Assembly: GCF_024972755.1 (NCBI RefSeq)
Contig: NZ_CP087724.1
Span: forward strand, 2,418,001-2,482,000
DNA length: 64,000 nucleotides
Source of the DNA: Halanaeroarchaeum sp. HSR-CO
Lineage (GTDB): Archaea; Halobacteriota; Halobacteria; Halobacteriales; Halobacteriaceae
Direction: 5' to 3'
Shown: one piece after another, positions 1 to 64,000 of the stretch
Layout: each line of letters begins with the position of its first letter
Numbering within the stretch: position 1 is the stretch's first letter
Made by a program: the position numbers and the translations under genes
Notes under the pieces: generated by a model
Told to the model about the DNA's origin: nothing
Databases searched by the model: none
Seen by the model: the letters and a program-made list of their open reading frames with translations, nothing else

Positions 1-929
1 CCCTCGACGACCTGCGCGGGGTCCTGGCCCGTCGCGAGGAACATCGCGGCGACGACGTTGCTCGCGTGCGCGTTGAACCCCAGACTCCCCGCCTTCGCGC
101 TCCCGACGAGGTTCTTCCGGGTGTTGACCTCGGCGATGGCCTCGGGAGTCGTGTCGAAGCGGTCGGCGACGACGTCACGGGGGATGCGCACGTCGGCGGT
201 CACCGAGCGACCGCGGCCCTCGACGGCGTTGATCGCGGCCGGTTTCTTGTCCGTACACAGATTCCCCGAGAGGGAGACCAGTTCCGCGGGCGTCTCGTCC
301 TCGAGGAGTTCGGCGGCCGCCGCAGTGGCGATGGTGGCCATGTTCATCCCCATGGCGTCCTTCGTATCGTAGCTGAACCGAACGAAGACCGAGTCGCCGA
401 CGACGTAGGGTCTGGCCCACTGCAGTTCGCCGTGGTCGGTGGTCGCCTCGGCCGCCGCGGCCAACCGCTCCTGGTTATCGCGCACCCACTCGGTCACGGC
501 CTGCCCCTCTGCGACGTCGTAGACCCGGAACACCGGCGCCCGCGTCATCCCGTGCTTCGTGACCCGAACCGTCGCCCCGCCGGCCGCATCGAGCGCCGAG
601 CAGCCGCGGTTGACGCTGGCGACGAGCGCGCCCTCGGTTGTGGCGAGCGGCAGGTGGTATTCGCCCTCGGCCGCCGAGCCGTGAACCGGGATCGGGCCGG
701 CCAACCCCATCGGGATCTGGGCCGCTCCGAGCATGTTCTCCACGTTCGGCTCCGCGTCCGCCGGGTCGAAGGAGAAGGTTCCGACGGCGTCGAGGTCCGC
801 GCCGGTCTCGCGGCGAAGGTACTCGCGTCGGGCGTCGGCCGCGGTCCGTGGGTCCGTGTGAGATTCCAGGTCGTGGATGGGGATTTCGCCGGCCTGGACG
901 CGGTCGGCGAGGGCGTCTGCGTCGGTCAT
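1..929 (-). CDS. hmgA: HMG-CoA reductase, C-terminus cut by window edge
   Basis: The first 309 residues are in the window and the 3' end lies off the left edge. It reduces HMG-CoA to mevalonate, the committed step of archaeal isoprenoid lipid synthesis. Class I signatures are visible: ENMLGAAQIPMG (about residues 64-75), the catalytic Glu in TTEG (residue 99), DAMGMNM, the catalytic Lys in SGNLCTDKK, and GQDPAQ with the catalytic Asp near the edge. The expected C-terminal His is outside the window. The ATG at 929 gives an N-terminus that fits the family. The gene is divergent from the amidohydrolase that starts at 1029, and a TATA-like GATAAC lies in the shared spacer. Confidence 0.95.
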   Translation of the reverse strand, partial: MTDADALADRVQAGEIPIHDLESHTDPRTAADARREYLRRETGADLDAVGTFSFDPADAEPNVENMLGAAQIPMGLAGPIPVHGSAAEGEYHLPLATTEGALVASVNRGCSALDAAGGATVRVTKHGMTRAPVFRVYDVAEGQAVTEWVRDNQERLAAAAEATTDHGELQWARPYVVGDSVFVRFSYDTKDAMGMNMATIATAAAAELLEDETPAELVSLSGNLCTDKKPAAINAVEGRGRSVTADVRIPRDVVADRFDTTPEAIAEVNTRKNLVGSAKAGSLGFNAHASNVVAAMFLATGQDPAQVVE

Positions 930-1028
930 GGTCCAGTGCACGAGTGGGTCGATGTAACCGTTATCGCATCGAGAGTGCGAGCGTCGCCCATCCCAACCGT
1001 TTTGACGGCGCCAGTCGGTTCTCCGGTA

Positions 1029-2561
1029 ATGGCCGAACCCGCAGCTGTCGTCTTCGTCGGTGGCGAGGTCCACACCATGACGACACCGGACGAGACCGCC
1101 GAGGCGGTGGCCGTCAGGGACGGACGGATCACCCGGGTTACCTCGGCGTACGAGTCCCAGTTCGTCACGGGCGCGGAGACCACCGTCATCGACCTCGAGG
1201 GTCGCGTCCTGCTCCCAGGGTTCATCGACGCCCACACCCACATGCAACAGCACGGACAGTCGCTCGTCCACGCCGATCTCACAGCAGCCGAGAGCCTCGA
1301 GGCGGCGCTGGAACGACTGGCTGAGGACGCGGCACCGAATCACGAGTGGCTGCTCGGCTTCGGCTGGGACGAGAGCGAGTGGGGCGAGGACCCAGCGCCG
1401 ACCCGCGACGACCTCGACGCCGTCTCGACGGACCGGCCGGTCGCCGCCTTCCGCGTCGATCTCCACTCCGTCGCGCTCAACTCGGTCGCCCTGGAACGAC
1501 TACGGGCCGACCTCCCCGAGGAGGAGGTCCAGATGGACGACGGTGAGCCGACAGGACGAGTGGTCGAGTCGGGGGTCGACGTGGTCTGGGATGCCGTCGC
1601 GCCTGACGTGGCGGAGACACGCCGACTGCTACGGGCCGCCATCGAGGACGTTCACGCCAAGGGGGTGACCGGCGTCCACGACATGGTTCGCCAGTCGCAT
1701 GCGCCGAGAGCCTACCGGGATCTGGACGCCGCAGGCGACCTCGACCTCCGGGTTCGGATCAACTACTGGTCGGACCACCTCGACGCGGTCGAGGAACTCG
1801 GCCTCCGTCCGAATCACGGAAGCGAGTTCGTCCGCGTCGGCGCCATCAAGACGTTCACCGACGGGAGCATCGGCAGCCAGACCGCGAAGCTCTCCGAGCC
1901 GTTCGCCGACGCGCCCGACGAGACGGGGACCTGGGTCGTTGCGCCTGCAGAGCTCCGGGAACTCGCGAGGCGAGTGAGCGAGGGCGATCGCCAGTTGACC
2001 GCGCACGCCATCGGCGACGAGGCCGTCGATGCGGTCCTCGACGTTCTCGAAGACCTGGACGATTCGGCGAACCGCCACCGGATCGAGCACCTCGAACTGA
2101 TCGACGAAATGGGGATCGGGCGGCTCGCCGACGTCGGTGCCGTCGCCTCCGTCCAGCCGAACTTCCACGGCTGGGCCCGGGAGGGGGGCCTCTACGAGAA
2201 GCGACTCGGCGACGACCGGCGCCTGCGCTCGAATCCCCTGGGGCTGCTCGCGGACGCGAATGTGCCCCTCGCCTTCGGCAGCGACGGCATGCCCCTGGAC
2301 CCGCTCTACGGGATCGAACAGGCCGTCACGGCGCCGACGGCGGACCAGCGCGTCTCGGTCACCGAAGCACTACGGGCCTACACCGCCGGAAGCGCCTATG
2401 CCGGGTTCGACGAACACCGACTCGGGACGGTCGAGGTCGGCAAGCGAGCGGACTTCGTCGTGCTCGAGGAATCGCCGTGGGAACGGCCCGAGCATATCGC
2501 GGACATCGACGTGGCGATGACGGTTGTCGACGGCGAGATCGTCTACGACGGTCGGGACTAG
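1029..2561 (+). CDS. Amidohydrolase family 3 (YtcJ-like) metal-dependent hydrolase
   Basis: A 510-residue protein of the amidohydrolase superfamily. The metal-binding HxH sits in FIDAHTHMQQHG (about residue 70). Further conserved motifs are FTDGSIGS, TAHAIGDEAVDAVLD, IEHLELID and SDGMPLDPLYG, which carry the other metal ligands and the catalytic Asp. The C-terminus has the usual GKRADFVVLE beta-sandwich segment. YtcJ-type enzymes hydrolyse amide or imine bonds, but the substrate cannot be read from sequence. The ATG at 1029 is chosen because the upstream in-frame sequence is antisense to hmgA and not protein-like. Its TAG stop is shared as CTAG with the convergent gpmI. Confidence 0.9.
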   Translation: MAEPAAVVFVGGEVHTMTTPDETAEAVAVRDGRITRVTSAYESQFVTGAETTVIDLEGRVLLPGFIDAHTHMQQHGQSLVHADLTAAESLEAALERLAEDAAPNHEWLLGFGWDESEWGEDPAPTRDDLDAVSTDRPVAAFRVDLHSVALNSVALERLRADLPEEEVQMDDGEPTGRVVESGVDVVWDAVAPDVAETRRLLRAAIEDVHAKGVTGVHDMVRQSHAPRAYRDLDAAGDLDLRVRINYWSDHLDAVEELGLRPNHGSEFVRVGAIKTFTDGSIGSQTAKLSEPFADAPDETGTWVVAPAELRELARRVSEGDRQLTAHAIGDEAVDAVLDVLEDLDDSANRHRIEHLELIDEMGIGRLADVGAVASVQPNFHGWAREGGLYEKRLGDDRRLRSNPLGLLADANVPLAFGSDGMPLDPLYGIEQAVTAPTADQRVSVTEALRAYTAGSAYAGFDEHRLGTVEVGKRADFVVLEESPWERPEHIADIDVAMTVVDGEIVYDGRD

Positions 2562-4087
2562 TCCTCTTTGGTGTCTTCGAGCAGGGATTCTCCGGTCATG
2601 ATCTCGGGGATCGGAATATCGAGGAGCGCGAGCATCGTGGGTGCGAGATCGCTGAGTTCGCCACCCTCTCTGACTCGCCTTCCGCCGTCGGTCCCGTCGG
2701 GGGCGACGTAGATGCAGGGGACGGGGTTGAACGTGTGGGCCGTGTGCGGGTCGTCCGCGGTCCCCATATCGTCCGCGTTACCATGGTCTGCAGTGACGAG
2801 TACGTGAGCGCCGACCCGCTTCAGGGTATCGACGAGCCGTCCCAGTTGCTCGTCCACCGCCTCCACGGCCTCGATGGCGGCCTCGTAGTCCCCGGTGTGG
2901 CCGACCATATCTGGGTTGGCGTAGTTGAGAACCATGACGTCGGGGTCCTCCCTCTCGATGATCGAGATGGCCGTATCGGTGACCGCCTCGGCGCTCATCT
3001 CCGGTTGCAGGTCGTAGGTCGGAACGTCGGGACTCTCGACGATGCGGCGGATCTCACCGTCGAACTCGACCTCTCGACCCCCGTTCAGGAAGTAGGTGAC
3101 GTGGGGGTACTTCTCGGATTCGGCGAGGCGAAGTTGCGTGAGACCGCGCTCGGCGAGCACCGATCCGAGGGTATCCGTCGGCTCGATCGGTGGAAACGCA
3201 ACGGGGAAGTCGTACGTCTGATCGTACTCCGTCATCGTCGCCAGGTGGACCTCCGGGGGTGAAGTCTCGACGTCCCAGACGGGGTTCCGGTCCGCCAGCA
3301 TCCGGACCAGTTGCCGTACCCTGTCGGCCCGGAAGTTGAACACGAAGACGGCGTCGCCGTCTTCAACCCCAGGTCGGTCGTCGACGAGGGTCGGCTCGAC
3401 GAACTCGTCCGTGTCGCCGCGGTCGTACGAGTCGCGCACGGCCGCGACCGACGACGACGCCCGGTGATCGGCCGCCCGGTTCACGATGGCGTCGTAGGCC
3501 CGTTTCGTCCGTTCCCAGTTCTCGTCGCGGTCCATCGCGTAGTACCGTCCGGAGACGGTCGCGACGTGACCGGTCCCGTGCCGGTCGGCGACGGACTGGA
3601 GTTCGGCGAGGGAGGACTCCCCGCCGGTCGGACTGGTGTCGCGGCCGTCCGTGAAAGCGTGGGTGACGGACTCGAGACCTCGCTGTGCGGCACACTCGAT
3701 GAGCGCGGCGAGGTGCTCCTGATCGGAGTGGACGCCGCCGTCGCTGACGAGACCCATGAAGTGGACCCGACCCCCCGACGCCTCGGCTGCGTCGAACGCC
3801 CCGGAAATGGCGTCGTTGCTGCAAAGTTCGTCGGCTGCTATCGCGTCGTTGATGCGGGTGTAGGCCTGCTCGAGTACCCGCCCCGCGCCGATAGTGAGGT
3901 GGCCCACCTCGCTGTTGCCCATCTGGTCGTCCGGGAGGCCGACGGTCCGGCCGTACGCCGTGAGCGTGCCGAACGCGCCAATCTCCCGGAGACGGTCGAA
4001 CGTCGGCGTGTCGGCGGCCTCGATAGCGTTGCGTCGGTCGTGGTTAGCCAACCCCCAGCCGTCCAGGATGACGAGCGCCGCCTGCAT
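2558..4087 (-). CDS. gpmI: 2,3-bisphosphoglycerate-independent phosphoglycerate mutase
   Basis: A 509-residue cytoplasmic enzyme that interconverts 3- and 2-phosphoglycerate in glycolysis and gluconeogenesis. It belongs to the alkaline phosphatase superfamily. DGWG (residues 9-12) supplies a metal-binding Asp. QMGNSEVGHL (about 55-64) holds the catalytic Ser59. VTADHGNADDM near residue 430 is the second metal site. Length matches the bacterial-type GpmI rather than the shorter archaeal ApgM. It is monocistronic here, and its stop overlaps the amidohydrolase stop by 4 bp (CTAG). Confidence 0.95.
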   Translation of the reverse strand: MQAALVILDGWGLANHDRRNAIEAADTPTFDRLREIGAFGTLTAYGRTVGLPDDQMGNSEVGHLTIGAGRVLEQAYTRINDAIAADELCSNDAISGAFDAAEASGGRVHFMGLVSDGGVHSDQEHLAALIECAAQRGLESVTHAFTDGRDTSPTGGESSLAELQSVADRHGTGHVATVSGRYYAMDRDENWERTKRAYDAIVNRAADHRASSSVAAVRDSYDRGDTDEFVEPTLVDDRPGVEDGDAVFVFNFRADRVRQLVRMLADRNPVWDVETSPPEVHLATMTEYDQTYDFPVAFPPIEPTDTLGSVLAERGLTQLRLAESEKYPHVTYFLNGGREVEFDGEIRRIVESPDVPTYDLQPEMSAEAVTDTAISIIEREDPDVMVLNYANPDMVGHTGDYEAAIEAVEAVDEQLGRLVDTLKRVGAHVLVTADHGNADDMGTADDPHTAHTFNPVPCIYVAPDGTDGGRRVREGGELSDLAPTMLALLDIPIPEIMTGESLLEDTKED

Positions 4088-4297
4088 GGTCGATGCTGCG
4101 AGGGGATGACGTAATTAGGTGTCGGGTCGGCGCCACCGAGGACCGCAGAGCGCGTCGGGATTTCACGCGACACATCTGATACTATTATTACATTTCCGCT
4201 CGAAGTGTTGGACATGCGTCCCCGAGCCCATGGATACCGATCCCTCGTGACGTCCACCCGACTCCAGATGACCGACAGATCGAGGGGCGACTGACCG

Positions 4298-5230
4298 ATG
4301 GCCGCCATCGAGACGAGCGGCCTCTCCAAACGCTTCGGGTCGGACGTCCTCGCGGTCGACGACATCGACCTGACCGTCGCGGAGGGTGAGATATTCGGCT
4401 TCCTCGGTCCTAACGGTGCGGGCAAGTCGACGACCATCGACATGCTCCTCGACTACGTCCGACCGACCGAAGGAACGGCGAGCGTCCTCGGGATGGATGC
4501 CCAGTCAGAGACCGAAGCCATCCACCGTCGGGTCGGCATCCTTCCAGACGATTACGGCCTCTACGATCGACTCACGGGGTACGAACACCTCGACTACGCC
4601 ATCGAATTGAAGCGGGCCGACGACGACCCCGACGCCCTCCTCGATCGGGTCGACCTGGACCGCGCGGCCGCCGAGCGCCCCGTGGGTGGGTACTCGACGG
4701 GGATGGCCCAACGGCTCGTCCTCGCCATCGCACTGATCGGGGATCCAGACCTGCTCGTCCTCGACGAACCGTCCTCCGGACTCGACCCGAACGGCGTCAG
4801 GATGGTCCGCGACATCGCCCGCGAGACCGCGGCGGCCGGCGGGACGGTCTTCTTCTCCAGTCACATCCTGCCGCAGGTCGAGGCCGTCTGCGATCGGGTG
4901 GCGATACTGGACCGCGGACGACTGGTGGCCGTGGACACTATCGATGGACTCCGAGATGCCCTGGGCACCGGTTCGACGCTCTCGGTAACCGTCGACGAGA
5001 TACCGGAGACACTCGCCCTGGAGGAGATCGACGGCGTCTCGGCGGTGACGACCGGCGAGCGGACCATCACCGTGACCTGTCGGATGCCGGAGACCAAACT
5101 CGGGGTCCTCGACACGATCCGCGATTCGCCTGCGTCCATTCTCGACTTCTCGACCAGCGAGGCGTCCCTCGAGGAACTGTTCCAGGCCTACACCCGTGGA
5201 GAGCCATCGGTAGAGGGGCCGGCACGATGA
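4298..5230 (+). CDS. ABC transporter ATP-binding protein
   Basis: A 310-residue ABC ATPase. Walker A is GPNGAGKST (37-45), the signature loop is YSTGMAQRL, Walker B is LLVLDEPSSGLDP and the H-loop His is in SSHIL. A roughly 90-residue C-terminal extension follows, as in exporters of the CcmA/NatA/drug-export type. It overlaps the next gene, a membrane permease, by 4 bp (ATGA at 5227-5230), so the two are translationally coupled. A TATA-like ACTATTATTAC lies about 115 bp upstream. The transported substrate is not identifiable. Confidence 0.92.
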   Translation: MAAIETSGLSKRFGSDVLAVDDIDLTVAEGEIFGFLGPNGAGKSTTIDMLLDYVRPTEGTASVLGMDAQSETEAIHRRVGILPDDYGLYDRLTGYEHLDYAIELKRADDDPDALLDRVDLDRAAAERPVGGYSTGMAQRLVLAIALIGDPDLLVLDEPSSGLDPNGVRMVRDIARETAAAGGTVFFSSHILPQVEAVCDRVAILDRGRLVAVDTIDGLRDALGTGSTLSVTVDEIPETLALEEIDGVSAVTTGERTITVTCRMPETKLGVLDTIRDSPASILDFSTSEASLEELFQAYTRGEPSVEGPAR

Positions 5231-6054
5231 GCACGGTGGTAATCGCCCGAAAGGAGTTCGCCGACGCGGTCCGCTCGCGGACCCTCTGGGGCATCGTCGC
5301 CATCATCGCGGTGATGACCTCGCTCGCCATGGCCGTCACCGCGATCGTGCCGGGGGCGCCAAACGTGTACGCGGCGATCGGTGGAGCGTCGCAGTTCGCG
5401 GGGGTCCTCGTGCCCATCATGGCCCTGGTAGCCGCCTATCTCGCAATCGCCGGCGAGCGCGAGTCGGGGAGCATCAAGATCCTGCTCGGCCTCCCGCCGA
5501 CCCGTGGCGAGGTCCTCGCCGGGAAGTTCCTCGGGCGGAGTCTGGTCGTCATCGTCGGCATCGTGGTCGGTTTCGCGTTCGCCGCCGTAATCGCCGTCGT
5601 CATCTACGGTGGTGTCCCGCCAGTCGCGTTCGCGGGCGTGACGCTGCTCTCTGCGGCCCTCGGCGTCGCCTTCGTCGGTATCGGTATCGGCATCTCGGCG
5701 GCGACGGCCACTCGGTCGCGCGCGATGACCTACGGTATCAGCGCGTATCTCCTGTTGACGCTGCTCTGGGACCTCGTCCCCGAGATCGCCCGGATGCTGT
5801 TCGGTAGCGGGAACAGCGGCGGTCTCGAGGCGTGGTATCTCTTCCTGACCGTCCTCAGTCCGACGGGTGCGTTCAACGGACTGGCGAGAGAGGTGCTCGC
5901 GAGTGCCGTCGGTGGCCCAGGGATGGGGCTGGCCCTCACCGGCGAGACCCCGTTCTACCTCCAGCCCGTCGCGTTGGCAGTCATTCTGGTGGTCTGGACG
6001 GTGGTTCCACTGGTCGTGGGGTATCTGTCGTTCCGGGATGCGGATCTGAGTTGA
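5227..6054 (+). CDS. ABC-2 type transporter permease (NosY-like)
   Basis: A 275-residue integral membrane protein with about six hydrophobic helices. The N-terminal pattern (IARKEFADAVRSRTLWG) is typical of ABC-2 permeases of the NosY group. It is the membrane partner of the ATPase encoded directly upstream and starts inside that gene's stop codon. The central ESGSIKILLGLPPTRGEV matches the conserved cytoplasmic loop of this group. The exported substrate is unknown. Confidence 0.9.
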   Translation: MSTVVIARKEFADAVRSRTLWGIVAIIAVMTSLAMAVTAIVPGAPNVYAAIGGASQFAGVLVPIMALVAAYLAIAGERESGSIKILLGLPPTRGEVLAGKFLGRSLVVIVGIVVGFAFAAVIAVVIYGGVPPVAFAGVTLLSAALGVAFVGIGIGISAATATRSRAMTYGISAYLLLTLLWDLVPEIARMLFGSGNSGGLEAWYLFLTVLSPTGAFNGLAREVLASAVGGPGMGLALTGETPFYLQPVALAVILVVWTVVPLVVGYLSFRDADLS

Positions 6055-6103
6055 GAGGGAGGGGCGAGCGCTAGCGAGCGGAGCGCAGCAAACGGTAGGA
6101 GAG

Positions 6104-6533
6104 TGGGCCAGTGCGGATTTTGAACCACGGTCGTTCCGCTCCGCTTCACTCCCTGATTCAAATCCGCACCCATTTTCTCTGAGTGACTGCGCCGAGCGAT
6201 AGTAACGCTCGGCGCGTTTGTGAGAGAAAAATTGGCCAGTGCGGATTTGAACCGGAGCCAGACGGTCCGGGTCGCTCGTTTCACTCGCTTCCCGGGCTGC
6301 GACTGGCAGGGCTCAAATCCGTGGCCGCTTCTCGGAGGGAGCGAGCGACGACAGGGCGTCGTCGCTCGCGGAGAATGAGAAGTGGGCCAGTGCGGATTTG
6401 AACCGGAGCCAGACGGTCCGGGTCGCTCGTTTCACTCGCTTCCCGGGCTGCGACTGGCAGGGCTCAAATCCGTGGCCGCTTCTCGGAGGGAGCGAGCGAC
6501 GACAGGGCGTCGTCGCTCGCGGAGAATGAGAAG
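6104..6533 (-). repeat. Tandem array of tRNA-Ile 3'-end 'echo' hairpin units
   Basis: Three units lie directly downstream of tRNA-Ile: A (6104-6231, 128 bp, diverged), B (6232-6382) and C (6383-6533). B and C are each 151 bp and identical except at their first few bases. In tRNA sense each unit has two parts. First comes a spacer hairpin that abuts the preceding tRNA end; in C, CTTCTC pairs with GAGAAG around an 11-bp inner stem. Then comes a long hairpin whose left arm, CGGATTTGAGCC, is the complement of the tRNA T-arm and whose right arm is an exact copy of the last 22 nt of tRNA-Ile. No coding potential is seen. Confidence 0.9.
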
Positions 6534-6607
6534 TGGGCCAGTGCGGATTTGAACCGCAAACTTCCACCTTATCAGAGTGGCGCTCTACCTGATTGAGCTA
6601 CTGGCCC
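6534..6607 (-). tRNA. tRNA-Ile (GAT anticodon)
   Basis: A 74-nt cloverleaf. The acceptor stem GGGCCAG pairs with CTGGCCC and the discriminator is A. The anticodon loop CTGATAA gives anticodon GAT. The T-arm is TGCGG-TTCAAAT-CCGCA. CCA is not encoded and no intron is seen. A TATA-like TTTAAG lies about 30 bp upstream on the minus strand. The 3' end is followed by the echo array. Confidence 0.97.
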
Positions 6608-6636
6608 GAACGTATCCACACGTTGCCCGCTGGTTC

Positions 6637-6645
6637 GTTTAAGCG
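6637..6645 (-). promoter_or_regulatory. TATA-like element of tRNA-Ile
   Basis: GCTTAAACG on the minus strand, preceded by a purine-rich BRE-like GAAAGGAAA, about 30 bp upstream of the tRNA 5' end. Spacing fits an archaeal promoter. Confidence 0.55.
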
Positions 6646-6792
6646 TTTCCTTTCGACACTCCGTGTGGCCGCAGTCCGTGGATTTATCACCGAAGACGGC
6701 ACCAACCGGGGCCATCCAACACTGAACAGCGCGGGTCGTCTCGCGGGAGTACGGCACAGCGGCTCGCGGTCGGGATCGTGCCGTCTGTTCGC

Positions 6793-7374
6793 TCACTTCG
6801 AGTCGTCTTCGAACTCGACCTCGTAGGCGTCGGACCCCAGGTCGACCGTATCGTCGGAGCGGGCATCGCTGCCGGCGCCGCCGCCCGCTCCAGGACCGGA
6901 CCCGTTCCCGCCCGGGTGCTGCATGCCGCCGGTCGACCACCCCGAGTCGTCGCCACCCGGGAACCCGACGGTGTAGACCTTGCCCGTCGCGAAACCGCCG
7001 GTCTGCCGTTCGAGCAACGGGACGATGACGAACCGCTTGAGGCCTATCCGTATCGGGATCCGCGTCACCGGCAGAGCGAGGAGGAAGCCAATGGCGTCGG
7101 TGACCAGTCCCGGCGTCAGGAGAAAGGCACCGGCCGCGATGAGCATCCCGCCGTCGACGACCTCGTCCGTCGGAATGTCACCACGGGCAGCGGAGCGCTG
7201 CATCTTCTGCAGGGTGTGTCGGCCCTCGGCCCGGACGAAGAGCATGCCGAGGAGGGCGGTCAGGACCACCAACGCGACCGTCGGCACGGCGCCGATGTAG
7301 CTCGCGACGACTACGAGCAAGAACGCGTCGGCGAGCGGCACCAGCAGGAGGGCCGCGAAGAGCAACCGCAGCAT
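6793..7374 (-). CDS. fxsA: FxsA family membrane protein
   Basis: A 193-residue protein. The first 130 residues form an FxsA domain: MLRLLFAALLLVPLADAFLL, a second hydrophobic helix (LVVLTALLGMLFV), then GGMLIAAGAFLLTPGLVTD and a third helix. FxsA proteins are small membrane proteins named for relieving phage exclusion in E. coli; the archaeal role is unknown. The last 60 residues are a Gly/Ser/Asp-rich cytoplasmic tail. The ATG at 7374 lies about 25 bp from a TATA box (GATATATGC), which suggests a leaderless transcript. Confidence 0.85.
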   Translation of the reverse strand: MLRLLFAALLLVPLADAFLLVVVASYIGAVPTVALVVLTALLGMLFVRAEGRHTLQKMQRSAARGDIPTDEVVDGGMLIAAGAFLLTPGLVTDAIGFLLALPVTRIPIRIGLKRFVIVPLLERQTGGFATGKVYTVGFPGGDDSGWSTGGMQHPGGNGSGPGAGGGAGSDARSDDTVDLGSDAYEVEFEDDSK

Positions 7375-7396
7375 CGGCCGAACGTAGCGGCTGGGT

Positions 7397-7406
7397 GCAT
7401 ATATCC
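7397..7406 (-). promoter_or_regulatory. TATA box of fxsA in a divergent promoter
   Basis: GGATATATGC on the minus strand sits 23-32 bp before the fxsA start codon, as expected for leaderless haloarchaeal mRNA. It lies between fxsA and the divergent DUF255 gene. Confidence 0.5.
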
Positions 7407-7457
7407 CTTCGGCTCGGCTTCGATACGCTTTCCCGGAGTCGAGCCGAGGGGCCCGGT

Positions 7458-9089
7458 ATGGACGACGCCGCGGACGCCATGAAAGTCGAGTGGCGAGAGT
7501 GGGGCCAGGCCGCCTTCGACCGGGCACAGGACACCGAACAGCCGATACTGCTCTCCATCTCCGCACGGTGGTGTGGCTGGTGCCAGACCATGGACGCGAC
7601 GACCTACGCCGAACCGCGCATCGCGGCCATCATCAACCACGACTTCGTCCCGATCCGGGTCGACGCCGACCGTCATCCGCGAGTGCGGGATCGCTACAAC
7701 GCCGGCGGATTTCCCTCGACGGTCATGTTGACACCAACAGGGAAACTCCTCGCGGCGGCCGGATATCTCAAGCCGGAGCAGATGCGGCGGATCCTCGAGC
7801 GCGCCGGCGAGGAGTGGAAGAAAAGCGGCGAGAACGCAGGGCGACTGCCGCACACCCTCCAAGACACGGAGCCGCCATCCGGCGTCCTGACCGACGACAT
7901 CGAGCGTTACATCAACGGCCAGGTGGACACGCAGTTCGACGCCACACACGCCGGCTGGGGGACCGAGGAGAAGTTCCCGCTCCCCGCCACCGTCGAGTTC
8001 GCGTTGACCCGGCAACCGACGAAAGCGACCCGGACCCTCGACGCCATCCGAACCCACCTCTTCGACGAGCCCGACGGAGGCTTCTTTCGGCACGCCGGCG
8101 CGAACGACTGGTCGGAGCCTACCCGCGAGAAGGTACTCGACGTCAACGCGGGGCTCCTTCGCGCCTTCGCCAACGGCTATCTGACGACCGGTGACGACGA
8201 ATACCGACGGACGGCGGCCCGAACAGTCGAGTACCTCGTGGATGCCCTGTGGACCGGCGACGGGTTCGCCAATAGCCAACAACCTGGCGAGTACTTCGAA
8301 TTGCCGGCGGCGGAGCGCGAGGAAATGGAGGCGCCACCCATCGACACGACGACGTACAGCGGCCCGAATGCCAGAACCGCGGCGGCGCTACTTCGATACG
8401 TGGCCTATACCGACGACGAGACGGCGAGGCGGTACGCCGAGGCGACACTGTCGCTGTTGGAGACGGACAGGATCGACGACGGCGTCGTGGCCCACTGCGA
8501 TGCGGACTGCGAGGATGGGCTGTTGACGGCCCAGGCACCGACACTGCGTGCGTTCGCGACCGCCGGACAGGTGCTCGACCCCGAATACGTCGAGACGGCG
8601 ACGGAGATAGCCGACGCCACCGTCGACCGACTCCAGACCGAGAGCGGCGCGTTCAGGGACGGCCCCGACGCGGGGCCAGGCCTCCTGGACGAACCGCTGT
8701 ATGCCATCGACGACAACGCGCGAATGGCGAACGCGCTCGTCGACCTTCACCACCTGACCGGCGAGGACCGCTATCACGAGGCGGCTATCGACGCCTGCGA
8801 GGCGTTTGCCGGGGCGGCCGAAGGGATGGGACCGCAGGTCGCCAGGTACGGAACGGCGGTCTCACGTCTCCGTCGCCGACCGTTGGTCATCGCCGTCGGG
8901 ACCGAACCAGGATCCGACCTCCACCGGGCGGCCCTCCGCATGGCGGACCACGAGAAGGTCGTCGTGCCCGACTCCACCGACGTCGAGACGGGACATGCTG
9001 CCCTGTTGACCGCCGACGGGAGCCGCGGCGACGCGACGGATCCGGCGTCGCTGGCCGGTCTCGTCGACGAATACGACCGCTCGGCATAA
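7458..9089 (+). CDS. DUF255 / YyaL-type thioredoxin-fold protein
   Basis: About 543 residues. The N-terminal thioredoxin-like domain (about 1-130) carries ARWCGWCQTM with Cys39 and Cys42. The rest is an alpha-helical (six-hairpin toroid-like) region resembling N-acylglucosamine epimerase folds, as in YyaL and human SPATA20. Biochemical function is not established. The start is uncertain: ATG 7458 is used here, and ATG 7479 (protein starting MKVEW) is also possible. The region before Cys39 matches thioredoxin-like strand order with either start. Confidence 0.88.
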   Translation: MDDAADAMKVEWREWGQAAFDRAQDTEQPILLSISARWCGWCQTMDATTYAEPRIAAIINHDFVPIRVDADRHPRVRDRYNAGGFPSTVMLTPTGKLLAAAGYLKPEQMRRILERAGEEWKKSGENAGRLPHTLQDTEPPSGVLTDDIERYINGQVDTQFDATHAGWGTEEKFPLPATVEFALTRQPTKATRTLDAIRTHLFDEPDGGFFRHAGANDWSEPTREKVLDVNAGLLRAFANGYLTTGDDEYRRTAARTVEYLVDALWTGDGFANSQQPGEYFELPAAEREEMEAPPIDTTTYSGPNARTAAALLRYVAYTDDETARRYAEATLSLLETDRIDDGVVAHCDADCEDGLLTAQAPTLRAFATAGQVLDPEYVETATEIADATVDRLQTESGAFRDGPDAGPGLLDEPLYAIDDNARMANALVDLHHLTGEDRYHEAAIDACEAFAGAAEGMGPQVARYGTAVSRLRRRPLVIAVGTEPGSDLHRAALRMADHEKVVVPDSTDVETGHAALLTADGSRGDATDPASLAGLVDEYDRSA

Positions 9090-9100
9090 ACTCTCGAAGC

Positions 9101-9128
9101 GTTTTTAGTGGTTCTGGGACAAGAACCG
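9101..9128 (+). promoter_or_regulatory. TrmB-family gene promoter with overlapping inverted repeat
   Basis: TATA-like TTTTTAG at 9102-9108 lies about 25 bp before the ATG at 9133. Between them is the inverted repeat GGTTCT-N6-AGAACC (9110-9127), which would cover the transcription start. This position suits an operator for autoregulation by the downstream TrmB-like protein; that role is inferred. Confidence 0.45.
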
Positions 9129-9132
9129 TTCG

Positions 9133-9930
9133 ATGGCCGACCTCAAAGATCTGGGACTCTCCGAGTACGAGGCGAACGCGTACCGGGCACTGCTGGAGAC
9201 CGGTCCGGCAACCGCGAAGGAGTTGTCCGAAGCGAGCGGCGTCCCCATGGGACGCATCTACGACGTCCTCGGGAGCATCGAATCACAGCATCTCGTTCGA
9301 AGCCAGGCAGCGAGTCGGCCGAAAAAGTACGTCGCCGTGGAACCAGACACCGCCCTCGACAGACTCCTCGAGGACCGCAAACGGGAACTCGAGGAGAAGG
9401 CCGACCAGTACGAGGCCATCGTGGGCGAACTCACGACCGACCTCGAGAATCCGGCCGATCCGGAAGACGGCTTCTGGACGGGCGCTATCGGCCCGGAGAA
9501 CTCCCTCGAGTTGCTGCTGGAGCGGATCGACGCGGCCGAAAACGAACTGCGGATCATTACCGGCACCCCATCGTCGAGTTTCGAGGTCGGCGAGGTCGGT
9601 GGGCAGGTAATCGACCATCTGGAAGCGGCCCTCGAGAGCGGCGTCGGGGTGTCGATGCTCATCGACCTCCAGTTGAACCGGCAACTGCCCGCCGACATCA
9701 CCGAGCGGTACGCGAGCGCCATCGTCGGCTACGAGAACTTCGAGGTCCGGGTGGCATCGACCATCGACGGCAACATCACCATCGTCGACGACCGTGAGGT
9801 CTGTCTCGAGGTGCTGAACCCGGTGGACCCGGACGAGTCGTTCGCCCTCATCAACCTCAAGGACGCGGGATTCACGGCCGAGGTCACGGACGAATTCGAA
9901 CCCATCTGGCGGGACGCCGAGCGACTCTAG
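9133..9930 (+). CDS. TrmB family transcriptional regulator
   Basis: A 265-residue regulator. Residues 1-75 are a winged helix ([18 protein letters not shown], then [19 protein letters not shown]) typical of TrmB. A short coiled coil (about 78-100) and a C-terminal effector domain follow. Some family members bind sugars and control sugar uptake or central metabolism, but the effector here is unknown. The ATG is about 25 bp from its TATA element, so the mRNA is probably leaderless, and an inverted repeat overlaps the promoter. The stop is shared as CTAG with the convergent mptA. Confidence 0.92.
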
Positions 9931-10859
9931 GGACGGTTCAGTTCGTCCCGTAACTCCGCCATCGTCGCGATGCGCTCGGCGTGGGCGTTGTGCTGGTGGA
10001 TCGATTCGTCGTTCGACTGACGCATCGTGACGACGGCGTCGTCGGGAAGGTGGTCACATTCCTCGACGACCTGTTCGGCCATCGCCCTGACGCAGTCCTC
10101 CACGAATCGGGCGTTCGCGTGGGCTCGATAGGTCATCGCGTCCTCGTCCGGCCGCTTCGCGAGATTGTAGATGCGAGCGCTCATGCTGTCCCGCGCCACG
10201 TCAGCCAGGTCGAGGATATCGACGTCCGGATCGCCGGCGGTCTCGACGGTAAGCGTGGCGTGTCCACGCTGTGAGTGGCCTGCCTGCGGGACTTCCTGTA
10301 AGAACTCGGTTACCGACCGTTCGTCGACCCCGAGGTCCGCCAGTTTCTCCCTCGCGGTCTCTTCCATCATCCCCTGCGAACAGGGACAGACGGTCATGCC
10401 ATCCACGCGGGCGCCGATCTCTTCGCGCGTCGGTTCGCCGTCGGTGGCCGTGGCCGACGCGAGGATGTCGATGGTACTCTGGGTGGGTCGATCGGTCGCC
10501 GGTGTCCGGTCTTTGACCGCGAACTCGGCTTCCATCGAGACCGTGGCCGTGGAGGTGTAGTCGTGTTTCTCCAGGAGGCGTTCGGCGGTATCACCGACCA
10601 TCTCCTCGACGCGGTAGACCGGATCGCTCACGGCGGCCTCGAGAACCTCGTCGATCGCCTCCATGTTTCGGCTCATGTCGAGTCCCTTGCGCTCGCTCGG
10701 GAGGTCGACGGTGACCGCGAACTCGGCCATCAACACGTACGGTCGCGAGTCCTCGCGGGCGACTTTAACGAGTTTTTCGACACCCGTCACGCCGACCTGA
10801 CCGAGACCGATCCTGACATCCGGCGCTGTTGCCTGGACGTCCGGTAGCTGGTGACTCAT
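9927..10859 (-). CDS. mptA: GTP cyclohydrolase MptA (FolE2 family)
   Basis: A 310-residue member of the COG1469 (FolE2/MptA) family. In archaea MptA converts GTP to 7,8-dihydroneopterin 2',3'-cyclic phosphate, the first pterin-forming step of tetrahydromethanopterin or folate-type cofactors; COG1469 enzymes also feed queuosine and archaeosine precursors. Characteristic segments include [20 protein letters not shown] at the start, [14 protein letters not shown] with the metal-binding Cys, and [16 protein letters not shown] 10859 is preferred over 10919, since the upstream in-frame stretch is not family-like. A link to the archaeosine genes at 42-50 kb is possible, because preQ0 synthesis also starts from a GTP cyclohydrolase. 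Confidence 0.92.
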
Positions 10860-10920
10860 TGTCGGGGTTTGGACTGGTTCGCCAGTAACCCTTTCCCTTG
10901 CGGCCACCCGGGCCGCCACG

Positions 10921-11751
10921 TCACTCGAGTTTGTTCAGCGCCTGGAAGAAGTCCGAGACGGGGCCCGCCACCCGGGCGGGTTCTTCGGCGGCACGGAGTG
11001 TGACCGTCGTGGGCACGTCGAGGCGCCGGTGGTTCGAGCCGTCCGAGGAGATGACGACCGAACCGCCCCGCTGGACGTGGATGGCAATCTCCTGCTCCGA
11101 TGGGACCACGATCGGGGGCATCGACCCCAGGCCGACCATGTCCGTCACCACGAGGGCGTCGACCCGGGGGTGGATGAGCGGGCCGCCTTCGCTCAGATTG
11201 TACGCCGTGCTCCCGGTCGGTGTCGCCACGAGGACCCCATCGGCGGTGGCGGTGGTGTACAGCGACCCGTCGATGCGCACTTCGACGGAGATGCCCTGCC
11301 CATGCCCGCGTTGTCGCCCCTGAACGGTTACCTCGTTGAGAGCGGGGGTAAGCGACCAATCCTCCGCCTCGATGGTTGCCACGACCCGTGGCACCGCACG
11401 GTAGCGGACCGAACCGGACGTGCGAAACCGCTCGACCTCGCGTCGAACGGCCGCGAGGGCGTCGTCCGGGGAGACCGCATTGAGGAACCCGACCTCGCCG
11501 AGATTGACGCCGAGCACCGGTTTCGGACCGGCGCCACGGGCTGCATAGAGAAACGTCCCGTCCCCGCCGATGCTGACGACGAGATCGCAAGCGGAGAGCT
11601 CATCGACGTCGTGGCCCGGGACCCCGAGCGTCTCGGCAGTCGCTGCATCGATCCACACGTCCACGTCCTCCGGCACGAGCACGTCCCGCAGGTCCGCGGC
11701 CAGATTGGCAGCCCTGGCGTTCCCTCGCTGGGCGACGATCCCGACACGCAT
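10921..11751 (-). CDS. nadK: NAD kinase
   Basis: A 276-residue NAD(H) kinase that makes NADP. The diagnostic GGDGT is at residues 62-66 ([15 protein letters not shown]). NAD-contacting [20 protein letters not shown] follows in the C-terminal beta-sandwich domain. The ATG at 11751 gives a normal N-terminal beta strand ([10 protein letters not shown]), and a GGAGGAAG Shine-Dalgarno-like stretch lies just upstream. It is divergent from the KaiC-like gene. Confidence 0.94.
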
Positions 11752-11832
11752 GCCCCTCTCTTCTTCCTCCGTCCTCTTAAACCGCAAGCTCGCGGGCAAA
11801 ACTACTTTTGTGCCGACCACCGAGGGTGGAGT

Positions 11833-11874
11833 ATGATTCGGTCGCCGTCGCAGACACTGCGAGGGAGCGGTTAG
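11833..11874 (+). CDS. Possible 13-codon leader peptide upstream of the KaiC-like gene
   Basis: ATG at 11833 opens a 13-codon frame ([13 protein letters not shown]) that ends in TAG at 11872-11874, exactly abutting the next ATG at 11875. The TATA-like ACTACTTTTG at about 11801-11810 would start transcription close to 11833, making this the first, leaderless frame. GAGGGAGCGG before 11875 could then serve as the ribosome site for the main gene. Whether it is translated is unknown; it may be chance. Confidence 0.3.
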
Positions 11875-12978
11875 ATGGCAGATCGGGACCAGGAGACCGA
11901 CGGTAGGGACGAGGACGATGACTGGTTCGAGCGGGCCCTCCAGGCGGACGACGACGAAGTCGGCGAAGAAGACGAACCGCGCGATGCCGGACCCACCTCG
12001 GTGGACGAGCAGCCAGCGGCATCGAACGTGGAGCCAGCAGAGCGCGACACAGCGAGCAGGGACGTCGACGACGGTTCGGACGACTTCGGCTTCGACACGG
12101 GGCTCGACGACCCCCAGGGCGATATCGGGACTGATTTCGCCGAGGCGTTCGACGATTCCTCGCCCGGCGGCGGCCCTGGCGGGTTCGATCCGGGCGGTGG
12201 CGATGGCGAGTCGTTCGGGTTCGACCTCGGCGGTAGCACCGGAGCGACCGAAGATTTCGACGACGAGGACTTCGAATCGGCCCTCCCGCGTATCGAGTTG
12301 GGTATCGAAGGTCTGGACGAGATGATCCAGGGCGGCGTCCCGGAGCGGACCCTCCTCGTGGCCATCGGCGGTGCCGGGACGGGGAAGACCACCTTCGGAC
12401 TGCAGTTCCTCGAGCAAGCGCTCTCGGCGGGCGACCGTGGCGTCTACATCACCCTCGAGGAGAGCCACGAACGCGTCCTCCAGAGCGCCGAGGAGAAGGG
12501 CTGGGAGTTCGAGCGCTACGAGGCGGACGGCGACCTGGCCGTCATCGACCTCGACCCCGTCGAGATGGCCAACAGTCTCACGAGTATCCGGAACGAACTC
12601 CCACGCCTGGTCGAGAGTTTCGGCGCCTCGCGACTGGTACTCGACTCCGTCTCGCTCCTCGAGATGATGTACGACGACCAGGCGACCCGCCGGACGGAGA
12701 TCTACGACTTCGCCCGAGCCCTAAAGAATGCCGGCGTGACGACCATGCTCACAAGCGAGGCCGACACCGACAATCCCTTCGCGTCCCGGTACGGCATTAT
12801 CGAGTATCTCACCGACGCGGTCTTCGTCCTCCGTCACGTCCGTCCGGAGGACTTCCGGGAGACGCGGTTGGCCATCGAGATCCAGAAGATCCGCGATGCG
12901 AATCACTCCCGCGAGACCAAGCCATACGAGATTACGGACACCGGTATCTCGGTCTATCGGCAGGCGAATATCTTCTAA
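11875..12978 (+). CDS. KaiC/RAD55-like RecA-fold ATPase with acidic N-terminal tail
   Basis: A 367-residue protein in two parts. Residues 1-135 are low-complexity, Asp/Glu- and Gly-rich and probably disordered. Residues 136-367 form a single KaiC-type RecA domain: [20 protein letters not shown], Walker A GGAGTGKT (165-172), the acidic Walker-B-like strand [12 protein letters not shown] and C-terminal [16 protein letters not shown]. Archaeal single-domain KaiC-like ATPases include signalling and motility regulators; this one has no neighbour that defines a role. The long acidic tail is the odd part. Confidence 0.88.
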
Positions 12979-12993
12979 AGAACCTTTTGCTGC

Positions 12994-13158
12994 GGGCCGC
13001 GCTCCGCGCGGCCCTGGCAAAACGTTCATGAAAACCCTCGCCCCTCCAGCCGCCGCGCTACCGCGCGGCGTTAGTCGGGGCGTCGGGCCCCGAGCGAAGC
13101 TCGCGGGGGAATCGGCGACCTACCGGGTCCTAGCGGACCGCTCGGTCGCCGAATGCTC
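12994..13158 (+). repeat. Structured dispersed repeat, copy 1 (inverted relative to 19.0 kb)
   Basis: Starts with a 9-bp hairpin with triloop TCC (GGGCCGCGC / GCGCGGCCC, 12994-13014). Then comes CTGGCAAAA...GAAAACC, a CGAGC-GAA-GCTCG hairpin, and a nested 41-nt hairpin (13112-13152): TCGGCGACC pairs with GGTCGCCGA around an inner GGTCC/GGACC stem. The same order of parts, in reverse orientation, is at 19013-19155. No coding potential. Confidence 0.8.
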
Positions 13159-13687
13159 GATAGAAGTCGATCCAATCTCGGTTTAGCATTCGCGCACCGA
13201 GCGTTCACGAGAGCAGAGCTCTCGTGCAGCCCATCAGAAATCTTCGATTTCTGAGGACGGCTCGATGAGCCCGGTAGGTGTGCGATTCACCGGTCGCGTA
13301 GCGACCGGCCTAAGGACCGACCACCGCGCGCTGGAGGCGTGCGACGGGAGGGACGATGGGATTGGGGCAGGTTTTGCAAGCGACCGGAGCAGCCGCTCGC
13401 GGCCCTTCCTTGCGGTTCCGGTCCGTCACCGCTCGCAGAACGCTGACCATTGAATTTACAACACCAAAATTCGAAGGGTGAGTATCGAAAACCGGCAATC
13501 AAGATGAGGCGACCGCTCAACAGTCAGGTATACTGACCGACTGAAATTGACAATGATCGTTTTCAAACCGACATCAGTAGGTACCCACACCGAAGAGAAC
13601 AGTACACACGCGGCCAGTCAGCCACCTGTGACGTTGCTGGGTACGCGAAACCGAGAGAGATCCCAGAACGATTGCAAGTAACCACGC
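13159..13687. other. Intergenic stretch with three perfect triloop hairpins
   Basis: No credible gene. Three more perfect inverted repeats with 3-nt loops occur: CACGAGAGC-AGA-GCTCTCGTG (13207-13227), CAGAAATC-TTC-GATTTCTG (13235-13253) and CCGGTCGC-GTA-GCGACCGG (13290-13308). From about 13440 the sequence turns A+T-richer and leads into the BCCT gene. It includes a small GTCAG-GTATA-CTGAC inverted repeat near 13525. Confidence 0.6.
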
Positions 13688-15343
13688 ATGCCAGACCGTG
13701 CCGAGCGGCAGTCTCCTGAAGATGGACCACCGGTTCGAGAGGAACCGTTCCACGCGTACCTCGACAGGGAACCAGGAGTGAGCAATGTGCAGCTGTTCGG
13801 TTTCGATATCCAACCGGTCGTGTTCCCACTCTCGGTACTCGCCGTGGTGGTCGCAGTCACCCTCACGATTGGACTGGGCGAGCAGGCTGCAGCCGCCTAT
13901 CAGACGGTGTTCGAGGTCGTCAACAGGAACTTCGGTTGGCTATATATTCTGGCGGTCAACGTATTCCTCCTCGCTATGATCGCCTTTGGCGTGAGCCGAT
14001 ACGGCAGTATCAGAATCGGCGGCCCAGATACGGAACCGGAATTCTCTCGTTCAGAGTGGCTCACGATGCTGTTCACTGCCGGTATGGGGGTCGGGCTCCT
14101 GTTTTTCGGCGTCGCCGAGCCACTGCATCACTTTCTGTCAGGGGGTGGTTCCGTATTCGACGTTCCCCCCGAGTCACCCGCTGCCGGCCGGGCCGCGACG
14201 GCCGTGACGATGTTCCACTGGGGCGTTCACCCGTGGGCGATCTACGGAATCGTCGGTCTCGGGCTCGCCTTTTTTGCCTTCAACCGCGGACTCCCGCTTG
14301 GTTTCCGGTCGATATTCTACCCGCTGCTGGGGAGCCGGATTTACGGCCTTCCGGGCCACGTCGTCGACCTCGTGGCAGTCATCGCGACCGTCGCCGGGCT
14401 ATCGACGACGATGGGGCTCGCTGCACTCCAAATCGACGCTGGGCTCGACTTCGTGGCCACGAATTTCCTCGACACGACAGTTCCCATCTCACCCTGGAGT
14501 ACGGCTCTCATCGTCGGCGTCATCGTCACCATCACCACGCTGTCGGTTTTCGCTGGTCTCGAGCGGGGGATCAAGCGACTCTCGCAGGCGAACGTCGTGT
14601 TAATGCTGACATTGCTCGCGTTCGTGATCGTTGGTGGGCCGACAGTGTACCTGTTCGACGTGTTCGCCAGCGGAATCGGTGCGTATCTCGGAAACTTTCT
14701 GGAACTCAGTTTCCACGCTGAAGCCTTCGCTGGGCAAGATACCGGCTGGCAACACGACTGGACGATATTCTATTGGGGGTTCTGGATCGGTTGGGCCCCC
14801 TTTGTCGGGATGTTTATCGCCAGGATATCCAAGGGACGAACGATCCGGGAGTTCGTTGGAGGGGTGCTCGTGGTGCCGGCACTGTTCTCACTGGTCTGGA
14901 TGGCCGTGTTCAACGGGACGGCACTGTTCGTCGAGTTGAACGTCCTGAGTGGTGGGATCGTCGGGCCACTGCAACACAACGGTCGCGCCATTGCCGTGTT
15001 CGAAATGCTGTCGTTCTATCCATTCACCCTTCTGACGAGTTTGCTCGTCATAGTGAATCTACTGACGTTTACAGTGACGTCGCTGGACTCGGGGTCGCTC
15101 GTTATTGGCTATTTGACCGCCGGTGGGAAACGGACTGTTGGGGCCCGACAACGTGTGGTATGGCCAATACTTATCGGCGTGACAGCAACCGTACTGCTGG
15201 TGGGGAACGGCCTGAACGCCCTCCAGACGGCAGTCATCACGACCGGACTCCCCTTCGCGGTCCTCATTCTGGTCATGGTCTATACGATCTATCTGGGGCT
15301 TCGGAGTGAAGCCGACATATCCCAATCGGAAGCGTCTAGATAA
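13688..15343 (+). CDS. BCCT family transporter (betaine/carnitine/choline type)
   Basis: A 551-residue membrane protein with about 12 transmembrane helices. BCCT signatures are present: FTAGMGVGLLFFGVAEPLHH and, later, the tryptophan-rich FYWGFWIGWAPFVGMFIARI. BCCT carriers move quaternary ammonium compounds such as glycine betaine, usually with Na+, as osmoprotectants, which fits a halophile. The coding sequence is visibly less G+C-biased at third positions than neighbouring blocks, and the gene lies inside a segment bounded by inverted repeats. Substrate choice cannot be read reliably. Confidence 0.95.
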   Translation: MPDRAERQSPEDGPPVREEPFHAYLDREPGVSNVQLFGFDIQPVVFPLSVLAVVVAVTLTIGLGEQAAAAYQTVFEVVNRNFGWLYILAVNVFLLAMIAFGVSRYGSIRIGGPDTEPEFSRSEWLTMLFTAGMGVGLLFFGVAEPLHHFLSGGGSVFDVPPESPAAGRAATAVTMFHWGVHPWAIYGIVGLGLAFFAFNRGLPLGFRSIFYPLLGSRIYGLPGHVVDLVAVIATVAGLSTTMGLAALQIDAGLDFVATNFLDTTVPISPWSTALIVGVIVTITTLSVFAGLERGIKRLSQANVVLMLTLLAFVIVGGPTVYLFDVFASGIGAYLGNFLELSFHAEAFAGQDTGWQHDWTIFYWGFWIGWAPFVGMFIARISKGRTIREFVGGVLVVPALFSLVWMAVFNGTALFVELNVLSGGIVGPLQHNGRAIAVFEMLSFYPFTLLTSLLVIVNLLTFTVTSLDSGSLVIGYLTAGGKRTVGARQRVVWPILIGVTATVLLVGNGLNALQTAVITTGLPFAVLILVMVYTIYLGLRSEADISQSEASR

Positions 15344-15487
15344 ACCCTCGAGGGACCAGCTGACTCGGGCCAGGTCGATCCACCCCACTCGACACTGTCC
15401 GCCCGAGACGACGACTGACTGGTCCTCTGCACGATCGTCCATCTCCAGGCTTCGAGCACCGATAGACTGCGGATGGATCTCACGGCG

Positions 15488-18400
15488 TCACTCATCCGTC
15501 GCCGTCGGCAACTCCACGACGAAGACTGCCCCTTCCTGCTCGTCGATAGTGGGAAGTAGGTCACCCTCTCTGTCCTTGACCCAGACATCGCCGCCATAAC
15601 TTTCGACCAACGTCTTGACGAGATAGAGGCCAATTCCGGTGCCGTGACTGTCGAGTCCCTTCTCCCCCTTGCCGAAGATGTCATCTTGTTGGGCAGGGGG
15701 AATCCCCGGGCCGTTGTCCGCGATCTTGACGACGACCGTGTCTTCGGGATCTGTTACTCCAACCGCCACCGCCGGACTCTCCTTGTCGTTGTGTTGGATG
15801 GCGTTTTTCAACAGGTTCCGAAAGACCGACCCCAACATGTTGTTGGCCCGGACCTGGACCGATGGGATCGTCGTTTCCGAGGAGATTGTGGCCGCAGAAT
15901 ACGACGATCGCACCTCCTGTATTTCGCTCTGGAGGACGGTGTGGAGATTCACGCGCCGTAGCTCCTTGTCTGCAGTGAGCATCACGTCCGCCATCTCTCG
16001 TCCCGACTTCGTGAGTTCGACGGCATGTTCGGCATTCTCGAGGACGGTTTCGATGTGCGACTGTACCGCATCGTCCTCACATTCGGTTTTGAGGAATTCC
16101 GTGTAGGCCGTTATCAACTGAATGTCATTTCGGATGTCGTGACGCAAGACCTGGTTGAGAGTCTCGAGGTTGTCCCGTTGCTCCTCCAACTGTCGTTCGT
16201 ACTCTTTTCGCTCGGTGATGTCCCGGACGAGCGCGTGTAACGCTGGCTCGCCTCGATGTTCGAACCGGCTGAGTTTCACCTCGGCCGGGAACTCCGTCCC
16301 GTCGACGCGCTGGTGTGTCCACTCGAAAAACGCTTCGCCTTCCTCGAAGGCAGTCTCGACGTGCTCCAGTGCGGTCTCCTTCGAGTCCTCTCCATCGGGC
16401 TGGGTCGGTGGGGACAGTTCCCACGGATAATACTCGACGAACTCCGAGACCGACTCGGCCCCAAACAGATCGAGGGCCCGTTCGTTACAGTCGAAAAAGC
16501 CATCGCGATCGAGCAACATGAGCGCGTCCCGCGTGTCCTCGAACAGATTCCGGTACTTCTCCTCGCGTGCTTCGAGTTCGCGTTCGTGTTCTTTTCTGTC
16601 GGTAATATCTCTGGACAGGAGGACGGCTTCGTCCTGGTGGTCGCCCGGCATCGGGGCGATGCGGCCGCCGAACCAGGTCCGTTCGCCATCCAGATCGAGA
16701 GAATACTCTACCGTCTGGACCGTGCCGGTGTCGAGTGAGTCCTCGATACCCTCGAGAATTGCCGCTGCGGCGTCGGGCGGTAACACCTCGGTCACGTCCG
16801 AGCCGACGAGTTCCGACACATCGTCAGCCAGGAGGCCCCGCTGTCCGGTGAGAACCTCTCGATATCGTCCCGCTCTATCGTACACAAACGTTACGTCGGG
16901 GATCGCATTCGTTATCGCTCGAATTCGGTTCCGTTCGGCAGCGAGTTCCTGTTTCTGTTCCTTCCGCTCGGTGATATCACGCACCAACGCGTGGATGACT
17001 GGCTCGCCATCGTATTCGAACCGACTGAGCTTTACTTCCGCCTGGAACTCCGCACCGTCGACGCGCTTGTGCGTCCACTCGAAGAACGCTGTGCCCGTTT
17101 CGAACGCCTCTTCGATGCGTTCGAGCGCCGCTCCCTTCGAATCCCGTCCATCGGGTTGGGTCGGGGGTGAGAACTCCCATGGAGAATACTCGACGAACTC
17201 CGAAACCGACTCGACGCCGAATAGTTCGAGTGCCTGTTGGTTGCAATCGCGGTAGCCGTCGCGGTCCATCAACATGAGGGCGTCGCGGGTATCTTCGAAG
17301 AGATTGCGATACTTTTCCTCGCGCGCCGCCAGTTCCTGTTCGCGTCGTTTCCGTTCCGTGATGTCGACGAGATACCCGAGAAGGTGGTTTCGTTGGCCAT
17401 CTTCCCGGAGATCTTTCGTATACTCCAGTACCCATCGAACCTCCCCCTCGGCAGTGATCACGCGATAGGGTTCGGGTGTGAACAGGTCGGTTCCATCCGT
17501 TTCGTACCCGTCCATCTCCTCTTCCAATCTGTCGATGTCCTCGTCGTGGACGATATCCGCGAACACGAGATCGGTTGACTGGAGTTCCTCAGGGTCGTAG
17601 CCCAGAACACTCTCGACGTTCTCCGAAACGTAGTCGATTGGCCAACCGTCTTCGTCTTCCCACTTGAAAACGACCGCAGGGCCTTCCCGAAACATGTCCC
17701 GCTCGGCTTCCAGGGTCAGTTCGGTGCGCTTTCTGTCGTCGATATCCTGATGAATGCCAACTGCTCGCACGGGTTCTCCGGTTTCGTCTCGCTCGACGAC
17801 TTTCCCGATGGTTCGCACCCATTTCCAGTCCCCCGACTTCGTCTCGAGGCGATATTCGGACTGATAATATGGCGTCCGCTTCTCGATGTGTTCGGTCAGC
17901 GCCTCGTCGTGTCGTTTCTTCCCTCTCGGATGCACCACTCGTACCCAGTCGTCGAGATGATCCCCCATCTCGGACGGCGAGTAGCCCAACATCTCGGTGA
18001 GCAGCTCGTCACGCACGACCTCGTCAGTCTCCATGTCCCAGTCCCAGACCCCGAGGTTCGCACCCTCGAGAGCCAACGTCATCCGCTCTTTCGTGGTTCG
18101 CAGTTCCGCTTCCCGTTCTTTTCGTTCGGTGACGTCCCGGCCGTTCACGATGACACCGTCGAACTCGTCGTCGTGGACACCCCGCATGGTGGCTTCGAGC
18201 CAGGTCCAGGTCCCGTCTGCCCGCCGACAGCGAAATTCGACGACCGTTTGCCCGACCTGCCCGTCCCGCAGGTCCGCAATCGCATCGACAAATGCATCCT
18301 CGTCCTCGGGATGGACGTATTCACGTCCCGCGTCGCCAGGTAACTCGGATCGGTTGTAGCCCAGAATTCGCTCGACAGCAGCGTTCACGTACGATATCTG

Positions 18401-18523
18401 CCCGTCGGCGTCGATGACGGCGGTGACATCACTCGCTTTCTCCACGAGGTTTCGGTACCCGCCATTACTCAATCTGTGCCCTGTCGACTCCACACCGGTG
18501 TCAGTCTCATTCGGGCCAGACAT
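15488..18523 (-). CDS. Multi-PAS sensor histidine kinase
   Basis: A 1011-residue soluble kinase with no transmembrane helix. Six PAS/PAC modules run from about residue 20 to 773, several ending in DITERK-type PAC tails. The H-box HDIRND has the phosphoacceptor His at about 795. The N-box NLLKNAIQHND (about 903), DNGPGIPP (about 936) and GTGIGLYLVKTLVE complete the ATPase domain. PAS modules at 402-521 and 654-773 are about 80% identical, an internal duplication. ATG 18523 is chosen; ATG 18547 would add eight residues. No response regulator is adjacent, so the target is unknown. Base composition resembles the BCCT gene, not the rest of the window. Confidence 0.95.
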   Translation of the reverse strand: MSGPNETDTGVESTGHRLSNGGYRNLVEKASDVTAVIDADGQISYVNAAVERILGYNRSELPGDAGREYVHPEDEDAFVDAIADLRDGQVGQTVVEFRCRRADGTWTWLEATMRGVHDDEFDGVIVNGRDVTERKEREAELRTTKERMTLALEGANLGVWDWDMETDEVVRDELLTEMLGYSPSEMGDHLDDWVRVVHPRGKKRHDEALTEHIEKRTPYYQSEYRLETKSGDWKWVRTIGKVVERDETGEPVRAVGIHQDIDDRKRTELTLEAERDMFREGPAVVFKWEDEDGWPIDYVSENVESVLGYDPEELQSTDLVFADIVHDEDIDRLEEEMDGYETDGTDLFTPEPYRVITAEGEVRWVLEYTKDLREDGQRNHLLGYLVDITERKRREQELAAREEKYRNLFEDTRDALMLMDRDGYRDCNQQALELFGVESVSEFVEYSPWEFSPPTQPDGRDSKGAALERIEEAFETGTAFFEWTHKRVDGAEFQAEVKLSRFEYDGEPVIHALVRDITERKEQKQELAAERNRIRAITNAIPDVTFVYDRAGRYREVLTGQRGLLADDVSELVGSDVTEVLPPDAAAAILEGIEDSLDTGTVQTVEYSLDLDGERTWFGGRIAPMPGDHQDEAVLLSRDITDRKEHERELEAREEKYRNLFEDTRDALMLLDRDGFFDCNERALDLFGAESVSEFVEYYPWELSPPTQPDGEDSKETALEHVETAFEEGEAFFEWTHQRVDGTEFPAEVKLSRFEHRGEPALHALVRDITERKEYERQLEEQRDNLETLNQVLRHDIRNDIQLITAYTEFLKTECEDDAVQSHIETVLENAEHAVELTKSGREMADVMLTADKELRRVNLHTVLQSEIQEVRSSYSAATISSETTIPSVQVRANNMLGSVFRNLLKNAIQHNDKESPAVAVGVTDPEDTVVVKIADNGPGIPPAQQDDIFGKGEKGLDSHGTGIGLYLVKTLVESYGGDVWVKDREGDLLPTIDEQEGAVFVVELPTATDE

Positions 18524-18547
18524 CAGTACTACGTTGCTACGATGCAC

Positions 18548-19012
18548 GAGTCTCGGTTACTTGAATTATTCGCGACCCAAGCGGTCACTGCGTGAAGAAT
18601 GGCCCGTGGAGTCGCCTGTTACCGCGTCTGTCGAAGACCGAACAGAGGCGTTCCCCTGTTACGGGCAGATATCGGCCTGCCAGGACAGTTCTCACTTCGA
18701 TCGACACTGGAATACGCTGACAACACGTTCCGGATTCATTCTGCCCGTTCACGGAGATGGCCCCAGACGGAGCGCCGTGTAAGTTTTGAGGGCCTGATCG
18801 GACCAGTTCCCAAGTCGCCAGGATTCGAGGACCCATCGTCGCGCTCGAAACCTGATTGATTCCGGTTCGGCACTATTTCCGGAGGGGCCAGTCAACGAAA
18901 GTATACGATATTTGGGGGACGGGGTCCCCCCTCATCACTCAGTATCAACAGTTGTCAAATTCTTGTGAATGGAACTGCGAACGAGGGAATCATAGAGTGG
19001 CGCGATTGCCCC
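18548..19012. other. Gene-free stretch upstream of the histidine kinase
   Basis: No ORF here looks like a protein gene. The kinase promoter is probably the AATAATT on the minus strand near 18570. The rest is moderately A+T-rich intergenic DNA without repeats that I can see. Confidence 0.5.
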
Positions 19013-19155
19013 GAGCATTCGGCGACCGAGCGGTCCGTCAGGACCCGGAAGGTCGCCGATTCTCCGAGCGCGAAGCGCTCAGCCCGACGAACCCCCGGAG
19101 GGGGTGAGGACGGGTTTTGGTGCAGCTTTTGCCAGCGCGAGCCTTCGGCTCGCGC
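19013..19155 (-). repeat. Structured dispersed repeat, copy 2 (inverted relative to 13.0 kb)
   Basis: Reverse-oriented counterpart of the repeat at 12994-13158. Read on the minus strand it has a 9-bp hairpin with a 3-nt loop (GCGCGAGCC / GGCTCGCGC, 19135-19155), CTGGCAAAA then CCAAAACCC, a GAGCGC/GCGCTC hairpin, and the nested 41-nt hairpin at 19019-19059. That 41-nt block differs from copy 1 at only three bases, all in loops. The first hairpin has a different sequence but the same stem and loop lengths. Confidence 0.8.
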
Positions 19156-19172
19156 GCAGTAAAAGGTGCAAG

Positions 19173-19273
19173 TGCGAGGGAAGGGATTCGAACCACGGTC
19201 ACAAATCGGAGATTTGTTCCCTGATTCGAATCCTTCCGTCTCGTTTCACTCCTCACTTCGTTCGTCGTGAAAC
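19173..19273 (-). repeat. Single tRNA-Leu 3'-end 'echo' hairpin unit
   Basis: A 101-bp unit directly downstream of tRNA-Leu. It ends with an exact copy of the last 22 nt of that tRNA (complement at 19173-19194). In tRNA sense a spacer hairpin (GTTTCAC / GTGAAAC) abuts the mature tRNA. Then GGAAGGATTCGAATCA pairs with the echo TGGTTCGAATCCCTTCC, with one bulge. The loop holds a further ACAAATC-TCC-GATTTGT hairpin. Confidence 0.85.
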
Positions 19274-19356
19274 TGCGAGGGAAGGGATTCGAACCCTCGG
19301 ACCCCTGCGGGAGCGGGTCTTAAGCCCGCCGCCGTTGGCCGCTTGGCTACCCTCGC
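19274..19356 (-). tRNA. tRNA-Leu (TAA anticodon)
   Basis: An 83-nt class II tRNA with a long variable arm. Acceptor GCGAGGG pairs with CCCTCGC and the discriminator is A. The anticodon stem-loop GCGGG-CTTAAGA-CCCGC gives TAA. T-loop is TTCGAAT. No intron or encoded CCA. Its 3' end is followed by one echo unit. Confidence 0.97.
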
Positions 19357-19404
19357 GCATACAGGAGTTCCTGCGGCGACCGCTAATCCCTTTCGACTGC
19401 CGGG

Positions 19405-19854
19405 CTACCCGGCCTCACCCGGCGGGGACGCTGCCTCGTCGGCCGCCTCGATCACGTCGTCGGCCCGCGAACGGATCTGGTCGAAGTACCCCAGGACCCG
19501 GTTTCGGTCCTGTTCGAGGGTGTTCGCGATCTCCGTCGGCGTCTTCCCCCAGACGGAGTACATGTACGAGGCGATACCGGCCTTCCCTGACGAAGCGACG
19601 GTCACTGGAATACCGTTGGGACCCACACCCTCCTTGATCCGGAATCCACCGAGAGCCAGGTAGAGGTCGGCGAACAACCGAGCACGGTCCTCGTCGTCGA
19701 ACTCGATGATCGGTCGGGCCGGCGTGTGGAACGTGAAGGTGGGAACTGACCCTTCTGGGTCGTCACGTCGGACCAGGTACGACTCCGATGGGTACTCCTC
19801 GACGATGGACTCGTTTTCGTCCAGGTCGGGCTCGGTATTCAGGTACGATGGCAT
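19405..19854 (-). CDS. Conserved-looking haloarchaeal protein of unknown function
   Basis: A 149-residue acidic protein that I do not recognise. It begins MPSYLNTEPDLDENESIVEE. A central segment (EFDDEDRARLFADLYLALGG) looks helical. The following GPNGIPVTVASSGKAGIASY then KTPTEIANTLEQDRNRVLGY suggests a small helix-turn-helix-like C-terminal part. No signal peptide or membrane helix. It stands alone between tRNA-Leu and the cyclophilin gene. Codon bias is fully haloarchaeal, which supports a real gene. Confidence 0.7.
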   Translation of the reverse strand: MPSYLNTEPDLDENESIVEEYPSESYLVRRDDPEGSVPTFTFHTPARPIIEFDDEDRARLFADLYLALGGFRIKEGVGPNGIPVTVASSGKAGIASYMYSVWGKTPTEIANTLEQDRNRVLGYFDQIRSRADDVIEAADEAASPPGEAG

Positions 19855-19920
19855 ACCGTACTGATTGTTCGTCCACCTATATGAAATCCAGCGGTCAAAA
19901 TGACGGGTGACGGATCGGTT

Positions 19921-20436
19921 TCAGCGGTGGACGGTCACCGATTCGAGGAGGATGTCCTTCATCGGGCCGTCGTTGCGATCGGTCGGCGTCGAACCGATAT
20001 CCTCTACGACGTCCATCCCGTCGGTCACCGTCCCGAAGACGGCGTGGCGGTCGTCGAGGTGTGGCTGGGCAGCGAGCGTGATGAAGAACTGCGAGCCGTT
20101 CGTGTTGGGGCCGCTATTGGCCATCGAGACGATCCCGGCGTCGTCGTGGCGCAGTTCGTCGTGGAACTCGTCGTCGAACGTGTATCCCGGGCCACCGCGA
20201 CCGGTCCCGAGGGGGTCGCCCGTCTGAATCATGAACCCGTCGATGACCCGGTGGAAGGGGACGTCGTCGTAGAGGGGTTCGCCTTCCACGGTCTCGCCGG
20301 ATTCGGGGTCCTCCCACGTCTTCTCGCCCGTCGCGAGACCGACGAAGTTATCGACGGTCTTCGGCGCGCGTTCGTCGTAGAGTTCGATCTCGATGTCGCC
20401 CTCGGTCGTGTGGAGGGTCGCTCGAAGGTCGCTCAT
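19921..20436 (-). CDS. Cyclophilin-type peptidyl-prolyl cis-trans isomerase
   Basis: A 171-residue single-domain cyclophilin that speeds proline isomerisation during protein folding. FHRVIDGFMIQTGDPLGTG contains the catalytic Arg and the Phe/Met/Gln pocket residues. NTNGSQFFIT and the final HAVFGTVTDGMDVV complete the domain. No signal peptide, so it is cytoplasmic. ATG 20436 (MSDLRATLHTTEGDI) is preferred to ATG 20445. Confidence 0.95.
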   Translation of the reverse strand: MSDLRATLHTTEGDIEIELYDERAPKTVDNFVGLATGEKTWEDPESGETVEGEPLYDDVPFHRVIDGFMIQTGDPLGTGRGGPGYTFDDEFHDELRHDDAGIVSMANSGPNTNGSQFFITLAAQPHLDDRHAVFGTVTDGMDVVEDIGSTPTDRNDGPMKDILLESVTVHR

Positions 20437-20554
20437 GGTCTCCATCAGGTGAACCAGGGGGAAAACGCTACTGAAATGAGCCGGCGGGGCCGGGTCGTGA
20501 AACCGTGCGAAAGACCGCCTCCCTTTTTGCGAGTGGGACGGGTAGCTTTGCTCG

Positions 20555-21805
20555 ATGACCCTCGACCCCGTCCATTACGACGGGATCGCTACTCTCGCAG
20601 AGCGAATCCGCCACGATACCGACCCCGAAGAACAGCGCGACGTCGCCGAGGCCGTCTGGGCGGAGTTCCTCGACCCCCTTTATGGCGACGCGGGGGCGGT
20701 CCTCGAACCGATCGACGACCAGCGCAGACGGACGGCGCCAATCGACGATCTCGCACTTCGGGACCCCGTCTTCGACTCCGTCCACGGTATCGACTCAGGA
20801 ACGATCAATCCGACCACCTTCAAGAACGGGCTCCTCGTCGACCTCGCCCAGGCCGCCATGAGCGCCACGCCGTCGGCCCTCGACGTCCACCGGAAACGGA
20901 CGTACATCATGACCGTCTACTCGAACGACGCGACCGTCGACCACGGGATGGACGAGTGGACGGCCTTCGACGCCGGCCACGGGCGTGGGCGAGTGGTCCA
21001 TACGGCCGCGCTCGCCCGCGATCAGGAGCGTGTCGTCCACGGGCTGGCGCTCTACCTGGCGGAGAGTCACCACGCGCTGGAGAACGCAGATCGGGTCGAC
21101 GACCTGCTCGTCCTCGATGGACCGTTGTATCCCAAGCAGACGGTCCACTGGCTGGACCGCCACGGGACGCTCGCCGACCTGGTGAGCGAGGACGACCTCG
21201 TCGAAGAGGTCGTCGCCAACTACCTCCGACTCGTCGAGCGCTTCGTCGAGCGGGACGTCCCCCTGGTCGGTTTCGTCAAGAGTCCCCAGTCCCAGGCCCT
21301 GATACGGACGGTACGTGAACGAGGGCGACCGACGCCCTGGGCGACCGATTCGGCGTTCTTCGCCAGGGTACTGGAACGGCGCGAACGCCACGGCGACACG
21401 TTCGAACGCGTCCGCGACGAACTCACCTGGACGAACTGGTTCCGGTCTCGGCTGGGCGCGGACGGCGTCTTCTCCGGCGAGAATCGCGATATCGGCGTCG
21501 ACCGCCGACTCGATCCGCCGGCCTACGAGGTCGTCTTCTTCGTCGTCTACGACCCACGGACCGACCTGGTGTTCAAGGTGGAACTGCCGGCGGCGTTCGC
21601 CGAGCGGCCGGCGGTCCGAAACGCTGTCGAACGCTGGGCCGTGGGTGCGGTCGCCGCGGAGCGTGGACCGCCCGGGCCGGTGGCGAAGGCCGACGAGCTG
21701 GCACGCATCGACCGGGGGCAGAAGCGAGAACTCACCCGGCGTCTCGAGCGTGGATTCGACACCGAAGTGGATACGAACTACGACCGGGAACGCTGGGGCA
21801 TCTGA
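20555..21805 (+). CDS. nurA: NurA-type 5'-3' nuclease
   Basis: A 416-residue protein with a NurA domain. The first active-site Asp is likely D80 in VHGIDSG, and further conserved acidic residues lie in VLDGPLYPK and the C-terminal third. NurA resects DNA ends with the HerA translocase and Mre11-Rad50 in archaeal recombination repair. The herA gene follows at 22272 on the same strand, which supports the call. A small opposite-strand gene sits between them. Confidence 0.85.
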   Translation: MTLDPVHYDGIATLAERIRHDTDPEEQRDVAEAVWAEFLDPLYGDAGAVLEPIDDQRRRTAPIDDLALRDPVFDSVHGIDSGTINPTTFKNGLLVDLAQAAMSATPSALDVHRKRTYIMTVYSNDATVDHGMDEWTAFDAGHGRGRVVHTAALARDQERVVHGLALYLAESHHALENADRVDDLLVLDGPLYPKQTVHWLDRHGTLADLVSEDDLVEEVVANYLRLVERFVERDVPLVGFVKSPQSQALIRTVRERGRPTPWATDSAFFARVLERRERHGDTFERVRDELTWTNWFRSRLGADGVFSGENRDIGVDRRLDPPAYEVVFFVVYDPRTDLVFKVELPAAFAERPAVRNAVERWAVGAVAAERGPPGPVAKADELARIDRGQKRELTRRLERGFDTEVDTNYDRERWGI

Positions 21806-21830
21806 AACACGGTTGGCAGTAGCCGTCCGC

Positions 21831-22166
21831 TCAGATCTCGTGTTCGGGGAGGACCGATATCTCTACCGCGGACCGCTCGACACCGATCCGCGAGAACTGC
21901 GTCCGGATGTGCTCCCGGGCGGCTTCCAGCGCCCCCTCCTTTGTGTCGAATCCTCGCGAGAACGGTGTCTCGAAAGCAACCCGTAACTCGCGGCCCCCGA
22001 CCTGCTGGGGCACGCCACCGCTCTCCACCTCGTAGAACGCATCGCAGACGAAGACGTAGGCGGCGTCCTCCGTCGGTGCACCGGCGAACCGCGGCGGGTC
22101 GTCGCCAGGTTCGTAGAGGGTGCCGGTCAGCGCCGTTCCGGCGGCACTCCCCTGGACCAGTTTCAT
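21831..22166 (-). CDS. Small unknown protein between nurA and herA
   Basis: A 111-residue acidic protein starting MKLVQGSAAGTALTGTLYEP. Short strands (YVFVCDAFYEV, RELRVAFETPF) are followed by a helix (KEGALEAAREHIRTQFSRIG) and a final strand, suggesting a compact alpha/beta domain. No catalytic motif is recognised. It runs opposite to the flanking nurA and herA genes. ATG 22166 is chosen as the first start that gives a folded-looking N-terminus. Probably conserved in haloarchaea, from codon bias. Confidence 0.72.
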   Translation of the reverse strand: MKLVQGSAAGTALTGTLYEPGDDPPRFAGAPTEDAAYVFVCDAFYEVESGGVPQQVGGRELRVAFETPFSRGFDTKEGALEAAREHIRTQFSRIGVERSAVEISVLPEHEI

Positions 22167-22271
22167 AGACGAACCGAGACGGCGCGGGGGGAAAAGGGAA
22201 CCGGGGCAACCGCCACCAGCCACGAGGCACCGAGGGAAAGGCGTTAGTCGATCCGGTCCGCGTATTGCTGC

Positions 22272-24071
22272 ATGAGCGATCTGGGGGACTTCTCGGAGTA
22301 CGGTACCGACGAAGCCTCGTCTCCGGACACGGTGGACCCGAGCGAGACCGACGAGGACGACTTCGAGCGAGTCGAGGTCGACGAGACGGGCCGAGACCAT
22401 GGTATCGGATCGCTGGCCGTCACCGAGGGGCTCCGCATCGACACGGACAGCCAGGAGACCTCACTCAGGGCGTACATCACTGCCGGTAACCGCTCCTCGA
22501 TCCGACTCGGCACCTATCTGCTGGCCCCGTATCCCGGGAACGAGACACTGTTCTGTCGCATCGCTGGGCTCGAGTACGCCCAGGAGTTCGAGAGCGACGA
22601 CGCGACCGAGATCCACGCACGACGGGCGATGCGCTCGTCGGGCATCGACGAACGAGACTACAAGTTCCTCGCGGATCTGGACCCCGTCGCCGTCCTGTAT
22701 CCCGACGGCGGAGAGCTCCGTCGCCGGATGCCGGACAGGGTACCGAAACCCGAGACCGTCGTCCACCACGCCGACGACCAGCAGAAGATCAAGACGGGAC
22801 TGAACATCCCCGGGTCCGGCGTGTTCCTCGGTCACCTCGCGGTCGGGGGCGAGCGAGTACGGACGCGGGCCGACCCACCGACCATCGATTACCGACTTGA
22901 CGACGGCGACGAGGGTGCCGACCCCCTCGTCTTCCGGCACGTCCTCGTCGCCGGCGGGACGGGGTCGGGGAAGACCCACACAGCAAAGAACGTCCTCAGG
23001 CAGTACCTCCACGAGGACCGACGCTACGAACTCGATAGCGCGAGCGGTCGCTCTCCCCGGGCAGCAGTCGTCCAGTTCGACCCCCAGGACGAGTACGCCC
23101 AGATGCACGACGACAACCCGGTGGCGACGGACGAAGACGCTCGCTCCTGGGAGACACAGGGACTCGCGTACGGAGGTCACGAGGACACCGTCGCGTTCGT
23201 CCCCCAGGTCGGGACTGCGACGTACGCCGCCTCCCACCACCGCGCCGAACAGCAGCCATTCACCATCCCGTTCTCGATGGTTCGGGGAAACCCGTGGCTC
23301 GTCGCGGGTTCACAACTCAACGACAACCAGTATTCCGCACTCCAGTACCTGCTCGACCGGTTCTTCGACTCGCACGGGTCCGAGGGCACCTACGACGAAT
23401 TCACGACGTTTCTCGACGACCCCGCACTACGGGAGGAACTCGACGAGTCCGGTCGGGTTCACGAGGCGACTTTCGACGCCGTCAAACGCCGGGTTCACGG
23501 TATCCCACAGGGCGTCTTCGATCAGGATGCCCGCCCCATCACGGAGCTGGTCGAGGCGTTCGTCCGGCCCGGGCGGCTCTCCGTGGTTCCGACCTACCAC
23601 GTGAACACCTCGCGCGCCGCCGAGATGGTGGTCCTCGCGGTCGCCAGCCTCCTCGTCGATCAGAAGCTGTCGAACGACCCGCAATACGACCGCATCAAGG
23701 AGACGCCACTCATCGTGGGGATGGACGAGGCGCACAACTTCCTGGCCGGTGCCGACAGCGTCCAGGCCCGCAAGGTCATCGGGAAGTTCACCGAAGCGGC
23801 CAAACAGGGCCGCAAGGAACGACTCGGCCTGTTCCTCATCACCCAGGACCCCCAGGACATCGCAGACGCCGTGTTCAAACAGGTCAACACGCGAGTCGTC
23901 CTCAACCTGGGGGACGAGGATGCCATCTCGAGTGTCAACCTGCCACGAGAACTCGAGGAGAAGGTGCCGTACATGGAACGGGGACAGATGGCGGTTTACT
24001 CCCCGGACAACTCGGAGCCGGTCGAGGTCATGGGCCTACCGACGTGTCTGACCCGCCACGGCAGGGACTGA
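22272..24071 (+). CDS. herA: HerA-type DNA translocase ATPase
   Basis: A 599-residue ATPase of the HerA/FtsK superfamily. An N-terminal barrel-like HAS domain (about 45-200) follows an acidic 40-residue leader. Walker A is GGTGSGKT (228-235), Walker B is LIVGMDEAHNF, and a C-terminal arginine-finger region has NTRVVLNLGDEDAISSV. HerA hexamers pump DNA and activate NurA during end resection. It follows nurA on the same strand with an antisense gene in between. Confidence 0.93.
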   Translation: MSDLGDFSEYGTDEASSPDTVDPSETDEDDFERVEVDETGRDHGIGSLAVTEGLRIDTDSQETSLRAYITAGNRSSIRLGTYLLAPYPGNETLFCRIAGLEYAQEFESDDATEIHARRAMRSSGIDERDYKFLADLDPVAVLYPDGGELRRRMPDRVPKPETVVHHADDQQKIKTGLNIPGSGVFLGHLAVGGERVRTRADPPTIDYRLDDGDEGADPLVFRHVLVAGGTGSGKTHTAKNVLRQYLHEDRRYELDSASGRSPRAAVVQFDPQDEYAQMHDDNPVATDEDARSWETQGLAYGGHEDTVAFVPQVGTATYAASHHRAEQQPFTIPFSMVRGNPWLVAGSQLNDNQYSALQYLLDRFFDSHGSEGTYDEFTTFLDDPALREELDESGRVHEATFDAVKRRVHGIPQGVFDQDARPITELVEAFVRPGRLSVVPTYHVNTSRAAEMVVLAVASLLVDQKLSNDPQYDRIKETPLIVGMDEAHNFLAGADSVQARKVIGKFTEAAKQGRKERLGLFLITQDPQDIADAVFKQVNTRVVLNLGDEDAISSVNLPRELEEKVPYMERGQMAVYSPDNSEPVEVMGLPTCLTRHGRD

Positions 24072-24111
24072 CCGACGCACCTTTTTGTGTGAGCGCGCCG
24101 GACGTCAATCC

Positions 24112-24531
24112 ATGAAGACGATACTCGTTCCCCTCGACGGATCGGAGAAGTCCTGGAACGCATTCGAGTTTGCGGCCGAGGAGTTCCCGACCGCGACCTT
24201 TCACCTCCTGCACGTAATCGATCCAGTGGAAGCGGGCTACACGGCGACGGCGACCGTCCCGGGATACACCGAAGAGTGGTACGAACAGGCCAAAGAGAGA
24301 GCTGCTGAGGTCTTCGAGAAGGCCGAAGCGAAGGTCGGCGAGGACTCGATCGAGACTGCGACCGAGGTCGGTCGACCCTCCCGAGTCATCGTGGAGTACG
24401 CCGAGGAGAACGAGGTCGATCAGATCGTCATGGGCAGTCACGGACGCTCCGGCGTCTCGCGCATCCTCCTCGGCAGCGTCGCCGAGGCCGTCGTGCGTCG
24501 GTCGCCGGTCCCGGTTACCATCTGCCGGTAG
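24112..24531 (+). CDS. Universal stress protein (UspA family)
   Basis: A 139-residue single Usp domain. The ATP-binding pattern is complete: the N-terminal ILVPLDGS, then IVMGSHGRSGVSRILLGS with the G-x2-G-x9-G(S) loop, and a closing VPVTICR strand. Such proteins bind ATP and act in stress survival in the cytoplasm. A TATA-like CTTTTTGTG lies about 30 bp upstream of the ATG at 24112. Monocistronic. Confidence 0.94.
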   Translation: MKTILVPLDGSEKSWNAFEFAAEEFPTATFHLLHVIDPVEAGYTATATVPGYTEEWYEQAKERAAEVFEKAEAKVGEDSIETATEVGRPSRVIVEYAEENEVDQIVMGSHGRSGVSRILLGSVAEAVVRRSPVPVTICR

Positions 24532-24540
24532 GGCGGCCCA

Positions 24541-25005
24541 TCACCCGGACTGGGCGTTCCGACGTGCGCGGTCGCGGATCCGTTCCACCTGGTCGACGTA
24601 CTCGTAGCCCGGGATGATTCCCTCCATCCAGGTCCCCTCCACGAACGAGACGATGGCGATGACGTCCTCACCGGCAGTCCCTGGCGACGGTTCGATCTCG
24701 GTGACGACCGTGACGGTCGCGGCCTCGCGCTCAACCGTCGTCACGTCGACGGCGTCCGTCCTGGTGACGCCGTCGGCGTCGACCACGCGACGTTCGAACG
24801 TCTCGAACCAGCCGTCCTCGACGACCGGGGCGACGGTCTCGTCCTCGACCGCCGCGTTCAGCGTCGGGAGGTCGTTCTCGATTCGGACGGTGCCGTCGGC
24901 AACGAATACACGGGCGTCGAAGGTCGTCTGTGTCGGGACGAACTGCGACCCCGTCTCCTCGAATCGGGGATGGGCGGCCAGCGCCCGCTCGATTCCGTCG
25001 GTCAT
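24541..25005 (-). CDS. Conserved-looking haloarchaeal protein, unknown function
   Basis: A 154-residue acidic protein beginning MTDGIERALAAHPRFEETGS. Alternating strands with many Thr/Val (VRIENDLPTLNAAVED, AATVTVVTEIEPSPGT) and a closing helix (YEYVDQVERIRDRARRNAQSG) are seen. No transmembrane segment or catalytic motif. ATG 25005 is preferred to the upstream 25026. It is convergent with the UspA gene, ten bases away. Confidence 0.72.
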   Translation of the reverse strand: MTDGIERALAAHPRFEETGSQFVPTQTTFDARVFVADGTVRIENDLPTLNAAVEDETVAPVVEDGWFETFERRVVDADGVTRTDAVDVTTVEREAATVTVVTEIEPSPGTAGEDVIAIVSFVEGTWMEGIIPGYEYVDQVERIRDRARRNAQSG

Positions 25006-25237
25006 TGGTCGTTCTGAGGAGGTCACCGGGAAAAGGGATTGCGCTGGCGGCGATGCCCGAACCTTCTTTCGGAACGAACAATGGCGAGCAGGCGACTCGG
25101 CGGCGCTCCGGGGCGGTGAGTCGCACTCCCGCCGTGTTCGCCCCGGGCCAGGGGTCTGGCGATGACCTGCGTTGGACTCGCCCGCCCATTTGAACCCTCG
25201 TCGGGTGAGAATTGGTCAGGGAGACGGGATAGCCCCC

Positions 25238-25468
25238 TCAATCCATGGAGATGTACGTCTCCGTGTCCTCGACGCCCGCTATCGCCTGGATCTGGTCCGC
25301 TGCGATGTCCTTGACGGCCTGCGGACTGTCGACCTCGATCTTCGCGATGAAATCGACGTCTCCCGCGACGATGTGTGCGTCGAGCACTCCGTCGATCGCA
25401 AAGATATCGTCCAGTACGCGGTCCGCTTCGCCAGTGTTCGCCTTGATGAGGATGTATGCAGTGACCAT
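25238..25468 (-). CDS. Stand-alone RAM (Lrp/AsnC ligand-binding) protein
   Basis: A 76-residue protein that is only the RAM domain of Lrp/AsnC regulators, without a DNA-binding part. The pattern VTAYILIKANTGEADRVLDD ... GVLDAHIVAGDVDFIAKIEV ... GVEDTETYISMD is typical. RAM domains dimerise and bind small ligands, often amino acids. It lies two bases after the TrkA-type gene in the same direction, probably co-transcribed. A second 76-residue RAM protein is divergent on the other side at 26230. Confidence 0.88.
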   Translation of the reverse strand: MVTAYILIKANTGEADRVLDDIFAIDGVLDAHIVAGDVDFIAKIEVDSPQAVKDIAADQIQAIAGVEDTETYISMD

Positions 25469-25470
25469 CG

Positions 25471-26145
25471 TCAGTCGCCTCCGGTGTCGGTCGAGCCGAC
25501 GAGTATCTGTTTGACGTCTTCCAGTGCGTCGAACTCCGCCAGGACCGCGATCCGATCGCCCGCCTCCAGCGTATCGTCGGGAAGGGCCAGGCCGAGGGGT
25601 TCGTCCTGCTTCGCGTACGCGAGCGTCTGGCTCCTGGCGGGGAGTTCGAGTTCGCTGATCGTGTACCCGTGCATCGGTGCCTCGCGGGTCACCGTGAACT
25701 GCGCGATCTGGAGGTTCTCGGCAAGGTCCGCGATGGCGGTCACGTTCCCGCCCAACAACGCGTTCTTCGCGCCGATGGCGCCGAGACGTTCCGGATAGAC
25801 GATGGCGTCAACCTCGTCGGCGTACTTGCGGTAGATGTTCTCCCGGTAGTCCTCGTCGATGCGGAGGACCGTCCGGCAGTCGTGGTGGTTACCGACCATA
25901 CACGCCACGAAGTTGGTGTTCAGGTCGCTGGTGAGTGCACCGAGCGCGTCGGCCGCTTCGATGTCGGCCGCCTCGAGGACGTCCTCGCTGGACCCGTCAC
26001 CCTCGATGGCGGCGAACCCTTCGGTCTGAGCCCGATCCACCATCTCGGGGTCCCGGTCCACGAGTGTCACGTCGTGTCCCTCGTTTCGGATGATTCGGGC
26101 CGTCCGGAGGCCGACCCGACCGGCGCCGATAATTACAACTCGCAT
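25471..26145 (-). CDS. TrkA-type NAD-binding protein (RCK, TrkA-N + TrkA-C)
   Basis: A 224-residue cytoplasmic protein. Residues 1-125 are a Rossmann TrkA-N domain (VVIIGAGRVGLRTARII, then LVDRDPEMVD). Residues about 140-220 are a TrkA-C ligand-binding domain (GYTISELELPARSQTL, AGDRIAVLAEF). Such proteins gate K+ uptake or other channels in response to nucleotides. No channel subunit is adjacent. Its flanking genes both encode bare RAM domains, so the three may form one regulatory unit. Confidence 0.9.
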   Translation of the reverse strand: MRVVIIGAGRVGLRTARIIRNEGHDVTLVDRDPEMVDRAQTEGFAAIEGDGSSEDVLEAADIEAADALGALTSDLNTNFVACMVGNHHDCRTVLRIDEDYRENIYRKYADEVDAIVYPERLGAIGAKNALLGGNVTAIADLAENLQIAQFTVTREAPMHGYTISELELPARSQTLAYAKQDEPLGLALPDDTLEAGDRIAVLAEFDALEDVKQILVGSTDTGGD

Positions 26146-26229
26146 ACACGTACGTACAGAAGGTAGGTCCATATAGGTTTGCGCCGGACGCGGGCAAGGT
26201 TTTTCCTGTCGCCTCCAGAACCAGTCATC

Positions 26230-26460
26230 ATGGTACACGCCGTCATCATGATCCGGACCGATTCGGGAACCGCGGAATCCGTCCGCGACGCGGTGTCGGC
26301 GCTCGGTAGCGTCGCCGACGCCCACGTCGTCGCCGGCGACTTCGACGTCATCGCCGAACTCGACGAGACCGAGGTCTACGACGTCCTGGATACCGCGTCC
26401 TCGTCGATACAGGACACCGACGGCGTCCAGGAGACGAAGACGTACGTCTCGTTGACCTGA
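26230..26460 (+). CDS. Stand-alone RAM (Lrp/AsnC ligand-binding) protein, second copy
   Basis: A 76-residue RAM domain (VHAVIMIRTDSGTAESVRDA, then VADAHVVAGDFDVIAELDE, then QETKTYVSLT). It is paralogous to the protein at 25238, with the same length and motif order. It is divergent from the TrkA-type gene, with a TATA-like AGGTTTTTC about 30 bp before the ATG. No DNA-binding domain. Confidence 0.88.
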   Translation: MVHAVIMIRTDSGTAESVRDAVSALGSVADAHVVAGDFDVIAELDETEVYDVLDTASSSIQDTDGVQETKTYVSLT

Positions 26461-27510
26461 TCAGAACTCGACGCGCTGGGGGTCGTGGTCGTCGAGGTAC
26501 GACCGGAGCCACTCGCGTTGGGCCTCGAGTGGGGCCGTCAGGTCCCCGTAAGCGTTCTCGAAGAGCTCGTCTGGGTCGGGTACCTCGGCGTTCTCCGCTT
26601 CCGCGACGGCCTCGTCCAGTTCCGCGTCCGCCGCTGCATGGGCTTGCTCGACGACCGTGTCGTCGACGACATCCTGTTCGCGCAGGTAGGTCTCCGTCCG
26701 TTCGAGCGGGTCGGCGGTGCGCCAGTCCGGCAGCGAACGCTCGTGCTCGTCGCGGTATCGCTCCGGGTCGTCTGCCGTGGTGTGCGCCCCCTGGCGGTAG
26801 GTGAGGCTCTCGACGAGGATCGGTTTGCCCGCCCGGGCCGTCGCGAGCGCGTCCGAGACGGTCTCGTACACCGCCAGCGGATCGTTACCGTCGACCTGAA
26901 CCCCCTCGAAGCCGTAGGCAGTCGCCTTCTCGGCGATGGTCGCGCTCGCCGTCTGTCGCTCGCGGGGCAACGAGATGGCCCAGTCGTTGTTCTCACAGAA
27001 GAAGACGACCGGGGCGTCGAAGACGCCCGCGAAGTTGAGGCCTTCGTGGAAGTCACCCTCGGAGGTCGCGCCGTCGCCGAAGTACGCCAGTGTCGCGTGG
27101 TCGGCCCCGACGTAGTCTCGGGCCATGGCGTACCCGACGGCGTGGGGAATCTGGGTGCCGATGGTGATCTCTTGTGGGAAGTTGTTGACGTCGTGATCGG
27201 AGTAGTACTCCGGGCGACCACGCCTGAACAGGAGGATATCGCTCATCGGGACGCCGCGGGTGAGCTGCATCGCGTTCGACCGATAGGTCGGGAAGAGCCA
27301 GTCCTCGTCGGCCATGGCTCGCGCGGCCCCCACCTGAGAAGCCTCCTGGCCCCGATACGGCGGAAAGCTGCTCATCCACCCGCGTCGCTGCAGGGCGACC
27401 GCCCGCTCGTCGAATCGCCGGGCCCGAACCATGTCCCGATAGAGGGCCCTGGCCTCCTCGGTGTCGACCTCGACGTCGTCCAGGTCGCTCACCCCGATTA
27501 CGCGGTGCAT
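26461..27510 (-). CDS. Thiamine-diphosphate 2-oxoacid dehydrogenase E1, alpha subunit
   Basis: A 349-residue E1 alpha. The thiamine diphosphate motif runs from GDGATSEGDFHEG to ENNDWAIS, and phosphorylation-loop-like TYRQGAHTTADDP follows. E1 decarboxylates pyruvate or branched 2-oxoacids and passes the acyl group to E2 lipoate. No E1 beta, E2 or E3 gene is adjacent, so its beta partner lies elsewhere or it works with a distant complex. Length and motifs are normal. It is convergent with the second RAM gene with no gap. Confidence 0.93.
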   Translation of the reverse strand: MHRVIGVSDLDDVEVDTEEARALYRDMVRARRFDERAVALQRRGWMSSFPPYRGQEASQVGAARAMADEDWLFPTYRSNAMQLTRGVPMSDILLFRRGRPEYYSDHDVNNFPQEITIGTQIPHAVGYAMARDYVGADHATLAYFGDGATSEGDFHEGLNFAGVFDAPVVFFCENNDWAISLPRERQTASATIAEKATAYGFEGVQVDGNDPLAVYETVSDALATARAGKPILVESLTYRQGAHTTADDPERYRDEHERSLPDWRTADPLERTETYLREQDVVDDTVVEQAHAAADAELDEAVAEAENAEVPDPDELFENAYGDLTAPLEAQREWLRSYLDDHDPQRVEF

Positions 27511-27600
27511 GCGGGAGCGTCTGGTTCTCGCTACTTACCGGTGGTGTTTGCGGCGGGGATACCCGGAACCCGGGGTTCGGTGCCGATCGGTGATGGCCGG

Positions 27601-27978
27601 TCACGCGTCCACGTCGGTGTATCTGGCCCGCACGACGACCAGCACGGTCACCGACGGAACCAGAGTGAGTGCCTGGTAGCCGATCAGTACCGCCACGAGT
27701 TCCCAGACGGCGACCAACCCGACCGCGCCGGCGACGGCGAGTGAGATGACGAAGACGACGAACGATCGAGCGAGCAGCGCCGGGCCCACCACGGTCAGGA
27801 CGAGGAGCGCATCGACGAGGTCGACGAGGAGCGCGACCGCCAGCACCCAGCGCGTACCCACTGGCCGGCCCCGGAAACGGCCCGGTACGGGGAGGACCAC
27901 CTCGAAGTCGTCGGGGAAGAATTCGGGCAGTCGAAAGGGCGGCAGTCGGAAGCCGAATCGCCAGTCGTCGTCAGGCAT
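27601..27978 (-). CDS. Small membrane protein overlapping tmk
   Basis: A 125-residue protein. The N-terminal 38 residues are soluble and Pro/Phe-rich ([15 protein letters not shown]). About three hydrophobic helices follow ([52 protein letters not shown]). No known family is recognised. It overlaps the 3' end of tmk by 8 bp on the same strand, so translation is probably coupled. Confidence 0.78.
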
Positions 27979-28558
27979 CCAGGATCCGATCGAGTGCCTC
28001 GTCGACCGCCTCGAAGACGGAAGACTGGTCGGCGGTCGCGTCGATGCGGACGAACCGGTCTGGCTCCCGGTCGATGAGCCGTTCGTAGTTCTGGGCGACA
28101 TGCCCCAGGAACTCCTGGCCCTCCAGTTTGTTCGTCGTACCGGACCGACGGGCACCGGTCGCGGGGTCGACGTCAAGATAGATGGTCGCGTCCGGCGGCC
28201 GGGTGAACGGCTGGTGGATGCCCATGATGTACTCGACCGGACGCTCGATACGATCGGCGATGGCTGCACCCTGGTAGGCGTACCGCGAGTCGGAGTACCG
28301 ATCCGATATCACCACCTCGTCACGCTCCAGGGCGGGCCGGATCGTCTCGGAGAGATGGGCCGCGTGGTCCGCGGTAAAGAGGAACAACTCCGCGAGGGAG
28401 TCGGCCTCGTCGGCCCCGATGGATCGGCGAACCGCGTCGCCGTACCACGAGTCGGTCGGTTCTCTCGTGAAGGTGAGCGGGCCCGACCGGGTTTCGCGGA
28501 GATGGTTCCACGCCGAGGTCTTGCCACTCCCGTCGATTCCCTCGAGCGTTACGAGCAT
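27971..28558 (-). CDS. tmk: Thymidylate kinase
   Basis: A 195-residue dTMP kinase that makes dTDP for DNA synthesis. The P-loop is [10 protein letters not shown] (6-15). The DRY-like motif appears as [16 protein letters not shown], with the Arg that contacts dTMP. A lid region follows ([20 protein letters not shown]). Its stop overlaps the small membrane protein gene downstream. Confidence 0.95.
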
Positions 28559-28669
28559 GGGTCGACCTTGTTCGACCCGCCACTAAGCCCTTCCGAGGGA
28601 CGTCTCACGCTCGACCCGTTCGACTCACACGCGACACATTTACACGCGTCACCCAGGTACTATCAGTGC

Positions 28670-29557
28670 ATGAACATCATCGTCACTGGTGGCACGGGAT
28701 TCGTCGGCACTGCACTCTGCCGAGAACTGGTCGAACGCGGCCACGACGTGACCGCGATGGCTCGGTCGCCCGAAGACGACGGTGTCCCACGGGGTGTCGA
28801 CGGTGTCATCGGTGACGTCACGGACTACGACTCCATCGAGAGCGCCTTCGAGGGGAAGGACGTCGTCGTCAATCTCGTCGCCCTCTCGCCACTCTTCAAG
28901 CCGTCGGGCGGCGACGAGATGCACGAGGTCGTCCACGTCGGGGGGACCGAGAACGTGATCCGGGCGGCCGAGGAACACGACCTCGACGCCATCGTCCAGA
29001 TGAGCGCCCTCGACGCGGATCCAGGTGGCGTCACGTCGTACCTCCGGTCGAAAGGACGCGCAGAGCAACTCGTCAGGGATTCCAGTCTCGAGTGGACTAT
29101 CTTCCGTCCGTCGGTAATCTTCGGTGAGGGCGGCGAGTTCGTGAAGTTCACCAAGATGCTCACGACTCCCTACGTCACCGCCCTGCCGGGTGGGGGAGTG
29201 ACCCGTTTCCAGCCGATCTACATCGAGGACCTCGTGGGGATGGTGGCCGACGCCGTCGAAGACGAGCGCCACCGGGGCGAGATTTACGAGATCGGGGGGC
29301 CAGAGGTGCTCTCGCTCGCGGACGTGACCGAACTCGTCTACCGGGCCGAGGGTCGGTCGGTTTCGGTACTGTCCATCCCGATGTCGATGGCCAGAGTAGG
29401 CCTTTCCTTCGCCGACCCGCTGTCGCCGGTTCCCTTCGGACGGGACCAGTTCAGATCGCTGCGGATCGACAACGTTGCCGATCACAACGACGTCGACGCA
29501 TTCGGAATCGAGGTGGATTCGTTGACGACGCTCGAGTCGTACCTCGGTATCGGGTGA
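28670..29557 (+). CDS. NAD(P)-binding SDR protein (NDUFA9-like / NmrA-like)
   Basis: A 295-residue atypical short-chain dehydrogenase. The nucleotide loop is TGGTGFVG (6-13). The pattern GDVTDYDSIESAFEGKDVVV with YLRSKGRAEQLVRDSSLEWT and FRPSVIFGEGGEF matches the complex I NDUFA9-like group. The usual YxxxK is represented by a Tyr-x4-Lys (YLRSKG), so classical dehydrogenase activity is doubtful. Role unknown; such proteins often act as structural or redox-sensing factors. It ends before a T-rich terminator at 29610. Confidence 0.88.
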   Translation: MNIIVTGGTGFVGTALCRELVERGHDVTAMARSPEDDGVPRGVDGVIGDVTDYDSIESAFEGKDVVVNLVALSPLFKPSGGDEMHEVVHVGGTENVIRAAEEHDLDAIVQMSALDADPGGVTSYLRSKGRAEQLVRDSSLEWTIFRPSVIFGEGGEFVKFTKMLTTPYVTALPGGGVTRFQPIYIEDLVGMVADAVEDERHRGEIYEIGGPEVLSLADVTELVYRAEGRSVSVLSIPMSMARVGLSFADPLSPVPFGRDQFRSLRIDNVADHNDVDAFGIEVDSLTTLESYLGIG

Positions 29558-29609
29558 CGCCCGTCGGTCGGTCGGCCCGTATGGGTACTTAAAACCCCCC
29601 AGCAATCCC

Positions 29610-29616
29610 TTTTTTT
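29610..29616 (+). terminator. T-run terminator after the SDR gene
   Basis: Seven consecutive T residues in a C-rich context, about 50 bp past the SDR stop codon. Such T-runs end transcription in archaea. Confidence 0.55.
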
Positions 29617-29700
29617 CGTCCGACCCCTGTCTGACGCGAGACCGCCCGTCGACTGCAAATTCCGGTTCGTCGGCAGATATATCAGGATCACTTCAACAAA

Positions 29701-29712
29701 AGGCTTATAGCC
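29701..29712 (+). promoter_or_regulatory. TATA box of the cetZ operon
   Basis: GGCTTATAGCC is itself an inverted repeat and lies about 40 bp before the cetZ ATG, preceded by an A-rich BRE-like stretch (CAACAAAAG). Another TATA-like GATATATC is at about 29675. Confidence 0.55.
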
Positions 29713-29750
29713 TAATTGCTTCTTTCCACACGGTAAGGCCAGACTGCAGC

Positions 29751-30929
29751 ATGAAACTCGCAATGATCGGGTTCGGCCAGGCGGGCGGGAAGGTGCTCGA
29801 TAAGTTCCTCGAGTACGATCAACAGACGGGATCGGGGATCGTTCGAGCGGCCGTCGCCGTCAATACCGCTAAAGCCGACCTCATGGGACTGGAGCACGTG
29901 CCGGAGGACAACCGCGTGCTCATCGGACAGTCGAGGGTGAAGGGGCACGGTGTCGGGGCCGACAACGAACTCGGCGCCGAGATCGCAGAAGAGGACGTCG
30001 ACGAAGTCCAGGGGGCGATCGACAACATACCGGTCCACGAGGTGGACGCATTCCTCCTCATCTCCGCCCTCGGTGGCGGGACGGGGTCCGGTGGGGCACC
30101 CGTCCTGGCGAAGCATCTGAAACGAATATACACGGAACCGGTCTATGGACTCGGCGTTCTGCCGGGCAAGGACGAAGGTGGCATCTACACGTTGAACGCC
30201 GCCCGCTCGTTCCAGACGTTCGTCCACGAGGTCGACAACCTGCTCGTGTTCGACAACGACGCCTGGCGGAAGTCGGGTGAATCCGTCTCCGGTGGCTACG
30301 ACGAGATCAACGAGGAGATCGTTACCCGTTTCGGAATCCTGTTCGGCGCGGGCGAGGTCGACGGCACCGGGGACGTCGCCGAGAGCGTCGTCGACTCCTC
30401 CGAGATCATCAATACGCTCGCCGGGGGCGGCATCTCGACTGTGGGCTACGCCTCGGAGAGCGTTCAGCAACAGGACTCCGGCGGCCTGCTCTCGCGATTC
30501 CGCAGCAACGACGACATGGCGGGCGAGGACTCCGCGAGCACCACCAACCGCATCACGAGCCTCGTCCGGAAGGCCGCACTGGGTCGACTGACCCTTCCCT
30601 GCGAGATCGACGGTGCGGAGCGGGCGCTGCTCGTCGTGGCCGGGCCGGCCAGCTATCTGAACCGGAAAGGCATCGAACGCGGTCGGAAGTGGCTCGAAGA
30701 GCAGACCGGCAGCATGGAAGTCCGCGGTGGCGACTATCCGGTCCGGGACTCGGGCAAGGTCGCGTCCGTCGTCCTGCTCTCGGGCGTGACGAACGTCCCC
30801 CGCATCAAGGAACTCCAGGGCAAGGCCATCGAAGCCCAGGACAACATCGAGGAGATCCGCGCAGAGAGCGACGAAAACCTCCAGGAGCTGGTGGAAGACG
30901 ACGAAGATGAACTGGAGCCGCTCTTCTAG
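29751..30929 (+). CDS. cetZ: CetZ tubulin-like GTPase
   Basis: A 392-residue cytoskeletal GTPase of the tubulin/FtsZ superfamily. The tubulin signature GGGTGSGG is at 108-115. NTAKADL and FDNDAW match CetZ rather than FtsZ. The acidic C-terminal tail (VEDDEDELEPLF) is typical. In Haloferax, CetZ1 is needed for rod-cell shape and swimming. It leads a probable operon with a secreted/membrane protein, then cofC and cofG. That order resembles my memory of Haloferax cetZ1, which I cannot check here. Confidence 0.92.
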   Translation: MKLAMIGFGQAGGKVLDKFLEYDQQTGSGIVRAAVAVNTAKADLMGLEHVPEDNRVLIGQSRVKGHGVGADNELGAEIAEEDVDEVQGAIDNIPVHEVDAFLLISALGGGTGSGGAPVLAKHLKRIYTEPVYGLGVLPGKDEGGIYTLNAARSFQTFVHEVDNLLVFDNDAWRKSGESVSGGYDEINEEIVTRFGILFGAGEVDGTGDVAESVVDSSEIINTLAGGGISTVGYASESVQQQDSGGLLSRFRSNDDMAGEDSASTTNRITSLVRKAALGRLTLPCEIDGAERALLVVAGPASYLNRKGIERGRKWLEEQTGSMEVRGGDYPVRDSGKVASVVLLSGVTNVPRIKELQGKAIEAQDNIEEIRAESDENLQELVEDDEDELEPLF

Positions 30930-31689
30930 CACAGCACTCGTCCTGGTCGCCCTCCTCGTCGTCTCGGTCGCACCCGCGGCCGCCGTCTCCGTCAGCGACG
31001 AGGCCAGTCCGTCGGCCGTCGAGGTCGGCGAACAGCAGGACGTTACGTACACCGTCTCCGACCTCTACACCGATTACGACCGGTGGCAACTGTCGGGCGA
31101 GACGGAGCTGACGGACGTGACCTGGACGGTGACGACCTACGACCAGACGGACGCGAAAATCGAACAACAGCAGTACAACAGTCCCTCGTTCGACCACGAG
31201 ATCGCGGCCGACGAAGACGTCTCGGCCGTCGAAGTCCGCCTGCAGGGCACCACGCCGAGCTGGTCGGAGTGGCAGTACGATCCGGCCCAGAACCTGACGC
31301 TGGCGACGTTCGCCCAGGCCCAGGAGGGCGGGTCGAGTAGCGAGGTCGCGACGTACACCGCCCGGCCCTACACGGCCGACAGCCAGTCGGCGCGGACGGC
31401 CATCGACGACGCGAAAGCCGCCATCGACGACGCCGAGAGCGCAGGTGCCAACCCGGACGAAGCCGAATCCCTCCTGAACAACGCCATCTCTGCGTACGAG
31501 AACGGCAACTTCGAGAATGCCGGAGATCTGGCCTCGCAGGCGCAGAACAGTGCCAATAGCGCCGCACAATCGGCAAACCGGACCGACCTCCTGCTGATGG
31601 CCGGTGGCGTCGTGGTACTGCTCGCGCTCGTGGCTGGGGGCATCTACTGGTACCTCCAGCAACGCGAGACCTACGACCGACTCGGCTGA
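30907..31689 (+). CDS. Secreted, C-terminally anchored protein overlapping cetZ
   Basis: A 260-residue envelope protein. It has a signal peptide (STALVLVALLVVSVAPAAAV) and an extracellular beta-rich domain (about 30-150). An Ala/Asp/Asn-rich helical repeat region follows (TAIDDAKAAIDDAESAGANP, then ENAGDLASQAQNSANSAAQS). It ends with one transmembrane helix (LLLMAGGVVVLLALVAGGIY) and a short cytoplasmic tail. It starts 23 bp inside cetZ, so the two are translationally linked. A role at the membrane with CetZ is inferred from that coupling only. Confidence 0.85.
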   Translation: MNWSRSSSTALVLVALLVVSVAPAAAVSVSDEASPSAVEVGEQQDVTYTVSDLYTDYDRWQLSGETELTDVTWTVTTYDQTDAKIEQQQYNSPSFDHEIAADEDVSAVEVRLQGTTPSWSEWQYDPAQNLTLATFAQAQEGGSSSEVATYTARPYTADSQSARTAIDDAKAAIDDAESAGANPDEAESLLNNAISAYENGNFENAGDLASQAQNSANSAAQSANRTDLLLMAGGVVVLLALVAGGIYWYLQQRETYDRLG

Positions 31690-31708
31690 GACACCCCACC
31701 CCTTCCCC

Positions 31709-32314
31709 ATGCGGGTCGTCATCCCGTTCGACGCGAACGAACCCAAGTCGCGACTAGCACCCGTGCTGGACCGCTCGGAGCGACGCGAGTTCGCCGAGGC
31801 AATGCTCCAGGATGTGGCCGCGGCAGTGCGCGAAGCTGGTCGAACGCCGGAGGTGCTGACCACCGGACCGATAGCCGTCGACGCCGCGATCACCATCGAC
31901 GAGCGGGCACTGACACCGCTCGTGAACGACGCCATCGACGCCGGAACGCCACTCGCCGTGGTGATGGCCGACCTCGCGTTAGCTACCCCCTCGACGCTCA
32001 GACAGTTGTTCGGCGCCGACGGCGACGTGGTCGTCGCGCCCGGGCGGGCTGCGGGCACGAACGCCCTCGTCGTCCGCGACCCCGCGTTCCGGGTCGACTA
32101 CCACGGCGCGTCCTTCAGCGACCACCTGCACCAGGCTCGCGAGGTCGGGGCGTCTGTCCGCGAGTTCGATTCGTTTCGACTTTCGACGGACGTCGACGAC
32201 CCCGCCGATCTGCTGGAAGTGCTCGTCCACGGCGATGGCGCCGCGACGCGGTGGCTTCGGGAGGCGGGGTTCCGCGTCGAGATGGAGGGCGGGGAGCCGC
32301 GACCGGTGCGCTGA
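31709..32314 (+). CDS. cofC: 2-phospho-L-lactate guanylyltransferase CofC
   Basis: A 201-residue nucleotidyltransferase of the GTA fold. It begins MRVVIPFDANEPKSRLAPVL, the nucleotide-binding start of CofC. DLALATPSTLRQLF and VVVAPGRAAGTNALVV follow. CofC activates 2-phospholactate (or a related triose) with GTP in coenzyme F420 synthesis. It is directly upstream of cofG, another F420 gene, with about 20 bp to the upstream membrane protein gene. Confidence 0.93.
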   Translation: MRVVIPFDANEPKSRLAPVLDRSERREFAEAMLQDVAAAVREAGRTPEVLTTGPIAVDAAITIDERALTPLVNDAIDAGTPLAVVMADLALATPSTLRQLFGADGDVVVAPGRAAGTNALVVRDPAFRVDYHGASFSDHLHQAREVGASVREFDSFRLSTDVDDPADLLEVLVHGDGAATRWLREAGFRVEMEGGEPRPVR

Positions 32315-32387
32315 GCGAGGCCCCGGGGAGCGCGGCCGGACGTGCCGGCGACACAACGCCTTTGCGCAGGCGGTCACTACTCCCGGT

Positions 32388-33512
32388 GTGATTCCGGGCG
32401 CCGCCGAACACGACCTCGACCTATCTATCACCGACGATGCCCTCGAGCGCCTGCTGTCCGTCGACGACGAGGCCGTCGACCCGCCGGCGGAACTGACCTA
32501 CGCGAAGAACGCCTTCTTCCCGTTGACGACCGCCTGCCGGTACACCTGCACCTACTGCACCTTCTACGACCCGCCTGGCGAGGCCTCGCTCATGGCACCC
32601 ACCGAGATCCGGGAGACGGCTCGACGGGGGGCCGCGGCTGGCTGTACGGAAGCGTTGTTCACGTTCGGCGACGACCCCGACGACCGATACGACGATATCC
32701 ACGCCCAGCTAGCGGCGTGGGGCCACGATTCCATCCACGAGTACCTCCGCGAGGCGGCCGCCATCGCCCTGGAGGAGGGACTGCTCCCCCACGCGAATCC
32801 CGGCGACCAGACGCCAGCCCAGATGGAGACGGTCGCCGACCTGATGGCGAGCATGGGGGTGATGCTCGAGACGACGGCGTCCGTCGAGGCCCACGCCGGC
32901 CCCCGCGGGAAATCGCCGGGCCAGCGGCTCGCCACGATCCGAACGGCCGGTGAGCTATCGATTCCCTTCACGACCGGCATCCTCGTGGGCATCGGCGAGA
33001 CGGCCCGCGACAGGGCGGAGAGCCTGCTCGCCATCCGCGAACTGCACGAACGCTACGGCCACGTCCAGGAAGTGATCGTCCAGCCGGTTGCCGACAACGA
33101 GCGATGGCGCGGAGGCTCCCCGGACCTGGCGACGCTCCGGCGGACGGTCGCCATGGCCCGGACCGCGTTGCCCGACGCGGTCGCCGTACAGGTCCCGCCG
33201 AACCTCGCGCCGCTTCGCGACCTCGTCGACGCCGGGGTCGACGACCTGGGCGGCGTCTCACCGGTGACGACCGATCACGTCAATCCGGACTACGCCTGGC
33301 CCGAGGTGGACGAACTCCGGGCCGTCGCCGACGCTGCCGGCGTCCCCTTGCGCGAGCGACTGCCCGTCTACGAACGGTTCCTCCCGACGGAAGGCGTCTC
33401 GAACGAGTGGGTCCCCGAGCCCATCGGTCGAGCGCTCCGGAGCGATACGCCGGCCGGCCGACGCTACCGCTCGGTGCTCGACGGGCACCCGTTCGTCGAG
33501 GACGTGGCGTAG
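32388..33512 (+). CDS. cofG: FO synthase subunit CofG (radical SAM)
   Basis: About 374 residues if translated from GTG 32388; no ATG gives a plausible N-terminus. The radical-SAM cluster is CRYTCTYC with Cys at 50, 54 and 57. CofG, with CofH, builds the deazaflavin FO, the chromophore of F420. It follows cofC. cofH is 3 kb downstream on the other strand, beyond the ribonucleotide reductase. The start codon is the only uncertain point. Confidence 0.93.
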   Translation: MIPGAAEHDLDLSITDDALERLLSVDDEAVDPPAELTYAKNAFFPLTTACRYTCTYCTFYDPPGEASLMAPTEIRETARRGAAAGCTEALFTFGDDPDDRYDDIHAQLAAWGHDSIHEYLREAAAIALEEGLLPHANPGDQTPAQMETVADLMASMGVMLETTASVEAHAGPRGKSPGQRLATIRTAGELSIPFTTGILVGIGETARDRAESLLAIRELHERYGHVQEVIVQPVADNERWRGGSPDLATLRRTVAMARTALPDAVAVQVPPNLAPLRDLVDAGVDDLGGVSPVTTDHVNPDYAWPEVDELRAVADAAGVPLRERLPVYERFLPTEGVSNEWVPEPIGRALRSDTPAGRRYRSVLDGHPFVEDVA

Positions 33513-33650
33513 AACTACCTCGAATGACGGTCGGTGCGCACGCATTTGGCTGACAGGGGACGCCGCCCCGTCTCGTCCAGGTCGGTGGCGTCCCGCTCCC
33601 GCTGGTCCGACCTGGCCGTCACCGGCATGGTCCCAGCTGGTCCGGTCATC

Positions 33651-33660
33651 GCTTATATAG
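33651..33660 (+). promoter_or_regulatory. TATA box of nrdJ
   Basis: GCTTATATAG lies 50 bp before the nrdJ ATG at 33710. It is a strong archaeal TATA match and the only one in the 200-bp gap after cofG. Confidence 0.6.
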
Positions 33661-33709
33661 TCGACCAGAATAGGTACCTTGTCGCACGCAAATAGTTCAA
33701 TACGAGAAC

Positions 33710-35752
33710 ATGACGGGCGACAGGGCGCTGCCGCACAAGCGAGTGACCGGAGAGACCGTCGCGGAGCGGCTGCCCCGGATCGCGACCGAGCGCATCCTGC
33801 CGGCCAGATACCTCCAGCGGGAGAACGGCGAGGTCGTCGAGACGCCGGCCGAGCTGGTCGAACGGGTCGCCCGAGCCGTCGCGAGTGCGGAGACGACCCA
33901 CGGGAACGACCCGGACACCTGGGCCGACCGCTTCGAGCAGGCGATGGCCGACCTCGCTTTCGTCCCGAATTCGCCGACCCTAATGAACGCCGGCCTCGAC
34001 GATGGCCAACTATCGGCCTGCTTCGTCATCTCACCCGCGGACGACCTCCGGCACATCTTCGAGACGGTCGGCGACGCGGCGACCATCTTCCAGACGGGCG
34101 GCGGCGTCGGCTACAGTTTCTCGCGGCTTCGGCCGCGCGGCGACCCGGTAACCACCGGCGGCGGTCGGGCTAGCGGGCCCGTCTCGTTCATGACGGTGTT
34201 CGACCGGATGTGCGACGTCGTGCGCCAGGGAGGGCGGCGCCGGGGTGCCCAGATGGCCGTTCTCCGCGTCGACCACCCGGATATCGGGCGGTTCGTGACG
34301 GCCAAGCGAGAGGGGGCCCGACTGACCAACTTCAACGTCTCGGTGGGGTTGACGGACAGGTTCCTGGCCGCCGTCGAAGAAGACGAGCGGTATCCACTCG
34401 TCAATCCCCGGACGGGCGACCAGCACGTCGCGACCGCGGCGACCGCAGCGTTCTACAACGAGGGCGATACCCGCGACGGCGAACCGAATCTCTGGCAGAT
34501 CGCCGCGGACGTTCCCGACCTCGACGAATTCCCCCGGAAACTCGTGACCGTCGGGGAACCGACGAGCCTGCCAGCCCGCCTCGTCTGGCACCTGGTCGTC
34601 GACGGTGCGTGGCACAACGGCGAACCGGGGCTGTTCCACCTCGACCGCGCCAACCGCGAGCACGCCTTCGACGTCGCGACCAACCCCGACCATCGCATCG
34701 AGGCGACCAACCCCTGCGGGGAACAACCGCTGGAGGATTTCGAGGCCTGTACGCTCGGCCACGTCAACCTCTCGTTGCTGGTCGAGGGGGACGCCCCGGA
34801 CTGGCGGTCGTTCGATGGTTCCATCGACCGGTTCCTCGACCGAGCGATGGACTGGGACCGCCTGGCCGACCTGACGCGACTGGGAGTGCGATTCCTCGAC
34901 GACGTCACGACCGTGTCGAGATACCCGCTTGCGGCCATCGAGGAGACGGTCGCCACCCAGCGGAAGATCGGTCTCGGCGTGATGGGCTTCGCCGAACTGC
35001 TGCTCCAGCTCGGCGTCCGGTACGACGAGACGGCGGCACTCGGAGTCGCCGATCGGGTGATGGACCGTATCGATCGAGTCGCGACGCGGGCGAGCCACGA
35101 CCTCGCCCGCGAACGGGGGTCGTTCCCGCGCTGGCCGGAATCCAAGTACGCCGACCCCTCTCGACACGAGGACTGGTTCCGGCGTCACACGGGCGAGGAA
35201 CCCGCGGAGTGGGTCGATGGCTATCCGATACGCAATCACGGGGTCACGAGCGTCGCCCCGACCGGCACGACCAGTATGATCGCCGGGACCTCGGCCGGTA
35301 TCGAACCGCTGTACGACGTCGTCTACCGTCGGGCCGCCGACCGGGACGTCCAGGGCGACGAACCGTTCGTCGCCGTCGATCCGTACTTCCGGGCAGTGCT
35401 CGAGAGCCGAGGTGTCGACGTCAGCGAGATCCGCGAGGCTGCGCGCGACCAGATGCGTGACGGAACGTACGCAGGTCCGTCGTCGCTGCCGATTCCCGAC
35501 GACCTCGGTGAGCTGTTCGTCACTGCCCGGGACGTTCCGCCGGAGACCCACGTCCGCATCCAGTCGGCGTTCCAGTCCCACGTCGACGGCGCCGTCTCGA
35601 AGACGGTCAACCTGCCGGCGTCGGCCGTTCGAGAGGACGTGGCCGCGGCGTACCGACTGGCGCTGGAGACGGACTGTCTCGGATGCACCGTCTACCGGAG
35701 CGGTTCACGCGATTCACAGGTGTTATCGACGGCCGACGACGGGGATACCTAG
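33710..35752 (+). CDS. nrdJ: Adenosylcobalamin-dependent ribonucleotide reductase, short form
   Basis: A 680-residue class II enzyme that reduces ribonucleotides to deoxyribonucleotides using coenzyme B12. Active-site Cys are C104 (LSACFVIS), C336 in NPCGEQ (thiyl radical) and C347 (FEACTLG). The 11-residue gap between the last two fits the family. There is no N-terminal ATP-cone. The protein ends soon after VYRSGSRDSQVLS, so the C-terminal Cys-pair segment that re-reduces the active site in many NrdJ is absent. The stop is shared as CTAG with the opposite gene. Confidence 0.93.
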   Translation: MTGDRALPHKRVTGETVAERLPRIATERILPARYLQRENGEVVETPAELVERVARAVASAETTHGNDPDTWADRFEQAMADLAFVPNSPTLMNAGLDDGQLSACFVISPADDLRHIFETVGDAATIFQTGGGVGYSFSRLRPRGDPVTTGGGRASGPVSFMTVFDRMCDVVRQGGRRRGAQMAVLRVDHPDIGRFVTAKREGARLTNFNVSVGLTDRFLAAVEEDERYPLVNPRTGDQHVATAATAAFYNEGDTRDGEPNLWQIAADVPDLDEFPRKLVTVGEPTSLPARLVWHLVVDGAWHNGEPGLFHLDRANREHAFDVATNPDHRIEATNPCGEQPLEDFEACTLGHVNLSLLVEGDAPDWRSFDGSIDRFLDRAMDWDRLADLTRLGVRFLDDVTTVSRYPLAAIEETVATQRKIGLGVMGFAELLLQLGVRYDETAALGVADRVMDRIDRVATRASHDLARERGSFPRWPESKYADPSRHEDWFRRHTGEEPAEWVDGYPIRNHGVTSVAPTGTTSMIAGTSAGIEPLYDVVYRRAADRDVQGDEPFVAVDPYFRAVLESRGVDVSEIREAARDQMRDGTYAGPSSLPIPDDLGELFVTARDVPPETHVRIQSAFQSHVDGAVSKTVNLPASAVREDVAAAYRLALETDCLGCTVYRSGSRDSQVLSTADDGDT

Positions 35753-36300
35753 ACGAGGCGTTCGTACAGGTCTGGGAGCCGTCGCCGGAGAATCCCGTAT
35801 ACCACGGAGACGGCGAGGCCGACGACGATCACGGTCTGGACGGTCCCGTCGAAGACGAGCACGGGAACGACCGACAAGCCGGCGACCAGGGCCACGTCCT
35901 CGGGGGCGCCGTCGTACCGAACCCAGCGTCGTGGGGCGACCCAGCGCCCGTTCCAGTGGGAGTACACGCCCCGGTCGTCGTCCGCCTTCCAGGGTCGCAA
36001 TCCCAGCCCACCGCCGAAGACGTCCGTCACCGAGTGGAGGGCCGCAGACCCGAAGAACGCGGCCAGGGCGACCGTCCAGACGCCCGGCCGGATGGTCGCG
36101 ACGACGAGCATCGGCACCGCCACGACCCAGTAATGCTCCGGGTAGTGCAGCGTCTTCCGGTGTTCGAAGGCGAGGTCGAGGTCGGGGAACACGCCCCCGG
36201 CGATGGCGCCGAGCGCAGCGACGCCCGCGAGGTCGGGCGCCACGGGCACGAGGGCTGCTGCGACGACAGCCCCCATGGCGGCGTGAGTGGTACTCATCAT
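35749..36300 (-). CDS. Membrane-bound metal-dependent hydrolase-like protein (DUF457/YdjM type)
   Basis: A 183-residue integral membrane protein. The N-terminal TTHAAMGAVVAAALVPVAPD, GVFPDLDLAFEHR and LHYPEHYWVV give the His/Asp pattern of the YdjM/DUF457 family, followed by ALHSVTDVFGGGLGLRPW. About four hydrophobic helices. Function is unproven. It starts 2 bp after the cofH stop on the same strand, so the two are probably one transcript. Start ATG 36300 or 36297. Confidence 0.82.
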   Translation of the reverse strand: MMSTTHAAMGAVVAAALVPVAPDLAGVAALGAIAGGVFPDLDLAFEHRKTLHYPEHYWVVAVPMLVVATIRPGVWTVALAAFFGSAALHSVTDVFGGGLGLRPWKADDDRGVYSHWNGRWVAPRRWVRYDGAPEDVALVAGLSVVPVLVFDGTVQTVIVVGLAVSVVYGILRRRLPDLYERLV

Positions 36301-36302
36301 CC

Positions 36303-37688
36303 TCAATCGTCCGCCGACGGCGGGTCCGGCCGCCTCGCCGCGAGGAGTGGCGTGCCGTCCGCCCGGGGACCCAGACGGGGCCCGGGGTCGGACTGCGCCG
36401 GGTCGACCCGACGCCGTCGCTCGTAGTCGGTCGAGCGCTCGACCGGGACGCGGTCGATGCTCGTGATCAGGTCGACGTAGTCGGCGACCGAGCGGAACTC
36501 GCCGTGCTCGCCGCCGGCGCGGGTCGTTATCTCCTCGGAGAGGATGGTCCCCATGAAGTCGTCGGCGCCGGCCTCGAGCATGCGGAGGGCCGTCTCGTCC
36601 CCGAACTTGACCCACGACGTCTGGATGTGCTCGACGTTGTCGAGGAACAGGCGCGAGACGGCGACGACGAGTCGATCCTCCGCGTCGGTCGCGCCGCCAT
36701 CGACGATGCCGCGCTCTGCCAGGGGCGTGTTCTGGTGGACGAACGAGAGCGGGACGAACTCCGTGATGGCGCCGGTCCGATCTTGCAACTCGCGAATGCG
36801 GGCCAGGTGCATCGCGCGGTGGCGTTCGTTCTCCACGTGGCCGTACATCATGGTCGCGGTCGTCGGGAGGCCCGCCGCCGCGGCGCCTTCCATGCCTGCC
36901 AGCCACTCGTCGGTCCCGATCTTTCCGGGACAGATGACCGCCCGGACCTCGTCGACGAGTATCTCCGCGGCCGTCCCGGGCACCGAGTCGAGTCCGGCCG
37001 CCGAGAGGGTGTCGTAGACGTCCGCGTACGACCAGTCGGTCCCGCGTTTGGCGTGGTGGGCCTCCTCGGGGGTCATCGAGTGGAGGTGGACCCCGTCGAC
37101 GGACATCGCCCCGAGTTGCTCGACGTAGGTTCCCGGGTCGACGTCGTAGACCGACGGCGGCCGATAGTCCAGTGTCGGATCGTCAGGGTCGAGCCGTTCG
37201 CGGTGGGCCTCGTTCAGGACGAACGCGGGGTGGAGGCCACTGACCGAGGTGACCTCGTAGACGCCCCGGTCGACCGCGTCGGCGACGATCTCCCGCGATT
37301 CCGCGGGGGTCTTGGTGAATCCACGAGCGTGGCCCTCGTGGTCGGATTCGAAGGTGTGTGCGCTGTCCCGGAAGTTACAGAACAGACAGCCCGTGTTGCA
37401 GGCCGTCGTGACGTTGTTGTTGAGGTTGGCGACGAAGGTCACCTCGTCGCCGACCACGTCGCGGCGTCGGTGGTCGGCGACCCGACTCACCTGGTCCACC
37501 CGCTCCGGATCGATCCCATCGCCATCGCTGCCGGTCGTGAGGAGGGCGACCGCGTCCTCGACGTCGAGTCGTACTCCGTCCCGTGCCTTCGCCAGCGCGT
37601 TCTCGAAGGACTGCTCGGTCGCTGGCTGATGCTCGAACGCGAACGCGCCGCGGGGAACGTTCGTTCGCGTCCGGAAGGCGTCTGCCAT
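36303..37688 (-). CDS. cofH: FO synthase subunit CofH (radical SAM)
   Basis: A 461-residue radical-SAM protein. The cluster Cys are C97, C101 and C104 in CNTGCLFCNF. The segment ILVDEVRAVICPGKI and TATMMYGHVENERHRAMHL are CofH-like. CofH makes the tyrosine-derived intermediate that CofG turns into FO for coenzyme F420. The C-terminal 60 residues are low-complexity (Arg/Pro/Asp) and probably disordered. ATG 37688 is chosen over 37715. Confidence 0.93.
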   Translation of the reverse strand: MADAFRTRTNVPRGAFAFEHQPATEQSFENALAKARDGVRLDVEDAVALLTTGSDGDGIDPERVDQVSRVADHRRRDVVGDEVTFVANLNNNVTTACNTGCLFCNFRDSAHTFESDHEGHARGFTKTPAESREIVADAVDRGVYEVTSVSGLHPAFVLNEAHRERLDPDDPTLDYRPPSVYDVDPGTYVEQLGAMSVDGVHLHSMTPEEAHHAKRGTDWSYADVYDTLSAAGLDSVPGTAAEILVDEVRAVICPGKIGTDEWLAGMEGAAAAGLPTTATMMYGHVENERHRAMHLARIRELQDRTGAITEFVPLSFVHQNTPLAERGIVDGGATDAEDRLVVAVSRLFLDNVEHIQTSWVKFGDETALRMLEAGADDFMGTILSEEITTRAGGEHGEFRSVADYVDLITSIDRVPVERSTDYERRRRVDPAQSDPGPRLGPRADGTPLLAARRPDPPSADD

Positions 37689-37831
37689 GGCACTGGATAG
37701 CCCCGTGAGTCCCATAAACGACCGGGTCCCGGCATCTGGCTATCCACGAGCGTGCATCATCCGGCCGAGTGAGTCGAGATAATGTGCACGCCAACGGAAA
37801 CGCTTAGTGGCCACGTTTCCCACGTTGGGAC

Positions 37832-38851
37832 ATGACCAGCGTCAAGGACTTCCAGGTGGACGACCCGGCCTCGTCGGACGCACTGGGACGCGGACGGTTC
37901 GTGTTCACGGACGATTACTCCGTGTTCGACTGGGGCAAGATGCCGGACACCATCCCGAAGAAAGGGGCGAGTCTCTGCACGATGGGCGCGTCCAACTTCG
38001 AGCGTCTGGAGGCCGCGGGCGTGCCGACCCATTACCGGGGGGTCGTCGCCGGCGACGAGGTGGTCGCCGTCGATGGCGTCGAGACACCGCCGACGGAGAT
38101 GGCCATCGATCTTACCCAGGTTCCGGACCTGCCGTTCTCGGACGGCTCCTACGATTACGACACCTACCACGACGCCGCGGGCGAGAACTACCTCGTGCCC
38201 CTCGAGATCGTCTTCCGGAACGTCGTCCCGGTGGGGTCGAGTCTTCGAAAACGAGGGTCACCATCGACGTACGGCCTCGACCTCGAGGAGTGGCCGGAGG
38301 GACCCGTCCCCCTCGAGGAACCGATCATCGAATTTTCCACGAAGTACGAGGAACAGGATCGCTATCTCGACCGGGCCGAAGCGGATCGGATCGCCGGGCG
38401 GGCCGACGTGGCCGACCTCGAATCGGTGGCCCGCGAGGTGAATCGCCTGGTCACCGAGCGCGCGGAGGAGACCGGGTTCGTCCACCAGGACGGCAAGATC
38501 GAGGTCCTGTACTTCGACGGCGAGATCCGGGTCGCGGACGTCGTCGGGACCTTCGACGAGAACCGGTTCAGCTACGACGGACAGCAAGTGTCGAAAGAGG
38601 TCATCCGCCAGTACTACAAGCGGACCGACCCGGACTGGGTGGAGGCGGTCGGGACGGCCAAGGCCGAGGCACGAGAGGCGGGCGTCGCCGACTGGCGGAC
38701 ACTCGTCGAGGTCTCCCCGAAACCCCTCCCCGAACACGTCCTCAGAGCCGCCAGCAACCTCTACGCCGCCGGGGCGAACGCCTACCTCGGCAGGGACCTC
38801 TTCGACGCACCGTCCATCGACGCGGCGGTCGACCGCGTCCGCACGCTGTAG
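37832..38851 (+). CDS. purC: SAICAR synthetase
   Basis: A 339-residue phosphoribosylaminoimidazole-succinocarboxamide synthase of purine synthesis. [19 protein letters not shown] near residue 28 and [19 protein letters not shown] give the ATP and CAIR contacts. [19 protein letters not shown], then FDENRF, matches the long archaeal form. A TATA-like GCTTAGTG is about 30 bp upstream. It is followed by purS and purQ in the same direction. Confidence 0.94.
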
Positions 38852-38874
38852 ATATCCACGTTCGTGATGGGCGG

Positions 38875-38904
38875 GTGGTTTTTCAAAAGAGTTTTTGACC
38901 ACAG
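38875..38904 (+). promoter_or_regulatory. T-rich hairpin between purC and purS
   Basis: GTGGT and ACCAC flank an inner CAAAA-GAG-TTTTTG arrangement with T-runs, in the 70-bp gap. It could terminate purC, drive purS, or both; the sequence does not decide. Confidence 0.4.
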
Positions 38905-38921
38905 ACGCGCAGTATCACGCG

Positions 38922-39173
38922 ATGACCGACTACACCGCGACGGTGACCGTCCGCCTCAAGCAGGGCGTCCTCGACCCCGAGGCGAAGACGACCCAGCGCG
39001 CACTGGAGCGACTCGGGTTCTCACTCGAGGACCTGCGGTCGGCCGACCGCTTCGAGATCGACCTCGCGGCCGACGACGCCGAGGCCGCCAGAGAGCGGGC
39101 GGACGAGATGGCCGAACGATTGCTCGCCAACCCGACCATCCACGACTACGAGGTCACGGTCGAACGACGATGA
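38922..39173 (+). CDS. purS: FGAM synthase subunit PurS
   Basis: An 83-residue PurS (YTATVTVRLKQGVLDPEAKT is the family start). It holds the PurL and PurQ subunits together in phosphoribosylformylglycinamidine synthase. Its stop overlaps the purQ start (ATGA). ATG 38922 gives the standard length. PurL is not in this window. Confidence 0.95.
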   Translation: MTDYTATVTVRLKQGVLDPEAKTTQRALERLGFSLEDLRSADRFEIDLAADDAEAARERADEMAERLLANPTIHDYEVTVERR

Positions 39174-39841
39174 TCGCCATCATCCGCTTCGGTGGATCGA
39201 ACTGCGACCGGGACGCCGAACGGGCGCTCGCGGCCATGGACATCGACGCGGAGATAGTCTGGCACGAGGACGGCCTCCCCGAGGACACGACCGGCGTGAT
39301 GCTCCCCGGCGGGTTCTCCTACGGCGATTACCTCCGGGCCGGAGCCACGGCGGCCCGGGCACCCATCATGGCCGAGGTGCGCGAGGCGGCAGCGAACGGC
39401 CTGCCGGTCCTGGGAGTCTGCAACGGGGCACAGATCGGCAGCGAGTCGAGTCTGACTCCCGGCGCGTTCACCACCAACGAGAGCGCGCGATTCCAGTGCG
39501 AACGCGTCCACGTCCGGGTCGAGAACGCCGACACGCGCTGGACGCGGGCCTACGAACCCGGGCAGGTGCTCGAGTTACCCATCGCACACGGAGAAGGGCG
39601 ATTCGAGATCACCGACGACGCGCTGGCGGCCCTCGAACGGGACAATCGAATCCTGTTCCGGTACAGCGAACCGGACGGGACCGTCTCGGCGGCGGCGAAT
39701 CCGAACGGCTCGAAGGATAGCGTCGCCGGCATTCTGGGCGATCGCGAGAACGTTGCGGTGATGATGCCCCATCCAGAACGCGCTGCGCTCGCAGACATCA
39801 CCAGTACGGACGGTCGCGGTATCCTCTCCGGCTTGGTCTGA
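39170..39841 (+). CDS. purQ: FGAM synthase glutaminase subunit PurQ
   Basis: A 223-residue class I glutamine amidotransferase. The nucleophile is Cys84 in VLGVCNGAQ, and His/Glu are in MMPHPERAA. It delivers ammonia from glutamine to PurL. IRFGGSNCDRDAERAL is the usual PurQ start. It is coupled to purS by a 4-bp overlap and ends one base before a convergent 38-codon gene. Confidence 0.95.
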   Translation: MIAIIRFGGSNCDRDAERALAAMDIDAEIVWHEDGLPEDTTGVMLPGGFSYGDYLRAGATAARAPIMAEVREAAANGLPVLGVCNGAQIGSESSLTPGAFTTNESARFQCERVHVRVENADTRWTRAYEPGQVLELPIAHGEGRFEITDDALAALERDNRILFRYSEPDGTVSAAANPNGSKDSVAGILGDRENVAVMMPHPERAALADITSTDGRGILSGLV

Positions 39842-39958
39842 TTACCGACGGACCTCGACCGGGTCCCTCGTGGCAATCCAGCGGTACGGGTTCTGGTCGT
39901 CGCGGACCTCGAACCATCCATCGTCGCACATGTATGCATCTCGAATCGGTTCGGGCAT
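39842..39958 (-). CDS. 38-residue microprotein
   Basis: A short gene that is easy to miss: ATG 39958 to TAA 39842-39844. The product starts MPEPIRDAYMCDDGWFEVRD and continues with NPYRWIATRDPVEVRR. A strong Shine-Dalgarno GGGGAGG lies 5 bp upstream of the ATG. A TATA-like GTATTATAATG on the minus strand lies about 55 bp upstream. Having promoter, ribosome site and haloarchaeal codon bias together argues for a real gene. Similar tiny W/Y-rich proteins are common in haloarchaea, from memory; function unknown. Confidence 0.75.
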   Translation of the reverse strand: MPEPIRDAYMCDDGWFEVRDDQNPYRWIATRDPVEVRR

Positions 39959-40010
39959 CGTTCCTCCCCTGGCGGATTGCTCCACCAATTGCGATTATTC
40001 GTAATCAAAC

Positions 40011-40020
40011 ATTATAATAC
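40011..40020 (-). promoter_or_regulatory. TATA box of the 38-residue microprotein gene
   Basis: GTATTATAAT on the minus strand, about 53-62 bp before the ATG at 39958, in a locally A+T-rich patch. It predicts a leader of about 25-30 nt, in keeping with the Shine-Dalgarno site. Confidence 0.5.
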
Positions 40021-40073
40021 TAGGTATACAGGTAGACCGCTGGAAGTCGTGGCGCTTCGGCGGTACGGCACCC

Positions 40074-40430
40074 CTAGAACGTCAATACTTCGTAGCCGTC
40101 GGCCACGAGCGACCTGATGCTGGGGTGACCGTCGTGGTCGTCGAGACGGACCAGTCCGGAGTCGTCGACCGGGTCGTCGACACCGAACGCCGTCGTGCAG
40201 TAGTCGCAGACGGACGTGTCCTCCCGAACGGTCTGATAGAGGTCGTGATGGTCGCTCTCCTCGTCCTCGAGGATGGGGATCCACTTGGTTCCCGCACCGT
40301 CGAAAATGAGTTCGAGGTCGTCCTCGGGCGTCTCGGCGAACTCCTTTGCGGTCTCCAGTCCGTTCACGAGGCGTCCGAGGTCGGCGTGTGATTCGGTGTC
40401 GGCCAGGATGACGACGGCAGCGTTTGTCAT
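40074..40430 (-). CDS. DsrE/DsrF-like sulfur-carrier-type protein
   Basis: A 118-residue DsrE-fold protein. AAVVILADTESHADLGRLVN opens the fold, DDLELIFDGAGTKWIP is the second strand region, and the conserved-position Cys pair is in VCDYCTTAFG. Such proteins can relay sulfur or act as oxidoreductase accessories. ATG 40430 is chosen over 40475. It stands alone with a TATA-less short upstream gap, so regulation is unclear. Confidence 0.82.
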   Translation of the reverse strand: MTNAAVVILADTESHADLGRLVNGLETAKEFAETPEDDLELIFDGAGTKWIPILEDEESDHHDLYQTVREDTSVCDYCTTAFGVDDPVDDSGLVRLDDHDGHPSIRSLVADGYEVLTF

Positions 40431-40529
40431 GGGACCACCGATGGCGAGTAGACGGATAAGCCCTCGCGTACCCACACGTTACTGGGTTACCCTGACGTTA
40501 TCGCAGACGGGATGGTCGAGGATGGTGTC

Positions 40530-41981
40530 TCAGTGATCGTGGGGTGCCCCCTGCCCCGCCTGGTGCACCCCGCCCCGCGTGAACTGCCCGGAGAACGCCC
40601 GCTGGACGACCTCCGGCAGTGCCGGGTGGATGTGCACCGCGTCGCGGAGGTTCTGGACGCTCCCCGACCCTGATTTCATCGCGACGACGACCGCCTGGAC
40701 GAGCGTCGCGGCCTCCGGGCCGACGATGTGACAGCCCAGGATGGTCCCCTCGAGGTCAACGATGGCCTTGACGAACCCCTCGGCCTTCATCGCCGACCCA
40801 CGAGCGGTCTGTTCGTAGGGATACGTGTTCGTGGCGTACTCACGCCCTGCGGCCCGGAGATCGGACTCCCTGGCACCGACGCCCGCCACCTCCGGCGAGG
40901 TGAACACGGCGAAGGGCATCGCCGAATAATCGACCGGTTCCAGTTCGTCGCCGAAGACGTTGCGGACGACGGTCCTGGCCTCGTGGTTGGCGCTGTGTTT
41001 CAGCAAATGTTCGCCGACGATGTCGCCGAGCGCCCACACGCCATCGGCGGTCGTCCGCAGGTACTCGTCGGTGCGCACGAACCCGCGGTCGTCCGTCTCG
41101 ACGCCCGTCGCGTCCAGGTTCAGCGTGTCGGTGTTCGGGATCCGTCCCGCAGCCACGAGCAGCGCGTCGCCGGAGACCGTCACTGGCTCCCCACCGTCGA
41201 CCAGTCCTGCGTCATCCCCGTATTCGTATGGACGGGCCTCGAGGGCGATCTCGTCACCGTCGCTGGAGACGCTGGTGGCGGCGTGACCCGTGTGGACGGT
41301 GAACCGGTCCTCGAACCGTTCGGTGAACGTGGCGGCGACCTCGTCGTCGGCCTCGGGCAGGAGGGTGGGGCGACGCCCGACGATGGTCACGTCGCTGCCG
41401 AACGTACCGAAGAAGTGGCCCAGTTCGGCCGCGATGTAGCCGCCGCCCACGACGAGCAGGTGGTCCGGGGGGGATTCCAGTTGCAGCGCCTCGGTGCTCG
41501 TGAGATGATCGACCCCCTGGATGCCGTCGATGTCGGGGATGGCGGGTCGCGTACCGGCGGCCACGAGGACGGTCTCGGCCCGAAAGCGGCTGCCGTCGTC
41601 GTCTCCACCGTGGATCGCGATGGTCCGCTCGTCGACGAATCGCCCCTCGCCCTCGTAGAGGTCGTGGCGGGGCGAGGACTGCAACCCCCGCCGAATCGAG
41701 TCGGCGTCCCCGGACACCTCCTCGTTCACCTCGCGGACAATCTCGGCGAAGTCCACGCTTTCGACGCTCGCGTCGATGTGGAACTCGTCGGCCCGTTCGA
41801 TGGTCTCGACCACGTCTGCGTGGTAGAGCAACAGCTTCGAGGGGATACAGCCGCGATTCAGACAGGTGCCGCCGATCGGCCCCTTCTCGACGATGGCGAC
41901 CGACTGGCCCCGCTTGGCCGCCACGTTCGCCACGTCGAGGCCCGAACCGGTGCCGATGACCGCGAAATCGTAGGTCTCCAT
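40530..41981 (-). CDS. FAD-dependent pyridine nucleotide-disulfide oxidoreductase
   Basis: A 483-residue flavoprotein of the lipoamide dehydrogenase/mercuric reductase/mycothione reductase group. FAD loop at the N-terminus (FAVIGTGSGLDVANVA). The redox disulfide is Cys40/Cys45 in GGTCLNRGCIPSK. The NAD loop is VVGGGYIAAELGHFF. The C-terminal His-Glu pair is in HIHPALPEVVQRA. It lacks 2-oxoacid dehydrogenase neighbours, so a low-molecular-weight thiol reductase is as likely as lipoamide dehydrogenase. Confidence 0.9.
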   Translation of the reverse strand: METYDFAVIGTGSGLDVANVAAKRGQSVAIVEKGPIGGTCLNRGCIPSKLLLYHADVVETIERADEFHIDASVESVDFAEIVREVNEEVSGDADSIRRGLQSSPRHDLYEGEGRFVDERTIAIHGGDDDGSRFRAETVLVAAGTRPAIPDIDGIQGVDHLTSTEALQLESPPDHLLVVGGGYIAAELGHFFGTFGSDVTIVGRRPTLLPEADDEVAATFTERFEDRFTVHTGHAATSVSSDGDEIALEARPYEYGDDAGLVDGGEPVTVSGDALLVAAGRIPNTDTLNLDATGVETDDRGFVRTDEYLRTTADGVWALGDIVGEHLLKHSANHEARTVVRNVFGDELEPVDYSAMPFAVFTSPEVAGVGARESDLRAAGREYATNTYPYEQTARGSAMKAEGFVKAIVDLEGTILGCHIVGPEAATLVQAVVVAMKSGSGSVQNLRDAVHIHPALPEVVQRAFSGQFTRGGVHQAGQGAPHDH

Positions 41982-42061
41982 ACCGCTCGTTCTGGTCGAA
42001 GGGATAAGAAGTACTGAGCTACCGGGAGGTAACCGGAAAGGTCACGGGACCTGGCAGTGGC

Positions 42062-43132
42062 TCACCGAACCAGTGGCATGTTGTAGGCCGTCTCGTGGGC
42101 CATGACGGTCTCCCAGGTCGTCTCGCAGGCACAGGAGACCTCCCCGAAGACGCTCGGGTCCTGTCGCTCGTTGAAGTCCTTGATGGCCGTCTGCACGCGG
42201 TCGTCGCACTCCCCGCAGTTGTGGGGACCCCGATCCGAGCCGTGACCGACCGGGTCAGAGACGACCAGGGCGTCCACGTCGGCGGTCCGTTCGAGGACCT
42301 CGGCGACGCTCCAGAGCCAGGGCGGGCGATAGCCCCCGCGGAAGTAGAGGTCGTCGACCATCGTGTAGCGCTGGACGTTGGTCGGGTTCATCGAGATGGT
42401 GTGGGCGTAGGGGGCGGTGCGTTCGATGGAGGCGACCATGTCCTCGACGGCCTCCGACTCGGCGAGAAACGGCGGTTTCAACAGGAGGTAGGCCTTGACA
42501 CCGGCGCCGAGGTCGCGGGCCGTCTCGCTGGCGTCGACGAAGTCCGCGAAGTCGAAGTACTTGTTCACGCAGTCGTGGCGAACGCGGTCGGTCGCCGTCT
42601 CCAGGCCGACCGCGATGTCGGTGGCCAGTCCCCGATCCAGGAAGTCGGCCAGGCGGTCGGCCTCGACGAAGTCCGGCAGCGTCTCGACGACGATGCGGTC
42701 GCGATCCGCGAACGTCTCGGCGATGGCTGCCCGCGTCTTCGCCGGTACCTCTCGCTCGTCGAGAAACGAACCAGAAGTGTAGATCTTGATTAGCGGGGCG
42801 GGCTCGTCGGCGTTCTGCCGTTCGTGGGCCAGTGCCTGTTCGACCTGATTCATCAGGGCCTCGTGGCTCACCGTGCCGCCCTCGACCGATTCGGCGACGT
42901 ACCCACACATGGTACAGCCACCCGCGCGGGCCCACCGACACCCGCCGGTGTTGAGGATGATGGTCAACGACTGCACGAAGCCGTCGGGGGTGTTGTCCTC
43001 GTCCAGCCAGACGCGAGTCGGTTCGGTCGGGTCGTAGGTCTCGTCTTTCTGGGCGCGGAGCGCTCGCATGACGGCGTTGTGGGCGTCCATCCCCCGCCCG
43101 CGTTCGCGACCCTCGGGACTCGGCTGGCTCAT
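42062..43132 (-). CDS. raSEA: Archaeosine synthase radical-SAM subunit RaSEA
   Basis: A 356-residue Elp3/MiaB-like radical-SAM protein. The iron-sulfur Cys are C65, C73 and C76 in GGCRWARAGGCTMCGY (C-x7-C-x2-C). RTAPYAHTISMNPTNVQRYT and the C-terminal Cys motif HNCGECDDRV fit RaSEA. With ArcS it finishes archaeosine at tRNA position 15 by cleaving the lysine adduct. ArcS and TgtA are at 47-50 kb. ATG 43132 is preferred to 43144. Confidence 0.88.
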   Translation of the reverse strand: MSQPSPEGRERGRGMDAHNAVMRALRAQKDETYDPTEPTRVWLDEDNTPDGFVQSLTIILNTGGCRWARAGGCTMCGYVAESVEGGTVSHEALMNQVEQALAHERQNADEPAPLIKIYTSGSFLDEREVPAKTRAAIAETFADRDRIVVETLPDFVEADRLADFLDRGLATDIAVGLETATDRVRHDCVNKYFDFADFVDASETARDLGAGVKAYLLLKPPFLAESEAVEDMVASIERTAPYAHTISMNPTNVQRYTMVDDLYFRGGYRPPWLWSVAEVLERTADVDALVVSDPVGHGSDRGPHNCGECDDRVQTAIKDFNERQDPSVFGEVSCACETTWETVMAHETAYNMPLVR

Positions 43133-43156
43133 TGTGGAGTGCAAGCCGCCGTGCGC

Positions 43157-43549
43157 CTAAAGCGGCTTCGTTCCAAGTATCCACCCTCGCGCTGGCTCCA
43201 GCCACCGATGGACGGCCAGGCCAGCCACGACCCCGACGAGGTCGGCGAGGAAATCGGCTCTCTCGAAGGTTCGCCCCGGGATGGTGGTCTGGGCGACCTC
43301 GATGCCGCCGCCCAGGGCACCGAGGCCGACGACGACCGCGATGATCCCCCAGCGGTGATCGAGAGACGCCAGAGACAGCACGGTGAGGACCAGGAATCCC
43401 CCAGCGTGGGCCACCTTGTCGAGGCCCACGATGCCCAGCAGTGCGAAACCCGGGGTGCTCACACCACTCCCCGGGACGAGCGAGGCCACTACCATCGCCG
43501 CCCCGAACGCGACGGCCGCTATCCTGGTTCGATCGGGTCCTCGTTGCAC
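43157..43549 (-). CDS. VanZ-like membrane protein
   Basis: A 130-residue protein with about four transmembrane helices. The VanZ-type pattern is seen: LDKVAHAGGFLVLTVLSLAS and GIEVAQTTIPGRTFERADFL, then DLVGVVAGL. VanZ gives low-level teicoplanin resistance in bacteria, but the archaeal function is unknown. It lies 24 bp upstream of raSEA on the same strand. Confidence 0.88.
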   Translation of the reverse strand: MQRGPDRTRIAAVAFGAAMVVASLVPGSGVSTPGFALLGIVGLDKVAHAGGFLVLTVLSLASLDHRWGIIAVVVGLGALGGGIEVAQTTIPGRTFERADFLADLVGVVAGLAVHRWLEPARGWILGTKPL

Positions 43550-43670
43550 GTGACTCTCTCGGGACCGACCGAAGATAGGCCCTGCGCCGGGTGCCGATAA
43601 CCGGAATTGGTTACATTACGGTGACAAGAACTACCCCGGCAGCGGCCGTATATGAATGGGTGAGGTTACT

Positions 43671-45596
43671 ATGACAGACATCGGCGGATTCAACGATCAC
43701 GTGGCACGGATCGACCTGTCTGCGGGGACGGTCGATTACGAGAGTATCGACGACGAGGACGCGAAAAAGTACATTGGGGGACGCGGCCTCGGCGTCAAAT
43801 ACGTCTTCGACCAGGGCACGGACGTGGAGCCGCTCGGCCCGGACAACCTCCTGGCGTTCATGAACGGTCCGCTCACGGGGACACAGACGACCATGAGCGG
43901 CCGTATGGCCGTCGTCACCAAGTCGCCGCTGACGAACACGGTCACCGACTCCCATCACGGCGGCTGGTCGGCAGCGCGGCTCAAGTGGGCCGGCTTCGAT
44001 GGGCTGCTCTTCGAAGGACGGGCCGACGAGCCAGTCTACGCTTACGTGGAAGACGACGAAGTCGAACTCCGCGACGCCTCCCACCTCTGGGGGAAGACCA
44101 CTCACGAGGCCCGTGAGATCATCGAGGACGAACTCGACGGCGAGTACGGCAAAAACCTGAGCTTCATGGGGATCGGCCCCGGCGGCGAGAACGAGGTCAG
44201 GTACGGTTGCATCATCAACGAGGACGACCGGGCCTCGGGCCGCGGTGGAACGGGCGCGGTCATGGGGTCGAAGAACCTCAAGGCCGTCGTGGTGAAATCG
44301 GGCACGGACATGCCCAGGCCGGCGGACCAGGAGACCTTCCAGAAGGGACACAAACAGGCGACGGACCTCATTCGCGAGTCCGACATCACCGCCCCGAACG
44401 AGGGCGGGTTGTCGGTATACGGCACCAACGTCCTGACGAACCTCACCGAGGAGATGGACGGGCTCCCGACGCGCAACGGCCGCTACACCTCGACGCACTC
44501 CGAAGCCGAGGAAGATCCCTCCGAGCCGAACATCGATGCCGAGAACACCTCCGGGGAGTGGGTCCGGGAGAACATCCTCGTCGACGAGCCGACCTGTCAC
44601 TCCTGTCCGGTCGCCTGCAAGAAGGAAGTCGAAGTCGAGGTCGAACTCGGCGGCGAGGAACACCAGCTCCGGATGGAGTCACTCGAGTACGAACCGGCCT
44701 TCTCGTTCGGCTCGAACTCGATGAACGACGACGCCCAGGTCACGGCGGTTCTGATCGACCGGTGTAACAAGTACGGCATCGACGCCATCGAGTCTGGCAA
44801 CATGCTCGCGATGGCCATGGAGATGACCGAGAAGGGCCACCTCGACGAGGGCATCGACTGGGGCGACCAGGACGCGATGTACGAGATGTTGCGCAAAATC
44901 GCCGAGCGCGAGGGTGAACTCGCGGACGCTCTGGCGGAGGGCGCGGCTGGCGCGGCAGAGCGCTTCGGCGCCCAGGACGCCCGCCTCGACGTCAAAAACC
45001 AGACCATCCCGGCCTACGATCCACGGGCGATGAAAGGGATGGCCATCGGCTACGCCACCTCGAACCGCGGCGCGTGCCACCTCCGCGGGTACACCCCCTC
45101 CGCGGAGATCCTCGGCTTCCCCGAGAAGGTCGACCCCGCCGACCCGGAGGGGAAGGGCGAACTCACTATCACCTTCCAGGACATGCACGCCATCTCCGAC
45201 TCCTTCGACATCTGCAAGTTCAACGCCTTCGCGGAGGGCATCGAGGAGTACGTGCTGCAGTACAACGGGATGACGGGCCTCGACCTGAGCGAAGACGAAC
45301 TCATCGAGGCGGGCAAGCGCATCTACACGCTCGAGCGGTACTACAACAACCTCGTCGGCTTCGACGGTGACGACGACTCCCTGCCGGGACGGTTCGTCGA
45401 GGGCCACGAGGACGCGATCCCCGGCCAGGGCGGCACGGAGGGCCAACTCGCCGAACTCGATCAGCTCAAAGACGAGTACTACGAGGGGCGCCAGTGGGTC
45501 GACGGCGTCGTGCCCGACGAGCGCCTCGACGAACTTGGTATCGACGTCGGACCGGGAACGGGCGTCTCCCGGGGCGGCGTCTCGGCCGACGACTGA
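43671..45596 (+). CDS. Aldehyde ferredoxin oxidoreductase family protein
   Basis: A 641-residue tungsto/molybdopterin enzyme. The N-terminal pterin-binding domain has KKYIGGRGLGVKYVF and GRMAVVTKSPLTN. The 4Fe-4S Cys begin TCHSCPVACKK (C-x2-C-x3-C), with the fourth in DSFDICKF. GRGGTGAVMGSKNLKAVVV is a family signature. It oxidises aldehydes or related substrates with ferredoxin as acceptor. ATG 43671 has GGTGAGG as a ribosome site; ATG 43656 is the alternative. A MoaD-like gene is convergent at 45877, fitting a shared need for the pterin cofactor. Confidence 0.94.
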   Translation: MTDIGGFNDHVARIDLSAGTVDYESIDDEDAKKYIGGRGLGVKYVFDQGTDVEPLGPDNLLAFMNGPLTGTQTTMSGRMAVVTKSPLTNTVTDSHHGGWSAARLKWAGFDGLLFEGRADEPVYAYVEDDEVELRDASHLWGKTTHEAREIIEDELDGEYGKNLSFMGIGPGGENEVRYGCIINEDDRASGRGGTGAVMGSKNLKAVVVKSGTDMPRPADQETFQKGHKQATDLIRESDITAPNEGGLSVYGTNVLTNLTEEMDGLPTRNGRYTSTHSEAEEDPSEPNIDAENTSGEWVRENILVDEPTCHSCPVACKKEVEVEVELGGEEHQLRMESLEYEPAFSFGSNSMNDDAQVTAVLIDRCNKYGIDAIESGNMLAMAMEMTEKGHLDEGIDWGDQDAMYEMLRKIAEREGELADALAEGAAGAAERFGAQDARLDVKNQTIPAYDPRAMKGMAIGYATSNRGACHLRGYTPSAEILGFPEKVDPADPEGKGELTITFQDMHAISDSFDICKFNAFAEGIEEYVLQYNGMTGLDLSEDELIEAGKRIYTLERYYNNLVGFDGDDDSLPGRFVEGHEDAIPGQGGTEGQLAELDQLKDEYYEGRQWVDGVVPDERLDELGIDVGPGTGVSRGGVSADD

Positions 45597-45621
45597 TCGG
45601 CGACGGGAACGCTACCCCGCC

Positions 45622-45876
45622 TTATCCGCCAGCGCGCATCGCTTTCTGCGCGAATCGTTCGACGAGGGGCTCCAGGGCCTCCTCGGGCCCGTCGAAGACG
45701 ACGGTGACCTCCGTCAGTTCGATCGACGGGCCGATGGCTACCGTCTCCGCCGAGAGCGAGGCCTGCCAATTGGCCCCTTCCACCGTCTCGTCGTCCTTGA
45801 TCTCCCCGCCCAGGTTCGCGAGGTAGTGACGAGCAAGCCTGGCCGAGATGCCCCGGAAGGAGCGTTCTATCTGCAT
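45622..45876 (-). CDS. Small protein ending in Gly-Gly, next to MoaD/SAMP gene
   Basis: An 84-residue protein starting MQIERSFRGISARLARHYLA and ending MRAGG. Its start codon abuts the MoaD-like gene's stop with no gap, so translation is coupled. The sequence could be the accessory domain found with MoaD-related proteins; I cannot confirm this. Like the upstream protein it ends in two glycines, the state needed for activation as a ubiquitin-like or sulfur carrier. The function is unknown. Confidence 0.78.
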   Translation of the reverse strand: MQIERSFRGISARLARHYLANLGGEIKDDETVEGANWQASLSAETVAIGPSIELTEVTVVFDGPEEALEPLVERFAQKAMRAGG

Positions 45877-46155
45877 CTATCCACCCGCGACCGGTGGGAA
45901 GATGGAGATCTTGTCGCCGTCCGCGACGTCGGTGTCGAGCCCCTCGAGGTGGTGGACCTCGCGGCCGTTCTTGAGGACGTTCACCTGGGGCAAAATCTCT
46001 CCGTCCTGGATGAACGCCCCGTCGAAATCGGGAAACTCGTCCATCAGTCCATTCAGGACGGTCTCGATGGTCGCATCGTCCGCGAATTCGCGGTCGATGG
46101 TCTTCTGGCCGACCGTCTCCCGAAAGTTCGCGAACAGACGGAGTTCAACGTTCAT
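45877..46155 (-). CDS. MoaD/ThiS-family ubiquitin-like protein (SAMP1-like)
   Basis: A 92-residue beta-grasp protein. It begins NVELRLFANFRETVGQKT and ends IFPPVAGG. The terminal GG is adenylated by UbaA/MoeB-type enzymes. The family acts as sulfur donor for molybdopterin, or, as SAMP1 in Haloferax, as a protein modifier. The nearby aldehyde oxidoreductase and the moaE gene at 52.7 kb fit the cofactor role; both roles are possible. Confidence 0.9.
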   Translation of the reverse strand: MNVELRLFANFRETVGQKTIDREFADDATIETVLNGLMDEFPDFDGAFIQDGEILPQVNVLKNGREVHHLEGLDTDVADGDKISIFPPVAGG

Positions 46156-46185
46156 GGTTGGTAGTCGGTGCCAGGCCGTTTTACC

Positions 46186-46572
46186 TTATTGTTCCCCGAG
46201 ACGAATGCCGTCTTCGACCAGCCGAACGTTCCGCTCGCGCTCCAGTTCCGCACCGAGCGTCTCGTGCTCGTAGATCTGGGCGAGCAGGTCCATGTAGAGG
46301 TTACGCCAGGCGATAGCGTAGATAGGCGATTGCCCCCAGGCGCGAAGTTCCACGACGAACTCGTCGTAGCGGTCCCGACGCGACTCGAGTTCCTCGATGG
46401 CATCGGCGACCGCCGCGACTGCCTCCCGGTCGTCTGGGGCCCGTTCGATGGACTCGTTGATCCGTTCCTGCCACGAGGCGACGACACGTTGCATGTCGGA
46501 GCTGGCGTCCACCCCATCCTCGGGAAGTGCGTCGAGGATCGGCCGCGGGACGCCCAGCGATAGCGCTTCCAT
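46186..46572 (-). CDS. Unknown helical protein
   Basis: A 128-residue acidic, mostly helical protein (VVASWQERINESIERA, AVAAVADAIEELESRRDRYD, then YMDLLAQIYEHETLGAEL). No known motif or membrane segment. It runs in the same direction as the MoaD pair, about 30 bp upstream of it, so co-transcription is likely. Confidence 0.75.
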   Translation of the reverse strand: MEALSLGVPRPILDALPEDGVDASSDMQRVVASWQERINESIERAPDDREAVAAVADAIEELESRRDRYDEFVVELRAWGQSPIYAIAWRNLYMDLLAQIYEHETLGAELERERNVRLVEDGIRLGEQ

Positions 46573-46632
46573 GGCCGTCGGTTGGAGCCCGTGGATGAAA
46601 ACAGTCCCGACGTTCGACGGCCCGGCTCGTCC

Positions 46633-46905
46633 TCAGCGCTTCTGGTATGTGTACAGTCCCAGCTTCAGCCGGTCCCACAGCGATTGCTCCCCACGCTCGA
46701 CGGGCTCAGCCTCGACATCGCCTTCCTCGCCGGAGGGGCCGCGTTCGGCCGCGCGCTCGGCGACAGCGGGGTCGCGCTCGATGGTGAACTGCGTCGTCCG
46801 AACAGGGAACGGCCAGTAGCGGACCTGTCGGAGGAGCAGATACACCGCGAACAGTCCGAGCCCACCGAGGACCGACATGACCAGATAGAGCGTGCTTGCT
46901 TCCAT
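46633..46905 (-). CDS. Single-pass membrane protein
   Basis: A 90-residue protein. One N-terminal transmembrane helix (LYLVMSVLGGLGLFAVYLLL) is followed by an acidic cytoplasmic tail (RDPAVAERAAERG, then SLWDRLKLGLYTYQKR). No family recognised. ATG 46905 is chosen because the helix follows at once; ATG 46932 is possible. Confidence 0.72.
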   Translation of the reverse strand: MEASTLYLVMSVLGGLGLFAVYLLLRQVRYWPFPVRTTQFTIERDPAVAERAAERGPSGEEGDVEAEPVERGEQSLWDRLKLGLYTYQKR

Positions 46906-46964
46906 ACGAGAGAATCGAACACCCAGGGACAAAAATCAACCTGTCCCGCGCCGGTCCCCTGGCC

Positions 46965-48719
46965 TCACCGTTCGGTCACGTGACGGACGTCGACCGCGAC
47001 GCCGCGCGTGGCCTCCGCCATCGCCCGACCGTGGACGGCCGCTCGACCGATTCCGAAGGCCGAGGGCCCCTCGACGACCACCTCATCACCCTCCCTGATG
47101 GAGTCGTCGGCCGCCACCACGCCTGGAGCGAGGACGCTGCCGTGTGGGACGAAGTCGTCGATTTGAACCGTCTTCGTCGGAATCGGGCTCTCGGCCCACC
47201 GTCGGGCCCCGTCGAGGGTCAGCGCGATACTGCCGTACTTCGGGACGAGTGCAGCCAACTGCTCCCCGTCGGGGGCGATGGCCTGCAGTTTCGGGTAGCG
47301 ACCGCGCATCGTGACGTCCTCGAAGAGCTGTGCTGCGGCGCCTTCGCCCAGGTGGTAGTCCGCCACCGCCGCGAGCGTCGCCCGTTCGCGCTCCTGGACG
47401 CGGATGGTCCGCTCGCCCTCGAGGGCGTCCCCGAGGTTCGCCAACGAGACATCCGTCGTGGGGTGGTCCTCGACCGTGAACTCGACGGGGATATCGAGGT
47501 CGGCGGTGGCCCGTTCGACGATCGCGCGGTAGCCGTGTTCGGGGACGTGGGCGACGATGCGCGGATAGTCGGTGCTGTCGAGGTAGGCGCGCAGGATGTC
47601 GGCCACCATCTCGATCTCGTCGGCACTCCATCGACCGGTGACGACCGAGTCGTAGTGCTGGGCGGGGTAGGTCAACTCCAGTTCCTGGGGCACGACGCCG
47701 ATGGGTGAGGTCATCGACACGACGTGAGCCCGGTAGCGGGCGGCCTGCTGGAACTGGCGGTGGCTCTGGGATTCGCTGTAGGGCTTTTTCGCCGAGCAGG
47801 GCACCAGCAGGAGCGGCACGTCGGTCAACCGGCGCTCGAATCGGCTCGTCACGCGGTTGGCAAAGCGCTGGATCTCGACCCGCCGGAGCGTGTCCTCGCT
47901 CGCGGAGAGCAACAGCCGATCCCGGTAGACGGGCGTTCGCGTCTCCTGGTAGGTCCACTGGTCGTCGAGTTCGCGGACGGCCGCCGTGAGCCACGCGACG
48001 TGGCGCGCCTGGCCCTCGATGTAGTCCCGGAGTCGGCCATCACGGACGCGCTGTCGGACCCGTCCGAGTTCGCCTGCGAGGACGTTCCGGTTGTGTTCGA
48101 CGCAGGCCTCTCGGTCGAATTCCTCGATACCAACCGAGCACGCAGAACACGAACACGGGAGTTCTTCGAGGTCCGCGAGGGCGTAGTCGCCCTCGGTGGT
48201 CAGGTAGCGACCGCGGGTCCCCTCCACCACGGCCTTCGTCTCGTCCACCAGGTCGACGCCCGCGTAGACGAGCGTCGCGACGTTCGCGGGCGTCGCCACG
48301 CCGGGAAGGGAGAGCGCCGAATCGTCCGGGATGGCCCGCTTCGTTTCGACGATGGCGTCGACGAAGCCCGATCCGTGGCCGACGATACCCGGTGCGCCCG
48401 AGAGGACGTAGACGTCGGCCCCGACGTTCGTGGCGGTTCGCGGCGAGACGACCGCCGCACTCGGGAAATCGACATCGGGGTACTCGGTGGCGAAGGCGTC
48501 CTGGACCCGCTCCGGGGTCCCGCTCGGCATCGCCCGGTTGGGCAACACGGTTACGACGGACTCGTCGCCCTCGGGCAGTGCTCGCTCGGCGACCCACTCG
48601 CTCCCGGCGTCCTCGATGACGTCGTCCGCCAGGCCCGGCGTCGGGTGGGGGTCCTCGAGTCTGAGCTCCCCGAGACGGGCGGCGGCGTCCCGTTCGAGGA
48701 CCTCGAAGTACTCGGTCAT
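46965..48719 (-). CDS. arcS: Archaeosine synthase ArcS (TgtA2)
   Basis: A 584-residue TGT-like protein that adds lysine to preQ0 at tRNA position 15. It keeps the TGT-type zinc-site pattern ([20 protein letters not shown]) but has a degenerate TGT barrel. A central lyase-like part contains [20 protein letters not shown]. The C-terminus is a PUA RNA-binding domain ([20 protein letters not shown] and [13 protein letters not shown]). It overlaps tgtA by 4 bp, so the pair is an operon. Confidence 0.92.
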
Positions 48720-50239
48720 GTCCGCTCCTCCGGGTCCACCGCATTACTATCCTCCGACGCGCGGTGGGCGGGGTCCCCGGAATCGAGGTCGACGGTCTCG
48801 ACGGCCTCGGGAACCCGGTCGAGGGCGCTCTTCGGCCACCCCTCGTGCGCCAGCGTGAACGAGACGTCCGGGTTCGTCGCGGCGAGTCGGGCCACCCCGT
48901 CGGCAGCCGCCTCGTAGCCGGCCCGATCGGTTCGCTCGGGCGTCTCCGCGGTGAACGGATACGTCTGGGAGAGGGCGCGGGGAAACGGCCCGAACGGCGG
49001 GACCACGCGCCAGGAGTCGTCGAATCCCTCGTGGGTTCCGCCCTCGGTCAACAGGACGTCCCCGGTCGGCTCCAGCCGCGAGAGTCGGTCGTGGTGGCGG
49101 GAGACTTCGGGCCGGCGCGCACTCTCCGCGGAGAGCGAGAAGAAGACGTCCTTGCTCACCGGGTCGGCGGCCTCCAGTTGGTCGGTGTGGTCGAGCAGGG
49201 CCCGGTAGCCGTCGACCATACGCGGGTGGCCCCGTGCCCGGCGCTCGACGAGTTCGAGCAGCGACCCCTCGTGGATGGCCGCCTTGACGCGTCGAATCTC
49301 TGCCATCGAAACCCAGAGGTTGTGCTCGGCGAGGACGCGTTCGCGTTTCTCCGCTCGCATCTCGCGGACGGCCGCCGGATCGTGACTCGTACAGACCGGA
49401 CAGGAACAGGGGAAGTACTCGAGGTCCTCTACGTGTTCGGTGCCGCTGACGGTGAGATAGCGGTCGTCTCGGGCGTAGATTGCGTACGCGGCGGAATCGA
49501 ACAGGTCAGCCCCCATCGCGACGGCCAGCGCGAACATCATCGGGTGGCCGGCACCGAAGAGGTGGACGGGCGCGTCCGCGCCCAGACCGCGTTTCGCCGC
49601 GGCGAGGACGTCGATCATGTCGTCGTAGCGGTACTCGTTCATCAGCGGGACGACCGCGCCCACCGGGAACACGTCGAGGTCGGTCTCATAAGCGTGCCGG
49701 GCAGCGCGCTCGCGAAGGTCGGTGTACGTCGACCCCTGGATGGGTGCGGAGACCAGCATATCGCCCGTCTCGGCGTCCTCGGCGATGGCGAGTCGCTCCT
49801 GAGTGGTCGCCAGGTCGGATTCGGCGCGGTCCCGGTCGACGTCCGGCGGCGTCGGGAGGTCCACCGGCGTCCCGACGTCGGAGCCGATTGCGTGCTGAAA
49901 CTCGAGGATCTCAGCGGTCGTCGTCGTGATCTCGCCGTACTCGGCGAGCTGAAACGACCCCGAGTCGGTCATGATGGCCCCGTCGAAGCCGAGGAAATCG
50001 TGGAGTCCCTCCGCGAGCGCCCGTTCCCGGAGGTCCTCGTCGCGCTTGATGATGTAGGAGTTGGTGATGAGCATCTCGACGCCGAACGCGGGGAAGCGTT
50101 CGGGTTCGATGGTGACGAGGTTCGGATTGACGACGGGGAGCAGCGTCGGCGTCTCCACCGTCACGTCCGCCCGGGGAACCCGAAGCTCGCCGATGCGCCC
50201 GGCCGCGTCCTGGGCGCGTATCTCGAAACTATCGCGCAT
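48716..50239 (-). CDS. tgtA: tRNA-guanine(15) transglycosylase TgtA
   Basis: A 507-residue archaeal TGT that swaps G15 for preQ0 in the tRNA D-loop. The likely nucleophile is Asp92 in [10 protein letters not shown]. Zinc ligands are in [15 protein letters not shown] with His in LAEHN. No PUA domain is seen at its C-terminus; that domain is on the coupled ArcS protein instead. RaSEA at 42 kb completes the pathway. Confidence 0.94.
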
Positions 50240-50265
50240 TGGCCGGAATTAGCCGAGCCCCTCGC

Positions 50266-50823
50266 CTAACCCTTGCGCTCCGGGGCCGCCGTGTAGAGGA
50301 ACACACCCAGCGCGGTGCGCGCGTCCCGAATCTCGCCCGCGAGCACCGACTCGCGCAGACGCTCCAGGTCGGTCGTCTCGACCGCGATGGTCTCGTTGTG
50401 ATCGAGGTCCTGGTCGCCGTCCGGGGTACAGCCGGTCGCGACGAAGTAATGGTGGACGGCGTCCGTGATGCCGTTCGCCGGCTCGAACGTCCCGACGTGC
50501 TCGACCGCCTCGGCGACGTAGCCGGTCTCCTCTGTCAACTCGCGATGGGCCGTCTCGTCCAGGTCGGCGTCGCCCTCCTCCACACCGCCGGCGGGGAGGC
50601 CACGATTGACCCGTTTGACCGCCTGTCGCCACTCCTCGATGACGACGACCGCACCATCAGGCGTGAACGGGAGCACGACCACCGCCGGGTCGTCGTGGAG
50701 ATAATCGTAATCCGTCTCGGTCCCGTCCGGGAGGACCACGTCCTCGGTGAAGACGTCGAACCCCGGGCAGGTGTAGGAGACCGCCCGGTCCCGGGTCTCC
50801 CACGAGAGGTCGCTCTCGGTCAT
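50266..50823 (-). CDS. Nudix hydrolase (ADP-ribose pyrophosphatase-like)
   Basis: A 185-residue protein. The Nudix helix is GVEEGDADLDETAHRELTEE followed by TGY. Its REL-x-EE-x-G core is intact, but the earlier conserved Glu is replaced by Ala with flanking Asp. GLPAGGVEEG precedes it as in ADP-ribose pyrophosphatases. Substrate unknown. ATG 50823 chosen; it lies upstream of and in line with the tgtA operon, 26 bp before tgtA. Confidence 0.88.
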   Translation of the reverse strand: MTESDLSWETRDRAVSYTCPGFDVFTEDVVLPDGTETDYDYLHDDPAVVVLPFTPDGAVVVIEEWRQAVKRVNRGLPAGGVEEGDADLDETAHRELTEETGYVAEAVEHVGTFEPANGITDAVHHYFVATGCTPDGDQDLDHNETIAVETTDLERLRESVLAGEIRDARTALGVFLYTAAPERKG

Positions 50824-50885
50824 GGAGAGGGCTCTTCGCGCTCCAACAAAAAGCCCGCCGGTCGAACCAGCCAGCCCCCTACCCC

Positions 50886-51863
50886 TCAGAGGAGCGCACC
50901 GGACTGGAGGATGCCGATGAGGACGGCGAGGACCGGGATACTGAGCAGCGTCGTGACCATGATCGTCGTGCTGACGTATTCGGCCGCGTCCACCCCCGCG
51001 CCCTCGCCACCGTACTCGATGGTGAGCATGAGCGGCGTGACCGCCGCCGGCATCGCACATTCGAGGACGAACACCCGCCCGACGACGGGGTCGTCGAAGC
51101 CAATACCGAGGGCGATGGCGGCCGCGGCGATCGGGGCGATGAACATCTTGAGCGTCGTCGGTGCCCAGACGCGGGTGATAGTGGCGCCGTAGTTCGTGTT
51201 CGCCAGCTGGATACCGAGCATGACGAGCATCACCGGAATGGCCGCGTCACCGGTAAGCGTGATAGTCTGCATCACGGTCCCGTCACTCGGCGGGACGACC
51301 TCGAGCAAGCGGGCGAGGCCGGCGAGGAGGACCGCGTAGACGAGCGGGAGTTTGAAGACCTCGAGCAGCGCCGACCCCCAGTGCTGGCTCGTCCCCCGAC
51401 TGGCGACGTAGACCCCGATAGTGTACATTAGCACGGACTGCACGGCGATGAACAGCACCGCCGTACTCCGGCCGACCCCACCGAAGGCGAACGCGGAGAG
51501 CGGGATACCGTAGTTGCCGGCGTTCGAGAAGGCCGAAGAGAGGACCAGGCCCGAGCGCATCGGTCCGGTCTCGCCGATGGCACGGGCGGCAGACTCGGCC
51601 AGGCCGACCATGACCACGGTGAACGAAACGACGCCGACGGCCAGGGTCGCGATGGCCTCCCCGCCGATCGAGGTGGTGGCGAGGCTCGCGAACACCAGCG
51701 CGGGGACCAGGATGTAGATGGTGACCGTCGAGAGCGGTTCGACCGCCACGTCCCGGTACTGGCCGAGGACGAACCCCACGCCGGCGATCGCCAGCACGGG
51801 GAGGATGGCCGTGGTCAGCGCGGAGACGAACGACACGTCACCGACCAGGAACGGCGTGGGCAA
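50886..51863 (-). CDS. AEC family transporter (auxin efflux carrier-like)
   Basis: A 325-residue membrane protein with about ten transmembrane helices. The AEC signature is SSAFSNAGNYGIPLSAFAFG, and LPLVYAVLLAGLARLLEVVP with PVMLVMLGIQLANTNYG matches the second repeat half. The family exports organic anions such as malate in bacteria. Substrate unknown. A G-rich block lies upstream of its start. Confidence 0.9.
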   Translation of the reverse strand: MPTPFLVGDVSFVSALTTAILPVLAIAGVGFVLGQYRDVAVEPLSTVTIYILVPALVFASLATTSIGGEAIATLAVGVVSFTVVMVGLAESAARAIGETGPMRSGLVLSSAFSNAGNYGIPLSAFAFGGVGRSTAVLFIAVQSVLMYTIGVYVASRGTSQHWGSALLEVFKLPLVYAVLLAGLARLLEVVPPSDGTVMQTITLTGDAAIPVMLVMLGIQLANTNYGATITRVWAPTTLKMFIAPIAAAAIALGIGFDDPVVGRVFVLECAMPAAVTPLMLTIEYGGEGAGVDAAEYVSTTIMVTTLLSIPVLAVLIGILQSGALL

Positions 51864-52000
51864 AAACCAGTGGGATTCGCCGCTGCCGGTACCGTGGGCA
51901 CGAGGTACCGAGGAGGCGGGACAGCGCTAGAGATGTGCGGACGAAGAATGGGGCGAGCCAGCGTTTCAGGACCTGACGGCGGGTCGCCGATCGCTGGTTC

Positions 52001-52066
52001 GGGGGTGGGTAGCGGGCGGTTCAGGGCGGTGGGCGGGTGGTTCGGTACTCGATGGTGGGTCGGTGG
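52001..52066 (+). other. G-run cluster with G-quadruplex potential
   Basis: On the plus strand, six runs of three or more G with loops of 1-7 nt occur within about 40 bases (52001-52040), with further GG and GGG runs to 52066. It lies in the 237-bp gap upstream of the AEC gene and downstream of the 79-residue gene, both on the minus strand, so the transcript would carry the C-rich complement. Confidence 0.55.
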
Positions 52067-52100
52067 CGGCCGTAGCGGTTGGCAACCGGTCGCTGGCCGT

Positions 52101-52340
52101 TCAGGCTGGCTGGACGCGCCAGGTCGTGGCCGAGGTGTACGACCACTTCTCGATCTCGAGATCGGGGGTGGACTCGGAGAGTTTCACCATCAGCGCGCCG
52201 ATCTCCTTTGGGGACAGACCGACGTCGTCCGCGATGAACTTGCTCTTGAAGTAGAGCTCTCCGTCGGTGGCCTTCTCCCGGAGATACCGGCGCAGGCGGG
52301 CTTCCTTGGAGTCTGGGTCGGAGGGCATTGTGACACTCAT
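52101..52340 (-). CDS. Small winged-helix-like protein
   Basis: A 79-residue protein (KEARLRRYLREKATDGELYF, ADDVGLSPKEIGALMVKLSE, then a beta-hairpin SYTSATTWRV). The helix-helix-strand order suggests a mini winged-helix DNA-binding protein of a type common in haloarchaea. A good TATA box (CTCTATAACT on the minus strand, about 52376-52385) lies about 40 bp upstream of ATG 52340. ATG 52328 is an alternative start. Confidence 0.8.
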   Translation of the reverse strand: MSVTMPSDPDSKEARLRRYLREKATDGELYFKSKFIADDVGLSPKEIGALMVKLSESTPDLEIEKWSYTSATTWRVQPA

Positions 52341-52747
52341 ATTCGTTGCCTCGCTCGTTCCTATCGGCTGGGGGGAGTTATAGAGGGTTGAACGTTCGGT
52401 CCGTTTCGGGCGCTTTCACGGGGATGACGGGCGTCAGACGGACGTTTCACGAACGTTCGAGAGAGTCTTAGACATTTTATAGAGCCAGCAGAGGGCGTAA
52501 TTCGAGTTCTAGTACCGGTAGGTACTCGATCGTATCTAGCACGTATTCGGTCGGGACAGCGCCGATTTCGGGCACCAATTGCAGGGTTCGAGACGGCGAG
52601 CGCGGGTCAGGCGACCTGCCATCGCCAGGCGAAGCAGGGGTCTGACAGCGGGCGTCTCCACCTGAACCGAGAGGCTGCCGGGCTCGTTTCCAGCTGAACC
52701 GAAGGGCTGGCGAGAGTTGGTTCCAGGAGTAAAGTTCTACGGGAGAG
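52341..52747. other. Gene-free stretch between the winged-helix gene and moaE
   Basis: No credible gene. It holds the TATA box of the 79-residue gene at its left end and a loose direct repeat, CCTGAACCGAGAGGCTG / GCTGAACCGAAGGGCTG, at about 52655-52705. Nothing else is recognised. Confidence 0.5.
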
Positions 52748-53503
52748 TTAGTGCCGTTCGTGCACCCAGAACGTCTCGTCGGTCGTGATCTCCTTCTTGA
52801 AGATGGGGACCACGTCCTTCAGGCGATTGATGCCGTCCTCGACGGCGCGGAAGGCCTCGGTCCGATGTCCCGCCAGGACGACGACGAAGACGATGTCCTC
52901 GCCGGCCTCGATTCGGCCGACGCGATGGTGCAACAGGACCTCCTCGACGCCGTCTCGTGACTCGAGGTCGGCCGCTATCTCGGACAGTCGTTCCTCTGCG
53001 ACACCCTCGTACTTCTCGAAGGTGAGCGAGGTCGTGTAGTCGTCGTCCTCGTCCTCCTTCGCGCGCACGCGACCGGTGAACGTTGCGATGGCGCCCGCGT
53101 AGTCGCGTCTCGAAGAGCCTTTGACGGCGGCGACGAGGGAGCCCAGGGTCTCGTAGGGGTCCGCCGCCTCGATGGCGTCGATCGCTGCGTCCACATCGAG
53201 GTCCCCGGACTCGACGCGAAGGACCGGATCGTGGGCGTCTACCTCGCCGTCGGTTACGTGTGGGAGGCGAGCGTCGGGAACGCCGACGACGAGGCCGTAA
53301 TCGTGGTCACGAGCCACCCTGTCCATGACGTCCTCGTACGTGAGCGCTGCGCCGGTCGCCTCCCAACCGTCTGCGGTCACGGTGAAGCCGTCCGCCGTCG
53401 CCCGGACGATGGCGAGCCGACCCCGCTCTCGGAGTCGCGGCGCGAGTCGCTCGACGACCGATTCGGGGTCGGTCGACGCCGTCGCGATGCCAAGTGCCTG
53501 CAT
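52748..53503 (-). CDS. moaE: Molybdopterin synthase large subunit MoaE with N-terminal extension
   Basis: About 251 residues. The C-terminal 130 residues are MoaE: GAIATFTGRVRAKEDE, LHHRVGRIEAGEDIVFVVVL, AGHRTEAFRAVEDGINRLK and the catalytic Lys in VPIFKKE. The first 100 residues are an extra domain (IVRATADGFTVTADGWEATG), perhaps a remnant of the MobB-type fold often fused to archaeal MoaE. MoaE and a MoaD-like protein add the dithiolene sulfurs to molybdopterin. ATG 53503 is preferred to 53512. Divergent from pyrH. Confidence 0.92.
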   Translation of the reverse strand: MQALGIATASTDPESVVERLAPRLRERGRLAIVRATADGFTVTADGWEATGAALTYEDVMDRVARDHDYGLVVGVPDARLPHVTDGEVDAHDPVLRVESGDLDVDAAIDAIEAADPYETLGSLVAAVKGSSRRDYAGAIATFTGRVRAKEDEDDDYTTSLTFEKYEGVAEERLSEIAADLESRDGVEEVLLHHRVGRIEAGEDIVFVVVLAGHRTEAFRAVEDGINRLKDVVPIFKKEITTDETFWVHERH

Positions 53504-53560
53504 GTGGTGCATTCCGGGTGCTGGCGGCTTGTAGGTGTCGCCCGTGGGCCGGCGGTGACA

Positions 53561-53570
53561 ATCCTTAAGA
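53561..53570 (+). promoter_or_regulatory. TATA-like element of pyrH
   Basis: ATCCTTAAGA lies about 30 bp before the pyrH ATG, consistent with a leaderless mRNA in the divergent moaE-pyrH spacer. Confidence 0.45.
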
Positions 53571-53596
53571 GCGCAACCGGGCTACTCCGCGGTAGC

Positions 53597-54316
53597 ATGA
53601 GGGCCGTGGTTTCACTCGGCGGCAGTGTACTCGCACCCGACCTCGACCCCGCGCGCGTCGCAGCCCACGCGAGGGCCATCACGCGACTGGTCGATGCGGG
53701 GGTCTCGGTCGGCGTGGTCGTCGGTGGCGGCGGCGTCGCCCGCGACTACATCGAGTCCGCCAGAGCGCTCGAGGCGAACGAGATCGAACTGGACGACATG
53801 GGCATCGCGGTGACCCGGCTGAACGCTCGATTGTTGATCGCCGCTCTCGAGAACCTGGCGGCGCCATCGCCGGCGACGACCTACGACGAGGCGAAAGCGG
53901 CGCTGCGCCGGGGCGACGTCGCCGTCATGGGCGGGGTGATGCCGGGCCAGACCACCGACGCCGTGAGCGCCGCGCTCGCCGAGTTCGTGGAAGCCGACCT
54001 CCTCGTTTACGCGACCAGTGTACCGGGCGTGTTCGACGCCGATCCCAACGAGGACGACGAGGCGACCCGCTTCGACCGGATGTCGGCAGCCGAACTGGTC
54101 GACGTCATCGTCGGCACCGAGATGACCGCCGGTGCGTCCGCACCAGTCGACCTGCTCGCCGCGAAGCTCATCGAGCGCTCCCGCATGCGCTCTATCGTCC
54201 TGGACGGTAACGATCCCGAGGCTGTCGTCGACGCCGTTCTCGACGGCGACCACGACGGAACCGACGTCGTCCCGGACGGGAGCCAGGCCGAACTCCAGCA
54301 GTGGGCGCGCCAATGA
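53597..54316 (+). CDS. pyrH: UMP kinase
   Basis: A 239-residue amino-acid-kinase-fold enzyme that phosphorylates UMP to UDP. VVSLGGSVLAPDLDP and GVVVGGGGVARDYIESARAL are nucleotide-binding segments. TSVPGVFDADPNEDDEATRF contains the catalytic loop. It overlaps lysS by 4 bp (ATGA), so they form an operon. The upstream in-frame sequence is antisense to moaE, so ATG 53597 is right. Confidence 0.94.
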   Translation: MRAVVSLGGSVLAPDLDPARVAAHARAITRLVDAGVSVGVVVGGGGVARDYIESARALEANEIELDDMGIAVTRLNARLLIAALENLAAPSPATTYDEAKAALRRGDVAVMGGVMPGQTTDAVSAALAEFVEADLLVYATSVPGVFDADPNEDDEATRFDRMSAAELVDVIVGTEMTAGASAPVDLLAAKLIERSRMRSIVLDGNDPEAVVDAVLDGDHDGTDVVPDGSQAELQQWARQ

Positions 54317-55959
54317 GACCCGAAGACGACCCCTACGTCCTGACAGCAGAGGGCGACCGACACGCGTTCTGGGCTGATACGGTCGCCGACCGGGTTCTCG
54401 CCCGGGATCCGGAAGAGCCGATCGTTATCAAGGGTGGCATCTCGCCGTCCGGCGTCCCGCACCTCGGCAATATGAACGAGATCCTGCGCGGGTACTTCGT
54501 CGCCGAGGTCCTCCGGGATCGCGGGTACGAGGTCCGCCAGATCTTCACGAGCGACGACCGCGACCCGCTCAGAAAGCTCCCGCGAAAGCTGGCGAACCTC
54601 GACGGCGAGATCGTCGACCTGGGCGACGTCAACGCGGGCGCCCTCGGTCGGAATCTGGGGAAGCCCTACACCGACATCCCCGACCCGTTCGGTTGCTGTG
54701 ACTCCTATGGGGCGCACTTCTCGAACCTCATCGCGGAGAGCGCCGCGGCACTCGACGTCCCCGTCGAGATGATCTCCAACACGGATCTCTACGAGGACGG
54801 CGACCTCGAGGAGGTCACTCGGTACCTCCTCGAACGCGCCGACCTGGCCCGCGAGGTCCTCGCGGAGTACCAGGCGAAGGTCGACGAGGACTACGTGCCC
54901 TTCAACCCCATCTGCGAGGAGTGTGGGATGGTCACCGAAACCGTCAGCGCCGTCGATCCGTCGGCGGGCACGGTCGACTACGTCTGCACCGACATAGAGG
55001 CGGGAGAGAGGACCATCGAAGGCTGCGGACACGAGGGGACCGCCACGCTCCGCGAGGGAAAACTCCCCTGGCGGTTCGAGTGGCCCGCCCAGTGGCAGGA
55101 ACTCGGCGTCGACTTCGAGCCGTTCGGCAAGGACCACGCAGAGGGCTCCTGGCCCAGCGGTGTCGACATCTCCCGCAACGTCCTCGAATCGGTCCCACCG
55201 GTCCCGATGGTCTACGAGTGGTTTACCCTGAACGGGGAGCCGTTCTCCTCGTCGGCGGGCAACGTCGTCCTCGTCCAGGACGTCCTCCGGCTGCTCGAAC
55301 CGGCCGTCCTGTTGTACTTCTTCAGCAAGGACCCGAAGAAGGCCCGCGACTTCGACATCGACCGGGTGGACCAGCTCGTCGACGAATTCGACCGGTTCGA
55401 GGCGACCTACTTCGGCGAGGTCGACGCCACCGAGGACGAGCAGGCCCTCGCGGACCGCGTCTATCCGCTCCTCGTCGACGAGCTCCGCGAGGAGCGCATC
55501 CGCATCCCCTTTACCTTCGCTGCAGTCCTCGGGATGACCGACGACCCGGCCCTCCGCGAGGAGATCGCCCGCCGCGAGGGACACATTCCGGAAGACGCTC
55601 CCGGATGGGCGGTCGACGCCGCACTCGACCGCGTCGAACTCGCCCGCGAGTGGGCACGGCGTACGGACAACGAGTTCAACTACGACCTGAAGCGCCAGCA
55701 CATACCGGATTTCGAGGTCGACCCGGCCACCGCTGACGCACTCGAGGAGCTGGCGGAGTTCATCGAGGCCGGTCACACCCCCGAGGAGATCCAGGGTGAG
55801 ATATTCGAGACCGCTCGGCGCCACGACGTGGACGTGGGCGAGTTCTTCGAGACTGGCTATCGCCTCTTCTTCGACGAGGAGCAGGGCCCGAAACTGGGGA
55901 CGTTCCTCGGCAAACTCGACACCGAGTTCGTGCTGGCCAGACTCCGTCGGGAGCGGTGA
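54313..55959 (+). CDS. lysS: Lysyl-tRNA synthetase, class I
   Basis: A 548-residue class I LysRS, a form found mainly in archaea. The HIGH motif is PSGVPHLGNMNE (His50-Asn53) and the KMSKS equivalent is FSSSAGNVV. A zinc-type segment is NPICEECGM. The alpha-helix cage domain follows (from about 390). It is translationally coupled to pyrH. ATG 54313 is preferred to 54301. Confidence 0.96.
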   Translation: MRPEDDPYVLTAEGDRHAFWADTVADRVLARDPEEPIVIKGGISPSGVPHLGNMNEILRGYFVAEVLRDRGYEVRQIFTSDDRDPLRKLPRKLANLDGEIVDLGDVNAGALGRNLGKPYTDIPDPFGCCDSYGAHFSNLIAESAAALDVPVEMISNTDLYEDGDLEEVTRYLLERADLAREVLAEYQAKVDEDYVPFNPICEECGMVTETVSAVDPSAGTVDYVCTDIEAGERTIEGCGHEGTATLREGKLPWRFEWPAQWQELGVDFEPFGKDHAEGSWPSGVDISRNVLESVPPVPMVYEWFTLNGEPFSSSAGNVVLVQDVLRLLEPAVLLYFFSKDPKKARDFDIDRVDQLVDEFDRFEATYFGEVDATEDEQALADRVYPLLVDELREERIRIPFTFAAVLGMTDDPALREEIARREGHIPEDAPGWAVDAALDRVELAREWARRTDNEFNYDLKRQHIPDFEVDPATADALEELAEFIEAGHTPEEIQGEIFETARRHDVDVGEFFETGYRLFFDEEQGPKLGTFLGKLDTEFVLARLRRER

Positions 55960-56038
55960 ACGGTCGACCGCTCAAAACCGGCCCGCGAGAACGCCGAAAC
56001 CCGAATACATTTCCCCGCACGGCCCCCCATTTCGGACA

Positions 56039-57805
56039 ATGAATCCCTGGACCTGGGTCCTCCTCGGGGTGCTGGGATACTGGGCCGCCGTCGCCACACT
56101 CGCGTCCCGGGACCAGCTCCCCGAGTACGTGGGGACGATGGGACCTATCCTCACGATCCACACGAAGCGAGGGCGACGGTTTCTCGAGCGAATCGCCCAA
56201 CCGGAGCGGCTGTGGCGGGCGTGGGGGAACTTCGGGCTCGGGTTCGCGCTGGTGGTCCTGGTCGGCGTCTTCGTCTTGCTCGTATTCAACGCGGTCACCG
56301 TCGTCCAGAACCCGCCGGCCCCCTCCGCCGCGACCCAGCCCCAGAACGTCCTCGTCATCCCGGGCGTCAACGACTTCCTCCCGCTCGCTGTCGCCCCAGA
56401 GATCGTCCTCGGCCTCTTCATCGGCATGGTCGTCCACGAGGGCGGACACGGGATCCTCTCCCGGGCCGGCGACATCGACATCGAGTCGATGGGCATCGCC
56501 ATGCTGGCGATCATCCCCATGGGTGCGTTCGTCGAACCCGACGAGGAGAGCCAGCGGGCCGCCGACCGCGGCAACCAGGCCAGGATGTTCGCCGCCGGCG
56601 TGACGAACAACTTCCTCATAACCGTCATCGCCTTCGGGTTGCTGTTCGGGCCCGTCGTCGGCTCGATGGGTGTCGCCTCTGGCGCGGCCGTCGGCGGCGT
56701 GCTGCCCGGGTCGGCGGCCGACACGGCGTCGATCGACCAGGGCGACCGGATCGTCGCGGTCGCCGGGACCGACGTCGAAACGAACGACGACCTGAACGCG
56801 GCGCTCGCGGCCACCGAAGCGCAATCGGTATCGGTCACGCTGGCCTCGGGCGAAGTGACGACGGTGGAGCGACAGTTGCTGGTGACGGGAATGGCCGATC
56901 CCTCGCCGTTCGCCTCGCTCGGTGTCAACGCCACCATCGCGTCGGTGAACGGCGACCCGATCCGGACCGAACCGGAACTCACCGCGGCACTCGAAGAGGA
57001 GACGATGGTCACGGTGACGGCAGAGGATGGAACCTCGACGACCGCCGCCGGCGGCGCCCTGGTGACCATTGCCGACGACGCCCCTGCCGCGGCGGCCGGA
57101 TTCCCCGCCGAGGAGACAGTAACCGTGACCCACATCGGCGATTCGCGGATCATCGACCACACTGATCTGCAGTCGGCACTCGGTGCGCTGAACCCGGGCG
57201 AGACGACCCCGGTCACCATAGTCGTGGACGGTGAGACACGAACCCGGGACGTGACCCTCGGCGAGCAAGCCGACGGGTCGAGTTACCTCGGTGTCAGGGT
57301 CTTCTCCGGCATCAGCGGAATGGTCGTCTCCGACTTCGGCACGAACCTGTATCCGGCCGAGACATACCTGTCGGTCCTCGGTGGCGACGCGGCCGGCGAC
57401 GGCTTCACCGGCTTCATCCGCACCATCGGGACGGTCCTCATCCTGCCGTTCATCGGGACGTTCGGCGCCGCCGGCCTGGAGTACAACTTCGCCGGCTTCG
57501 TCGGCTGGAACCTGAACTTCTTCGTCCTCGAGGGACCGCTGTCCCCGCTGGGTGGTGGGGCATTCGTCCTCGCGAACGTGCTGTTCTGGACCGGATGGAT
57601 CAACCTCAATCTCGGCTTCTTCAACTGTATCCCGGCGTTCCCGCTGGACGGCGGTCATCTCCTCCGGATGGTTGCCGAGGCGGTCGTCTCCCGTCTCCCC
57701 ATCGAGGACCGGCGCTCGGCGACCAGAGCGGTGACGACGAGCGTGGGACTGGTGATGCTCGTCAGTCTCGTGGTGATGGTCTTCGGGCCGCAACTGCTGT
57801 CCTGA
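56039..57805 (+). CDS. Site-2 protease-type M50 metalloprotease with PDZ domains
   Basis: A 588-residue membrane protease. The zinc motif is HEGGH (His133, Glu134, His137) in a transmembrane helix. The third ligand Asp is in FPLDGGHLLRM near residue 540. Between them lie two PDZ-like stretches (GVLPGSAADTASIDQGDRIV and FASLGVNATIASVNGDPIRT) that gate substrates. Such proteases cut membrane proteins, often to release regulators. It starts 80 bp after lysS in the same direction; substrate unknown. Confidence 0.92.
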   Translation: MNPWTWVLLGVLGYWAAVATLASRDQLPEYVGTMGPILTIHTKRGRRFLERIAQPERLWRAWGNFGLGFALVVLVGVFVLLVFNAVTVVQNPPAPSAATQPQNVLVIPGVNDFLPLAVAPEIVLGLFIGMVVHEGGHGILSRAGDIDIESMGIAMLAIIPMGAFVEPDEESQRAADRGNQARMFAAGVTNNFLITVIAFGLLFGPVVGSMGVASGAAVGGVLPGSAADTASIDQGDRIVAVAGTDVETNDDLNAALAATEAQSVSVTLASGEVTTVERQLLVTGMADPSPFASLGVNATIASVNGDPIRTEPELTAALEEETMVTVTAEDGTSTTAAGGALVTIADDAPAAAAGFPAEETVTVTHIGDSRIIDHTDLQSALGALNPGETTPVTIVVDGETRTRDVTLGEQADGSSYLGVRVFSGISGMVVSDFGTNLYPAETYLSVLGGDAAGDGFTGFIRTIGTVLILPFIGTFGAAGLEYNFAGFVGWNLNFFVLEGPLSPLGGGAFVLANVLFWTGWINLNLGFFNCIPAFPLDGGHLLRMVAEAVVSRLPIEDRRSATRAVTTSVGLVMLVSLVVMVFGPQLLS

Positions 57806-57843
57806 TCACTCGACGCCGGTCCGCTCGATACACTTCGCGCGTG

Positions 57844-58404
57844 TCAGTCCTGCGCCGACCGCCACTCCGGATCGAACGGTGCGGTCTCGTCGGCCAGGGC
57901 GGCCTCGTTGCGTTTCCCCGACCAGTCCTCGATGGAGAGTCTGACCACTGCCGTTCGATCGATCTCCTCGTCGGTGATTGACCGATAGTCCTCGCCCGGC
58001 GCCGATCGCGGGGCGTACTTCGCCATCAACCGGGCGAGGGCGCTCCGTTTCGCATCGTCCGCCTCGAGCAGCTCCACCACCCCGTGTGCCACGACGCTCT
58101 CGTACTCGGTGTCGAACGCCGCGGCCTCCCGGGCGTGGATGATCTCACCCATCGTCGCCACGGTGAACGCCCCCGGCGACCCGTCACTTGCCACAGCGGC
58201 CGTTCGACCGGCCGGCGAGACGTGGACGGCTATCGCGTGGGGGTCGGGCTCGTAGACGTAGAGTAACGGGGTCGGTACGGGTTCGTCCCGGTCGACCGTC
58301 ACCAGCACGCCCCAGGCGTGTCGTTCGAGGAATCGACGGATGGACTCGTCGTCGGTGACCGCTCGCGACAGATAGCGCGGGCGGTGTCGGTCCGCGTCGA
58401 CCAT
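57844..58404 (-). CDS. Pyridoxamine 5'-phosphate oxidase-fold flavoprotein
   Basis: A 186-residue split-barrel protein. It has the PNPOx-like start RRFLERHAWGVLVTVDRDEP, PVPTPLLYVYEPDPHAIAVH and the cofactor-binding SPAGRTAAVASDGSPGAFTV. Members bind FMN, F420 or heme. F420 is plausible because its genes are in this window, but the sequence does not settle it. Convergent with the M50 gene. Confidence 0.88.
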   Translation of the reverse strand: MVDADRHRPRYLSRAVTDDESIRRFLERHAWGVLVTVDRDEPVPTPLLYVYEPDPHAIAVHVSPAGRTAAVASDGSPGAFTVATMGEIIHAREAAAFDTEYESVVAHGVVELLEADDAKRSALARLMAKYAPRSAPGEDYRSITDEEIDRTAVVRLSIEDWSGKRNEAALADETAPFDPEWRSAQD

Positions 58405-58488
58405 ACCCCCCGAACCCGGGCCACCGTGAAAAGCGTGAGGGCTGCCCCTCTAGAAACGCCCTTCAAGCCAGGCTGTATATCGTGGGAT

Positions 58489-60006
58489 ATGGCCGAGGTC
58501 CCACCCACCGACGAAGGATGGTTCGCGTTGCACGATTTCCGAGAGATCGACTGGAACGCCTGGCGAGACGCCCCCGTGCGGCGCCGCGAGGCCGCCCTCG
58601 AGGAGGCAAAATCGTTCATCGGCGAAGCCGAAGATATCGGGGACGGCGAATCCGCCATCTTCACCATCGCCGGGCACAAGGCCGACCTCCTCGTCCTCCA
58701 CCTGCGACCTACCCTCGACGAGGTCGAACGATTGGAACGGGCGTTCGAGCAGACGACGTTCGGTGGGTTCACCGAACAGACGACCTCCTTCGTGTCGGTG
58801 ACCGAGATCGGCGGGTACACCGCCCCCGAGTACTTCGAGGACCCCGAGAGCGTGGACACCGGCCTCCGTCGGTACATGGAGTCGAAAAAGCACCCCTCAA
58901 TCCCCGAGGACGCCTACGTCTCGTTCTACCCGATGGCGAAACGGCGCGATCCGGAGTACAACTGGTACGATACCCCACTCGAGGAGCGCGCCGAGATGAT
59001 GGCCGAACACGGCGAGACCGGCAAGGGCTACGCCGGGACGGTCACCCAGATCGTGACCTCCGCGCTCGGCCTCGACGACTGGGAGTGGGGAGTCACCCTC
59101 TTTGGGACCGACGCGGTCGCCCTGAAGGACATCGTCTACGAGATGCGCTTCGACGAGGCGACCGCGAAGTACGGCGAGTTCGGGCGATTCTACGTCGGCC
59201 GCCGCTTCCCGGTCGCCGACCTCGACGCGTACATGGCCGGCGAGACGGTTCCAGTCGAGGCTGACGAGAGCGGCGAGACGGACGAGGCGGCCACGACCGG
59301 CGAGCATCCCGGCGGACACGGTGGCCACGCTGGCGACGAGCACGAGCATGGCGAGGGCGGCCATCCCGGCGGTCACGGCGAACATGGTGCAGAGGAGGGC
59401 GAGGAGACGGATTCCGAGACCCCGAGCCTTCGAGACGAACTGGCCGACCTGGACGTCTACGGTGGCAAACCCCACGGCGAGGACGTCTACGCGCTGGCGC
59501 TGTACTCCGAGGCCGACCCCGAGGAACTCGCCGACGAGGTCTACGGTCTCCGGTCGAACTTCGACCACTACGACACCCACGTCAAGACCGCCGTCTACGA
59601 GCCCCGCGACAGCGGCAACGCCGCCGTCGTGAGCATCTGGGAGACCGAATCAGCCGCCGACACCGCGAGTGGCTTTCTCTCCGAACTCCCGGGCGTGGTC
59701 GGCCGGCCAGGCGAGAGCGAGGATGGCTGGGGCACGATGGGGATGTTCTACACCGTCGACCCCGACCACCGCGAGGACTTCGTCGACGTCTTCGACGACG
59801 TGGGCGAGATGCTCGGTGACATGGACGGCCACCGCGAGACGACCCTGCTGGTCAACCGGGAGGACGAGACGGACATGTTCATCGCCAGCCAGTGGGATTC
59901 TCGCGAGGACGCGATGGCGTTCTTCCGCTCCGACGCCTTCGGCGAGACGGTCCAGTTCGGGCGAGACATCCTCACCGACCGTCCCCGGCACGTCTTCCTG
60001 GCCTGA
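58489..60006 (+). CDS. pitA: PitA-type protein: chlorite-dismutase-like heme domain fused to a monooxygenase-like domain
   Basis: A 505-residue fusion. Residues 1-255 are a chlorite dismutase/coproheme decarboxylase-like domain; the probable proximal heme ligand is His174 in MAEHGETGKGY. A His/Gly-rich linker (about 271-300, ten His) follows. Residues about 315-505 are a second dimeric-barrel domain of the antibiotic-monooxygenase type (YALALYSEADPEELADEVYG, MGMFYTVDPDHREDFVDVFD). This is the known haloarchaeal PitA layout; a role in heme synthesis or iron handling is likely. The linker could bind metal. Confidence 0.92.
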   Translation: MAEVPPTDEGWFALHDFREIDWNAWRDAPVRRREAALEEAKSFIGEAEDIGDGESAIFTIAGHKADLLVLHLRPTLDEVERLERAFEQTTFGGFTEQTTSFVSVTEIGGYTAPEYFEDPESVDTGLRRYMESKKHPSIPEDAYVSFYPMAKRRDPEYNWYDTPLEERAEMMAEHGETGKGYAGTVTQIVTSALGLDDWEWGVTLFGTDAVALKDIVYEMRFDEATAKYGEFGRFYVGRRFPVADLDAYMAGETVPVEADESGETDEAATTGEHPGGHGGHAGDEHEHGEGGHPGGHGEHGAEEGEETDSETPSLRDELADLDVYGGKPHGEDVYALALYSEADPEELADEVYGLRSNFDHYDTHVKTAVYEPRDSGNAAVVSIWETESAADTASGFLSELPGVVGRPGESEDGWGTMGMFYTVDPDHREDFVDVFDDVGEMLGDMDGHRETTLLVNREDETDMFIASQWDSREDAMAFFRSDAFGETVQFGRDILTDRPRHVFLA

Positions 60007-60137
60007 CCGCACCAACCCGCACTTCTACTGGAGATCGAATCGTACCGCAGTGTTGCGATTTCCACTCGAACTAGGGGGGTGGGGGTTGCTGCCGACACTG
60101 CAATGGGTCGATCGGTACAATGCAGCGGGTGAGCCAG

Positions 60138-60587
60138 ATGGGGCACAAATACCGTTGCTCGTTTTTCTCGCAGGCCGCTCGAAAAACTGCGCCGGCCAGG
60201 ATTCCCGTGAGCGACCGTCAGGGAGCGAGGGGGACGCCGTTGGGCTTTGCCCAACGAAAATTGAACCAAAATCAGACGTGCTCACTTCGTTGCGCGCGTC
60301 TGATAGGGCTCAATTCCCTCTGCTCGTTTCCCTCACCCGTATGCTCGCGATGGCGCAGCCATCGCTCGCGGAAAGGGTTCGGAAAACTGCGCCGGCCGGG
60401 ATTCCCGCGAGCGACCGTCAGGGAGCGAGGGGGAAGTCGGGCGGCGCACGACCGAAGGGAGTGCGCCGGCCGGGAATTGAACCAGAGCCAGACGGTCCTG
60501 CTCACCTCGCTTCGCTCGGCTGCGCGGGCTGCGACTGGCAGGGCTCAATTCCCTGTGCTCGTTTTTCTCGCAGGCCGCTCGAGAAAC
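60138..60587 (-). repeat. Array of tRNA-Gly 3'-end 'echo' hairpin units
   Basis: Downstream of tRNA-Gly. Echoes of the tRNA 3' end begin at 60188 (partial, 13 nt), 60388 (partial) and 60462 (full 22 nt). The two partial copies are exactly 200 bp apart. The newest unit (60462-60587, 126 bp) has the same core as the tRNA-Ile units B and C but with a Gly-matched T-arm (GGGAATTGAGCC against GGTTCAATTCCC). An older core lies at 60261-60317. A spacer hairpin (TTTCTCG / CGAGAAA) abuts the tRNA. Confidence 0.85.
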
Positions 60588-60658
60588 TGCGCCGGCCGGG
60601 AATTGAACCCGGGCTATGAGCTTGGGAAGCTCATGTCCTACCACTAGACCACCGGCGC
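60588..60658 (-). tRNA. tRNA-Gly (CCC anticodon)
   Basis: A 71-nt cloverleaf. Acceptor GCGCCGG pairs with CCGGCGC and the discriminator is A. The anticodon stem-loop TGAGC-TTCCCAA-GCTCA gives CCC. T-arm CCGGG-TTCAATT-CCCGG. No encoded CCA, no intron. Upstream TATA-like GAAATAGC on the minus strand. The 3' side carries the echo array. Confidence 0.97.
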
Positions 60659-60816
60659 TCGTACGCAATCGCTATTTCCACACCAGAACACTTCAACTAC
60701 ACGGTAGGGCGGAGGCGGTCGTCGGTGACTACGAAACGTCGACGCCAGGAAGGGAGCCATACCACCTCCATGGGTGCGGGGTGGGTTTTTGCCCCCCGGC
60801 GCCGAATCCCCCAGCA

Positions 60817-61632
60817 ATGAGCGACCCAGACGCGATAGAACCACTCGACCTCAGATTCTCGGAGACCGAACTGGCCGACAGACGCGAGTCCATCGTCGAG
60901 TTCATCCAGGACAGCATGGGTGCGGCCGGCGCCGACCGGGCGATCCTCGGGCTCTCCGGCGGCATCGACAGCACCACGACCGCCCACCTGGCCGTCGAGG
61001 CGCTCGGCGCCGACGCGCTCCACGCCCTCGTCATGCCCGGGGCGGTCTCCGAACCGGAGAACATGAGCGACGCCGAGTGGGTCGCCCAGGAACTCGGCGT
61101 CGAGTACGACCTGGTGGAGATCAACCCGTTCGTCGACCTGCTGCTCGACACCTTCGGCGAGGCCGAGGACGACTACGAGGCGGTCGGGAACGCTCGCGCA
61201 CGGACGCGCGCTGTAATCAATTACCTGGTCGCGAACCACGAGAACGGGCTCGTACTGGGGACGGGCAACCGCACCGAGGCGATGGTGGGCTATTTCACCA
61301 AGTTCGGCGACGGCGCGGTGGACGTGAACCCGCTGGGCAACCTGTACAAACAGCAGGTCCGACAACTGGCCCGCTCGCTGGATGTCCCCGAGGAACTCGT
61401 GACCAAGACGCCGACCGCGGGGCTCTGGGCCGGGCAGACCGACGAAGACGAACTCGGCATCGATTACGACACGCTCGACGCCATCCTGGCCCTGCACGTC
61501 GACGGACCGCTGTCCGCGACCGCGACCGCCCGTGCCATCGACGAGGATGAGGCGGTCGTCGAGCGCATCGCCGCGATGGCCCGCGGAAGCGAGCACAAGC
61601 GAACCCCGCCGACGACCCCAACACCCCCCTGA
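60817..61632 (+). CDS. nadE: NAD synthetase
   Basis: A 271-residue ammonia-type NAD synthetase that adenylates and amidates deamido-NAD. The PP-loop is SGGIDS (47-52). VLGTGNRTEAMVGYFTKFGD and TKTPTAGLWAGQTDEDELG are NAD-site segments. No glutaminase domain, so the nitrogen source is ammonia or another subunit. The ATG at 60817 follows a 158-bp gap after tRNA-Gly. Confidence 0.96.
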   Translation: MSDPDAIEPLDLRFSETELADRRESIVEFIQDSMGAAGADRAILGLSGGIDSTTTAHLAVEALGADALHALVMPGAVSEPENMSDAEWVAQELGVEYDLVEINPFVDLLLDTFGEAEDDYEAVGNARARTRAVINYLVANHENGLVLGTGNRTEAMVGYFTKFGDGAVDVNPLGNLYKQQVRQLARSLDVPEELVTKTPTAGLWAGQTDEDELGIDYDTLDAILALHVDGPLSATATARAIDEDEAVVERIAAMARGSEHKRTPPTTPTPP

Positions 61633-61716
61633 ACGGGGAAGCGAACTGCTCGATATTCGGTTCGGTGACGGGGCTCGGACGTTTCACCTGCTCCGCGACG
61701 CAGCCCCATCGAGCCG

Positions 61717-62394
61717 TCACTCGAGACCGTCTTCGAGCAATCGCTCGAAGGCCTCGCGCTCGTGGCGTTCCTGTTCTCGATGGGGTCGCGGGGCGGCAAG
61801 GAGACCCTTCAGCTCGCGCAAGGCGGCCGGGTCGTTGGCCGCGATCTCCACGGCAACGGTGTACGGGTCGTCGACGATGCGAGAGACGAGACCCATCGCG
61901 AGTGCCTCGCTCGCGTCGACGGTCCGTCCCGAGTACGAGAGGTCCGTGGCGTGTGTCTCTCCGACCGCCTCGAGCAAGCGCCGGGTCCCGCCCCAGGCAC
62001 CGAAGACGCCGAGCGAGACCCCCGGTTCCGCGAAGGTCGCGTCGGGCGTCGCCACCCGCACGTCGGCGGCGAGAGCGAGTTCGACGCCGCCACCCCTGGC
62101 CGGGCCGTCGATCCCCGCGACCACGACGGCATCGGCGGTCTCGATGGCGTTCATCGTCCGCTGCCCGCGGTCGGCGAAGGCCGCCGCGTCGTCGCCGTCG
62201 AGTGACCGCAACACGTCGAGGTCGGCACCCGCGCAGAAGGCCGTGCCGGCCCCTTCGAGATACACGACAGCCGCGTCCGTCGTGTCCACTGCCCGGGCCA
62301 GCGCGTCGAGGCCGTCTCTGGTGAGCGCGTTGCGACGGTTGGGCCGGTCGAGAGTGACAACTCGGATCGGTCCCTCGTCTCGTGTCCGAATCAT
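61717..62394 (-). CDS. Enoyl-CoA hydratase/isomerase family protein
   Basis: A 225-residue crotonase-fold protein. AFCAGADLDVL forms the oxyanion-hole and CoA segment, and GPARGGGVELALAADVRVAT with EPGVSLGVFGAWGG is the core signature. The usual catalytic Glu positions cannot all be matched with confidence, so the reaction is uncertain. Start ATG 62394 or 62403. Divergent from the next gene with a spacer of about 50-60 bp. Confidence 0.9.
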   Translation of the reverse strand: MIRTRDEGPIRVVTLDRPNRRNALTRDGLDALARAVDTTDAAVVYLEGAGTAFCAGADLDVLRSLDGDDAAAFADRGQRTMNAIETADAVVVAGIDGPARGGGVELALAADVRVATPDATFAEPGVSLGVFGAWGGTRRLLEAVGETHATDLSYSGRTVDASEALAMGLVSRIVDDPYTVAVEIAANDPAALRELKGLLAAPRPHREQERHEREAFERLLEDGLE

Positions 62395-62453
62395 GCCGGC
62401 CATCGACGGTCCTTTCCAAAGGTCTTTGCCGTTCCCACCGCTAGACTGCATCA

Positions 62454-63119
62454 ATGGACGAGGCCCTGCAGGCTCGCGCCGCCGCGAGGGAGGCCATCGA
62501 CGACATCTCGCCGAGACGACTCAGGGGCGTCATGGACGAGCATCTCTCGGGGACGTCGATGATTCCGGGTGTGTTGACTGTTCTGAGCGCCCGCGTCGTC
62601 GTCGGCGACGGGAACGAGGAGGCGGTGCTGCGCCGGGCGGCCGGCGTGCAACTCATCTACGACGGGCTGAAGTTGACCCGCCGAATGGTCCGCGAGGAGC
62701 CATGGGCCGATGGACAGGGAGCCCTGGAGGACGACATGGACGTGCTGGCCGCCGACGTGCTCGTCTCCCGAGGCTTCCAGCTCCTCTCACACACCGAGGC
62801 TGCCGACAAGGCCGTCGAGACGGTGCGGGAGTTTGGCCACGAGCAGACCGACTTCCAGTCGAAAGAAGGGACGAGCGCCCGCTCGCTCGAGACGAACGTC
62901 TTCGAACTCGCGGCTATCGCCGGGGCCACGGCGGGCGGGAAAGACGCCCCCATCGGACTCCGCCAGTACGTGATGGGGCTGGCCCGATCGGCGGGCAAAC
63001 CGCCCCTGCCTGAGGCCACCGAGGGACTCCCCGAGAGCGTCGAGGAAGTCATGCACCGGGTCGGTCAACAGCCGACCGGCGACGATCGAGTGACGACGCA
63101 CTCCGCCTCGGACCGGTAA
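62454..63119 (+). CDS. Helical protein resembling a degenerate isoprenyl synthase
   Basis: A 221-residue all-helical protein (VLRRAAGVQLIYDGLKLTRR, then LAADVLVSRGFQLLSHTEAA and TSARSLETNVFELAAIAGAT). The spacing and wording of helices recall polyprenyl synthases, but the two Asp-rich DDxxD motifs are absent, so catalysis of that type is unlikely. Probably a conserved haloarchaeal family. It ends 44 bp before tRNA-Thr. Confidence 0.75.
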   Translation: MDEALQARAAAREAIDDISPRRLRGVMDEHLSGTSMIPGVLTVLSARVVVGDGNEEAVLRRAAGVQLIYDGLKLTRRMVREEPWADGQGALEDDMDVLAADVLVSRGFQLLSHTEAADKAVETVREFGHEQTDFQSKEGTSARSLETNVFELAAIAGATAGGKDAPIGLRQYVMGLARSAGKPPLPEATEGLPESVEEVMHRVGQQPTGDDRVTTHSASDR

Positions 63120-63163
63120 ATCGAAACCCCTAAACGACGCGCCATCCCTTGATTTGAATGCCT

Positions 63164-63235
63164 GCCTGGGTAGCTTAGCGGTAAAGCGCGTCCTTGGTAA
63201 GGACGAGAGCGCGGGTTCAAATCCCGCCTCAGGCT
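63164..63235 (+). tRNA. tRNA-Thr (GGT anticodon)
   Basis: A 72-nt cloverleaf. Acceptor GCCTGGG pairs with CTCAGGC through one G-T pair and the discriminator is T. The anticodon stem-loop CGTCC-TTGGTAA-GGACG gives GGT. T-arm GCGGG-TTCAAAT-CCCGC. TATA-like CCTAAAC about 35 bp upstream. Unlike the other three tRNAs, no echo unit follows. Confidence 0.97.
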
Positions 63236-63371
63236 CTTCTGGAGTTCTTCATTCGGCGGGCGTTGCATCACGGGTTCACGTATCCTGTTGTATCTCAATT
63301 TCGTGCGGTGTTGTTCCAGCATACAATCACCGCACGGCCACCCTTATCTACCATCGGTATAACAGTAAACT

Positions 63372-63698
63372 GTGGCAGAGGAGTACGTGCGGCGCACCGC
63401 GATCACCCGCCTGACCGTGGACGACGAGCAACGCGACTTGCTCGAAGACACGATTTCCGAGTGGAAGCGTGGTTGCCAAATTGCCACGGACATGGCCTGG
63501 AGGCAGGTCAATAGCAAACGCGACGTCCAGCCACTCGCGTACGATGCGGTCCGCGACCGCACCGAACTCGGGAGCCAGCACGCGATTCTGGCGGCCGCGG
63601 CGTTGCTCGAGGAGTACGACCGCACCCTCTTCGGCGCGCTACACGCCGGCCTCGTCACGACGCGAGACGAATGTTTCGTCTCCAGCGAGCGAGCGTAA
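63372..63698 (+). pseudogene. Truncated TnpB (IS200/IS605-type OrfB), N-terminal fragment
   Basis: A 108-codon frame from GTG 63372. Its first 75 residues match the start of haloarchaeal TnpB proteins: RRTAITRLTVDDEQRDLLED, then EWKRGCQIATDMAW, LAYDAVRDRTELGSQHAIL. After that the sequence diverges and stops, so the RuvC nuclease and zinc domains are lost. A small ACAGT-AA-ACTGT inverted repeat lies just upstream. It sits about 135 bp downstream of tRNA-Thr. Confidence 0.7.
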
Positions 63699-63793
63699 GA
63701 CGAGGTCGTTCTCGCGACACCCGCTGAGCGATTTCTGACCGAGCCACGGAATCCCGTTTCGCACGGCTCCGACGGGAACGGAGTGTGCCCTAG

Positions 63794-64000
63794 TTAGTCC
63801 GTCTGCTTCACCCAGTCGGGCATCCGTGCCTGGGCCGCATCGGCGTCAGCGAGCAGCAACTGCAGCCCGGTGGCGACGATCTCGACGAGGTCCGCACCGG
63901 CGGTCGCCTCGAGGGAAACGACCACGCCCTCGCCAGGCCGCATCGGGAACTGGAGCAACACGATGTCATCGTAGACGTTGACCGTCGCCCGCAGCGCCCC
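63794..64000 (-). CDS. Unknown protein, N-terminus cut by window edge
   Basis: The last 68 residues of a protein whose start lies beyond the right edge. The visible part reads DDIVLLQFPMRPGEGVVVSL, then ADLVEIVATGLQLLLADADA and MPDWVKQTD. A strand-strand-helix order, acidic bias and haloarchaeal codon use suggest a real cytoplasmic protein. No family recognised. Confidence 0.65.
   Translation of the reverse strand, partial: GALRATVNVYDDIVLLQFPMRPGEGVVVSLEATAGADLVEIVATGLQLLLADADAAQARMPDWVKQTD

Follow-up and report, generated by a model that had tools for sequence, protein, structure and literature searches.

Short hairpin units that carry the tRNA 3' tail behind haloarchaeal tRNA genes look like exchangeable cassettes

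The window analysed here, i.e., the whole stretch of 64,000 nucleotides from Halanaeroarchaeum sp. HSR-CO (contig NZ_CP087724.1, positions 2,418,001 to 2,482,000), holds a tRNA-Ile gene behind which copies of its own 3' tail are stacked, raising the question of what these units are and how they came to be there (Table 1). The initial annotation had described two near-identical units of 151 bp, each ending in the tail of tRNA-Ile, with an older unit beyond them, and all three statements were borne out. The units at 6232-6382 and 6383-6533 are identical at 150 of 151 positions, the sole difference being located at 6233, and the spacing is 151 bp both from unit B to unit C and from unit C to the tRNA-Ile tail. 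The last 18 nt of tRNA-Ile recur on the minus strand at 6399 and 6120 without mismatch and at 6248 with 2 mismatches; in the tail copy of the older unit A, the T-loop is longer by one base. Beyond what had been described before, an inverted T-loop was identified in each unit, unit A was found to have the same layout as B and C with other stem sequences, and the same design recurs behind about half of the genome's tRNAs. Read in tRNA sense, the tRNA-Ile units have the order P1-T'-P2-T, in which T' (GGATTTGAGCC) pairs against the T-loop (GGTTCAAATCC). As a consequence of the inverted T-loop inside each unit, T'-P2-T forms a long hairpin, and for the 301-nt pair of units B and C a fold of -172 kcal/mol was obtained (z = -10.6 vs shuffles). 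The Rfam scan of the array in the window gave nothing convincing except tRNA, with none for RtT (E up to 1), and no integrase was recognised among the ORFs around the array.

Table 1. Units in the window, with the array behind tRNA-Ile(GAT) resolved into its elements
Feature	Positions	Strand	Basis
tRNA-Ile (GAT), anchor of the array	6533..6607	-	ARAGORN; Rfam RF00005, 71 bits
P1 of unit C, palindrome with ends CTTCTC/GAGAAG	6472..6532	-	sequence and fold
T' of unit C, inverted T-loop, GGATTTGAGCC in tRNA sense	6461..6471	-	
P2 of unit C, type CCAGTCGCAG...GACCGTCTGG	6405..6460	-	
T copy of unit C, exact tail of tRNA-Ile	6382..6404	-	
P1 of unit B	6321..6381	-	
T' of unit B	6310..6320	-	
P2 of unit B	6254..6309	-	
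T copy of unit B	6232..6253	-	
P1 of older unit A, layout as in B and C, sequence different	6170..6231	-	
T' of unit A	6157..6169	-	
P2 of unit A, type TCAGGGAG...GACCGTGG, occurs class-wide	6127..6156	-	
Decayed T copy of unit A, T-loop longer by one base	6103..6126	-	
One unit behind tRNA-Leu(TAA) (19274-19356), like the Ile units	19173..19273	-	
One unit behind tRNA-Gly(CCC) (60588-60658), then a decayed second unit	60462..60587	-	

The general order of the units is T-P1-T'-P2-T, where P1 and P2 are hairpin stems and T' is an inverted T-loop. T covers the 3' part of the tRNA, starting with G53 at the 5' edge of the T-loop and running to the 3' end. Over 130 copies, identity of the T copy to its tRNA is 31% at position -2, 86% at -1 and 100% from position 0 (G53) up to the mature 3' end, and this sharp start of identity at G53 indicates that in many different tRNAs the repeated part is set by the 5' edge of the T-loop. 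The T' element follows the T-loop of its own tRNA, with 0.28 mismatches to the own T-loop vs 0.92 to the consensus (39 units), and where the T-loop of the tRNA reads TTCAAG, TTCAAC or TTCGAA, T' of the units is complementary to it. Unit spacings range from 67 to 252 bp and are mostly below 160 bp, which is too short for typical genes. When P2 stems at least 90% alike were compared, the nearest one was located at another tRNA in 34 and at the same tRNA in 31 cases; sharing of P1 was found almost only between the same or like-tailed tRNAs, e.g., two Glu or two Leu tRNAs. The orientation of P2 relative to the tRNA is fixed in cross-tRNA pairs (49:0), which would not be expected if the part between T' and T inverted freely.

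The survey of tRNAs covered four genomes and was based on genome regions. Within the window genome, 20 of 43 tRNAs have their own tail repeated behind them, between one and six times each, giving 41 copies in total, while units were identified behind 25 of 44 tRNAs in the congener (G001) and behind 19 of 44 and 23 of 43 tRNAs in two species of another genus. The tRNAs free of units in all four genomes include Ala-TGC, Asn, both Gln, Leu-CAG, Lys-CTT, Ser-GCT, Ser-GGA and all three Thr. A relaxed hairpin pattern matches the window genome almost only behind tRNAs and on the tRNA-sense strand. The pattern GATTTGAA-N25-55-GTTCAAATC was present in 261 of 292 Halobacteria genomes (about 90%), the reversed control pattern giving 0, and elsewhere in the phylum no more than a handful of genomes contain the T'...T pattern, each of them once, with one of these matches seemingly being a piece of a tRNA gene. 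Scanning named genomes with one P2 type revealed at least 120 loci. Among the P2-type matches listed, the titles are haloarchaeal except for one unplaced Euryarchaeota MAG, 121 of the 128 distinct hairpins reside at most 383 bp behind a tRNA of the same strand (median 49), and 87 of the 128 have a T identical to the tRNA tail over 17 nt. The initially proposed minimal element with the tRNA 3' end as its target is supported as regards the target, but not as a single element, as a class-wide system at many tRNAs was found.

Turnover of the units was derived from the comparison of relatives. Most members of the family have no unit behind tRNA-Ile, whereas several relatives have 1, others 2 and the window genome 3, and the single copy number and sequence in all relatives that the initial annotation had set against its own reading was not found. 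Between the congeners, the number of T copies differs in 55 of 100 same-anticodon comparisons, those of Met including non-orthologous pairs. Exact empty and filled sites were identified for Glu-CTC (+101 bp), Met (+93), Tyr (+117) and Val-GAC (+118), with larger ones for Ser-TGA (+375 and +231) and Leu-GAG (+284). At Glu-CTC, one 101-bp unit is placed beside a cassette-free tRNA and the flank then continues as in the sister species; at Ser-TGA, three extra units adjoin the tRNA, with two shared units beyond them. The extra Ser-TGA cassettes (G009, G001) differ from their neighbours in both P1 and P2 and are hence not tandem copies, plain tandem duplications having been found at Gly-TCC (111-bp units) and for the two Ile units. 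Segments that are tRNA-adjacent in one species and displaced in the sister are shifted to a T end within 2 nt in 19 of 34 cases, the remaining 15 of 34 showing no fit to a T end. Mismatches in T amount to 0.15 for the first copy vs 1.07 for the last copy (p = 7e-4). The Ser-TGA tail ends in GC or GT, each with its own P1, and the nucleotide directly behind the tail belongs with the P1 that comes next. At Arg-TCT of G009 (L274), the tRNA tail is unlike that of the sister species G003 (L307), and the displaced T copies keep the sister's tail; within this pair of genes the tail was replaced in one species, and one T-stem change in the tRNA body restores pairing.

Cassette turnover that is exact, polar and tRNA-specific is well supported by these data, whereby a comparison of two species leaves not every event polarised, so that some may be losses. 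The earlier idea of repeated insertion at the tRNA end is supported by the presence or absence of whole units exactly adjoining the tRNA between sister species, by the decay of displaced copies and by the varying unit number. Since the units come and go as exact units beside the tRNA, those behind about half of the haloarchaeal tRNAs look like a widespread mobile or exchangeable cassette.

Some loci hold structures of other kinds. The tRNA-Leu(CAA) locus of G009 (L283) carries a 324-bp tandem duplication with a longer piece of tRNA-Leu that begins at the anticodon arm, a different kind of tRNA-derived remnant. For tRNA-Arg(CCG) of G001 (L341), two tandem copies were found, one of them with a degenerate tail, and a hairpin upstream of tRNA-Arg(CCG) at G000:C1:443072 is perhaps the trace of a lost copy. 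The tRNA-Tyr locus of G003 (L311) contains an insert of 1.8 kb, located 317-2080 behind the tRNA, that holds two ORFs of about 263 and about 227 aa and is absent from G009. Its ORFs gave no confident Pfam family and it is bounded by tail copies that include the 5' T-stem strand; it is a small integrative element without integrase. Being the sole candidate for a gene-bearing cassette, it was dismissed as such due to its ordinary att-like ends.

Searches for carriers gave no match of the Ile unit among phage or plasmid records, and neither main P2 type was present in a set of 2.9 million viral contigs. In these phage, plasmid and viral-contig searches, no virus or plasmid was found that uses a hairpin of this kind as att site of its own. 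The Gly unit matched only a megaplasmid-borne tRNA-Gly array, next to short matches; on the 828-kb megaplasmid NZ_CP031306.1 of Natronorubrum bangense, a tRNA-Gly(TCC) has a unit behind it (L372:3001-3197). An IMG/VR contig with tail-fibre-like genes holds an intact haloarchaeal-type tRNA-Glu followed by a T'-P2-T unit (L371:13744-14000) and may represent a provirus edge or a virus-borne tRNA. Several bacterial-type viral contigs (L364-L370, e.g., L368:13876-13933) possess a near-perfect hairpin in which the 3' part of a tRNA is joined by its own inverse (GGATTTGAACCGTGGACCTCTGG...CCAGAGGTCCACGGTTCAAATCC), with shared flanks and a variable inner sequence, which resembles a folded att site.

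The reading favoured here, which was judged to have an even chance of being correct, is that of an array of short gene-less hairpin cassettes of the composition T-P1-T'-P2, anchored at the tRNA and recombining at the T-loop. As the comparison of sister species shows, whole cassettes of about 70-250 bp, mostly 70-160 bp, enter and leave next to the tRNA with exact boundaries; a newcomer supplies a new tRNA 3' tail, and the old tail, together with the older cassettes, is pushed downstream, where they decay. The recombination point is likely to be located at the T-loop: the tail travels with the cassette and the base after the tail with P1, which fits recombination at the T-loop with an incoming tail, and the exchange point would then be G53/T54. 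P2 stems are shared between different tRNAs, presumably as the universal T-loop is common to T' and T, while P1, presumably owing to the specific tail that flanks it on one side, is shared mainly between like-tailed tRNAs. With P2 fixed in orientation, ordinary double-strand recombination at T and T' is less likely, and a site-specific recombinase may be envisaged that reads the folded single strand as the integron integrase reads attC, with the tRNA T-arm putatively in the place of attI. A link to tyrosine recombinases was rejected, as 4-18 PF00589 matches were found in hairpin-rich and hairpin-free genomes alike; in the window genome, no PF00589 match is located near the array. Counted against the cassette reading were the PF00589 comparison, from which no recombinase emerged, the fixed P2 orientation, the plain tandem duplications in arrays such as Gly-TCC and the two Ile units, the 15 of 34 displacements that do not match a T end, the fact that no cassette circle or excision product is visible in the assemblies, and the T-T' wobble pairs at two positions, which would suit RNA. 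The more far-reaching proposal of a class-wide integron-like system in haloarchaea, in which T-arms serve as anchors and a putative recombinase moves folded, single-stranded, gene-less cassettes and thereby rewrites tRNA 3' tails, is speculative and was considered unlikely.

Whether DNA or RNA is the acting molecule bears directly on the alternatives. It is established that the T'-P2-T hairpin is structured on the tRNA-sense strand, as both its orientation and its loop types keep to one strand: hairpins capped by GA-NN-GNA-NN-GA were found 64 times in sense vs 3 times in antisense (shuffles 0.7), and the MFE is better for the sense strand in 77 of 99 non-tied units. With this strand structured, the processing signal in the tRNA trailer that had been suggested initially is conceivable, and the finding speaks for an RtT-like RNA element of the pre-tRNA trailer, according to which the units are transcribed into a hairpin with a tRNA-like tail, whose structure would be kept for 3' processing, termination or as a small RNA and whose copies would arise via unequal recombination. 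The same holds for the T-T' positions G53 and T54, where G.U-type pairs occur in 34 and 33 of 106 units with almost no A.C, and for E. coli RtT, which has the same layout and is annotated as RNA. Within the inner stems, however, G.T mismatches are about as frequent as A.C mismatches (22:25 in P1, 44:30 in P2), so that no RNA wobble signature is present, and GNRA loops were not found in the cap context. Furthermore, half of the tRNAs and entire genomes are without units, and the hairpin could form without the acceptor part of the tail being copied exactly. On balance, a trailer RNA was hence regarded as rather improbable. Triloops of the GNA type, a class with very stable DNA mini-hairpins, made up 60 of 72 triloops in the first set of units; GNA loops as a universal DNA signature were discarded, as the short alpha P2 type has TTY loops.

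Passive turnover by host recombination or repair, proceeding without a dedicated enzyme or function as for REP sequences, could involve hairpin slippage, unequal crossing-over between T copies or microhomology exchange at the universal T-loop. It would agree with the near-identical tandem units (Ile, 150/151; Gly-TCC, 111-bp units), with the PF00589 comparison, from which a dedicated gene did not emerge, and with the confinement of the units to tRNA 3' flanks, the site of T-loop microhomology. Nevertheless it was deemed distinctly unlikely, as the extra Ser-TGA cassettes of G009 and G001 are unlike their neighbours, the Glu-CTC insertion beside a cassette-free tRNA left the flank intact, and structure, orientation and class-wide motifs are kept. 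That the units are scars or decoys of integrative elements, the T copy being the attR of a deleted virus or plasmid or being kept to divert integrases, appears highly improbable. Archaeal integrases do commonly target tRNA 3' ends (PMC8371274), and the tRNA-Tyr gene of G003 has its 1.8-kb ORF-bearing insert between tail copies. The ordinary att-like tRNA-Tyr copy, however, reaches the 5' T-stem, whereas the T copies of the units stop at G53; moreover, the Ile unit is without match in phage and plasmid records, the two main P2 types are absent from the viral contigs, and T' and P2 would be left unexplained. For the decoy for integrases, as put forward in the initial annotation, no positive evidence was obtained.

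Searches of the open literature gave no description of these units, which hence appear to be undescribed in the literature searched. Their characterization documents a precise, polar and tRNA-specific turnover of non-coding hairpins with occasional replacement of the tRNA tail, provides a testable model for tRNA 3' ends as recombination sites and links RtT, an obscure E. coli repeat, to an archaeal system of the same layout. It may point to a new recombination enzyme or to a new class of tRNA-trailer RNAs.

Among the known systems, haloarchaeal MITE, PATE and SMR occur at scattered sites and are recognised by their transposon ends or terminal repeats (PMC3119063). With these, the units have in common that they are short, palindromic, non-coding and strain-variable, but they are located behind tRNAs and carry the own tail of the respective tRNA; rather than being dispersed with transposon-like ends, the hairpins of the window genome are nearly all found behind tRNAs. 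Archaeal tyrosine recombinases target tRNA T stem-loops and 3' ends (PMC8371274), and the att sites of archaeal integrases resemble the units in that the tRNA 3' part is duplicated on integration and the T stem-loop is a known target region; the units differ in that no integrase or autonomous element was found alongside.

A further likeness is that to integrons, whose attC sites have the ends RYYYAAC...GTTRRRY. The attC sites fold into hairpins that are used strand-selectively and whose ends are complementary over 9-11 bases (PMC2727003). Integron arrays are polar behind one anchor, with imperfect hairpin ends, a variable inner stem and a fixed strand, and the haloarchaeal units likewise possess strand-fixed, imperfect hairpins with conserved short ends (ATTTGAAC...GTTCAAAT), a variable inner stem and 9-11 complementary end bases, as well as polar insertion at an anchor. 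They differ in that an integrase gene in cis is absent, the cassettes are without ORFs and the anchor is a tRNA gene. The likeness is one of layout and polarity, recombination of the haloarchaeal units being a putative process, and as the adjacent integrase and the gene cargo are both missing, the units were not classed as an integron.

The question of a published element that already explains the array leads to RtT, i.e., the 178-bp repeats of E. coli tyrT/tyrTV (RF00391), which are arranged in tandem behind the tRNA and whose units end in a tail copy, as in haloarchaea. For tyrTV of E. coli K-12 (L251), the last 19 nt of the tRNA recur exactly at 159, 337 and 515 nt behind tyrV, and about 100 nt ahead of each tail copy 10 nt of the tail are found inverted and without mismatch, which yields the T-P1-T'-P2-T layout; to our knowledge, the inverted tail ahead of each tail copy has not been stressed for RtT. 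Four matches to the Rfam RtT model were obtained for E. coli tyrTV, with 1-9 places per E. coli genome, whereas five array loci gave no match to the RtT covariance model (E up to 0.05), and the haloarchaeal units hence may work alike but are no members of RtT. In addition, RtT of K-12 is found at tRNA-Tyr alone and its T begins 3' of the T-loop (AATCC), while the haloarchaeal units occur at about half of all tRNAs and their T begins at G53. As an explanation, RtT therefore holds for the layout but not for the sequence family, and with the layout in common and the sequence different, E. coli RtT is the closest known counterpart of the haloarchaeal units.

Follow-up and report, generated by a model that had tools for sequence, protein, structure and literature searches.

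Why should the gene for tRNA-Gly(CCC) be followed, on its own strand, by an array of hairpins whose arms repeat the T-arm of that same tRNA? The locus lies near one end of a stretch of 64,000 nucleotides, referred to here as the window, in which a first-pass annotation had described the same hairpin core behind tRNA-Ile and behind tRNA-Gly, with flanking arms that differ according to the host tRNA. The two halves of this core are indeed exact at three units. The half GAGCCCTGCCAGTCGCAGCC occurs three times in the window, always on the minus strand (6295-6314, 6446-6465, and 60527-60546), and not once in 100 shuffles, while the half GGACCGTCTGGCTC is found at the same three units (6255-6268, 6406-6419, and 60485-60498). 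The arms had also been read correctly, as CGGATTTGA/TTCAAATCCG behind tRNA-Ile and GGGAATTGA/TTCAATTCCC behind tRNA-Gly, and they match the T-loops of the respective hosts (TTCAAATCC in tRNA-Ile and TTCAATTCC in tRNA-Gly). The description of a common core holds for the outer 20 and 14 nt, which are identical at the Ile and Gly loci, and fails for the inner stem-loop, which is not.

On the tRNA strand, a unit has the layout X–h–X'–c–X, where X directly repeats the tRNA 3' end, X' is the T-arm in inverted form, and the letters h and c denote two hairpin modules. The right arm at tRNA-Gly is the start of a full tRNA 3' end copy (GGTTCAATTCCCGGCCGGCGCA, 60462-60483). Of the units behind tRNA-Gly, one is intact, another has a right arm that has decayed, and a third is truncated; a different type of hairpin is present twice. 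These features, and the other units in the window, are as follows; each was placed from the sequence unless a program or model is named, and any further support is given in brackets.

60588..60658, minus strand: tRNA-Gly(CCC), the host, with T-loop TTCAATTCC (ARAGORN and Rfam RF00005).
60554..60587, minus strand: h module of Gly unit 1, a short hairpin with the motif CGAGCGGCCTGCGAG.
60545..60553, minus strand: X' of Gly unit 1, the inverted T-arm GGGAATTGA, or left arm (host match tested).
60484..60544, minus strand: type B core c of Gly unit 1, GCCCTGCCAGTCGCAGCC ... GGACCGTCTGGCTCT (DNA fold -20.1 kcal/mol, z -2.6; type B relatives exist).
60462..60483, minus strand: X, the direct tRNA-Gly 3' end copy, or right arm (direct repeat, 1 mismatch in 24).
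60388..60461, minus strand: type D hairpin of the Gly array, ending in the shorter tail copy GGGAATCCCGGCCGGCGCA (similar units behind other tRNAs).
60254..60387, minus strand: second Gly unit with an intact core, comprising h (60319-60387), X' (60310-60318), core (60268-60309; CCCTATCAGACGCG...CACGTCTGATTTT), and a decayed X (60254-60267).
60120..60253, minus strand: another type D copy (to 60188), then a truncated unit whose h is that of Gly unit 1.
6383..6532, minus strand: unit 1 of tRNA-Ile(GAT), comprising h, X' (6464-6472), type B core (6405-6463), and X (6383-6404) (DNA fold z -3.7).
6232..6382, minus strand: unit 2 of tRNA-Ile, a tandem copy of unit 1 at 151-bp spacing.
6104..6231, minus strand: unit 3 of tRNA-Ile, with a type A core and an X that has one extra base (TTCAAAATCC) (covariance model 45 bits).
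19173..19273, minus strand: unit of tRNA-Leu(TAA), with a type A core and arms GGATTCGAA/TTCGAATCC (covariance model 64 bits; DNA fold z -5.4).

Two type A units had been overlooked in the first-pass annotation: the one behind tRNA-Leu (core 19190-19229) and the third of those that follow tRNA-Ile (core 6122-6161). Type D, with its shorter tail, is a further hairpin type; its copies in the Gly array (60388-60461 and 60188-60253) have a CGCGGGA/TCCCGC-like stem, and it is present behind tRNA-Arg and other tRNAs too.

The Gly array is one case of a far larger pattern. We examined the flanks of 44 tRNA genes, i.e., the 43 Rfam tRNAs of the 2.79-Mb haloarchaeal genome and its intron-bearing tRNA-Trp. 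A parser that required X', core, and X placed 44 units at 25 of the 44 genes, on the same strand as the tRNA, and because hand reading adds more, both counts are lower bounds. The richest array, that of tRNA-Gly(TCC), has seven near-identical units; in other arrays the core types are mixed. Three core types dominate: A (TCAGGGA...GACCGTGG), B (CCCTGCCAGTCGCAGC...GACCGTCTGGCTCCGG, the one first noted), and C (GACCGAGGTTCTGCG...CGCAGGTTCTCGGGCGT). The strict type A core pattern was found in 35 of 98 relatives, representing 22 of 41 genera, with no occurrence of the reversed pattern, and it is present in 50 of 81 genomes inside the order and in 0 of 312 elsewhere in the phylum. The covariance model has matches in 42 of 59 relatives and 15 in the source genome, all of the latter, where placed, at tRNA genes or at one tRNA copy. 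Of the 127 matches that fall in named genomes, 114 lie 35–382 bp downstream of a tRNA on the same strand (16 amino-acid types), and the remaining 13 are mostly truncated by the end of the fetched locus or lie next to a tRNA 3' fragment. The proposed link between core and tRNA is therefore borne out, the core not being found mostly away from tRNA genes. All 114 tRNA-linked cores are on the strand of their tRNA, and no inverted core is present among them.

Filled and empty sites both occur, and units come and go between congeners: occupancy differs at 12 of 44 tRNA pairs, and the number of copies ranges from 0 to 7 per tRNA. One genus of the same family (G005, G011, G014, G016-G025) is nearly without type A (strict pattern 0, model 0-3 matches per genome), whereas its sister genera are rich in it. 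In the congener G001, no hairpin unit follows three of the tRNAs (Thr, Thr, and Cys; L212, L217, and L240), and these share another downstream sequence, TAATATTTTGTTCAGAGNCAGGTTT. An extra base inside the T-loop of the right tail copy (TCACAATCC, TCAACATCC), as at 6104-6126 of the window, was seen in 14 of 114 by a strict count, in several genera and at several tRNAs (L124, L132, L137, L141, L142, L186, L196, L199, and others); it would represent either an extrahelical base in the arm or a copy disabled as a target. A search against Rfam returned only tRNAs at the gathering score, with nothing of note at E values up to 5 and no rtT homology. Plasmid and phage collections gave no match to one Ile array, and viral contigs gave one core match. 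That contig, from IMG/VR, carries a tRNA gene and then a type A unit (L203:13740-13918), and might be either the edge of a provirus or a vehicle for the units.

Both arms follow the host tRNA, as had been proposed. Over 8 T-loop positions the left arm is exact in 85 and the right arm in 83 of 114, where permutation of the hosts gives an expectation of 32 and 28, respectively (maxima 47 and 43 in 10,000 permutations). With agreement on the left and on the right far above that for shuffled hosts, the proposal of one element family, tied to tRNA genes and host-matched on two sides, is upheld. The two arms are not equivalent. Mismatches over 12 positions come to 1.2 for the right arm and 2.2 for the left, compared with about 3.7 when permuted; the right arm reproduces the tail almost exactly over a long stretch, and the left is exact mainly over the T-loop. 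At four tRNAs (LysTTT, ArgCCT, ArgTCT, and LeuTAG) the T-loop differs between two congeners, and in all four both arms match the new form; at LysTTT the core is unchanged despite the altered T-loop and arms. At one tRNA-Leu (L145), where the tRNA departs from the arms, the two arms still match one another. Two observations are signs of later adjustment of the arms. At the outermost T-stem position where the kinds of copy differ, the X' base is one that can pair with X only by wobble in 25 cases and the base of a true inverted copy in 10, and at tRNA-Ser(CGA) two sister units share one core, one unit having a foreign X' base and the other the matched base. X' also extends weakly into the acceptor complement (9.2 versus 7.9 permuted). 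The possibility that X' is a direct copy, made of the 5' strand of the T-stem and a flipped loop, was compared with an inverted-copy origin and rejected because upstream of the stem the resemblance is to the complement of the acceptor, rather than to what precedes the tRNA itself, although both effects are small.

The right hairpin, X'-c-X, is held paired by compensatory changes. In the type A alignment (n=31), 95.5% of cells are paired, double-sided changes are present in 8 of 18 pairs, and covariation is 0.260 compared with 0.118 when shuffled, while sliding the alignment by one column reduces pairing to less than 46%. The inner type A hairpins include 40 distinct 13-mers, each with 5 bp and a 3-nt loop, and their wobble pairs (12 G·T versus 3 A·C) are skewed toward the tRNA-sense strand. 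Within the type A core, neither a T·G pair nor a bulged G varies, and mismatches are likewise kept. Because A-C mismatches in the arms are not rare relative to G-T, the choice of strand rests mainly on the core. A strand-specific motif also marks the h module, YGARC-N-GYGAG being present in 57 of 90 left spacers outside the Gly unit (shuffled mean 0.4; opposite strand 0). An archaeal bulge-helix-bulge intron was also considered and rejected by eye, since the arms pair without the two 3-nt bulges.

The three core families are present at many different tRNAs, each with that tRNA's own arms. The type C core is nearly invariant, yet it occupies five tRNAs of the source genome (Trp, Asp, Met, LeuTAG, and LeuGAG), and is found elsewhere at tRNA-Val in two other families and at Val, Ser, and Arg tRNAs in other genera. 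In 36 pairs of units from one genome that have a similar core at different tRNAs, h was common to 0 of 36, and four pairs at the same tRNA have a common h and a different core. We had entertained the movement of h, X', and c as one unit, and abandoned it because units at different tRNAs with a common core never had a common h. Since h and c reassort, the unit may not move as one piece; and as the core, but not h, is common across tRNAs, either the core is exchanged inside resident arms or it inserts with new arms, the data being compatible with both. A duplicate of tRNA-Arg(CCG) and its promoter region (L282:720-830; G000:C1:443019-443129) has a type A hairpin inside the T-arm (GCGG-GATTTGAATCAGGGG...GACCGTG-GTTCAAATCC), and a similar duplicate in a congener has no hairpin. 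The duplicate with the hairpin is either a bare insertion or a deletion derivative.

Units are also found at the end of a protein gene. In Natronorubrum texcoconense, at least three units follow a small protein gene ending in TATCGGTTCGAACCGGTCTGA, an end that happens to read GGTTCGAACC, and their arms copy the gene end. Among relatives, the same gene has units in one other genome, an apparent remnant in one, and an empty end in most. The protein target has a T-arm-like dyad, and as CCGGTTCGAACCGG is itself palindromic, this case supports a target rule better than it supports inverted copying. Tail duplications measure about 22 bp at tRNAs and 15-19 bp at the protein gene, and do not obviously correspond to one fixed target duplication.

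To our judgment the chances are about even that these arrays represent an order-wide haloarchaeal family of small hairpin insertion units that target the T-loop, duplicate the target tail, and keep the inner arm complementary. As part of that whole reading, the units would be about 85-150 bp in size and would land at GGTTCRA, nearly always in the 3' part of a tRNA gene. Each unit is situated between two direct copies of X, and the tRNA therefore stays intact. We infer that a recombinase or nuclease acting in trans might recognise the unit in its folded single-stranded form and cut at the T-loop, and that insertion would duplicate the target tail. The left arm would be brought into register and held there by a pairing constraint and local correction, and arrays could grow by further insertion, by tandem duplication, and by exchange of h and c modules between units. 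It counts against an insertion family that neither a recombinase nor an excised form nor a fresh insertion was observed, and that no integrase gene above the cut-off in the source genome lies beside an array. A narrower version is doubtful in our view, namely that a hairpin without genes, as a new kind of mobile element, enters T-loop sequences in the form of a folded single strand, with the target tail copied to its right and an inverted copy acquired on its left, so that each insertion rewrites both arms to the new target.

Other readings account for parts of these data. A structured RNA tail, selected in cis for tRNA 3' processing or transcription termination, would be consistent with the location on the tRNA's strand, the compensatory pairing, and the wobble bias to the sense strand. 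However, the presence of units varies among orthologous tRNAs, as does copy number, units follow a protein gene end too, no Rfam family corresponds to them, and the inner loops are mostly 3 nt. Loops of this size are more expected of DNA hairpins than of selected RNA, and a cis-selected tail appears very unlikely. The units might instead be remnants of integrative elements, or stand-alone att sites, left by T-arm-using tyrosine integrases, with h and X'-c as the fused arms of attP. Direct tail repeats at tRNA genes, which are the usual att signature (PMC8371274), are present behind many tRNAs, the tRNA being restored, and the non-tRNA target has the dyad of a T-arm. Three displaced type A units (L118, L146, and L179) adjoin haloarchaeal integrase-like reading frames, as judged by eye, and two of them (L118 and L146) are beside a tRNA 3' fragment. 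An integrated circle would carry its own fixed attP tail, but here both tail copies are target-derived even where one core occupies different tRNAs. Moreover, the tRNA-linked core matches lie within 382 bp of the tRNA, no gene-bearing version was seen, and neither an integrase gene nor a fixed attP core accompanies them. With just one core match in viral contigs, and none to the Ile array in plasmids and phages, an origin as att remnants seems quite unlikely.

The first-pass annotation had favoured fold-back replication or template switching that copies both arms at insertion, a mechanism that we find unsupported as stated. In its fuller form, a polymerase stalled at the tRNA gene would snap back on h, copy the tail into X', jump at the T-loop through the core, and return to recopy the tail, after which quasipalindrome correction would keep the arms matched. 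Template switching creates and maintains hairpins (PMC8794818) and homogenises the arms of inverted repeats (PMC8604942). Such a process would explain why the arms on both sides match the host and differ jointly between congeners, and why X' extends weakly into the acceptor complement. In contrast, cores are common across tRNAs and families, and are therefore not locally made, and the mismatches and bulge of the type A core are invariant although correction would remove them. The left arm is the less exact of the two, the outer stem position of X' is more often a wobble base than a true complement, and neither the reassortment of core and h nor the tRNA-Ser(CGA) sister units are as expected. 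Switching between arms would also invert the spacer (PMC8604942), and the tRNA-linked cores are all in one orientation; neither an exact inverted left arm nor a spacer in both orientations was found. Fold-back copying is a possible origin of X', while as an explanation of the whole pattern it is unlikely.

The insertion family that we prefer has partial counterparts among known systems. The rtT repeats behind tyrT of E. coli are reportedly about 178 bp long, restricted to one locus, and each provided with a copy of the tRNA 3' end. They resemble the present units as tandem repeats behind a tRNA gene that contain such a copy, but are said to be without the inverted T-arm, the exchangeable hairpin cores, and the genome-wide and order-wide spread. 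The likeness to integron attC sites, and to the folded attP of the CTX phage, is one of working: inverted repeats that are imperfect and act in folded single-stranded form, an extrahelical base, a variable terminal loop, and arrays of small units. The invariant bulge and T-G wobble, the covarying inner stem, and the wobble bias are features of an attC-type hairpin in this sense only. Unlike attC and CTX attP, the present units have no genes, their arms vary with the target, and the R' box GTTRRRY is absent, the boundary reading GTTCRAA with C in fourth place. Nor is there an adjoining integron integrase, since seven integrase genes exceed the cut-off in the source genome and none adjoins a tRNA array when their positions are compared with the tRNA list. 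IS200/IS605-type hairpin ends, REP elements, and haloarchaeal PATEs likewise have strand-specific bulged hairpins and a short guide-like foot sequence that pairs with the flank, whereas the present units duplicate the target tail, their flank is a tRNA 3' end, and no transposase-derived ends were recognised. Elements with tRNA-targeted tyrosine integrases share the repeated segment from T-loop to tRNA 3' end and leave the tRNA intact, but the present units are about 100 bp, gene-free, and have both tail copies following the target. The mobile hairpin repeats of mitochondria (RHE, PMC2800124; double-hairpin elements) are similar as small dispersed hairpins with variable loops, whose mobility was inferred by comparison. 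Unlike the present units, these are not restricted to tRNA tails. To our knowledge, they do not have host-matched arms. MITEs are defined by constant terminal inverted repeats, and here the arms vary with the host and h and c reassort.

A search of the open literature turned up no earlier account of such hairpin units at tRNA tails, and these gene-free units point to a tRNA-targeting insertion family that is apparently undescribed. For annotation they are a hazard, as their tail copies mimic att sites and tRNA fragments. While tRNA genes are classic docking sites for mobile DNA, gene-free hairpin units at more than half of the tRNA genes of one genome appear undescribed. They form a natural library of several hundred sites, from which the target rule, the matching of arms, and the exchange of modules are directly readable, and with them single-strand hairpin recombination, or alternatively template switching, becomes open to test in archaea.
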